A program made the translations under genes and the position numbers. From positions 1 through 29,300 of the IMG/VR virus record IMGVR_UViG_3300023503_000004: a DNA stretch of 29,300 nt; one strand, written 5' to 3'. The DNA comes from a virus. Shown here piece after piece: positions 1 to 29,300 of this stretch (positions within the stretch are counted from its first letter, which is position 1; each line of letters begins with the position of its first letter). The notes under the pieces are model-generated. The model was not told the DNA's origin and ran no database searches. It worked only from the letters and a program-made list of their open reading frames with translations.

Positions 1-2
1 TT

Positions 3-134
3 TCTCCCCTATGCCAGGCCAGGATCGAGGCCGTGCTCGCGATCATTCTGCGGAGCGTTTCGTTCCGGGAACGGATCATGGCGCTTGGCGGCTACGATCT
101 GCACGAGAGCGGGACGGTGGTGTACGACCAGTGA
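3..134 (+). CDS. C-terminal end of a probable host gene (PBP-like domain, possibly molybdate-related)
   Basis: An open frame enters from the left edge and ends at a TGA at 132-134, giving about 43 residues. The tail contains a hydrophobic helix (residues ARIEAVLAIILRS), then FRERIMALGGYDLHESG near the end. A 'GGYD...G' ending is reminiscent of the periplasmic-binding-protein-like domain fused to molybdopterin or ModE-type regulators. That assignment rests on memory of the motif only. The gene runs opposite to the phage late operon and stops before the phage terminator, so I infer it is chromosomal DNA flanking the prophage. The start and most of the protein are outside the window. Confidence 0.5.
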   Translation, partial: SPLCQARIEAVLAIILRSVSFRERIMALGGYDLHESGTVVYDQ

Positions 135-202
135 GCAGCACGTAACTCTCCGGGAAAAAGCAGGCCCGTTCTCTTCCTGCTGCCGCGCAGAAAGCAAAGA
201 AA

Positions 203-237
203 TAAAAAACCCGCACCCCCTTGCGGGCTGCGGGTTT
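203..237 (-). terminator. Intrinsic terminator of the prophage late operon
   Basis: Read on the minus strand, a GC-rich stem (AAACCCGCA at 237-229 pairing with TGCGGGTTT at 215-207, with an alternative inner CCCGCA/TGCGGG pairing) is followed by a run of Ts ending TTTTTTATTT. This is a textbook Rho-independent terminator for leftward transcription. It lies after the last phage gene (378) and before the convergent host gene end (134). It may also work for the plus-strand gene, since the stem begins with an A-rich tract. Confidence 0.82.
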
Positions 238-238
238 C

Positions 239-262
239 GTGGACGTCCTGGGACGTCCTGGG
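239..262. repeat. Tandem 10-bp repeat GGACGTCCTG x2
   Basis: GGACGTCCTG occurs twice in direct tandem at 241-250 and 251-260, followed by GG. Each unit contains the 8-bp palindrome GGACGTCC. It lies between the operon terminator and the att-like segment. It could be an arm-type or accessory protein site, or simply part of the junction. Confidence 0.6.
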
Positions 263-377
263 ATATCGAAATGGTGGCGATGCAGGCTCTTGAATTGTCT
301 GTATATCTGTTTGAAAATCTTGGGTTTTCTTGAATTCAAAAAAAGCGTCTACCCCCAAAGTTACCCCCTGCTGATTG
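263..377. other. Probable prophage attachment-site region (junction of host and phage DNA)
   Basis: This gene-free, locally AT-rich stretch separates the host gene end and terminator from the last phage gene. It contains TGGTGGCGATGCAGG near 272-287, resembling sequence often seen next to integrase and tRNA-type att cores. It also has two short C-rich motifs (TACCCCCAAAGT and TACCCCC, about 350-369) that look like integrase arm sites. I see no tRNA gene. No second copy of a core can be checked because the other prophage end is outside the window, so the exact core is not defined. Confidence 0.35.
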
Positions 378-752
378 CTACCTGGGCCGGCCGGACCAAA
401 AGATGTGCCTGCCGAACTCCTCCACCGCCTGGTAGTACTTGAGCGCCCGCTTGCGGCGCAGCCAGCGCATCCAGGACCAGCGGGTGAGCCGGTTGATCAG
501 CCGGAGCATGTTATCCAGGAACAGCCTGTTGGCGTCGTGGAACGCCTGCCAAGTCGGCTCGGCGACGTGCCAACAGTAGTCGTGGATGTTGCACGCCTCG
601 CTGATGTCGAGCCCCCAGATGGTGTCCGGCACGAAATCAACCAGGGCGGACTTCGCGCCGCAGCCGTTGCAGATCTTCTCCTTCTCCTCCGGCGTCAGCC
701 GCCAGTACCCAGGCGGCGCGGCCAGGCCGTCGCGTTCCTCCGTGTGCAGCAT
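378..752 (-). CDS. Small phage protein with phospholipase-A2-like CxxHDxC motif
   Basis: A 124-residue protein, last gene of the late operon. The start at 752 is chosen because AGGAGGGAAACC lies directly upstream; upstream in-frame extension is not needed. It has paired cysteines C28 and C31 (CNGCG), then VPDTIWGLD, then C54-N-I-H57-D58-Y-C60, and an acidic position in HDANRLFLDN at about 72-81. Cys-x-x-His-Asp-x-Cys followed by a downstream Asp is the core pattern of the phospholipase A2 active-site helices, and similar short proteins occur in other phage genomes. The C-terminal third is very basic and Trp/Arg-rich (RWSWMRWLRRKR), suggesting membrane or phospholipid contact. Its place next to the endolysin suggests a lysis or envelope role. 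Activity is inference: a calcium loop is not obvious. Confidence 0.6.
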   Translation of the reverse strand: MLHTEERDGLAAPPGYWRLTPEEKEKICNGCGAKSALVDFVPDTIWGLDISEACNIHDYCWHVAEPTWQAFHDANRLFLDNMLRLINRLTRWSWMRWLRRKRALKYYQAVEEFGRHIFWSGRPR

Positions 753-769
753 GGTTTCCCTCCTCCTTG

Positions 770-1216
770 CTATGCGGCCCGGCTCGCGGCGATTGCCTCG
801 TCCCACGCCACGTAGCGGTGTCCGAGCCGGCCCCACCTGGCGCGGCGGCCGCGCAGATCCAGGTGGAATCCGGGGCGGTGCCAGTCTGGATAGACGCCGA
901 GCCCGGTGAAGCGGTCGAGCCGCAGCGCGGCCAGGGCAGCCTCGAGGATGTCGGCCTGGTCCGCGATGCGCATTCCGGCGGCCTCGCCACCGAAATGGAA
1001 ATCCACGGCCAGGCCGCGCGGGTGGTAGCCGGTCGGCGAGTGCCCCGGGCCGGTGGCGTCATGGACGACGATGGGCCAGTCGTGCCCAGCGGCGACCATG
1101 GTCACGCGCAGCCGGTAGAGTGCCCACACCGTGACCCACTCCAGCGCCTCGATGTCGCCCCATTGCTCGGCGGCGGAAAAGTATGGGGCGAACGCCTCGA
1201 AATCCGCCCGTTTCAC
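770..1216 (-). CDS. Endolysin, M15-family peptidase
   Basis: A 148-residue protein with a GTG start at 1216 overlapping the lipoprotein stop as GTGA. The zinc-peptidase M15 signature is visible: H65-P-R-G-L-A-V-D72 and, near the end, PGFHLD with H118 and D120. H65, D72 and H118 are the expected zinc ligands. The length fits the compact D-Ala-D-Ala / L-Ala-D-Glu peptidases used by phages to cut peptidoglycan cross-links. No signal peptide is seen, so export would depend on a holin, for which the 2155-1769 membrane protein is the nearest candidate. The position between a lipoprotein gene and the PLA2-like gene makes a lysis cassette likely. Confidence 0.85.
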   Translation of the reverse strand: MKRADFEAFAPYFSAAEQWGDIEALEWVTVWALYRLRVTMVAAGHDWPIVVHDATGPGHSPTGYHPRGLAVDFHFGGEAAGMRIADQADILEAALAALRLDRFTGLGVYPDWHRPGFHLDLRGRRARWGRLGHRYVAWDEAIAASRAA

Positions 1217-1767
1217 CGCTGCAGCTCCCTGACCACTGGTACGACCACGCGGCCGACGTCGATGAGCACGGCCGCGATGTCCGCGACCGTGTCCGCGGCG
1301 TTCACGGTGTCGGGCCGGCTGACCAGGCTGGCATGGCGCATCTCCAGGGCCTGGGCCTTGCGCCGGAAGTCGGCGACCAGATAGCGGGTTTGGACCGGCA
1401 GTTCCTCCTGGTGCCTGGAGATGATCCCTTCTGCCTCCAGGTAGTTCTCCCGCGCCAGGCCGTAGAGCGCCAGCAGCCGCGACGCCCGCACCGAGACAAC
1501 ACCGTCCTTGGTCCCCCACCGCTGGAACTCGGCGATCACGGCCCGCATGTTCGCGTCGATCCGCGCCAGCGCCGCCTGGTCTTCCGCCGGCCAGTCGTCA
1601 GCGGCCTCGGCAACGGCCGCCGCCACGCCGTCGTAGCCCTCGGCCATCGAGGCCGCGATCGCGGTGAACGCGGCCGCGTTCATGGTGTACTCGCGATCCT
1701 CCTGGTTGCAACCGGTCAGAGCCGCGCACACGGCCGCAACGCCCAAAAAGGCCATCAGTACTTTCAT
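1213..1767 (-). CDS. Phage lipoprotein of the lysis cassette
   Basis: A 184-residue protein starting at 1767, two codons after the previous stop and behind AGGAGGGG. It has a short basic N-terminus, a hydrophobic stretch and a clear lipobox (ALTGC, Cys20), so a lipid-anchored mature protein in the envelope is expected. The remainder is alanine-rich and mostly helical, with a second hydrophobic patch near the C-terminus (AAVLIDVGRVVVPVV). It overlaps the endolysin start by four bases. It may be an outer-membrane spanin-type component, but it is much longer than Rz1-like lipoproteins and not proline-rich, so the role is open. Confidence 0.7.
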   Translation of the reverse strand: MKVLMAFLGVAAVCAALTGCNQEDREYTMNAAAFTAIAASMAEGYDGVAAAVAEAADDWPAEDQAALARIDANMRAVIAEFQRWGTKDGVVSVRASRLLALYGLARENYLEAEGIISRHQEELPVQTRYLVADFRRKAQALEMRHASLVSRPDTVNAADTVADIAAVLIDVGRVVVPVVRELQR

Positions 1768-1768
1768 G

Positions 1769-2155
1769 TCATCCCCTCCTGTAGTCTTCATGGGTCTGCA
1801 AATGCTCCGCGAGGCGTGTTCGCACCTCGATGAGCATGTCCCGCATCTCCTGGCGCCAGGCCATGTCCTCGCGCCTGGCCTTGTCGCGTTGCATCTCACC
1901 CTGCCGGATGAGGTCCTTCAGGTCGGTCAAATCCTGCCGGAATCGTTCAAGCTCGCGGAACATGCCGTCACGGCAGCCGGCCTGCGCCTGTTTACAATCT
2001 TCCCGACTCATGCAGTCGATGGCCTCCACCTTGGCCTCGCAGTCCTCCACGCGCCGCACCAAGCGGCCCACTGCTGCGGCCTGGCGCAGCATCCACCCAA
2101 GCACGCCAAGGAACGACGCCCCGACCGCCCACCATTCGCCGTTGCCGTCCGCCAT
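1769..2155 (-). CDS. Membrane-anchored coiled-coil protein, holin-region candidate
   Basis: A 128-residue protein. The start at 2155 is chosen because its ATG overlaps the preceding stop as TGATG. One hydrophobic segment (about residues 9-25, AVGASFLGVLGWML) is followed by a long charged, probably coiled-coil helix with four cysteines in the middle (about residues 39-60). One transmembrane helix plus a coiled coil just upstream of a lipoprotein and endolysin resembles XhlA-type or accessory lysis proteins. A single membrane segment makes a classical two- or three-helix holin doubtful. It could also be an inner-membrane spanin. Confidence 0.55.
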   Translation of the reverse strand: MADGNGEWWAVGASFLGVLGWMLRQAAAVGRLVRRVEDCEAKVEAIDCMSREDCKQAQAGCRDGMFRELERFRQDLTDLKDLIRQGEMQRDKARREDMAWRQEMRDMLIEVRTRLAEHLQTHEDYRRG

Positions 2156-2865
2156 CACACGGCCTCCCCTGGTAGCAGGCACGTCCGCTCCCGGTACAGC
2201 TCCAGGGTCACGTGCCCGGTACTTGATTGATCGGCGGCCGGGACCGTGATCTCGGCCCGGAAGATCCAGCCGGCCGGGATCGGCTCCCGGGTGCAGCCCT
2301 CAGTGTTCAGCTCGTCGCCCATGGGCGCGTCCCCGCTGAAGAAATGGCAGGGGACGAACTGAAAGACGACCGTGTCCTCGTCCGCCGCCACCGGGTTGCC
2401 GGCCCGGTCCAGGTAGGCCTGGCCGGCCGGACAGACCACGGCGAGCGAGCACCAGGAGCCGTGCAGGGCGCCGAGATGGTAGATCGCCCCCTCCTTGAGC
2501 CAGACCGGATCGTGGAAGGTCAGGTCGATCCGCTTGCGGCGGAACCCTGCCGGCGCCGCCACCTCGCCATCCGGCGTAGAGAAGTCCCAGGCGAGCGCCG
2601 GCCCGTCGAACAGGCCGGCGGGCGAGTCTCCCCGGCTGGTGAACACCGTGAAGGTCCCAGGCGGCCGCGACTCGGCGATGGTCTCCAGCTTGCCGTGCTC
2701 GTTGATCTCCGCCATCGGGCCGACATGCCGCAGGACCTCGATGGAGTCCTGGTCCACCGTGTGCGCCGGATCGACAGGACAGGCGATGGGCGTGTCCTCC
2801 GGCAGCCACAGCACCTTGTCAGCGGCGCAGGTCGTGCAGTGGAATTGGTACTTGCATAGGTTCAT
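2155..2865 (-). CDS. Phage tail-region protein with N-terminal zinc-ribbon-like cysteines, function unknown
   Basis: A 236-residue protein starting at 2865 with an ATGA overlap on the upstream gene. The N-terminus has C4, C10, C13 and then C29, a spacing that could bind a metal. The middle is beta-rich with conserved-looking segments (HLGALHGSWCSLAVVCPAG, VPCHFFSGDAPMGDELNTEGC), and the C-terminus ends in a strand-rich stretch. I do not recognise a family. Translational coupling to fibre-type genes suggests a virion or fibre-assembly role. Confidence 0.6.
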   Translation of the reverse strand: MNLCKYQFHCTTCAADKVLWLPEDTPIACPVDPAHTVDQDSIEVLRHVGPMAEINEHGKLETIAESRPPGTFTVFTSRGDSPAGLFDGPALAWDFSTPDGEVAAPAGFRRKRIDLTFHDPVWLKEGAIYHLGALHGSWCSLAVVCPAGQAYLDRAGNPVAADEDTVVFQFVPCHFFSGDAPMGDELNTEGCTREPIPAGWIFRAEITVPAADQSSTGHVTLELYRERTCLLPGEAV

Positions 2866-3572
2866 GGTCGAAACGAAATGGTGATGGTGTCCACTTCAAG
2901 CTCGCCTTTCGACTGGCTCACCCGTCCCTGAAAGCGCAGCAGCGACTTCTCGGCTGGGAATGGATTGACCAGCGTACCGACGTAGGTATGGGGCTTCTCC
3001 ATGTCGATCCCCTCCCAGGTGACGAGCACCGTCTTTTTGCCGGCCACGAGCCGGGCGTCGCCGTAGCCAGGACCGTCGAACTCTGCCTCGATGGTGACCT
3101 CGGTCGGCTCCCCGGTCTCGTCGGTGCCGGCGAACCAGAACTTGCGGCCGGTCTTCCAGCAGTGGGTCTCGAACTCCTGGTCGATTTCCACCACGATATC
3201 CTCGTGGGGCGGCGGACCACTGGCCGGGCAATCCCGCCAGCCGGCGTCGTAATCGGCGTCAGAGAGCTTGCACAGGCACTGCCCGGCCGCGCCGCCTGGC
3301 GGCAGCCCGGGCCCCCCGTCCTGGTCCTCGTGCACCGTCTCGATGGCGATGTGCCGCAGGCCGTCCGCCGGCGCGAGATCGCGCACACCGTCGTTGACCA
3401 CGAGCGTGCCATCGGACACCAGTGTTTCGATATGGCTGGCCGCCGCGATCTCGGCGCGGGAGAGGCCGAGTTCGCCCAGCAGGTCCACCGCCTCGCCAGG
3501 TGCGAGCACCACGCCCAGGTCCTCGAGGAGCACCGGTGAAGCGGTGGTGTTTCTGACGATGATCGCGGCCAT
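2862..3572 (-). CDS. Tail fibre-type protein sharing an N-terminal module with the 6439-5099 fibre
   Basis: A 236-residue protein starting one base after the previous stop. The first about 70 residues (IIVRNTTASPVLLEDLGVV...GTLVVNDGVRDLAPADGL) match in pattern the N-terminus of the 446-residue fibre upstream (IIIKNPDTLNPVTVDDLGWI...GTLIVNDGSADLSATDGV). This implies a shared attachment module. It is followed by LCKLSDADYDAGW, a linker motif common in phage fibre proteins, then a beta-rich C-terminal domain (about residues 120-236). I infer that it is a tail fibre or fibre cap. No catalytic motif is visible. Confidence 0.65.
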   Translation of the reverse strand: MAAIIVRNTTASPVLLEDLGVVLAPGEAVDLLGELGLSRAEIAAASHIETLVSDGTLVVNDGVRDLAPADGLRHIAIETVHEDQDGGPGLPPGGAAGQCLCKLSDADYDAGWRDCPASGPPPHEDIVVEIDQEFETHCWKTGRKFWFAGTDETGEPTEVTIEAEFDGPGYGDARLVAGKKTVLVTWEGIDMEKPHTYVGTLVNPFPAEKSLLRFQGRVSQSKGELEVDTITISFRP

Positions 3573-3573
3573 C

Positions 3574-4962
3574 TCAGGTCAGGATGTTGATTTTGACGGA
3601 CTGCGCCGTGCCGGCCCCGAGCTTCTTGACGATCGTCTTGTTTGGGGAAACCACCATGTGCCCATACGTGTCGGCCGGCATGAGTTGATAGGTGCCCTTC
3701 TCGGTGTAGCGCACGCGCACCTGGTCCAGGAGTGGGGTCACTGATGTGTCCGTTGAGGACAGCAGCCAGGCGAAGTCAAGGGTCGGATACGCCGATACGT
3801 CCAGGTTGGCGACCGCAGCCTGCAAGTCGGCGATCGTCGCCCACCCGGTCTTGTTCTTCGGCCCGCTATGCGGTACGAGCGCACCCCCCTGAGCCGTCAG
3901 CCATGACTGCCTGCCATCGAACGAAATGAGCGCTCCTATGGAGGTCCCTGTCGGCAGGTAGGCGTCGAACTCGATGGCCTCGATACGCTGCACGGCGTCA
4001 AGGTTGATCTGGCCGGCATCGTTAGTGGAGACGTAGAAAGAGCCGGCAGGGTACGCCGCATCGGTGTACACAGGCGGCTCCCATGGCTCGGCGGTGGGCA
4101 GTATGCCATCCACCTGAGATGTGTTCCATCGCGTAAGCATCCCCCCGCTATCCGTATTTTTCCCGCCAACGACAAGGTAGTACCCGAGTGTCGGATCAAA
4201 ACCTGGGGCCGTAACCTCCTGCCATGTGATCTGAAAGGTCCCTCCCCAGTTGACGCCTACGTACACCTTGCCTGCAACGAGATCGACGGCTATGGCGATC
4301 GCGTTGCCGAAATTGCTGGCATACGGATCGCGCTCATAAACTGGCAGTCCGGACACGTAAGCGCCGTCGACCCATCCCCAGCCGCCGCTGGACAGGCCGT
4401 AGAGCGGCATATCCATCGGGTCGCCCGATTGGCGCGCCGCCAGGATGCGCGCCATGGTGGTAATGCCGACGATAGGGTCGAACGCATCCGTTGAGGCGCG
4501 GCCAAAAGACCATTCGTGCCGTTTGCCGTTGGCAAGCGCGTGCACGCTCGGAACGGCGATGGCCGAGTAATACGCTGTCAGACTGTAATACTCGCCACTA
4601 GTGGACAAACTGGCCGATCCGGTCTTGACCTCCAGGTCGTGGTTGAGCTGGTTTATCGGGAACAGGTTGCCGGTTCCGGCCAGAGGCGTCAGTTGGATAC
4701 AGCCGTCGGCCACGTTCGCCCCGTTCGGGTCCTCGACGTTGAACCGCGCCGCGTCGGCCGCGTCGAAGTCGAGTTCCGAATTGATAAGTCCGGTCGGGCC
4801 TGGGACAAACTCGAGAATTTGCACGATCCTGGAGCCAAGCGGATCGTTGAAATGCTCGATGGTGATTTCCTGGTTTTGGGCGAAATTCTGGATCGTCTTC
4901 TGGACGATCCGCGCTCCGTGCAGGTCTGCGCCTGTCAGGTCAGCGTGCCTTGTAAAACCCAT
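3574..4962 (-). CDS. Tail fibre or adhesin-like structural protein
   Basis: A 462-residue protein with GAGGG about nine bases before the ATG at 4962. It opens with TRHADLTGADLHGARI, a short motif seen at the start or at domain junctions of phage fibres. The middle (about 145-270) alternates strands and glycines around ANGKRHEWSFGRA and KVYVGVNWGGTF, resembling a lectin- or SPRY-like beta sandwich. The C-terminal part contains QVRVRYTEKGTY and ends in a short strand-rich tail. Base composition over the central part is less GC-rich than the neighbouring tail genes, compatible with exchange of a receptor-binding module. Function is inferred from position and composition. Confidence 0.6.
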   Translation of the reverse strand: MGFTRHADLTGADLHGARIVQKTIQNFAQNQEITIEHFNDPLGSRIVQILEFVPGPTGLINSELDFDAADAARFNVEDPNGANVADGCIQLTPLAGTGNLFPINQLNHDLEVKTGSASLSTSGEYYSLTAYYSAIAVPSVHALANGKRHEWSFGRASTDAFDPIVGITTMARILAARQSGDPMDMPLYGLSSGGWGWVDGAYVSGLPVYERDPYASNFGNAIAIAVDLVAGKVYVGVNWGGTFQITWQEVTAPGFDPTLGYYLVVGGKNTDSGGMLTRWNTSQVDGILPTAEPWEPPVYTDAAYPAGSFYVSTNDAGQINLDAVQRIEAIEFDAYLPTGTSIGALISFDGRQSWLTAQGGALVPHSGPKNKTGWATIADLQAAVANLDVSAYPTLDFAWLLSSTDTSVTPLLDQVRVRYTEKGTYQLMPADTYGHMVVSPNKTIVKKLGAGTAQSVKINILT

Positions 4963-4988
4963 CGCAAATAGCCCTCGGTGTCGATATA

Positions 4989-5016
4989 CCGGTCCGGGCC
5001 TCTCAGCCCGGACCGG
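4989..5016. repeat. Perfect 11-bp inverted repeat (hairpin) between two fibre genes
   Basis: CCGGTCCGGGC at 4989-4999 and GCCCGGACCGG at 5006-5016 form a perfect stem with a 6-base loop. No T-run follows in the leftward direction, so it is not a standard terminator. It may partly attenuate transcription, protect mRNA ends, or mark a module boundary in the fibre region. Confidence 0.7.
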
Positions 5017-5022
5017 CTATGG

Positions 5023-5099
5023 TCAAACGGTGACGATATTGCCGCTACTATCCGTCACCAGGTTGTTGTTCTGGTCCGTCAGGGCTTGGTCGTAGGCAT
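5023..5099 (-). pseudogene. Tiny fibre-region ORF, apparently frameshifted
   Basis: After the 446-residue fibre gene the ATG at 5099 overlaps its stop as TAATG, with GGAGGG eight bases upstream, exactly the coupling used by real genes here. As written, the frame stops after six codons (MPTTKP). One frame over, 5096-5023 reads a plausible small-protein sequence (AYDQALTDQ, then NNNLVTDSSGNIVTV) to a TGA. A single extra base after the ATG would restore a 25-codon ORF. It may be a real one-base deletion, a sequencing error, or coincidence. Short 'TDSSGN' peptides are seen beside fibre genes in phages. Confidence 0.4.
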
Positions 5100-6439
5100 T
5101 AAAGGGACCCTCCGTTGTAGGCGGCCTGGAGCACCAGGACCGGGTCCTTGAGGCCGACGGCCCCGACGAAGGCAGACAGCCGCTCGCCGGCCGCCACGTC
5201 CACGTTCATGTTCGAGACCACGACCTGGGTGGAGCCGGCGGCCAGGTTCAGGGTGGCGACGGCCGCGCCGGAGCTCTTCCGAATCTCCACGGTCGCGTCG
5301 GCGGTCGGGGCCTGCTTGACGGAGAGCGTCGCGCCGACGAGGGTAGCGGCGTTGGGCAGGGCCACGGAATTACCGGGCGACGCAGCCAGCTCGCCGGAAA
5401 GCTTGAGATAGGTGTTGCGCGGCTTACCGTGCCGACCGAAGGTCAGGGTGGACCGGAAACCGAGCCACTTGCCCCGGTTTGTGTCCCGGCCGCAGACCAC
5501 GCCGTTGATGACGGCGAGATCGGAGACCACGCCGGCCTCCAGGGTGGCGACGCGGTTGTCCACGCCCTTGAGGGCGGCGTCCAGCTTGTTGTCCGCGTCG
5601 GCCAGGCTGGTGGCGCCGGAGATGTAGTTGGCGCCGCTGTTGGCCTGGTAGGAGCCGTCGGTGCCGAGACCGGCGCCGGCCTGGGTCGCGTCGAGTTCAG
5701 CCTGGAGATTGGCGGTGGCGGCCTCACCGGCGGTCTGTCCGAAGGTCAGCGGGTCAGTGCCAACCGTAAGCGTGGTGCTCACATCACCGAGCAGGGTGAA
5801 CGCGGCGCCGGCGTTGGCCGAGCCGCCGGAGACGTAGAACCGGGCGCCCGGGGTCACCTCGTTGGAAGGCGAGCCGTCGAAGTCGGTCCGCCTGGTGAGC
5901 ACCCAGGGATTCGAGGCATCACCCAGGGCGGTGACGGTGTAGGCGCCGTTCTGCTTGGCGTCGGCCTGGTCCTTGACCAGCACCGAATCGCCTACCGCGA
6001 GGGTCACGCCGTCGATGGCCGGCAGGGCGCCGTTGGCGGCCGCGGTCAGGGTCGCGCCCACGCCGCCGGTGCCGTTGTCGTACGTGCAGGCCGGCAGGGC
6101 TGCGGTGGTGGCCGCCTCGACCGGGGCCTTGGGCTTGAAGCCCGAGGCGATGGAGTCGGCGTAGGACTTGGCGTCGGCCACCTGGTCGTCCACGTACTTC
6201 TTGGATGCCCGCTTCAGCCAGGCCACGCCGTCGGTGGCCGATAAGTCGGCCGAGCCGTCGTTGACGATCAGCGTGCCGGCCGCAACCAGGGTCCGCAGAT
6301 CCTCGCTGCCGGCCAGCTCGCCGAAGTCGAATTGCTCGTGGGCGTTGACCGTCTCGCCCGCGCCGATGATCCACCCGAGATCATCGACGGTTACCGGGTT
6401 CAGGGTGTCAGGGTTCTTGATGATGATCTGCCATTCCAT
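5099..6439 (-). CDS. Tail fibre protein
   Basis: A 446-residue protein with GGAGGGGAATCATC before the ATG. It contains an N-terminal module (about 1-75) shared with the 3572-2862 protein, then a helical KKYVDDQVADAKSYADSI linker. Next comes a segment with the pattern VEAATTAALPA...DGVTLAVGDSVLVKDQ...NGAYTV...WVLTRRTDFD (about 100-190), which is typical of side-tail-fibre modules. A low-complexity helical linker and a beta-rich C-terminal domain follow (about 330-446). It acts at the tail tip, probably in host recognition. Its stop overlaps the tiny frameshifted ORF. Confidence 0.78.
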   Translation of the reverse strand: MEWQIIIKNPDTLNPVTVDDLGWIIGAGETVNAHEQFDFGELAGSEDLRTLVAAGTLIVNDGSADLSATDGVAWLKRASKKYVDDQVADAKSYADSIASGFKPKAPVEAATTAALPACTYDNGTGGVGATLTAAANGALPAIDGVTLAVGDSVLVKDQADAKQNGAYTVTALGDASNPWVLTRRTDFDGSPSNEVTPGARFYVSGGSANAGAAFTLLGDVSTTLTVGTDPLTFGQTAGEAATANLQAELDATQAGAGLGTDGSYQANSGANYISGATSLADADNKLDAALKGVDNRVATLEAGVVSDLAVINGVVCGRDTNRGKWLGFRSTLTFGRHGKPRNTYLKLSGELAASPGNSVALPNAATLVGATLSVKQAPTADATVEIRKSSGAAVATLNLAAGSTQVVVSNMNVDVAAGERLSAFVGAVGLKDPVLVLQAAYNGGSL

Positions 6440-6463
6440 GATGATTCCCCTCCTATGGCAAGG

Positions 6464-7105
6464 TTACTGGTTGCCGGTGATCCAGAGCTCGACCACCGGA
6501 TAATCGCAACCGCTTGGCGATTCGATGAACGCCGATAGAATCTGGCCGGCGGACAGCCCGATAGACAGCGCTTCCAGCCCGCCGGTGGCGCCGGACACGG
6601 TCACGGCCGCCACCTGGAGCCCGTCGGCATGGATCCGCACCGTGCCGGAGCCGACGGACGCCAGGGTGAGCCCGGCCGCGACCAGGACGCCGTCCTCGCG
6701 CACCATGGCCCCGGCCAGGTTCGTCGGCACGCCGGCGTGGTGGAGCCATCGGCTTCTCACCTTGCGGCCATTGATGCCGAACGCCACCCGCTCCACCCAG
6801 CCGGCGGTCGCGGGAGAGATCTTCTTCTCCTCACCCCGGCCGACCGTGCCGGAGTACACCCTGGCGTCAGGTGCCGGCTCGGTACGACCGACCACCATGC
6901 CGGCGACGCAGACCACGGTCTCGCCGGGCCGCGCGGCATCCGGCGCGCCAGACGCCACCCACGTCCGGCCGGCGGCGTCGGCCACGAGCCACCGCCCGCG
7001 GCCGAGATGCCGCCGGACAACACCGAGCCGCCGCGCACGCGCGTCGCGCGCATCCTCCCCGAGTCCGCCGAGATCGGCCAGGATATCGAGCGTCCGCCGG
7101 CTCAC
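6464..7105 (-). CDS. Tail/baseplate protein with an OB-like N-terminal half, function unknown
   Basis: A 213-residue protein with a GTG start at 7105 overlapping the previous stop as GTGA. Residues about 28-75 (GVVRRHLGRGRWLVADAAGRTWVAS...GETVVCVAGMVVG) read like a small beta-barrel found in tail-spike or baseplate accessory proteins. The C-terminal half (VRIHADGLQVAAVTV...LSIGLSAGQILSAFI) is beta-rich and resembles the end of the neighbouring fibre. No enzyme motif is seen. Coupling on both sides places it among tail-tip components. Confidence 0.55.
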   Translation of the reverse strand: MSRRTLDILADLGGLGEDARDARARRLGVVRRHLGRGRWLVADAAGRTWVASGAPDAARPGETVVCVAGMVVGRTEPAPDARVYSGTVGRGEEKKISPATAGWVERVAFGINGRKVRSRWLHHAGVPTNLAGAMVREDGVLVAAGLTLASVGSGTVRIHADGLQVAAVTVSGATGGLEALSIGLSAGQILSAFIESPSGCDYPVVELWITGNQ

Positions 7106-7410
7106 GCCTCCACCTCAATGTCCAAGGTCACGTCCAGAGTCACCTCGTCGTCCGTCCTCGCCACCCGCAGGGCGCAGCCGCGCACCATGCCGCGCCTGGC
7201 GCCACCCTCCGGGTCGGTCATGGAGACCACCACGCCAGGATCGCACCACGGCCCAGCGGCCGCGAGCGAAACCAGCATCCGGTCGGACGACTCGCGCGCC
7301 AGTTCGGCCCGGCCCTTGGCCGCGGCAACCTGCTCGGTCACCGCCAGCGGCTCGACGACATCGCGCCCCCGCCGGCCGCCCGGCGGATTCTCGACCAGCA
7401 CTGCGATCAC
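7102..7410 (-). CDS. Small tail-region protein, unknown
   Basis: A 102-residue protein with a GTG start overlapping the upstream stop as GTGA and its own stop overlapping the next gene's start. Alternating strands (CALRVARTDDEVTLDVTLDIEVEA) close the protein. I do not recognise the family. Tight coupling in the tail-tip block suggests a small virion or assembly component. Confidence 0.5.
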   Translation of the reverse strand: MIAVLVENPPGGRRGRDVVEPLAVTEQVAAAKGRAELARESSDRMLVSLAAAGPWCDPGVVVSMTDPEGGARRGMVRGCALRVARTDDEVTLDVTLDIEVEA

Positions 7411-7889
7411 GGCTCGTCCTCCTCGAGATACGCGACCACCACCACCGGGAACTCGCCGTCACGGCCGGCGGTCGACGGCGGATCGAGCCGCAGGCGGCGG
7501 AACCGCACGTCGTAGGAGACGTCGGCGACCAGGGGCCGTTCCCCGGTCACGATCGCTTGGCCGCCGGCCACGAGCACGGCGAGCGGCTGTTTGCCGTGCC
7601 AGGTCCACTCGATCCCGCCAGACGGCGCATGGCGCAGCGGGACGGGCTTCTCGTCCACCACCTCGAGCCGTTCGCTCCGCCGGCGCGTCACCTCCCCCTC
7701 GTCGACGATGTTGCCGGCCGACGCGGCGGCGCCGGCGAACAGCACGCCCGGCGGCAGGTAGAGCAGGAAATACACCGGCGCCCCGCCGCACGGCACATTG
7801 CCGTCCGGATGGGCGGCGTCGTCGAGTTCGAGCGCGGCCTCGCCGGGGCCGGCGTCCCGGCCGAACGCCACAACGGTCGTGAGCTTCAT
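7407..7889 (-). CDS. Tail-region protein, unknown
   Basis: A 160-residue protein. The start at 7889 is chosen for the ATGA overlap with the large hub gene's stop; the frame is open further upstream, but that part shadows the hub gene. The sequence is beta-rich with a glycine/proline-rich middle (GGAPVYFLLYLPPGVLF) and ends EFPVVVVAYLEEDEP. No known motif. Position directly after the hub protein suggests a tail-tip partner. Confidence 0.55.
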   Translation of the reverse strand: MKLTTVVAFGRDAGPGEAALELDDAAHPDGNVPCGGAPVYFLLYLPPGVLFAGAAASAGNIVDEGEVTRRRSERLEVVDEKPVPLRHAPSGGIEWTWHGKQPLAVLVAGGQAIVTGERPLVADVSYDVRFRRLRLDPPSTAGRDGEFPVVVVAYLEEDEP

Positions 7890-10321
7890 CCATCCTTCTC
7901 CATGACGAGCTGGGCCGGCCCGATGCGCGTCCCGCGCACCCGCCACAGGTGACAGGCGGTGCGGTACGTGAGCCGGAGCAGGGACTCGGCCGGCTCGTCC
8001 GCCGTGACCGAACCGTCCGCGGTCACGGTCACCCCGCCGAGATCGGTCTCGAGCCAGCGGTGGCTCACGACCTCGGCCACCGGATAGGCAACGCTCCCGC
8101 CGCCGGCCACGATCTCGATCTCTTCGGTCTTTTCCATCTCCTCGACGCCGAGCGGCTCGATGCTCACCCAGTCCCCGGCCGTGGTCCGCAGCGTGGCGAC
8201 CGGCGCGGCTGGCGCCGGCACGGTCCAGCCCCGCACGAGATACATGGCGGGTGACACCTCCTCGACCTCGAGCCGGCCGTCGGCCATGTCCACCGCCCGG
8301 TCGGTGACGAGCACTTCGTTGATCACGTCGCGCGGGTCGAACCGCTCGGAGAGCCGGAACACGTTGTCGTCCGCAGACAGCCACGCCGCCGGCTGCGCCG
8401 TTGCCCACTCGCTCGGCTGGACCGGGTATTCCGGTATCACGTGGAGGGAGCCGTCCGGCGCCGACTGGAGCACGCCGCCGACCGTGGCGGCCAGCCGCCG
8501 CAGGATGGCGATGGGCGGCTCGTCGCTGGCGAACAGGGTCGCGGCCGGGATGTGCCAGTCCACAACGGACCAGACCAGGGTGACCCCGGCCGCCGCGGCG
8601 AGTGCGCCGGCGATCCCGCTCGCCATCCCAGGGCCGAGATCGCCGGAGATCGGCGACGACCACGGCGCATCAAGCCGGGCCGCCGGACTGACGCAGGAGA
8701 TCCGGTAGGCGCTGGTCCCGTGCTCGGCATCGCGGCCGCGGGACTCGACGACGAGAGCAAACGTCGTGGCATCGACGGTCACGGTGACCGGCGTCCACCT
8801 GGCGGCCGCAAGCCATGCCGCATGCTCCAGCACGGTCAGCTCGCAGGAGAGGCAGTATTGGTCCAGCGAGCCGGAGATCTCGACCGCGGCCGGCTCCACG
8901 GACACGGAGCCGATCCGCGCCGACACTTCGACCGCCTGCCGCAGCGCCGCGCCGGCCGGCATGGCCCACGGCTGGGCGCACACGCCACGCACCGGATCGC
9001 CGGGCCGCAGATCCCACGCCTGCCGGCAAACCCCGACGGGCCGCGAACCACAAACAGCGTATGGTTGACGGCAGACGCCCCTGGCAGATGCCGCGATGCC
9101 GTAGGGCTGCTTGCACACGCCTCTGGCCGGGCGGGCGTCGCCGTAGGGCTGCGCGCAAACCCCCAGCGGCCGCGCCGCGTCGTCGTACGGCTGGACGCAC
9201 GCGGCGCGGGCCACGGGCGCGTCGCCGTACGGTTGGACACAGGAGGCGCGCACCTGCGCGAGTTCGCCGATGGTCAGCAACTGGTCTACCGCTGCACGGT
9301 GGAACGTCCGCACCCAGTCGGCGCCACGCGCAACGGTCGAAACGGCGATCAGGGCTATCGCGCCTTTGAAGAAATCGGAATTTGAGGTGGTGTCCCACTC
9401 TTGAGCGATAGAGAACCGGCCGTCGGACGGCACGTCGTTGACCGACGCGAAAGGGAAGTCTCCGCCTGTGTCCTCGGCGGCGTCGATATACAGCCGCGTG
9501 TCGCCGGTAAGCGCCCTGGAGATTGAGAACGTTCGCCAGACGTCATCGGTTACTCCAGACGTTGCCGCGTAATGGTCTGTCGGCTGGTCGTACACAGATA
9601 TTTCTCCGGTCGCTCCATTAACGGAGAACAGCAGCGGGTTTTCGACCCCATCGTTGCTATTGAATCCTGCCAGCCGGCCCCATGTCGCGCTGTACCCCCC
9701 TGGTGTCCGCATCTGCACGTCGATGGTCAGATCCCCGCCGGAGACGAGAGGACACAGTCCGTCGCCCCGCAACCAGTCGTCCACCCCGTCGAACGACAGG
9801 GCCTTGCCAACCGGCCCGGCGACCACGTTGCCGGCGCCCATGCCGCCGTTCACCGTCAGGTTGACATTGCCGACGGAATCCGCGATGGAGCCGCCGGACG
9901 GGTCAACCCCGAGGTGCCACACCGCAGCGTAGCCGTTGGACCACACCGCCGCGGCTGGCGCGCTGCCGGTGGCGCCGACGTGGGCGGTGTTGTCGGCGTG
10001 GGCCGCGTCGTAGTAGAGGGCGAGTTTCGTCGAGCCGCCGGCGGCGATTCGCGGCGCCCGCACCCAGAGCTGGGCCGATTGCGCCGTCGCGTCCCACCGT
10101 GCCACCTCGACGTAGCACTCGGCGCCGGTGGCCAGGTCCTCGATGGCGATTTTCAGCGACGAGCCGCCCAGCTCGGCGAACACCGCCGTGCAGTCGTAAC
10201 CGTTGAGCCCGGATGACGCCGACAGGTTGACCAGCACGGGAAAGTCGATCAGGTCGGACGAAAGACCAGTCCCGTCGATGAGCAGCGTCAAGCGTTTTGC
10301 CGTCTCCCACCCCGCCAGCAT
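7886..10321 (-). CDS. Large tail-tip protein: DUF2341, LamG-like lectin, Cys-repeat and hub-like domains
   Basis: About 811 residues. The ATG at 10321 overlaps the upstream stop (TGATG); a GTG at 10333 is an alternative. Visible order: a DUF2341-type domain (about 15-115, FPVLVNLS...VEVARWDATAQSAQLWVRAP...TKLALYYDAA). Next is a LamG/concanavalin-like beta sandwich (about 130-345, AAVWHLG...ALSFDGVDDWL...LTIDVQMRT...GAIALIAV). Then come seven repeats of 13-16 residues built on C-x-Q-P-Y (about 357-456). The C-terminal part resembles phage tail-hub proteins (about 460-811, PPIAILRRLAATVGGVLQ, GSLHVIPEYP, FDPRDVINEVLVTDR). The first two domains usually bind carbohydrate. I infer a tail-tip hub carrying its own adhesin. 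Confidence 0.72.
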   Translation of the reverse strand: MLAGWETAKRLTLLIDGTGLSSDLIDFPVLVNLSASSGLNGYDCTAVFAELGGSSLKIAIEDLATGAECYVEVARWDATAQSAQLWVRAPRIAAGGSTKLALYYDAAHADNTAHVGATGSAPAAAVWSNGYAAVWHLGVDPSGGSIADSVGNVNLTVNGGMGAGNVVAGPVGKALSFDGVDDWLRGDGLCPLVSGGDLTIDVQMRTPGGYSATWGRLAGFNSNDGVENPLLFSVNGATGEISVYDQPTDHYAATSGVTDDVWRTFSISRALTGDTRLYIDAAEDTGGDFPFASVNDVPSDGRFSIAQEWDTTSNSDFFKGAIALIAVSTVARGADWVRTFHRAAVDQLLTIGELAQVRASCVQPYGDAPVARAACVQPYDDAARPLGVCAQPYGDARPARGVCKQPYGIAASARGVCRQPYAVCGSRPVGVCRQAWDLRPGDPVRGVCAQPWAMPAGAALRQAVEVSARIGSVSVEPAAVEISGSLDQYCLSCELTVLEHAAWLAAARWTPVTVTVDATTFALVVESRGRDAEHGTSAYRISCVSPAARLDAPWSSPISGDLGPGMASGIAGALAAAAGVTLVWSVVDWHIPAATLFASDEPPIAILRRLAATVGGVLQSAPDGSLHVIPEYPVQPSEWATAQPAAWLSADDNVFRLSERFDPRDVINEVLVTDRAVDMADGRLEVEEVSPAMYLVRGWTVPAPAAPVATLRTTAGDWVSIEPLGVEEMEKTEEIEIVAGGGSVAYPVAEVVSHRWLETDLGGVTVTADGSVTADEPAESLLRLTYRTACHLWRVRGTRIGPAQLVMEKDG

Positions 10322-10641
10322 CAGCGCACCCACTCCTCATGGCCGCAGGCGCGGCACAGCCGCACGGCCCGCCACGGCCCGCCCACCCTGGTGCAGGCCG
10401 ACACGTTGACCGGCAGTTCGGCGTACCCGGGCCGGCCGCACGCCGGGCAGCGCAACGCGTCCCGCTCCGCATCGCGCCGCAGCCGCGCCCTTGCCGTCCT
10501 CCCGGCCAGCCGCTCGCGCCGGACGTGCTCGGCGATCCGCTCGCGGACAACCCGCACGTCCGTGATCCCGGCCGCCTCGGCCTGGGTGAGCACGGCGAGC
10601 ACGTGCTGCAGGTGCGGCGTTGGATAGGCGTCCAGGCGCAT
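10321..10641 (-). CDS. Small zinc-ribbon phage protein
   Basis: About 106 residues from the ATG at 10641, which overlaps the preceding stop (TGATG); ATGs at 10653 and 10647 are alternatives. The N-terminal half is helical (HLQHVLAVLTQAEAAGITDVRVVRERIAEHV) and Arg-rich. The C-terminal half has CPACG and, about 33 residues later, CRACG, a four-cysteine zinc ribbon. It lies between tail-tip genes. It may be a structural metal-binding protein or an assembly factor; DNA binding is possible but unsupported. Confidence 0.6.
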   Translation of the reverse strand: MRLDAYPTPHLQHVLAVLTQAEAAGITDVRVVRERIAEHVRRERLAGRTARARLRRDAERDALRCPACGRPGYAELPVNVSACTRVGGPWRAVRLCRACGHEEWVR

Positions 10642-11495
10642 CAGCATGTCCATGTGTACGTGTCAACGTAGCGGGCGCACGTCTCACAGTCCGGCGGGTC
10701 GCTCGGGCATCCTGTGAAATATATCATGCACGTGATCCCGTAATCAGCGGCGTTTATTGGACCGGAACACTGCTGGGCGTCGGCCGTGATCGTGGCCGGG
10801 CTGCATTCAGGGGCGACGGCCATGATCTTCTTCGTCGCGCCGGCAATCGTCGTGACATATTCATAGGTGCCCACCCATGGGAAGCACGACGCCTCGCAAT
10901 GGGATTGTTGCACCCACTGCCCGTTGGTGGACCGCACGTATCCAGCGGTCTGGTTGCCGCAGGCGTCCGTGACCGTGACCGTGGCCGCGCCACAGGCCGT
11001 GGCGTCGGTGTACAGATAGGTCGCGGCCGTATCCGTCTCGCCCGTGGTCATGTCGTGGCCCGGATTGAGCCAGAATCCCCGGCCGGACACGTGCCAGGTG
11101 TACGGGCCACGGCCGCCGGTCACCGCGACAGCGCACGACGAGCCGGGCGTCACGACCTCGGCCGAGGTATCCGTATCCCAAGCGGGCGGCGCGACGTCCG
11201 CGCAGCAGGCCCGCTCAGGCAACCGCATCCTGGTGACCTTCTTCCCGCATTTCCCGCCTGCCGGGATATTGCGCCAACGGATCTCCACGATCCTACCTTG
11301 CTCGTCGCGACCGTTATTCAGGGTGATACCGAGCCGTTCAAGGATTTCCTCCTCGGTGAAGCCATGCCAGTCCTCGGTTCGTTCTTGGCAGGGGACAGGA
11401 TCGCCGGGCTCGCAACACCACTGCTCGCGCTCCTCGGCCGTGAGCCACGGCGTGTCCGGCTCACGGGTGCGCATCTCAGTCGCGATTACGCGCAT
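10641..11495 (-). CDS. Cysteine-rich minor tail protein with Ig-like segment
   Basis: A 284-residue protein starting four bases after the preceding stop. It has more than fifteen cysteines, including CC pairs near residues 27 and 97. The central part (GGRGPYTWHVSGRGFWL...TYLYTDATACGAATVTVTDACG, about 127-185) has the strand pattern of bacterial Ig-like domains in surface proteins. The C-terminus is again Cys-rich (CPSDPPDCETCARYVDTYTWTC). Such cysteine density in a virion protein suggests disulphides or metal sites at the tail tip. Exact role unknown. Confidence 0.6.
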   Translation of the reverse strand: MRVIATEMRTREPDTPWLTAEEREQWCCEPGDPVPCQERTEDWHGFTEEEILERLGITLNNGRDEQGRIVEIRWRNIPAGGKCGKKVTRMRLPERACCADVAPPAWDTDTSAEVVTPGSSCAVAVTGGRGPYTWHVSGRGFWLNPGHDMTTGETDTAATYLYTDATACGAATVTVTDACGNQTAGYVRSTNGQWVQQSHCEASCFPWVGTYEYVTTIAGATKKIMAVAPECSPATITADAQQCSGPINAADYGITCMIYFTGCPSDPPDCETCARYVDTYTWTC

Positions 11496-11499
11496 GCCA

Positions 11500-12282
11500 T
11501 CAGCCCCCCTCGTCGCACGGCGCCGGTTCCACGGTATCGGACAGCACCTCGCCAGAGCAGGCGTCCACCTCGATCACCCGCTTCACGCATGCATCCCTGC
11601 TGCCGCCGCCAGAGCCGTCGACGGTGAACGCCACGCCGCCCGAGCATCCGGACACCGGCGGCGGCTCCACGGTGAGCCGCTCGACCTTGCCCGAATAGAC
11701 GGCCATGACCTCTGCCCGGCCGCCGGCCGGCAGGGATAGGGTCCAGTCCTCGCGCGCCGACCTGGCACGCACGTCCAGGGTGCCGATCACCCCGCCGCCG
11801 CCGCCGATCGTGATCACAGGGCCGGACCATGTGAGCGCTGGAGGAGGGATGCGGCGGCCGAACACATCGAAAACCGGGCCAGACCAGGACGCGGCCGTGA
11901 CAGCCGTCACACCCTTGCGCGCCAGGTCCACCGCCACATCGTCGGGATCGACCGGGGCCGTGGTCGTGATCTCCTCCCCCCGCCTGACCGGCCCGGACAG
12001 CTCGCCCTTGCTCGTGGCCATGGAATACGGCAGGTCTGGCCGCGACTTGAGGACATGGATAGTGGTTTCGATCCGCCCTTTGCCGTTGCACCCGGCCTGG
12101 TACTCCGCATAGAGGTCAAAGAGATTCCACACCGACGGTTGCCGGCCCTGCTCGGCCAGCCAGCCGGTGAACCCGCCAGGATGCTCGCTCGGCCATGGCT
12201 CCTTTTCCAGCCGCAGCCAATCGAACGCCTGCGTGGCGCTCGCCTCCGGCCGGAAGACTATTGTCGTCCACACGTTTGACAT
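11500..12282 (-). CDS. Tail-region structural protein, unknown
   Basis: A 260-residue protein. The ATG at 12282 overlaps the upstream stop as TGATG; the longer upstream frame is a shadow of the preceding gene. The N-terminal half has a Trp-rich segment (SNVWTTIVFRP...FDWLRLEKEPWPSEHPGGFTGWL). The C-terminal half is glycine- and cysteine-rich (PVITIGGGGGVIG, SGCSGGVAF, DACVKRVIEVDACSG). Beta-rich, no enzyme motif. It shares cysteine richness with the next two genes, consistent with a set of tail-tip proteins that assemble together. Confidence 0.58.
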   Translation of the reverse strand: MSNVWTTIVFRPEASATQAFDWLRLEKEPWPSEHPGGFTGWLAEQGRQPSVWNLFDLYAEYQAGCNGKGRIETTIHVLKSRPDLPYSMATSKGELSGPVRRGEEITTTAPVDPDDVAVDLARKGVTAVTAASWSGPVFDVFGRRIPPPALTWSGPVITIGGGGGVIGTLDVRARSAREDWTLSLPAGGRAEVMAVYSGKVERLTVEPPPVSGCSGGVAFTVDGSGGGSRDACVKRVIEVDACSGEVLSDTVEPAPCDEGG

Positions 12283-13289
12283 CACAGGGACTCCCCGGCG
12301 AACACCATGACCGCCTGGTCGCCGGAGAGCGAGCCGGCGCCTGCCGGCACCACCCGCCTCTCCCAGATTGGCACCGCGGCCGGATGGGTCTGGAAGACGA
12401 TGGTGTCGCCCACGGCCCAGGTTCCGCCCCAGCCGGCGGCGGCCAGGGTGAAGTACGGTTTGGACCAGTCTGGGTTCTGCGGCGCGAAGTCGGTGGAAAT
12501 GTCGCCGGTCCCGACATCGCCAACCGTGTCTCCGGACACCTGGAACGTGGAGGCCGACGTGAAGGTAAGGGTCCACGTCTCCTCGATGGTGCCGATGTTG
12601 TCGAGCACGATGGGCGAGCCGGCCTCGTCGTAGGTGCCCGCGGTCGATGTCTCCACCCAGTTGTCAAACGAGGCCTGCACGTCGCCGGTGAGGAGCACGG
12701 AGGACACCCGGCCACCGGCCGCCACGGTGTAGCTGTTGGCGAGCGGCGTGGCCGTGGTGATGGTCACATCGGCGCCCGCGACGGACACCGCGTCGATGAC
12801 CAGTTCCTCTTCGTTACCGGTGGTGGCGTCCGGCGTCGCCTTGTCCGTGATGCGGATCGTGTCGCCGGCCTGGAAGATCCCGGTGATCGACGGGTCCTCA
12901 CAGGTCACCACCAGGCTGTTCGCCCCGGCCGCGACGTCGGCCTTGAGCGGAGCGCTGCCGTAGATTCGTTCCGAGCCGGTGATGTCCGCCTGGGTGTCGC
13001 GCCGGCCGGCGGCGAAAAAGACGACGTAATCGTCGCCCGGGGTCGGCGCATCGAGGAAGATGCGGCCACCGTAGAGTTTCAGGTCGGCGTCGTTGTCCAC
13101 CTTGGCCCACACCTTGCGGTATTTGGTCGAGCCCGCGGCCCGCTCGGCCTTGAACACGTGCGGCCAGACATTCTGGACCACGCCGGAGACGACCTGGTCG
13201 GCGCTCATCCGGCCGCCGTTCGCCGCCGGATCGGCGTCCGAGATCATGGTGGACTTGTAGAACACGAGTTCGGAGTCGATGATGGCCAT
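12282..13289 (-). CDS. Conserved-type phage structural protein (tail), function unknown
   Basis: A 335-residue protein starting at 13289. It opens MAIIDSELVFYKS and has ISDADPAANGGRMSADQVVSGVVQNVWPHVFKAERAAG near the N-terminus, a pattern I associate with phage tail proteins of unknown name. A middle segment (DTIRITDK...EEELVIDAVSVAGADVTITTATPLANSYTV) looks like a short beta-barrel insertion domain. The C-terminus contains WERRVVPAGA. Downstream of the tape measure, it may belong to the distal tail or baseplate. Confidence 0.6.
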   Translation of the reverse strand: MAIIDSELVFYKSTMISDADPAANGGRMSADQVVSGVVQNVWPHVFKAERAAGSTKYRKVWAKVDNDADLKLYGGRIFLDAPTPGDDYVVFFAAGRRDTQADITGSERIYGSAPLKADVAAGANSLVVTCEDPSITGIFQAGDTIRITDKATPDATTGNEEELVIDAVSVAGADVTITTATPLANSYTVAAGGRVSSVLLTGDVQASFDNWVETSTAGTYDEAGSPIVLDNIGTIEETWTLTFTSASTFQVSGDTVGDVGTGDISTDFAPQNPDWSKPYFTLAAAGWGGTWAVGDTIVFQTHPAAVPIWERRVVPAGAGSLSGDQAVMVFAGESL

Positions 13290-13292
13290 GCC

Positions 13293-13670
13293 TCACACCT
13301 CGATCAGGGTAACGGTGCCGACGTAGTGGTCCGCCGCATCCGGGTCGGCGAGATCGATGACCGGCCGGACATCCACGCCGCCAGCCTTGACCACCACGTC
13401 GTAGGTCGCGGCGCCGGTGTCGAGCGTCACCACGTCCTGGGCCGCCTCCAACGCCTTGATCTGCTCGACTTGCGACCGAGTGAAAAACCCCTTGTAGCGG
13501 CCCCCCTCGTCCGTGGCCTCGAGGACCAGCTCGCGGCCGCCGGAGACCGGTGCCCACTGGATCACGGCCCGGCCGAGGATGGTCCGCCGCACCGACTGGC
13601 CCGCTGCCGGATAGGCGAATTCGCCGGCAAGGATGATGTTGTCGTCCAGGTCGATGGCCCCCAGCATCAT
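13293..13670 (-). CDS. Small tail protein downstream of the tape measure, unknown
   Basis: A 125-residue protein. Its start overlaps the tape-measure stop (ATGA at 13670-13667). It is beta-rich with GRELVLEATDEGGRYKGFFTRSQVEQIKALEA in the middle and ends HYVGTVTLIEV. The gene immediately after the tape measure in lambda-like phages encodes a distal-tail or tail-tip component, so that is the best positional guess; the sequence itself is not recognised. Confidence 0.6.
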   Translation of the reverse strand: MMLGAIDLDDNIILAGEFAYPAAGQSVRRTILGRAVIQWAPVSGGRELVLEATDEGGRYKGFFTRSQVEQIKALEAAQDVVTLDTGAATYDVVVKAGGVDVRPVIDLADPDAADHYVGTVTLIEV

Positions 13671-16600
13671 CGCGACGCCAACCTCCGCATGCGGTCGAGG
13701 TCACGCAACAACCGCTCGGCGGTCATGCTGTCGGTCCGCAGCCTGGCCGGCGCGGCGGCCCCGGGCAGGGTCAGGTTGACGGTGATCTCGCCACCGCCGG
13801 CCCCGGCCGCGACCGGGCCGCCGGCCGCGAACATGGCAGGCGCCTGGATCTCCGGCAGGCCGGCCACGAGCCCGCCGAGCCGCGCGCGGATCCGGTCGCC
13901 GATGTCCAGCCGCATGGCGTTGAGCGCGGCGAACAGCCCGGCGCCGTAGCGCGCGACCGCCTCCTTGCGGATCACGAACTCGCCGGCCTCGAGCAGGGCC
14001 GAGATCCGGTCGCCGCCACCGTAGCCCGGCAGCCGGCCGCCGGACTGCAGCCCAACGGCCCCGCCGGCAGCCTTCTTCTCGATGGTCCGCACGAAGATGC
14101 GCTTGGTCGCGTCCCGGGTGAGCCGCTCGATGGCGTCCTCGGCCTCGCGCAGCCGCTCGAGCGAGATCTCGATGCGGGCCTGGCGGTCCGCGGTGATCTC
14201 GTCCAGGCGGGCGCGGATCCCGTCGGCCATCTCGGCCCAGATCCGCCGCTGCTTCTCGGCCTCGTCACGTTGGCGCGTGTAAAGCTCGTCGAGCAGCGCG
14301 CCCACGGCGCGCACTCCCTCGATGGCCGTCCGCTTGGTCTCGGCCAGGGTCTTGACCACGACCGCCTCGCCGTCCTTGCCGGTCTTCTTGATCTCCTGCG
14401 CCAGTCCGGCGTACAGGTCGCGGGCCCGGCGCGCCAGGGCTTCGGCCCGCTTGTAGTCACCCTCGGCCATGGCCTTCCTGGCCGCGGCCAGCTTCTCGAC
14501 CGCCTCGCGTTGGCGGTCGGCCCAGTCCGCCTCGGCGCTCATGCCCTTGCGGCCGAGGCTCCGGACCAGGTCCTCGGTCGCCTGCCGCTGGTCGCGGATC
14601 CTGCCATCGAGGTCGCGGACCTTGCGCGCGTACTCGTCCGCCTTGGCGCTTGCCGCCTCGTACGCCTTCCTGGCCGCAGCCTCGAATTTTTCCAGCTGGT
14701 CCGCGGTGGCGGCGACCGCGGCGGCGGCCTCCTTCTGCCCGCCGGTCAGCGCGCCGATCCCCCGGCGCCACGTCCGGGCCGCCTCGTCCCAGACGATGCG
14801 GCCCTCGCGCACTGCCCGGTTGAACTCGGCCATGGTGCGCACGGCCACGCCGGTTTCGTTGGAAATCTTGGCGAGTTTCTGGGCGGTTCGGCCGCGGATG
14901 ATTCCCAACTCCTTCTCGGCCTTCGCCGCTTCCCTGGTCATGCTCTCCACCGTGTCGAGACCGGCTTTCTCCTGGAGCCATTCGCCGAGCATGTATCCGG
15001 CCGCCGCGGCCATCGCCGCGGCCAGCCCCCTGGCAGCAAAGCCCATGACCGTTGATGCGCTGGCCAATCGAAGCAAGTTCGTGGTGGCGGCCGGCGCCTT
15101 CTCCAACAGCCAGGCCGTCATTTCGACATTCGCCAGTTTCATGGCGGCCAATAGGTGCTTTATCCCTAACTGCCAAGCGGCAAGGGCGGTGACGATCCCA
15201 CCAGCGGCTGAAGCTATCACCCATACTACCCCTGGTACTTTCGTCGCTATGCGTGCAAGCGTCGCCAGCGCTTTTGCCGCGGCCAGTACGGCAGGCGCCA
15301 TGGTGTCGCCAATGGCGATGCCGAGCCCCTCGGCGGCGGAGCGCAGTTCGCGCAATGCGCCGCCGATTCCCTTTTCCTTCTCGACGGCTATCCGCTCCGC
15401 CGTGCCCTCGACATCGCGCAGGCTCTCGTCGTACTTCCGCAGCGCGTCCACGCCCATGCCGAGCAGCCCGGCGATCCCGGGGCCGGCCTCCTGGCCGAAC
15501 AGTTTGACGAGCTCGGTCACGCCGGCACCCTTCTTCTCCAAGTCGGCCAGGATGTCGATGAACGGCCGGATGTTGCCGCTGGAATCCTTGACCTCCAGGC
15601 CAAGGTCGGCGATGGCCTGCTTGACCATTCTCGTCGGCCGCGCCAGGCGCGACAGCGCGCCGCGCAGCGCCGTGCCGGCCCGCTCGCCCTTGATGCCGGC
15701 GTCGTGCATCTTGGCGAGCACCGCGGCCACGGTGGTGAAATCCTGGCCCGCGGCCTTGGCGATCGGCCCCACGTAGCTGAAGGCGGCGCCCAGCTCCTCG
15801 AGGGTCGAGTTCGAGGAATTCGTCGCCGCCACCAGGATGTCGTTCACCGCGGCCAAATCCTCGGCCTGGATCTGGAACCCGCTCATGATGTTGGTCACGA
15901 TGTCGGCGGCCCGGCCCAGGTCGGTCGATGTGGCGGACGCAAGCCGCAGCACGGCCGGCAACGCCTGCATCGACTTTTCCGCCCCGAACCCGGCCCGCGC
16001 CAGAAAGAGCAGGGCCTCGCCGGCCTGGCGCGCCGAGTACGGCGTCTCGCGGCCCATGCGCTTCGCCAGGTCCACCATCCGCTCGAACTGGTCCGCCGAG
16101 GCGCCGGACACCGCGCCGACCTGGCGCATGATGTCGTCGAACCCGGCGAAGAGCCGAACGATGCCGGTCGCCGCGCGCGCCGACGCGAACACCCCCAGCA
16201 GCCCGGCCCACCCCTGCTGGATGCGCGTCAAATGCGACGACCAGCCGTTCATCTGCTCCCGGATCGCCGCGATCCGCTGCCTGGCGCGGTCCTCGGCCAC
16301 GGCCATCTCGCGGAAGGTCAGTTTCCCGGACGCCTTCAGGTCCTTGAGGGCGAGCTCCGTCTTGTCGATTTCCTCCTGGAGCTTCTTGAACGGCTGGACG
16401 CCGAGCGCGCGCATGGCGGCGAACACCCGCGCCTGGGCCTGGGTGGCGTCGTGCAGCCGGTTCTGTGCCGCGGCCAGGTCGTTGGTATCGATCTCCGCCT
16501 TGGCGAGCGCGCCGCGCAGGCCGACGATGGCGTCCCGCTCCCTGACCATCTCCGAGGCCAGGCGTCGGACCTCTGCCCGCGCCTGCTCATACGCCGTGGC

Positions 16601-16813
16601 GTCGCCACCATCCTGCATGGCGCGCTTGAGATCGGCGGCCTTGGCGCGCGCGTCCTCGAGCGCCCGCCGCAACCGGCCGAACTTGTCCAGCGCGTCCCGC
16701 AGGGCCTTGATGTTGTCCAGGGACTTCAGATCCCGAGAGAGTTGCTGAAACGCTGACGCCGCCGTGTACTTGCCCTGCAGCTCGATGACGATTTTTCTCG
16801 CGCTTGACGCCAT
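13667..16813 (-). CDS. Tail tape measure protein (TP901-type)
   Basis: A 1048-residue protein starting at 16813. The N-terminal about 200 residues are helical and charged (coiled coil). A PhageMin_Tail-type core follows (about 215-430) with VGAVSGASADQFERMVDLAKRMG, YSARQAGEALLFLARAGF and TSTDLGRAADIVTNIMSGF. Hydrophobic helices follow (about 510-560, VPGVVWVIASAAGGIVTALAAW, and about 600-620, GFAARGLAAAMAAAAGYMLG). Next is a long coiled coil (about 690-900). The C-terminal end (GRLPGYGGGDRISALLEAGEFVIRKEAV) is a motif often seen at the end of tape-measure proteins. It sets tail length and helps DNA injection through the inner membrane. The length, about 1050 residues, would predict a tail of roughly 150 nm. 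Confidence 0.9.
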   Translation of the reverse strand: MASSARKIVIELQGKYTAASAFQQLSRDLKSLDNIKALRDALDKFGRLRRALEDARAKAADLKRAMQDGGDATAYEQARAEVRRLASEMVRERDAIVGLRGALAKAEIDTNDLAAAQNRLHDATQAQARVFAAMRALGVQPFKKLQEEIDKTELALKDLKASGKLTFREMAVAEDRARQRIAAIREQMNGWSSHLTRIQQGWAGLLGVFASARAATGIVRLFAGFDDIMRQVGAVSGASADQFERMVDLAKRMGRETPYSARQAGEALLFLARAGFGAEKSMQALPAVLRLASATSTDLGRAADIVTNIMSGFQIQAEDLAAVNDILVAATNSSNSTLEELGAAFSYVGPIAKAAGQDFTTVAAVLAKMHDAGIKGERAGTALRGALSRLARPTRMVKQAIADLGLEVKDSSGNIRPFIDILADLEKKGAGVTELVKLFGQEAGPGIAGLLGMGVDALRKYDESLRDVEGTAERIAVEKEKGIGGALRELRSAAEGLGIAIGDTMAPAVLAAAKALATLARIATKVPGVVWVIASAAGGIVTALAAWQLGIKHLLAAMKLANVEMTAWLLEKAPAATTNLLRLASASTVMGFAARGLAAAMAAAAGYMLGEWLQEKAGLDTVESMTREAAKAEKELGIIRGRTAQKLAKISNETGVAVRTMAEFNRAVREGRIVWDEAARTWRRGIGALTGGQKEAAAAVAATADQLEKFEAAARKAYEAASAKADEYARKVRDLDGRIRDQRQATEDLVRSLGRKGMSAEADWADRQREAVEKLAAARKAMAEGDYKRAEALARRARDLYAGLAQEIKKTGKDGEAVVVKTLAETKRTAIEGVRAVGALLDELYTRQRDEAEKQRRIWAEMADGIRARLDEITADRQARIEISLERLREAEDAIERLTRDATKRIFVRTIEKKAAGGAVGLQSGGRLPGYGGGDRISALLEAGEFVIRKEAVARYGAGLFAALNAMRLDIGDRIRARLGGLVAGLPEIQAPAMFAAGGPVAAGAGGGEITVNLTLPGAAAPARLRTDSMTAERLLRDLDRMRRLASR

Positions 16814-16862
16814 TGCCTTATCCCTGGAAACGTCGTATCATTTGAGATGGAGGCGCGAGACG

Positions 16863-17114
16863 ATGCGAGACGAACAACGCATGCCGGAATGGCGGGAACA
16901 TCTCATGATCTCGCCGCTTGGATTCATCTTCTCCCGTTGGTTCGCCTGCGGCGCCGTCATATCCTTATTCAGCGTGAAATGGGGCGGATACGTGTACGCG
17001 TGCATGTTCCTCTTCTTCCTGGCCTGGTGCGTCGCCCACCTCTTCGTGGACGTCGAGACACGACTCGTCACGTGGGCCGCTTCCTGGAAACCGCCCGAGA
17101 AACAGCGGTCTTGA
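16863..17114 (+). CDS. Small two-helix membrane protein encoded against the operon
   Basis: An 83-residue plus-strand ORF between the chaperone and tape-measure genes. The ATG at 16863 has GGAGG nine bases upstream; an in-frame longer version from 16764 would overlap the tape-measure start. It has two hydrophobic segments (about 19-36, LGFIFSRWFACGAVISLF, and about 39-61, WGGYVYACMFLFFLAWCVAHLFV) and a charged C-terminal tail. Its composition reads as a real membrane protein, while the opposite strand here encodes nothing plausible. It could be a moron gene such as a superinfection-exclusion protein, or a misplaced holin. The last about 47 bases overlap the T-like ORF on the other strand. Confidence 0.6.
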   Translation: MRDEQRMPEWREHLMISPLGFIFSRWFACGAVISLFSVKWGGYVYACMFLFFLAWCVAHLFVDVETRLVTWAASWKPPEKQRS

Positions 17115-17175
17115 CGGCCCGCTCGAACACCGGCCACGGGTACTCCCATGCGTGGTGATGCCCGAGCATGATCAT
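17068..17175 (-). CDS. T-like tail-assembly chaperone ORF (-1 frame extension of G)
   Basis: From the ATG at 17175, which overlaps the G-like stop as ATGA, this reads 35 residues (MIMLGHHHAWEYPWPVFERA, then KTAVSRAVSRKRPT). The frame is open upstream in the -1 frame relative to the 17519-17172 gene and passes through GAIVDLACAM, so a -1 frameshift would give a G-T fusion like lambda gpGT. Just before the overlap is AAGGAGGGG, a Shine-Dalgarno-like sequence that can either start a gene or promote frameshifting. Either coupling or programmed slippage is possible. I favour a T-like role from position and the His/Trp motif. Confidence 0.6.
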   Translation of the reverse strand: MIMLGHHHAWEYPWPVFERAVKTAVSRAVSRKRPT

Positions 17176-17519
17176 GGCGCAGGCGAGATCGACAATGGCG
17201 CCGGCCCCTCCTTCGCCGCCGCGTCGCCGATCCGTTGCAGCCGCCGCATCGCGGCGGCGAAAATAGGGTTTACCTCCGCCACCGCGTCGTAGACGGCCAA
17301 CAACGCCGATGGCGTCGCCGCGTCGAGCGCGGCCGCGTCGAGCCCGGTGGCGAGCAGGACGGCGCAGGTCGGCACCTCGTGGTCGAGGAGCAAGTCAAGC
17401 CGGTCCAGGTCGCATGCCTCCAGCTTGTCGAACACCTGCTTGATCTCGGCCACGGTCAATTCCTTGACCGTCACCTCGCGGCCGGCGAACTCGATGACCT
17501 TCCCGTTGCGCGGCACCAT
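17172..17519 (-). CDS. Tail assembly chaperone (G-like)
   Basis: 115 residues from the ATG at 17519, which overlaps the stop of the 50-codon gene as TGATG; a further upstream start in the same frame is less likely. It begins VPRNGKVIEFAGREVTVKELTVAEIKQVFDKLE, a pattern typical of the small acidic/helical protein encoded before the tape measure. Its length and place match lambda gpG, which keeps the tape-measure protein soluble and recruits major tail subunits. Near its end lies a G-rich AAGGAGGGG tract and an open -1 frame. Confidence 0.68.
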   Translation of the reverse strand: MVPRNGKVIEFAGREVTVKELTVAEIKQVFDKLEACDLDRLDLLLDHEVPTCAVLLATGLDAAALDAATPSALLAVYDAVAEVNPIFAAAMRRLQRIGDAAAKEGPAPLSISPAP

Positions 17520-17671
17520 CACGCCACACCGTGTTTCCGCAACCATTCCGCCTGGGCCGGCCGAACCTCGATGGTGTCGCCCTTGCGCCAGGTTTTTTCC
17601 TGGTGGGTGTGGTCACGCTTCAGGGTGATGGTTTCCTTGCCGTTGCCGGCAGCCTTTTTCCTGGTCGTCAT
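17519..17671 (-). CDS. Short 50-residue phage protein between tail tube and chaperone genes
   Basis: A 50-codon ORF starting at 17671 behind GGGAGGGACGAT and stopping at 17519, where its TGA overlaps the next ATG (TGATG). It begins MTTRKKAAGNGKETITLKR and ends AEWLRKHGVA. The central KTWRKGDTIEVRPAQAEWL resembles short phage proteins that carry a small beta-hairpin fold and often sit near head-tail genes. Function unknown. The ribosome site and both-side coupling argue that it is real. Confidence 0.68.
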   Translation of the reverse strand: MTTRKKAAGNGKETITLKRDHTHQEKTWRKGDTIEVRPAQAEWLRKHGVA

Positions 17672-17689
17672 ATCGTCCCTCCCATCTTT

Positions 17690-17745
17690 TGAGCAATGAG
17701 TGCTGAGTGCTGAGTATCACTCATCGCTCATTGCTCATTGCTCAT
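17690..17745. repeat. Repeat-rich hairpin after the major tail gene (GAGCAATGAG units)
   Basis: GAGCAATGAG at 17691-17700 is perfectly inverted as CTCATTGCTC at 17727-17736, and the intervening bases extend the stem imperfectly around a CTGAGTAT loop. Extra copies of the unit (CATTGCTCAT) follow to about 17745. No T-run follows on the leftward strand. It sits just downstream of the major tail gene, where a partial terminator or mRNA stabiliser would make sense. A related sequence occurs at 22955-23002. Confidence 0.65.
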
Positions 17746-17747
17746 CA

Positions 17748-18488
17748 CTACTCAATGTAGATGATCTCGAACGGCCACGACTTGCCGGCCGGCGTCAGCA
17801 GCTCGGCGTCGAACTGCAGCTCGGAAAAATCCTCGGCCAGAAAGTCCACCGGAGACGCCGGCCGGATCCGGGCCTCGTGCACCGTGACGGTGCAGTCCTT
17901 GCCGTTCGCGTCGTTGCGGCCGTCGAGCAGGAGCCGGACCGCCACCACCGGCTGGGTCGCGCCCGCGATCAGGTGGCCGGACTCGGCGCCGTAGGCGTAG
18001 TCCACGAGAATCGTATCGCCGTCGTTGATCGATCCGCCGGCGAGCGCCTTGACCATGCCGAGCCGGGCGTGCACCTCGTAGTCCGTGCCCTCGGCATAGG
18101 TGGTCGAGCCAGTCGCGTCGGTCACCACCACGCTGGACACGTCCATGTGGGCGAGCCGCACCCACCGGTCGAGGCGCGCGACAACCGGCTCGTCGGTCAC
18201 CGTGCCCGCCGCCGCGGTCCGGCTCGTGGCTGTGCCCAGGAAGATGTTGGCCAGCACGTCCTTGTCCAGCTCGTTGAGCGTCAGCCCCAGGGTGGTGGCC
18301 GTGATCCGCGTCACCGAGGCCAGGGTCTGACCCGCGGTGCCGCGCTTGCGGCTGACCAGCTTCTTCTCCTCGGTCTCGACGTTGAGCTCGAATCGCGTGG
18401 CGTTGCCGGCCAGGACGAAACCCTGGCTCGCGCCGGCGGCGTCCAGCCGGTCCATATACAGGTCGCCGGTCCCAAGAAATCCGTTCAT
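17748..18488 (-). CDS. Major tail protein (tail tube)
   Basis: 246 residues from the second of two adjacent ATGs (18488), five bases after AGGAGG; the first ATG at 18491 is only two bases away from that site. The N-terminus MNGFLGTGDLYMDRLDAAGA followed by GNATRFELNVETEEKKLVSRKRGTAG is characteristic of phage tail-tube proteins. It continues with LNELDKDVLANIFLG and a beta-rich C-terminus (PFEIIYIE). It polymerises around the tape measure to form the tail tube. It is followed by a hairpin-rich gap, unlike most neighbours, in keeping with a highly expressed gene. Confidence 0.8.
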   Translation of the reverse strand: MNGFLGTGDLYMDRLDAAGASQGFVLAGNATRFELNVETEEKKLVSRKRGTAGQTLASVTRITATTLGLTLNELDKDVLANIFLGTATSRTAAAGTVTDEPVVARLDRWVRLAHMDVSSVVVTDATGSTTYAEGTDYEVHARLGMVKALAGGSINDGDTILVDYAYGAESGHLIAGATQPVVAVRLLLDGRNDANGKDCTVTVHEARIRPASPVDFLAEDFSELQFDAELLTPAGKSWPFEIIYIE

Positions 18489-18504
18489 CATCCCCTCCTC
18501 ATCG

Positions 18505-18969
18505 TCATCGTTTGACGCCGGCGCGTGGCGCGCCGACAAAGGTCATGTCCATGGTCAGGTAGTAGTACGGGTGCGGCTGCACGTGATCCCGGTCGTCGCC
18601 GAACGACCAGGCGACATCGTCGGTCAGCCGGTACGGGGTGAACGCCCGCTGGTCCCACAGCCCGAGCAGGGCCTCGAGGAGCTGATCGATGGCGTCCAGC
18701 CCGTCGCTGATCGCGCCGGCGGTATAGACGCCACCGATGAGCCGGAACGCCGGCCGCGTGTCCTTGCGCGAGCCCGCGCCGCCCGCCGGCCGGACGATCA
18801 CGAACGGGAAATCCTCGCCCTGGGCCGTCCCGCCGCCGCGTTTGGGCGGCAGACCGCCCCGGACGACGCGCGGCGGCCTCGTCTCCCCGGGATTCGCCGG
18901 GTCGTCGAACGCGAGCCCGGCCACGGCCGCGGCCACGCGCAGTTCGAGCTTGTCCAGCAGCTCGATCAT
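18505..18969 (-). CDS. Tail terminator-like protein (gpU position)
   Basis: A 154-residue protein. The start overlaps the GPZ-like stop as ATGA at 18969. It has an N-terminal helix (MIELLDKLELRVAAAVAG), DFPFVIVRPAGG in the middle, then VYTAGAISDGLDAIDQLLEALLGLW and PHPYYYLTMDMTF near the end. Strand-helix-strand layout and position between GPZ-like and major tail genes match tail-terminator/gpU-like proteins that cap the tube. Recognition is mainly by context. Confidence 0.65.
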   Translation of the reverse strand: MIELLDKLELRVAAAVAGLAFDDPANPGETRPPRVVRGGLPPKRGGGTAQGEDFPFVIVRPAGGAGSRKDTRPAFRLIGGVYTAGAISDGLDAIDQLLEALLGLWDQRAFTPYRLTDDVAWSFGDDRDHVQPHPYYYLTMDMTFVGAPRAGVKR

Positions 18970-19574
18970 GGCCGGGCCACCTCATGGAGCGCCGCGTACC
19001 GGATTTCCTGGTCGAACCGGCGGACGAACTCGTCGGCCACGCGGCCCTCGGCGGTCTCGAGGAATTTCTCGAAATGCTCCCCAACGTCGATGGCAGCCCG
19101 CACCACCGGGAAACGGCCGCGCCGGACCTCGCCCTCGGGCGCGAACTCCACATGCCGCCGCCGCATGACCGGATACAAGGCCGGGTCGTAGTAGCGGCTG
19201 GACTTGCGGATCCAGACTTTCTCGCGGCTGGTGTATATCCTCGCGACGAAAGCGCCGCGGTAGAACCGCCGGCCGACACGGGTGCCGCGCGCTGTCTGCC
19301 GCGGCGTGCCGATGGTGACCGCATCCACCGGGTTGAGCCCGAACCAGACGCGGGCCGTATCGTCATCGTTGCCGACGCGGGAGACGAACACCCGGCGGGC
19401 GAGCCGCTTCTGCGGTATGCGCTCCTTTGCTGCCACGTAGCGCAGCGCCTCGCGCCGCAGCCAGCGGGCCGTCTTGCGCAAAGCCCTGGCCCGCGCGACA
19501 CGGATCTCAGGCTCGATCGCGCCGACGCCCCTGGCCGCCTGTTCGATCCGGCTTTCCACATCGATCGTGATCAC
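18966..19574 (-). CDS. Minor tail protein Z-like (GPZ family)
   Basis: 202 residues from a GTG at 19574 that overlaps the FII-like stop as GTGA; the longer open frame upstream is a shadow. It is very Arg-rich. Segments VARARALRKTARWLRREALRYVAA and RLARRVFVS...VWFGLNPV, GRRFYRGAFVARI match the feel of prophage minor tail protein Z / HK97 gp10-like completion proteins. It probably acts at the head-proximal end of the tail during joining. Order FII, Z, U, V is the same as in lambda. Confidence 0.72.
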   Translation of the reverse strand: MITIDVESRIEQAARGVGAIEPEIRVARARALRKTARWLRREALRYVAAKERIPQKRLARRVFVSRVGNDDDTARVWFGLNPVDAVTIGTPRQTARGTRVGRRFYRGAFVARIYTSREKVWIRKSSRYYDPALYPVMRRRHVEFAPEGEVRRGRFPVVRAAIDVGEHFEKFLETAEGRVADEFVRRFDQEIRYAALHEVARP

Positions 19575-19885
19575 GAGTCCACCCCCACGAGCAGCACCTC
19601 CAGCATGCCGGCGTCGTCGGTCACGTCCTCGACGGTCCACGTCTCCCCGTCGATCGCCATGACCTGCCCGGGCACCGGCACGGCCGGCAGAGCGGCGGCC
19701 GCCACGTGGAGCCGCCGACGACGGATTAGCAGCCCGTCGTACCGCTGCTCCGCCCGGCCGACGGGCAGCGGCTCGACCACGGCGACCACCTGGACGCCGT
19801 CGATATCGCGCTGGGCCGCGAACCCGGCTTCCGTGTCCAGGAAGGCCGCGTTGTCCGCCCGGATCTGGTCGAGCAGCGTCGCCAT
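19571..19885 (-). CDS. Head-tail joining protein, FII-like
   Basis: A 104-residue protein. N-terminal helix MATLLDQIRADNAAFLDTEAGFA, then beta strands VQVVAVVEPLPV, RRLHVAAAALP, and VPGQVMAIDGETWTVEDVTDDAGMLEVLLVG. This helix plus small beta-barrel layout, the length of about 105-117 residues and the place after the capsid genes fit lambda gpFII-type connectors that form the tail-attachment surface. Confidence 0.68.
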   Translation of the reverse strand: MATLLDQIRADNAAFLDTEAGFAAQRDIDGVQVVAVVEPLPVGRAEQRYDGLLIRRRRLHVAAAALPAVPVPGQVMAIDGETWTVEDVTDDAGMLEVLLVGVDS

Positions 19886-19898
19886 CGGCCGTCACCCG

Positions 19899-20171
19899 TC
19901 ACCGCCGGTCCGCCGAGAGGTTGGCCAGCAGCTCGAGCAGCTCGGCCTTGCGGGCCCTGGCCGGGTACTCGACGCCGGCCGCCTCCAGCCGCTCCTTGAT
20001 CTCGTCCACGGTGAGATCCTCGAAGGCCTCCTCGTCGGCGGCCGCCTCCAGGATCTCGACCGCCCCGATCTCGACAAGCTCGCCGGCCAGGTCCTCGTGG
20101 CAGTCCCACTCCGTTCCGGGCAGGTGATACCGGCCATCGGCCTTCACGGAAAAGATCGATCGCACGCGCAT
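19899..20171 (-). CDS. Small head protein with C-terminal HeH/LEM-like domain
   Basis: 90 residues from the ATG at 20171, two bases after the major capsid stop; the long upstream frame is a shadow of the capsid gene. The N-terminus MRVRSIFSVKADGRYHLPGTEWDCHEDLAGELVEIGAVEIL reads like a short phage beta-rich protein. The C-terminal about 35 residues (LTVDEIKERLEAAGVEYPARARKAELLELL) match the helix-extended-helix (HeH/LEM, SAP-like) pattern. It takes the place of lambda FI, a DNA-packaging accessory. A role in DNA contact during packaging is inference. Confidence 0.68.
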   Translation of the reverse strand: MRVRSIFSVKADGRYHLPGTEWDCHEDLAGELVEIGAVEILEAAADEEAFEDLTVDEIKERLEAAGVEYPARARKAELLELLANLSADRR

Positions 20172-20173
20172 GG

Positions 20174-21211
20174 TTACACCACCTTGGCCGAGATGAACGC
20201 GTCGGGCTGCTCCAGGGCCATGAGCGGCGCGGACTGGAGCATCACCCAACGCACGGACGGGTCTTCCTCTTCCCAGGACTTCGGGAAGCGGGCCACCGCG
20301 GCCAGGCCACCGGCCCGCAGGTCCTGGATGGCGCCGTAGAGCCGGCGGCAGCGCGCCCGGGTGGAGCCGAGCCAGACCTTGTCGGCCGGCACCATGGGCT
20401 TGACCTGGCCGTCCACGGGATCCTCGTACCATTCCTTGTAGGAGTAGAGGGTCAGCGAGACGCCGGCCTCCTCGAGGTCGCCCAGGTAGGTGACGCCGTT
20501 GGGGAGCTGGCGCGGCTCGAACGAACCGACCATGACCCGACGGTTGTCCAGGGCGTCCATGACCTTCTGATGCTGGCGGAGCGCCTTCCAGGCGTCCAGC
20601 CCGACGATCATCACGTCCGGCACGAGCCCGGAATCCTTGGACGCGAGATCGCACCAGTCGATGAGGTCGCCGAGCGGGTCGCTGTTGGCGTCGGACCACA
20701 GGGACGCGCCGGCGAGGGTGATCTTGTGGGTGGACGGCATGCCGAAGTCCACGGTGGCGTCGACGCCGTCGCCCACGCAGGTGACCACGCCGGTGTCCAG
20801 GGCCTCGGCGGCCTGCACCTCCTCGCGGCGCGAGAACCGGTCGTCGAGATCGGCCAGGATGCGGCCCAGCTCGCGCTGCGCCCGCTGGGCCGGGCCGTCG
20901 CCGGGAGCGTAGATGGTGTTGCCCGCCTCGCGGGTGAAGAACTCCTGCGGCGTGATGGACTCCTTCTCCTTGAGGTACGGCGGGGTGAAGGTCTTGGTCT
21001 CGTAGCCGTCTTTCTCCACCACCTTGCCTTCGGCCAGCGGCGAGACGTAGGCCGCGATCTTGCGGCCGCCGCGGATGATGTCCAGGTCCACGTGCTTGGT
21101 GGCGAACTCCCGCGTCTCGGTGAAGAACAGGTCGCGCAGGAAGCTCCGCGCCGGCGGCATCTTGCGCAGGGCCTCCAGCATGGTTCGGGTATCGTAGATG
21201 CTGATGGGCAT
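20174..21211 (-). CDS. Major capsid protein (lambda E family)
   Basis: 345 residues with AAGGGAGGACACG before the ATG. It starts MPISIYDTRTMLEALRKMPPARSFLRDLFF, then FATKHVDLDIIRGGRKIAAYVSPL and VEKDGYETKTFTPPYLKEKESITPQEFF, a recognisable pattern of lambda-E-type capsid proteins. The later part has VPDVMIVGLDAWKALRQHQKVMDALDNRR and a C-terminal SWEEEDPSVRWVMLQSAPLMALEQPDAFISAKVV, also typical. Length fits lambda E (about 341). Forms the icosahedral shell; stabilised by the decoration protein encoded just upstream. Confidence 0.92.
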   Translation of the reverse strand: MPISIYDTRTMLEALRKMPPARSFLRDLFFTETREFATKHVDLDIIRGGRKIAAYVSPLAEGKVVEKDGYETKTFTPPYLKEKESITPQEFFTREAGNTIYAPGDGPAQRAQRELGRILADLDDRFSRREEVQAAEALDTGVVTCVGDGVDATVDFGMPSTHKITLAGASLWSDANSDPLGDLIDWCDLASKDSGLVPDVMIVGLDAWKALRQHQKVMDALDNRRVMVGSFEPRQLPNGVTYLGDLEEAGVSLTLYSYKEWYEDPVDGQVKPMVPADKVWLGSTRARCRRLYGAIQDLRAGGLAAVARFPKSWEEEDPSVRWVMLQSAPLMALEQPDAFISAKVV

Positions 21212-21254
21212 TTTTCGTGTCCTCCCTTGGTTCGAGCAGTTGGAGAGCCGGAAG

Positions 21255-21290
21255 GCCGGAGCCCGACGCGGACCGCCGGCCGGCTCCGGC
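21255..21290. repeat. Inverted repeat between decoration and major capsid genes
   Basis: GCCGGAGCC (21255-21263) and GGCTCCGGC (21282-21290) form a perfect 9-bp stem in the 100-base gap between the D- and E-like genes. The loop is itself GC-rich. No T-run follows. Nearly identical ribosome-site blocks (AAGGGAGGACACG) occur on both sides of it, at about 21219 and 21307, suggesting a duplicated leader. It may tune relative amounts of decoration and capsid protein by mRNA processing. Confidence 0.55.
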
Positions 21291-21310
21291 GCGTGTTCCC
21301 GTGTCCTCCC

Positions 21311-21646
21311 TTACTTCAGGTAGATGGAAAGCTGGCGCAGGGCGTCCTTGACGTCGGCCGGCGTGGTCGCGCCGCCCAGGGTGAGGGCGCCCGCGTTGAA
21401 CTCGCCGCACAGGGCCACCAGGCCGGCAGCGTCGGCAGCGGAGGCGTCCACGTCGTCGAGCAGGATGCACCGCGGCGACTCGGATCCGTCGGTGGCCGCG
21501 GCGTCGCAGAGCGCGTACTTGCCGCTGGCGGTGATCCGCCCCAGGACGGCGCCGCGGGTCAGGGCGGCCCCGGCGGCGATGGTCACCGTGTCGGTGACGA
21601 TGGGATGCGCGCCGGCGATCAGGTTGTCAGGCGTGTAGGTCTCCAT
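21311..21646 (-). CDS. Head decoration protein (lambda D family)
   Basis: 111 residues behind GGAGGGGAACGACC. The sequence METYTPDNLIAGAHPIVTDTVTI followed by GAALTRGAVLGRI, then CILLDDVDASAADAAGLVALCGEFNAGAL, is the standard pattern of lambda D / HDPD decoration proteins, and the length matches. Trimers of this protein clamp the expanded capsid. Order protease-scaffold, D, E is the same as in lambda. Confidence 0.92.
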   Translation of the reverse strand: METYTPDNLIAGAHPIVTDTVTIAAGAALTRGAVLGRITASGKYALCDAAATDGSESPRCILLDDVDASAADAAGLVALCGEFNAGALTLGGATTPADVKDALRQLSIYLK

Positions 21647-21673
21647 GGTCGTTCCCCTCCTTTCGATCAGGTA

Positions 21674-22063
21674 TTACCGGTTCGCGCCGGCGACGATCCC
21701 GGCGACGATGCTCTTCAGCTCGCCGGCCTCGTCCGCGCCGTCATGCGCCGTGTCCACCACCGGGATCTCGGCCGCGTCGGCGGCGAGATCGGCGGCGGCC
21801 TCGACGGCCGCCTTCTTCTGGCGCTCCAGGACAGCCAGGGCGGCCTTCTCCTTGGTGGTCTCGCCGTCCATGGCCATCTCCCACAACTTGGCGGCCAGGC
21901 TGCCGTCGGCCGGCTTGTCGCCCAGCTCCATGACCGCGGCGATCCGTTCCCGCTCGGCCTTGGCGCCCTCGGCGCGGAAATGGGCCGCGATGTCAGGATG
22001 GTCCTGGGCCACGGTCTCGATGGTGACCGCCAGCGCCGTGTTCTTGTTGTCGTCCTTGCTCAT
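21674..22063 (-). CDS. Nested scaffold protein (Nu3-like) inside the protease gene
   Basis: An in-frame ATG at 22063 is preceded by AAGGAGGGGAACGATC, one of the strongest ribosome sites in the window, although it lies in the middle of the protease ORF. Starting there gives 129 residues (MSKDDNKNTALAVTIETVAQ...) with a helical, acidic, alanine-rich sequence. The layout is that of lambda C/Nu3, where the scaffold is made as an independent product from the 3' part of the protease gene. It would guide capsid assembly and be cleaved away. Confidence 0.72.
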   Translation of the reverse strand: MSKDDNKNTALAVTIETVAQDHPDIAAHFRAEGAKAERERIAAVMELGDKPADGSLAAKLWEMAMDGETTKEKAALAVLERQKKAAVEAAADLAADAAEIPVVDTAHDGADEAGELKSIVAGIVAGANR

Positions 22064-22963
22064 GATCGTTCCCCTCCTTGTCGATCCGTTTCCGTCGTTC
22101 GTGCCGGGGCCTGCCGCCAGCTCGGCGATCAACCCCTCCATGTTCCCCAGCCGGTCCGCCATGCCGGCGGCGATCGCGGCCTCGCCCACCAAGATGCCGC
22201 CGCGGCCGAAATCCGTGACCACCGTCTCCTCGTCCACTCCGCGGTTGCGCGCCACGGCCGCGACGAACACGGCGGCGATGGCGTCGGCCCGCTGGAGCAG
22301 TTCGGCCCGGCCCTCGTCCGTGGCCGGGTCCACCCGCTTTTTCGGCGACACGGTGGACACGATCTCGATCACGTCGTCGTCCGCCTTGCGGGTCCCGATC
22401 ACCACGCCGATGGAGCCCAGCTCCGCCGTGGGGTCGACGACGATCTCCGACGCGGCCGACGCGATCCAGTAGGCGGCGGACGCGGCCGCGCCGTTGACGT
22501 AGGCGACGATCCGCTTTTCGTTGCGCGCGGCGTACACCATGTCGGCGAACTCGTTGGTCCCGGCCACCTGGCCGCCGGGCGAATCCACGGCCAGGACGAC
22601 CGCCTCGATCCCCGGCGCGTCCAGGGCCTCCTGGAAGCTCGTCGCCAGGCGGGCGATGGACGTGGCGCCGGAGATGTCGTCGAACAGCCCGGCATAGCGG
22701 AAGATCGGCCCGCGCACCGGCAGCACCGCCACCGGACCGCGCCGAACCGCCAGGCTCTGTTCCGACAGCCGCTCCCCCGGCCTGGTCATCACCGCGTCGA
22801 TCTCATGGTCCAGCGCCCGCGCGGCCCTGGTCCGCGCCGCGGCCTCGAGGTCGCCGCGGCCGTCGAGCACCGACAGGATCAGCGCCATGCCGTCGCGCGA
22901 TATCAGCCACGGCTGCCCGAGGACCGCGCCATTGATCCGCTTCATGTCAGGCATTTCACGCAT
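21674..22963 (-). CDS. Capsid maturation protease (S49, lambda C-like) with scaffold C-terminus
   Basis: 429 residues from the first ATG; ATGs at codons 4 and 7 are equally plausible since AGGAG lies only two bases before the first. The S49 peptidase core spans about 75-260: VLPVRGPIF, AVVLAVDSPGGQVAG (125-135), the nucleophile region NGAAASAAYW with Ser162, ELGSIGVVIG, and a lysine pair in SPKKR (208-209) as general-base candidate. The C-terminal about 130 residues are charged and helical, consistent with a scaffold. It cuts the scaffold and portal-zone proteins during head maturation. The tail of the gene also contains a nested start. Confidence 0.85.
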   Translation of the reverse strand: MREMPDMKRINGAVLGQPWLISRDGMALILSVLDGRGDLEAAARTRAARALDHEIDAVMTRPGERLSEQSLAVRRGPVAVLPVRGPIFRYAGLFDDISGATSIARLATSFQEALDAPGIEAVVLAVDSPGGQVAGTNEFADMVYAARNEKRIVAYVNGAAASAAYWIASAASEIVVDPTAELGSIGVVIGTRKADDDVIEIVSTVSPKKRVDPATDEGRAELLQRADAIAAVFVAAVARNRGVDEETVVTDFGRGGILVGEAAIAAGMADRLGNMEGLIAELAAGPGTNDGNGSTRRGTIMSKDDNKNTALAVTIETVAQDHPDIAAHFRAEGAKAERERIAAVMELGDKPADGSLAAKLWEMAMDGETTKEKAALAVLERQKKAAVEAAADLAADAAEIPVVDTAHDGADEAGELKSIVAGIVAGANR

Positions 22964-23002
22964 TGCTCCTCATTGCTCAGCACTCATTGCTCATTGCTCT
23001 TC
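22955..23002. repeat. Second copy of the CTCATTGCTC repeat cluster
   Basis: Between the portal stop and the protease start, the plus strand reads a cluster of CATTGCTC units: CTCATTGCTCAGCACTCA, then TTGCTCATTGCTC. CTCAGCACTCATTGCTC (17 bases) also occurs in the opposite orientation in the 17690-17745 cluster. The units overlap the last codons of the portal gene and its ATG-rich spacer. The origin is unclear. Confidence 0.6.
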
Positions 23003-24520
23003 CCGTAGCCCGGCGTCGCGGCGCGCCGCCTCCTCGCGCCGCCGCCTGGCGATGTTGGCGTCGAAGTCGCCGCCGGTGAGCCGGATCGTCTCGTCGGCCC
23101 TGGTGGAAAAATCGTTCTTGACCAGCCGCTCGGAGGCCAGCACCTCCTTCAGCGGATCGATCTGGCCCATGACCGGCCCGTTCCACCGCGCCCGGCTCCA
23201 GGCCATGCGGCGCGCCGGATCGTCGAGATACCCCGGCGCCCGCACCCGGCCGCGGATGACCGCCTCGCGCAGCCATTCCTCGTAGATCGGCTGGCAGAAC
23301 ATGGCCACCAGCCACTCGCGCCGCGTGAGATAGAACTTCCAGGCCATGAGCAACGCGGCCCTGGCCGCGGAATACGAGGAGTCGAATTTCTTCATCAGGA
23401 CCTCGGCCGGCTGCTCGATGGCGGCGCCGATCTGCTCGACGATGGCCTTGAAGAACGGCTCGAACAGCGCGTTCGGCCGCTTGGGATCGACGATGATCGC
23501 GTCCTCGCCGGGCGCGAGATCGACCATGTTGCCCGAGCCCAGGGCGGCCTCGTTGTCCGCCAGCGGCATGCCGGCCGGCGCGGCGCCGTCGGTCGCCGGG
23601 TCGAGCCCGGCAAGCTCCTCGCCGGTCTCGCTCTTGATGAGCACGGTGAAGAACGAGGTCACCACGGCGGCCATGAGCTCGGCCTCGGACAGCCGCGAGA
23701 GCTGCTTGAGCGCCGGCAGCACCCCGGCGAGATAGGGAAAGCCGCGTTTCTGGCCCACCCGCTCCGGGTAGAAGAGATGGACCACGTTCCGCCGGCCGCT
23801 GCGGCGGCCGCGCAGCGGCACCCGCCGCCACCGGCGCTCGACACCGAGACCGCCGGGGTGGCGCGTCATCACGTGGCAGGCGATGGGCACGCCGTCGCGC
23901 GAGACCTCGATGCCGGCGACCAGCCGCTCGTCGCCCAGCCGGTCGTCCGGCGTGCACACCTGGTGGCCCTCGACGAGCTGCACGGTGAGCGTGTACGGCG
24001 TGTCGAACAACGGCCGGCGGCGCAGGGGCAGCAGGCCGAACACGTCGCCGTTCATGAACGCCGAGAGCAGGGCGAGCCCCTGGAGCATGCCGAAGTCCAT
24101 GCCGTCGATGCCGGCGGTCCGGCACCAGAGCCGGAACTCGCGCTCGGTGTTGTCCTGCCAGGCGTCGGCCTCGTCGTCGGACAGCCCGAGATAGTCGCGG
24201 TCGATGCGCGACTGCATGACCAGTCCGGGACCGACGATGTTGGTGACCGCGGTGCGCAGCGCCGATCCGGCCACCGGCATGTTGCGGTAGGCGTCGCCGG
24301 AATAGTCGCGCAGGGCAGCCAGGTCGTGGCGCACATGCTCGTCAGCCGAGCCGGTGGACGCGAGCCAGCCGCGCATCACCCGTGACAGCGCGTCCGCGGC
24401 CCGGTAGCCCGCGGACGGGTTCGGCGCCGGCGCGGCCGTCGCGGCCACGGCGCCGCCGCCGGAGAGCCGGTCCGCAGCCCAGGAGGCCGCCCTGGCGACG
24501 TATGCGCGCAGTCTACCCAT
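22991..24520 (-). CDS. Portal protein (lambda B family)
   Basis: 509 residues. The start at 24520 overlaps the upstream gene's stop (TAG at 24513-24515) by eight bases. Family-typical pieces: AADALSRVMRGWLAS, DLAALRDYSGDAYRNMPVAGSALRTAVTNIVGPGLVMQSRID (about 60-105), TAGIDGMDFGMLQGLALLSAFMNGDVFGLLP, HLFYPERVGQKRGFPYLAGVLPALKQL, and KFDSSYSAARAALLMAWKFYLTRREWL near 370-400. It forms the dodecameric vertex ring through which DNA is packaged and ejected. Length fits lambda gpB (533). The last codons fall in a CATTGCTC-type repeat. Confidence 0.92.
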   Translation of the reverse strand: MGRLRAYVARAASWAADRLSGGGAVAATAAPAPNPSAGYRAADALSRVMRGWLASTGSADEHVRHDLAALRDYSGDAYRNMPVAGSALRTAVTNIVGPGLVMQSRIDRDYLGLSDDEADAWQDNTEREFRLWCRTAGIDGMDFGMLQGLALLSAFMNGDVFGLLPLRRRPLFDTPYTLTVQLVEGHQVCTPDDRLGDERLVAGIEVSRDGVPIACHVMTRHPGGLGVERRWRRVPLRGRRSGRRNVVHLFYPERVGQKRGFPYLAGVLPALKQLSRLSEAELMAAVVTSFFTVLIKSETGEELAGLDPATDGAAPAGMPLADNEAALGSGNMVDLAPGEDAIIVDPKRPNALFEPFFKAIVEQIGAAIEQPAEVLMKKFDSSYSAARAALLMAWKFYLTRREWLVAMFCQPIYEEWLREAVIRGRVRAPGYLDDPARRMAWSRARWNGPVMGQIDPLKEVLASERLVKNDFSTRADETIRLTGGDFDANIARRRREEAARRDAGLREEQ

Positions 24521-24737
24521 CGACCGGCACCACCAACCGCTGGCGGATGCCCCGCCCGCCGCGTGACAGGCGCAACACCTCGCGGTGCCAGTAATTGATC
24601 TTGCGGGTGATCTCGGCCGCGTCGGCCCTGGTCAGCCGCCGGCTGCCGATGGCGTACTCCTGGCCCGTGGCCACCGCCTTCTCGGCGGCAAGCCAGAGGT
24701 CCAGCATTTCCTGTGCGGTCGTGAGATCGAGAGCCAT
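24513..24737 (-). CDS. Small head-joining protein (gpW/DUF6148-like)
   Basis: 74 residues: MALDLTTAQEMLDLWLAAEKAVATGQEYAIGSRRLTRADAAEI... followed by INYWHREVLRLSRGG. The helix-hairpin-helix layout, size and place before the portal gene match gpW-like / DUF6148 head-completion proteins. No good ribosome site precedes the ATG at 24737, which is unusual here. Immediately upstream lies a small GCCCCA...TGGGGC hairpin and then the NYN cassette, so insertion may have displaced the original leader. Confidence 0.75.
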   Translation of the reverse strand: MALDLTTAQEMLDLWLAAEKAVATGQEYAIGSRRLTRADAAEITRKINYWHREVLRLSRGGRGIRQRLVVPVDG

Positions 24738-24779
24738 GCCCCAAGGGTATGGGGCCGGAAAGGGGAGGGGAAGAGGGTC

Positions 24780-24814
24780 ATATCCTGCGCAAGATATTTA
24801 CTTGCGCAAGATAT
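24780..24814. promoter_or_regulatory. Two operator-like palindromes with TGCGCAAGATAT repeat
   Basis: The 12-mer TGCGCAAGATAT occurs at 24786-24797 and 24803-24814, 17 bp apart. The first lies in an 18-bp near-perfect palindrome (ATATC, CTGCGCAA, GATAT); the second contains the perfect palindrome CTTGCGCAAG (24801-24810). Two symmetric half-site pairs spaced 17 bp apart look like binding sites of a dimeric repressor. The regulated promoter could be the plus-strand one at 24900 or one reading left into the gpW-like gene. Confidence 0.55.
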
Positions 24815-24899
24815 AAGTTATGAAGTGTCGGCATGGTTTATGCTTGGTGATGTCAGGGCGGCAGGGCGAGAGGCACAAACGGGGCCTCAACTTTTGGGC

Positions 24900-24928
24900 T
24901 TGACAACTGAAGATATCAGGATGATACT
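24900..24928 (+). promoter_or_regulatory. Sigma70-type promoter of the NYN cassette
   Basis: TTGACA at 24900-24905 is a perfect -35 hexamer, followed after exactly 17 bp by GATACT (24923-24928, four of six matches to TATAAT). Transcription would begin near 24935, about ten bases before the structured RNA and about 120 bases before the NYN start codon. It points against the late operon, so the cassette can be expressed in the lysogen. Confidence 0.65.
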
Positions 24929-24943
24929 AAAAGGGACAATAGC

Positions 24944-25054
24944 GCTCCTGTCGGCATCTCCCCATTGGCGGCCATAAAGGTCGTCGCGCAAGGCACGGCG
25001 GGGTTTTCCCCGCAACGCAAGGCATAGCGGGGTTATGTTGACAGGAGCTTTTTT
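24944..25054 (+). ncRNA. Structured leader or small RNA with two repeats and T6 tail, abutting the NYN start
   Basis: A long closing helix joins 24944-24963 to 25048-25029: nine pairs (GCTCCTGTC/GACAGGAGC), two G-U pairs, three pairs (CAT/ATG), a 2x2 loop, and CCCC/GGGG. Inside are two hairpins: GGCGGCC-ATAAA-GGTCGTC (24967-24985, seven pairs with two wobble) and GCGGGG-TTTT-CCCCGC (24998-25013, perfect). A 19-nt unit CGCAAGGCAyrGCGGGGTT occurs at 24987-25005 and 25016-25034 (17 of 19 identical). The closing 3' arm contains AGGAG, the ribosome site for the ATG at 25055, and is followed by TTTTTT. It could be an attenuator that hides the start, or a stable RNA ended by a terminator. All pairings were found by eye. 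Confidence 0.62.
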
Positions 25055-25765
25055 ATGTCTTGGAGAGGAAAAATGCGCACTGCTATCCTCATCGACGGTG
25101 GATTTTTTCTCAAGCGGTATCGAGTTGTATTCAGGAACGGATGGCGCCATGACCCTGCAACCAAAGCGGAAAACATGTACCGTATGGCGTGGCGTCATGT
25201 AGGATGGAAGAATGAGCAGGCAGAACTATACAGAATTTTCTATTATGACTGCCGTCCGTTTGCTCAGACGGCACATAATCCTGTGACGAACAGAGTCGTT
25301 GATTTCTCAAAAACACCAGTGGCAAAGGAGAGAATAGAATTCTTCGACTGCCTCAAAAAAAAGAGAAAGGTTGCCCTCCGCCTCGGATTTCTGAAGGATG
25401 ATAAGACATGGGTGATCAATCCGAGAAAGACCAGAAAACTGATTGCGAAGACCATTACCATCGATGATTTATCGGAGAACGATGTGAAGTACTCCCTGAA
25501 ACAAAAAGAGGTCGATATCAAGATAGGGCTCGATATCGCTTCACTCGCTCTCAACCGCATGGTTGGACGAATCGTCCTTGTCTCGGGGGACTCGGATTTC
25601 GTTCCGGCGGCAAAGATGGCCAGGCGGAATGGAATAGACTTCATTCTCGATCCAATGTGGAACCCGATCGATCCAAGTCTCCACGAACATATCGACGGCC
25701 TGCGATCAACCAGCGAGAACCCCGCTAAACCATTTCCCGACATGGAATATCCCTATCTCATCTAG
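25055..25765 (+). CDS. NYN-domain (PIN-like RNase fold) protein
   Basis: 236 residues if translated from 25055 (AGGAG seven bases upstream, inside the RNA helix), or 230 from an ATG at 25073 (GGAGAGG upstream and outside the helix). The usual first residues of the family, MRTAILIDGGFFLKRY, favour the second or both. Family signatures: D14 in LIDGGF, KEVDIKIGLDIASLAL with D154 and D160, and VLVSGDSDFVPAAKMARRNG with D179 and D181. This is the acidic cluster of NYN/LabA-type metal-dependent nucleases. Composition is visibly AT-richer than the phage genes and it runs against the operon, so it looks like acquired cargo. Its stop overlaps the zinc-ribbon gene stop tail to tail by eight bases. An RNase function is inference from the fold. 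Confidence 0.85.
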   Translation: MSWRGKMRTAILIDGGFFLKRYRVVFRNGWRHDPATKAENMYRMAWRHVGWKNEQAELYRIFYYDCRPFAQTAHNPVTNRVVDFSKTPVAKERIEFFDCLKKKRKVALRLGFLKDDKTWVINPRKTRKLIAKTITIDDLSENDVKYSLKQKEVDIKIGLDIASLALNRMVGRIVLVSGDSDFVPAAKMARRNGIDFILDPMWNPIDPSLHEHIDGLRSTSENPAKPFPDMEYPYLI

Positions 25766-26024
25766 CACTGGATAGCCACGCCTCCTCGCGGCCGCCGACA
25801 TTGTCCACCTCCACGCTCTTGATCGACACCTTGAGCCTGGCGAGCCGGCACTCCTGGTTCGCGCACCGGTGATAGCGCACCTTGATGTTGCCGTCCCACG
25901 GCAGGCTACCGGTCACCCGCGCCCGCGGCGTGCCGCATAGGGGACAAACCGCGCCATACCGCGGCGAGTAGTCCACGCCGGCCGCCGCCAGCTCGATCGC
26001 CCGTTCAAGCTCATCCGTCGTCAT
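25758..26024 (-). CDS. Small zinc-ribbon protein after the terminase
   Basis: 88 residues with AAGGAGGGGGAACG before the ATG. An N-terminal helix (TTDELERAIELAAAGVDY) is followed by CPLCGTPRARV and, about 25 residues later, CANQEC in RYHRCANQECRLARLKVSIKSV. Four cysteines suggest a zinc ribbon, similar in style to phage Ogr- or Com-like regulators and to small DNA-binding proteins encoded near terminases. The last residues lie in the overlap with the NYN gene end, so the C-terminus may have been altered by that insertion. Confidence 0.65.
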   Translation of the reverse strand: MTTDELERAIELAAAGVDYSPRYGAVCPLCGTPRARVTGSLPWDGNIKVRYHRCANQECRLARLKVSIKSVEVDNVGGREEAWLSSAR

Positions 26025-26048
26025 CGTTCCCCCTCCTTCTTCTCCGTC

Positions 26049-28076
26049 TCAGATCCGCACCCCGGCCGACCGCACCCGGCGGCGCGGACGGCCGGCCGCC
26101 ACCGGCCCGCCGTTTTCCGCCACCACGTTCGCCGGCCCCCGCAACAGATGGATGCCCCCACCAGGCCATTCCGGGTCAGCCAGGGCGTGAGCGATCACCT
26201 CGCAGTCCAGCAGATGGTTGTCCCGGCGGACCTGCACCCATTTTTCCCGGCCGTTCTTGTCTCGTCGCTTCTCCTCCGCCAGGATGTGCGCCACATAGTC
26301 GAGCCCCGTCTCCCGGTGCAGGAACGCCGCCATGTCGCCGCCAGTGGTTGCCGCAACCTCCAGCCGGTAGCGCAGGGCGTCCTTGAGCGCTTCGGTGTTG
26401 AGCGACACGATCTGCAGCCCGCCACGAATCGGCTTGCCGCTCGGCGCCTTGTCCAGCGGCTTGCCGAGAGACACCTTGCCGGCCAGCGGCCGGGACGCGC
26501 CCTTGGTCCCCCACACCCGGCAGCCGCGGCCACGCCCGTTGCGTCGCAACCAGAAATATGCCTCTTCTGTCATTGAGACCTTCCCGTCGCCACCGGTGCC
26601 GCCGGTGTCGAGCCCGGCTCGAAAAATCCGCATCCGCCGGCCGTCCGCCATCGGATACTCGGCGCCGAACAGCAGGTCCTCGAGATCTCCCCAGGTCTGC
26701 ACCTTGCCGTAGTGGATGAGCCACGACACATAGGTCCTTGCCCAGGCTCGGACCGCAAACCAGAACCCGTCACGCTGCATGTCCACGCCGCACGTGAGAG
26801 CGATGGCCTCCTCCGGCACCGTCTGCGGCGCCAGGTCGCACCGGGCCTCGAGCACCTGGTCCTCGGTGGTCTCGATGACCACCTCCTTCCACGGCTCGGC
26901 CTTGATCTGGGTCGCGAAATACTTTGACGCCTGCGGATCCCGCCTGCCGCGCAGGTAGGCGGCCGCGCATTCGGACAGCGACACGAGCGGCGAGATCCAG
27001 GCCGGCGAGTGGAAGGCGATCTGCTCCGGCGCTTCTTCGTCCAGGTAGCGCATGAGCGGCCGGCCGTCGTCCCTGGCGAACCACTCCCCGCCACGGACGG
27101 CCTTGTCGCGCGCCCGGTCGTCCCACAGCGATCCGCATTCCTGGCAGACATACCTCGCCATCTTGCCCTTGAGCACGGCCTTCGGGTCAACCCGCGCCTC
27201 CTCCGGCCCATCGGCCCCGTCGTCCAGGTAGGGCCACCTGATCTGGTCCCACTCCAGCCTTACATACCGGCCGCAAGCCGGGCAGGATGCGTGATAGTCG
27301 AACCTGACATCCGCGTTCTGGAACGCCTGCCGGACTGGCCCGGTTTCTATTGTCGGCGTCGAGATGATGAAAACCTTCGCCCGGAACTTGAACGACCGCA
27401 CCCGTTCGAGAACCAGATCCATGGTGGACGCTTCCTTGGCGTTCGGCGTGTCCGGGTATTTGTCCACCTCGTCGAGGAAGAGATAGCGTACCGAGACGTT
27501 GCCGATCGACGTGACGCTCCCAGCCCACCCCATGTAGATCAGCATGGTGGTGAGTTTGAGCCGCAGCCGCGCCATGTCGTCGTCCAGCCCGGTCAGCAGG
27601 TCCCGCAACCGTGGGCTCAACCGGAAGACGTCTTGGAGGTAGTCCTGGCTTCGTTTGGATGCCGTGTCGCGATCCGGGTACACGATGAGCGCCGGCCCTG
27701 GATCCTGGTCCGCGGCCCAGGCCAGGAAGGTCTCCATGCCGGCGGAAGAGCCAGTCTGCGGCGCCTTGCAGTTTGTGATGATCTTCACCGCCGGATGCGC
27801 CGCGGCGTCGAGGATGCCGCGCATGTGCGGCATGAAGTCGTGGTCCCATCTGGAACCCTTCAACGGCCCGTAGGTCACCACCCGGTGCTTCTCGGCCCAC
27901 TCGGCCGGCGACATTGTCTTCCGACACCGCATCACTCGCCGCTCTGGCGCGGACCAGTCGATCCGTATCAGCCGCGGCGAGCCGTTGAACGCGGCCGCGG
28001 CCACCTCTTCCGGCATCCACGGCGGCGGTTCCGCAACCGCGATTCTGGCTGGAATGACCATGCCAGGATCCGTCAT
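26049..28076 (-). CDS. terL: Terminase large subunit (GpA family)
   Basis: 675 residues; the start overlaps the small-subunit stop as ATGA. A Walker-A-like loop lies at about 103-111 (CKAPQTGSS), less standard than GxxxxGKT but usual for GpA proteins. Walker B is YLFLDEVD (198-205). A zinc ribbon is suggested by CPACG near 265 and CQECG near 315. The nuclease part has LTCGVDMQRDGFWF (about 420) and a later region SGKPIRGGLQIVSLNTEALKD. It drives ATP-dependent DNA packaging through the portal and cuts concatemers. Length close to lambda gpA (641). Confidence 0.92.
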   Translation of the reverse strand: MTDPGMVIPARIAVAEPPPWMPEEVAAAAFNGSPRLIRIDWSAPERRVMRCRKTMSPAEWAEKHRVVTYGPLKGSRWDHDFMPHMRGILDAAAHPAVKIITNCKAPQTGSSAGMETFLAWAADQDPGPALIVYPDRDTASKRSQDYLQDVFRLSPRLRDLLTGLDDDMARLRLKLTTMLIYMGWAGSVTSIGNVSVRYLFLDEVDKYPDTPNAKEASTMDLVLERVRSFKFRAKVFIISTPTIETGPVRQAFQNADVRFDYHASCPACGRYVRLEWDQIRWPYLDDGADGPEEARVDPKAVLKGKMARYVCQECGSLWDDRARDKAVRGGEWFARDDGRPLMRYLDEEAPEQIAFHSPAWISPLVSLSECAAAYLRGRRDPQASKYFATQIKAEPWKEVVIETTEDQVLEARCDLAPQTVPEEAIALTCGVDMQRDGFWFAVRAWARTYVSWLIHYGKVQTWGDLEDLLFGAEYPMADGRRMRIFRAGLDTGGTGGDGKVSMTEEAYFWLRRNGRGRGCRVWGTKGASRPLAGKVSLGKPLDKAPSGKPIRGGLQIVSLNTEALKDALRYRLEVAATTGGDMAAFLHRETGLDYVAHILAEEKRRDKNGREKWVQVRRDNHLLDCEVIAHALADPEWPGGGIHLLRGPANVVAENGGPVAAGRPRRRVRSAGVRI

Positions 28077-28870
28077 TTGCTCTTCGCCTTCCCTTTTCCA
28101 TTCCCGGCAGGCGCCTGTCCGAACTCAACCTCGATTTCCAGCGGCCGCGCGTAATCTCCGAACCACCTAGCTAGGTCATCCAGGATGGTTTCCACCAGGA
28201 GCCGGATCCGCTTCTCGTCCCCACCGACCAGCTCGCACCAATCTGGCGCCCGCATTGTCACCGTATGCTGCAATCCGGCCATCAGCGCCACCGCCCTGGC
28301 AGCCATCGCCGGCTCCACTTCCTCGCGCGGGATCATCGTCCCGCGCAGCCGTTCCAGCTCATTCTCCGCCTTCGATGCCTCGGCCTTCAGCTTGCGGATT
28401 TGCTGCCGCAACTTTTGATCGACCAGCGAATCCTGCTCTTCCTTCGATATCGTAACGCCTGATTTTTGACGGCGAAGATATTTAGTCGCATACTCCTTTA
28501 CGAATGCCCTTGACCATTTGCCATCAGCAAGGTTTGGCCTTAGCTTTCCTTCCCGTCTATGCCTGTAGAGTGTAGGCGGCGAGACCTTCCAGCCATTGTC
28601 AATCAGCCATTTGTGTATACTGTGGATGTTCTCGAACGGCTTATCGTTTTCACCTTCTGCATATTCTGATTTTATCTTGTATTTTACTGCAATTTCATTA
28701 AGTCTCTTGCTGTAAGCCTCCTTTGCAGCCTCCCAGTCTCGCAGTGTCTTCTTGCCAGGATTCTCCTTGTACTTCCGCATCGAGACGACAGTCGCGTTGT
28801 GCAGGATCTTCAGCTCCGCCTGCTCAGTCGGCGTCGCAACCGCCAATACCTCCTTGAGGACGTCATCCAT
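28073..28870 (-). CDS. terS: Terminase small subunit-like protein with winged-helix DNA-binding domain
   Basis: 265 residues from the ATG at 28870, which has GGAGGG eight bases upstream; the longer frame from 28945 overlaps the methylase remnant. Helical N-terminus, then IHSIHKWLIDNGWKVSPPTLYRHRREGKL (about 85-115), a helix-turn-helix pattern typical of small terminases, followed by a coiled coil (KLRQQIRKLKAEASKAENELERLRG) and a C-terminal domain with ALMAGLQHTVTMRAPDW. It recognises the phage DNA start site for packaging. The first two thirds is markedly AT-rich compared with the large subunit. Confidence 0.8.
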   Translation of the reverse strand: MDDVLKEVLAVATPTEQAELKILHNATVVSMRKYKENPGKKTLRDWEAAKEAYSKRLNEIAVKYKIKSEYAEGENDKPFENIHSIHKWLIDNGWKVSPPTLYRHRREGKLRPNLADGKWSRAFVKEYATKYLRRQKSGVTISKEEQDSLVDQKLRQQIRKLKAEASKAENELERLRGTMIPREEVEPAMAARAVALMAGLQHTVTMRAPDWCELVGGDEKRIRLLVETILDDLARWFGDYARPLEIEVEFGQAPAGNGKGKAKSK

Positions 28871-28889
28871 CACGCGGCCCTCCGTTTCC

Positions 28890-29111
28890 CTACCGCGGCG
28901 AAAGTTCGATTTTTCTGCACTTTCGCCCCTGCCGCTCGCATGCAATGAGAGTCGAGCCAGAGCCGCCGAACGGGTCTAGAACGATCTCTCCACGCCGACT
29001 TGAGTTGCGAATGAACCGCTCCATCAGCGCCACGGGTTTCATCGTTGGGTGCAGATCTGGGCGCATCCGAAGTTTATGGCGTTTACTTGATGCGGCGCAG
29101 TTTGACACCAT
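28890..29111 (-). pseudogene. C-terminal remnant of an N4/N6 DNA methyltransferase, cut by an IS
   Basis: The readable family part, LHPTMKPVALMERFIRN, then VLDPFGGSGSTLIACERQGRKCRKIELSPR, is the C-terminal end of a phage DNA methylase with the AdoMet loop DPFGGSGST. The N-terminal target-recognition and catalytic half (the D/N-PP-Y motif) is missing; at the point where it should continue (about 29070-29080) the sequence passes into the end of a transposase gene. The ending ELSPR-stop is also shorter than the usual tail after this motif. Methylases just upstream of the small terminase are common in this phage type, so the intact gene was probably the start of the packaging operon. Confidence 0.72.
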
Positions 29112-29300
29112 GCCGTACCCGTCCTCCTCGCGGTGAAGGCTCTTGCTGGGCGGCGAGTTTGTCGAATTGACGGTTATACCGCGCGCAGCGCAGCTTCAGG
29201 ATATTGTTGGCGCGGTCAACACGCCACCAGGCGCCGGAACGCTTGAGCCGAATATGGCAGATGAACTTGTTGGCGCTTTCGATGGCGCCGCTGCCCAACG
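29083..29300 (-). mobile_element. C-terminal end of an IS transposase (ISKra4-type suggested)
   Basis: The last 71 codons of a gene continuing beyond the right edge. LGSGAIESANKFICHIRLKRSGAWW with later NILKLRCARYN is a pattern I recall from the end of ISKra4-type transposases. The stop is at 29083 and the next gene is the methylase remnant, so the element inserted into the methylase gene. Terminal inverted repeats and target duplication cannot be judged because the other end is outside the window. Family assignment is by memory of the motif. Confidence 0.7.

Follow-up and report, generated by a model that had tools for sequence, protein, structure and literature searches.

A structured RNA conserved before NYN-domain nuclease genes of phages, plasmids and bacteria very probably forms an RNA-controlled module with them

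A short structured RNA and the NYN-domain gene directly behind it very probably constitute a single RNA-controlled, toxin-antitoxin-like module, judging from comparison of homologous loci. The same comparison places the pair on phages and plasmids and in bacteria from at least ten phyla. Its architecture is of a known kind, and its RNA and effector are of a new kind. We found the unit in a virus contig of 29,300 nucleotides (hereafter the window, meaning this whole stretch), where a promoter, an RNA of ~120 nt, an intrinsic terminator and the NYN gene lie on the + strand opposite the late genes (Table 1). The neighbours on the other strand encode DUF6148, a lambda-type portal, capsid E and terminase GpA, and GC content falls from ~0.70 in the surroundings to 0.47-0.51 in the unit, as a first-pass annotation had described when it placed an AT-richer unit opposite a late operon; its "prophage" label is unsupported, the record being a 29.3-kb virus contig. 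Because late genes flank it, the unit looks like inserted cargo (a moron). An Ogr/Delta-like zinc-finger ORF (25758-26024, - strand; 25.7 bits, just under the Pfam cut-off) sits before the terminase and meets the NYN gene tail to tail, overlapping its stop. Gene and RNA recur, identical, in a second contig (L002), and a search of phage records at the DNA level with the unit gave no match.

Table 1. Features of the RNA/NYN unit in the window
Feature	Position	Strand	Basis
Sigma-70-like promoter TTGACA-17-GATACT	24900..24928	+	10/12 consensus letters; promoters enriched here in relatives
Structured leader RNA, divergent class member; T6 at 25049-25054	24935..25054	+	fold z -6.77; R2 match
P1 closing helix, 5' strand (GCTCCTGTCGGCAT), partner 25035-25048	24944..24957	+	MFE structure; P1 covaries in class
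P2 5' strand CCCC, partner GGGG 25029-25032	24960..24963	+	MFE structure
19-nt repeat copy 1, in enlarged P2 loop; private to window phage	24987..25005	+	absent from relatives
19-nt repeat copy 2, takes in P2 3' strand	25016..25034	+	sequence comparison with copy 1
P1 closing helix, 3' strand (ATGTTGACAGGAGC); intrinsic terminator with T-run	25035..25048	+	MFE structure
Shine-Dalgarno-like GGAGAGGA of NYN gene	25062..25069	+	sequence reading
NYN-domain ribonuclease gene	25073..25765 (longer frame from 25055)	+	PF01936, PHROG 5783, AlphaFold2, MARF1 NYN match, relatives' start

The DNA upstream of homologous NYN genes carries a common pattern: closing helix, CAGUAMGC, hairpin, GCCGAAC, closing helix and U-run, with one closing helix, one conserved internal loop and one hairpin in most members. 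Model R1, built from alignment A2 (63 sequences, aligned by sequence alone), matched the expected site before 141 of 171 NYN genes (E<=0.003; some of these loci are R1 seed sequences), and model R2, built from 72 members, added 16 of the remaining loci at the same place, all lying outside its seed (E<0.01 for 14, E<0.1 for two), the E-values of both models being rough because calibration was short. A matching RNA thus lies directly before 157/171 NYN relatives, with a median gap of 21 nt between the RNA end and the NYN match. About 8% of the relatives have no recognisable RNA, the Campylobacter plasmid type among them. The RNA is thus missing beside the NYN relatives of many Campylobacter plasmids; in L012 (pTet-type plasmids) one weak candidate lies at 1394-1459 (E 1).

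All 13 base pairs of A2 change on both sides; double-change cells number 170, where shuffles have 33 +/- 10 and slid versions 29-44. Under a null that keeps tree and substitutions (60 replicates of a script that we wrote on the R-scape principle), the best nine of 1,770 column pairs were all structure pairs, seven of them at E<0.05. Two unpaired elements are near-invariant, the AU of the hairpin loop and the A before the P1 3' strand (71/71), and could form a binding surface. Just upstream of the RNA, sigma-70-like promoters are enriched (13 versus 0.3 expected, counting matches of at least 11/12), and in the Bacteroidota TAnnTTTG occupies this place at 20 of 23 loci versus 1.5 expected. The closing helix doubles as a terminator in nearly all members, with the gene directly after it. 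Given the promoters upstream of the RNA, RNA and NYN gene probably share one promoter, with the closing helix as the terminator between them. The RNA/NYN module proposed in the first-pass annotation therefore exists, because the RNA is conserved and covaries upstream of homologous NYN genes across phyla; the main outcome that it named as refuting, lack of such conservation, did not occur. The closing helix and U-run it described recur in relatives; its two inner hairpins and two repeats do not characterise the family. Short R1 matches of 31-35 nt in genomes were set aside as what appear to be plain terminators with the middle deleted. Of 42 pattern matches in viral contigs, most were chance occurrences lacking the closing helix. 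At gathering cut-offs, Rfam gave no match to the RNA in the window or in 12 relatives. As judged by these searches the class has no Rfam entry as such, TEG147 alone scoring to some relatives.

In the window, the promoter reported earlier is in place and is the sole sigma-70-like site within 24500-26100; because shuffles of this region average 1.1 such sites, the match alone says little. It is predicted to drive the RNA and, via read-through, the NYN gene. Between DUF6148 and this promoter (24781-24819), TGCGCAAGATAT occurs twice, 17 nt apart (24786-24797 and 24803-24814), around a palindromic CTTGCGCAAG core, and the paired copies resemble a pair of operator sites.

The compact RNA that the annotation had seen is likewise borne out: the segment 24932-25056 folds at -62.6 kcal/mol versus -40.6 +/- 3.3 for shuffles (z -6.77; 0/200 shuffles), and its closing helix of 14 bp runs directly into T6. 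R2 matched 24941-25056 (20.2 bits, E 0.0017) as the sole significant site in the 29.3 kb, R1 scored the copy weakly (15.3 bits, E 0.12), and the copy lies outside the seeds of both models. Because the R2 match falls at the exact expected place, we assign the RNA to the NYN-linked class; because its internal loop is paired and its P2 loop enlarged, we regard it as a divergent member. Where the class has CAGUAMGC / GCCGAAC, the window RNA carries UCGGCAU / AUGUUGA, letters that pair; of the internal loop it keeps only the GA that precedes the 3' strand of P1. ATAGC (25024-25028), a stretch of conserved type, stands directly before the GGGG of P2; Bacteroidota members, among others, also have AUAGC. 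Both 19-nt repeats are present as described, identical at 17 of 19 positions. We rejected them as the functional unit because they are not conserved, relatives having a single unit instead; they are a local enlargement private to the window phage, part of a set of extra hairpins that widens the P2 loop. Enlarged P2 loops also occur in other members, for example L019, L056, L077 and L152.

The earlier placement of an NYN gene directly behind the RNA holds (Pfam NYN PF01936, 37.2 bits versus a gathering cut-off of 24.2, E 5e-9; PHROG 5783, E 1e-86), and its start is what changes. Since relatives begin M-x-T-A-I-L-[IV]-D and GGAGAGGA precedes the ATG, 25073 is a more likely start than 25055 and gives a protein of 230 aa. 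Solved structures searched by sequence contained no clear relative, and Foldseek alone gave no convincing match; VIA-align on the Foldseek candidates surfaced NYN structures for the AlphaFold2 model (pLDDT 93.9). The best matches were 2qip and the MARF1 NYN domain (Z 16.6-16.8; MARF1 NYN Z 16.7), in a list from which ToxN is absent, an absence that carries no excluding weight. The protein is thus modelled with a MARF1-type NYN/PIN-like fold. It shares this fold with the MARF1 NYN domain and VPA0982 (PDB 5yaa, 6fdl, 2qip), whereas its length of ~230 aa, with insertions, exceeds their domain of ~150-160 aa. D14, D154, D160, D179 and D181 are invariant in 106/106 proteins and resemble an active site.

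Phages of Escherichia, Proteus, Moraxella, Streptococcus, Lactococcus and Dorea carry NYN relatives, as do Campylobacter, Xanthomonas, Aeromonas and Thermus plasmids. Those in genomes belong, by record titles and with the proviso that MAG contigs can be misbinned, to Bacteroidota, Pseudomonadota, Verrucomicrobiota, Acidobacteriota, Planctomycetota, Spirochaetota, Bdellovibrionota, Lentisphaerota, Bacillota and Geobacteraceae. Loci lie in phage lysogeny regions and on plasmids; in phage ev099 the locus stands between the repressor and an N-like gene. In 24 NYN-bearing genomes, full-length RNA matches of at least 30 bits fall at the NYN locus, the exception being a second copy 6.7 kb off in one genome. 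The RNA precedes 5/5 full-length NYN genes among 297 genomes of one Bacillota order. In another class, where R1 was run over 274 genomes with stricter filters that lose weak matches, 4 of 10 NYN genomes had the RNA and no credible solitary RNA turned up. Distances between the RNAs are correlated with those between the proteins (Mantel r 0.40, 0/2,000 permutations), as for parts that are inherited together. In E. coli, RNA and NYN gene are both whole in 73 genomes; neither R1 nor R2 recognises the E. coli-type leader, in which closing helix and terminator are present. In the sampled matches of L009 1495-2349 to O157:H7 prophages the NYN gene ends after ~118 codons and the RNA region remains 99.6-100% identical, a pattern expected if the nuclease is costly, though not proof of it.

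The RNA also occurs by itself. In the 297 genomes above, four carry it (47-69 bits) and lack an NYN gene, and solitary copies are found in six virus contigs (L177, L191, L201, L212, L236 and L242). These copies score up to 71 bits, the level of NYN-linked copies, and so do not look decayed. Four of them (L268, which lies between other-strand genes, L266, L242 and L191) have no co-directional gene behind and score as high as linked copies. The presence of high-scoring solitary RNAs in phages and genomes without NYN suggests that the RNA acts in trans; some could be leaders of other genes. In L283 the RNA stands directly before a Schlafen AlbA_2 gene (+13), and in L109 a second copy (3945-4005) lies between NYN and integrase, 19 nt upstream of the integrase start. 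L265, from a genome without NYN, carries two near-identical promoter-plus-RNA cassettes (3162-3222 and 5532-5593, reverse complement coordinates) before different genes in one island that also has SIR2-like, Abi_2 and integrase genes and group I introns. Behind the solitary copy of phage contig L177 (9216-9278) are a RelA/SpoT-domain gene (toxSAS-like) at ~+270 and a second small gene.

At a relaxed threshold, Rfam TEG147 (RF03535) scores relatives of the window RNA at 33-55 bits (E down to 1e-8), and none of these reaches its gathering cut-off of 56.1 bits. In L171, the RNA upstream of NYN is almost identical to the TEG147 consensus, and both share the helix-loop-hairpin plan and its letters (GAGAGUAGGAACCCC...CGAAAUCAUGGGU); in contrast, TEG147 is so far known only in staphylococci, the window RNA does not match it at E<=10, and the relatives remain under the gathering cut-off. 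We regard TEG147 and the NYN-linked RNAs as one homologous class, below the curated cut-off. For S. aureus HG003, Teg147 is listed among the bona fide sRNAs with a length of 60 nt (PMC5826253), and its expression comes from a genomic island (PMC3053349). The literature searched states no function for Teg147 and no tie to NYN. The TEG147 consensus found nothing in phage and plasmid records, and RF03535 had no member above cut-off in 149 Bacillota genomes.

Among known RNA-antitoxin systems, AbiF/RCd22 shares the layout of promoter, short folded RNA, intrinsic terminator and RNase-type gene, also in prophages, and its RNA works both in cis and in trans (PMC12373285). It differs in having a HEPN effector and two 36-nt abiF motifs where our unit has an NYN effector and another RNA fold, and neither the window RNA nor the RNA sites of seven relatives were matched by RF03085 (abiF RNA) at E<=10. 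The type III systems ToxIN, CptIN and TenpIN have the same promoter-RNA-terminator-nuclease order on mobile elements, but the class has no conserved tandem repeats (two copies in the window only, single-unit relatives), and its effector has an NYN fold rather than a ToxN/AbiQ-type one, Pfam and PHROG giving NYN only. In AvcID a single non-repeated RNA antitoxin (AvcI) likewise adjoins an enzyme gene, but the effector (AvcD) is a deaminase and no terminator is predicted between RNA and gene (PMC10511110). We found no paper tying NYN to an RNA antitoxin in the open-access literature, and an earlier description elsewhere, for instance in subscription papers or on bioRxiv, is possible.

The reading we prefer, at a probability of roughly 0.6, is a mobile two-part module in which excess RNA binds and silences the NYN ribonuclease, as in type III systems, and loss of the RNA frees the nuclease. 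One promoter would yield a short folded RNA ending at its own closing helix, and occasional read-through would yield the mRNA of the PIN-like NYN ribonuclease; because that mRNA would arise only from read-through, the RNA would be in excess. Using its conserved internal loop and hairpin, the RNA would most likely bind the NYN protein and hold it inactive. Loss of the RNA, for instance when another phage halts host transcription, would release a nuclease that cuts RNA, resulting in superinfection exclusion or addiction. These steps, from RNA excess and complex formation to inhibition, release and cleavage, are modelled on AbiF/RCd22, ToxIN and AvcID, and toxicity and phage defence are presumed likewise. 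We favour inhibition, in the manner of type III systems, over guiding or processing. An antitoxin-like module is supported by the RNA before 157/171 NYN relatives and before all five NYN genes of the Bacillota order, by strong covariation above the phylogenetic null, by the promoter-RNA-terminator-gene order across phyla, by the invariant acidic residues and MARF1-type fold, by the location in lysogeny regions and plasmids and the layout shared with the proven AbiF/RCd22 system, by intact solitary RNAs and the expressed S. aureus sRNA, and by the O157:H7 gene that is shortened while its RNA is kept. Counting against it are the RNAs directly before other genes (L283, L109), which fit a cis-regulatory leader, the divergence of the window RNA with its paired internal loop, and the NYN relatives that lack a recognisable RNA.

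Such leader-like copies raise the alternative, which we consider unlikely, that the RNA is solely a cis-acting attenuator: a sensor or protein-binding leader whose loop is bound by NYN or by a host or phage factor that sets read-through past the closing-helix terminator, the free RNA having no role of its own. The position of that terminator immediately ahead of the gene in nearly all members agrees with this, as do the copies upstream of other genes that have a ribosome site (L283, L109 and L265) and the "cis-reg" label that TEG147 bears in Rfam. Against an attenuator stand the four high-scoring solitary copies that no co-directional gene follows, and the detection of Teg147 as a discrete 60-nt sRNA (PMC5826253). 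It is improbable that the RNA serves the nuclease as cofactor, guide or processed substrate directed at foreign RNA: NYN proteins do process RNA elsewhere, for example the CRISPR-associated NYN ribonuclease (PMC11346440), and the P2 loop varies in length, but the class has no guide-like variable segment, the AU of its hairpin loop is near-invariant, and solitary RNAs exist without NYN.

For the window copy itself one might suppose that the leader has decayed or been rebuilt, is no longer functional as an RNA and does no more than end transcription before an inserted NYN gene, given its model scores of 15-20 bits, its paired internal loop and its private repeats. We think this very unlikely, since the fold is far stabler than shuffles (z -6.8), promoter, position, P1, P2, AUAGC and the GA preceding the 3' strand of P1 are kept, gene and RNA are identical in L002, and enlarged P2 loops are not peculiar to this copy.

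If the inhibitory module is real, the few RNA-antitoxin systems would gain an RNA family and an effector fold that are both new and that range, on phages, plasmids and chromosomes, across ten phyla or more, and the S. aureus sRNA Teg147 would gain a testable partner. The solitary copies suggest counter-defence at the RNA level. More speculatively, RNA-controlled NYN defence may be phylum-wide, and the solitary RNA of phages and defence islands, probably including Teg147, may be a trans-acting antidote that guards its carrier against the NYN modules of rival elements.
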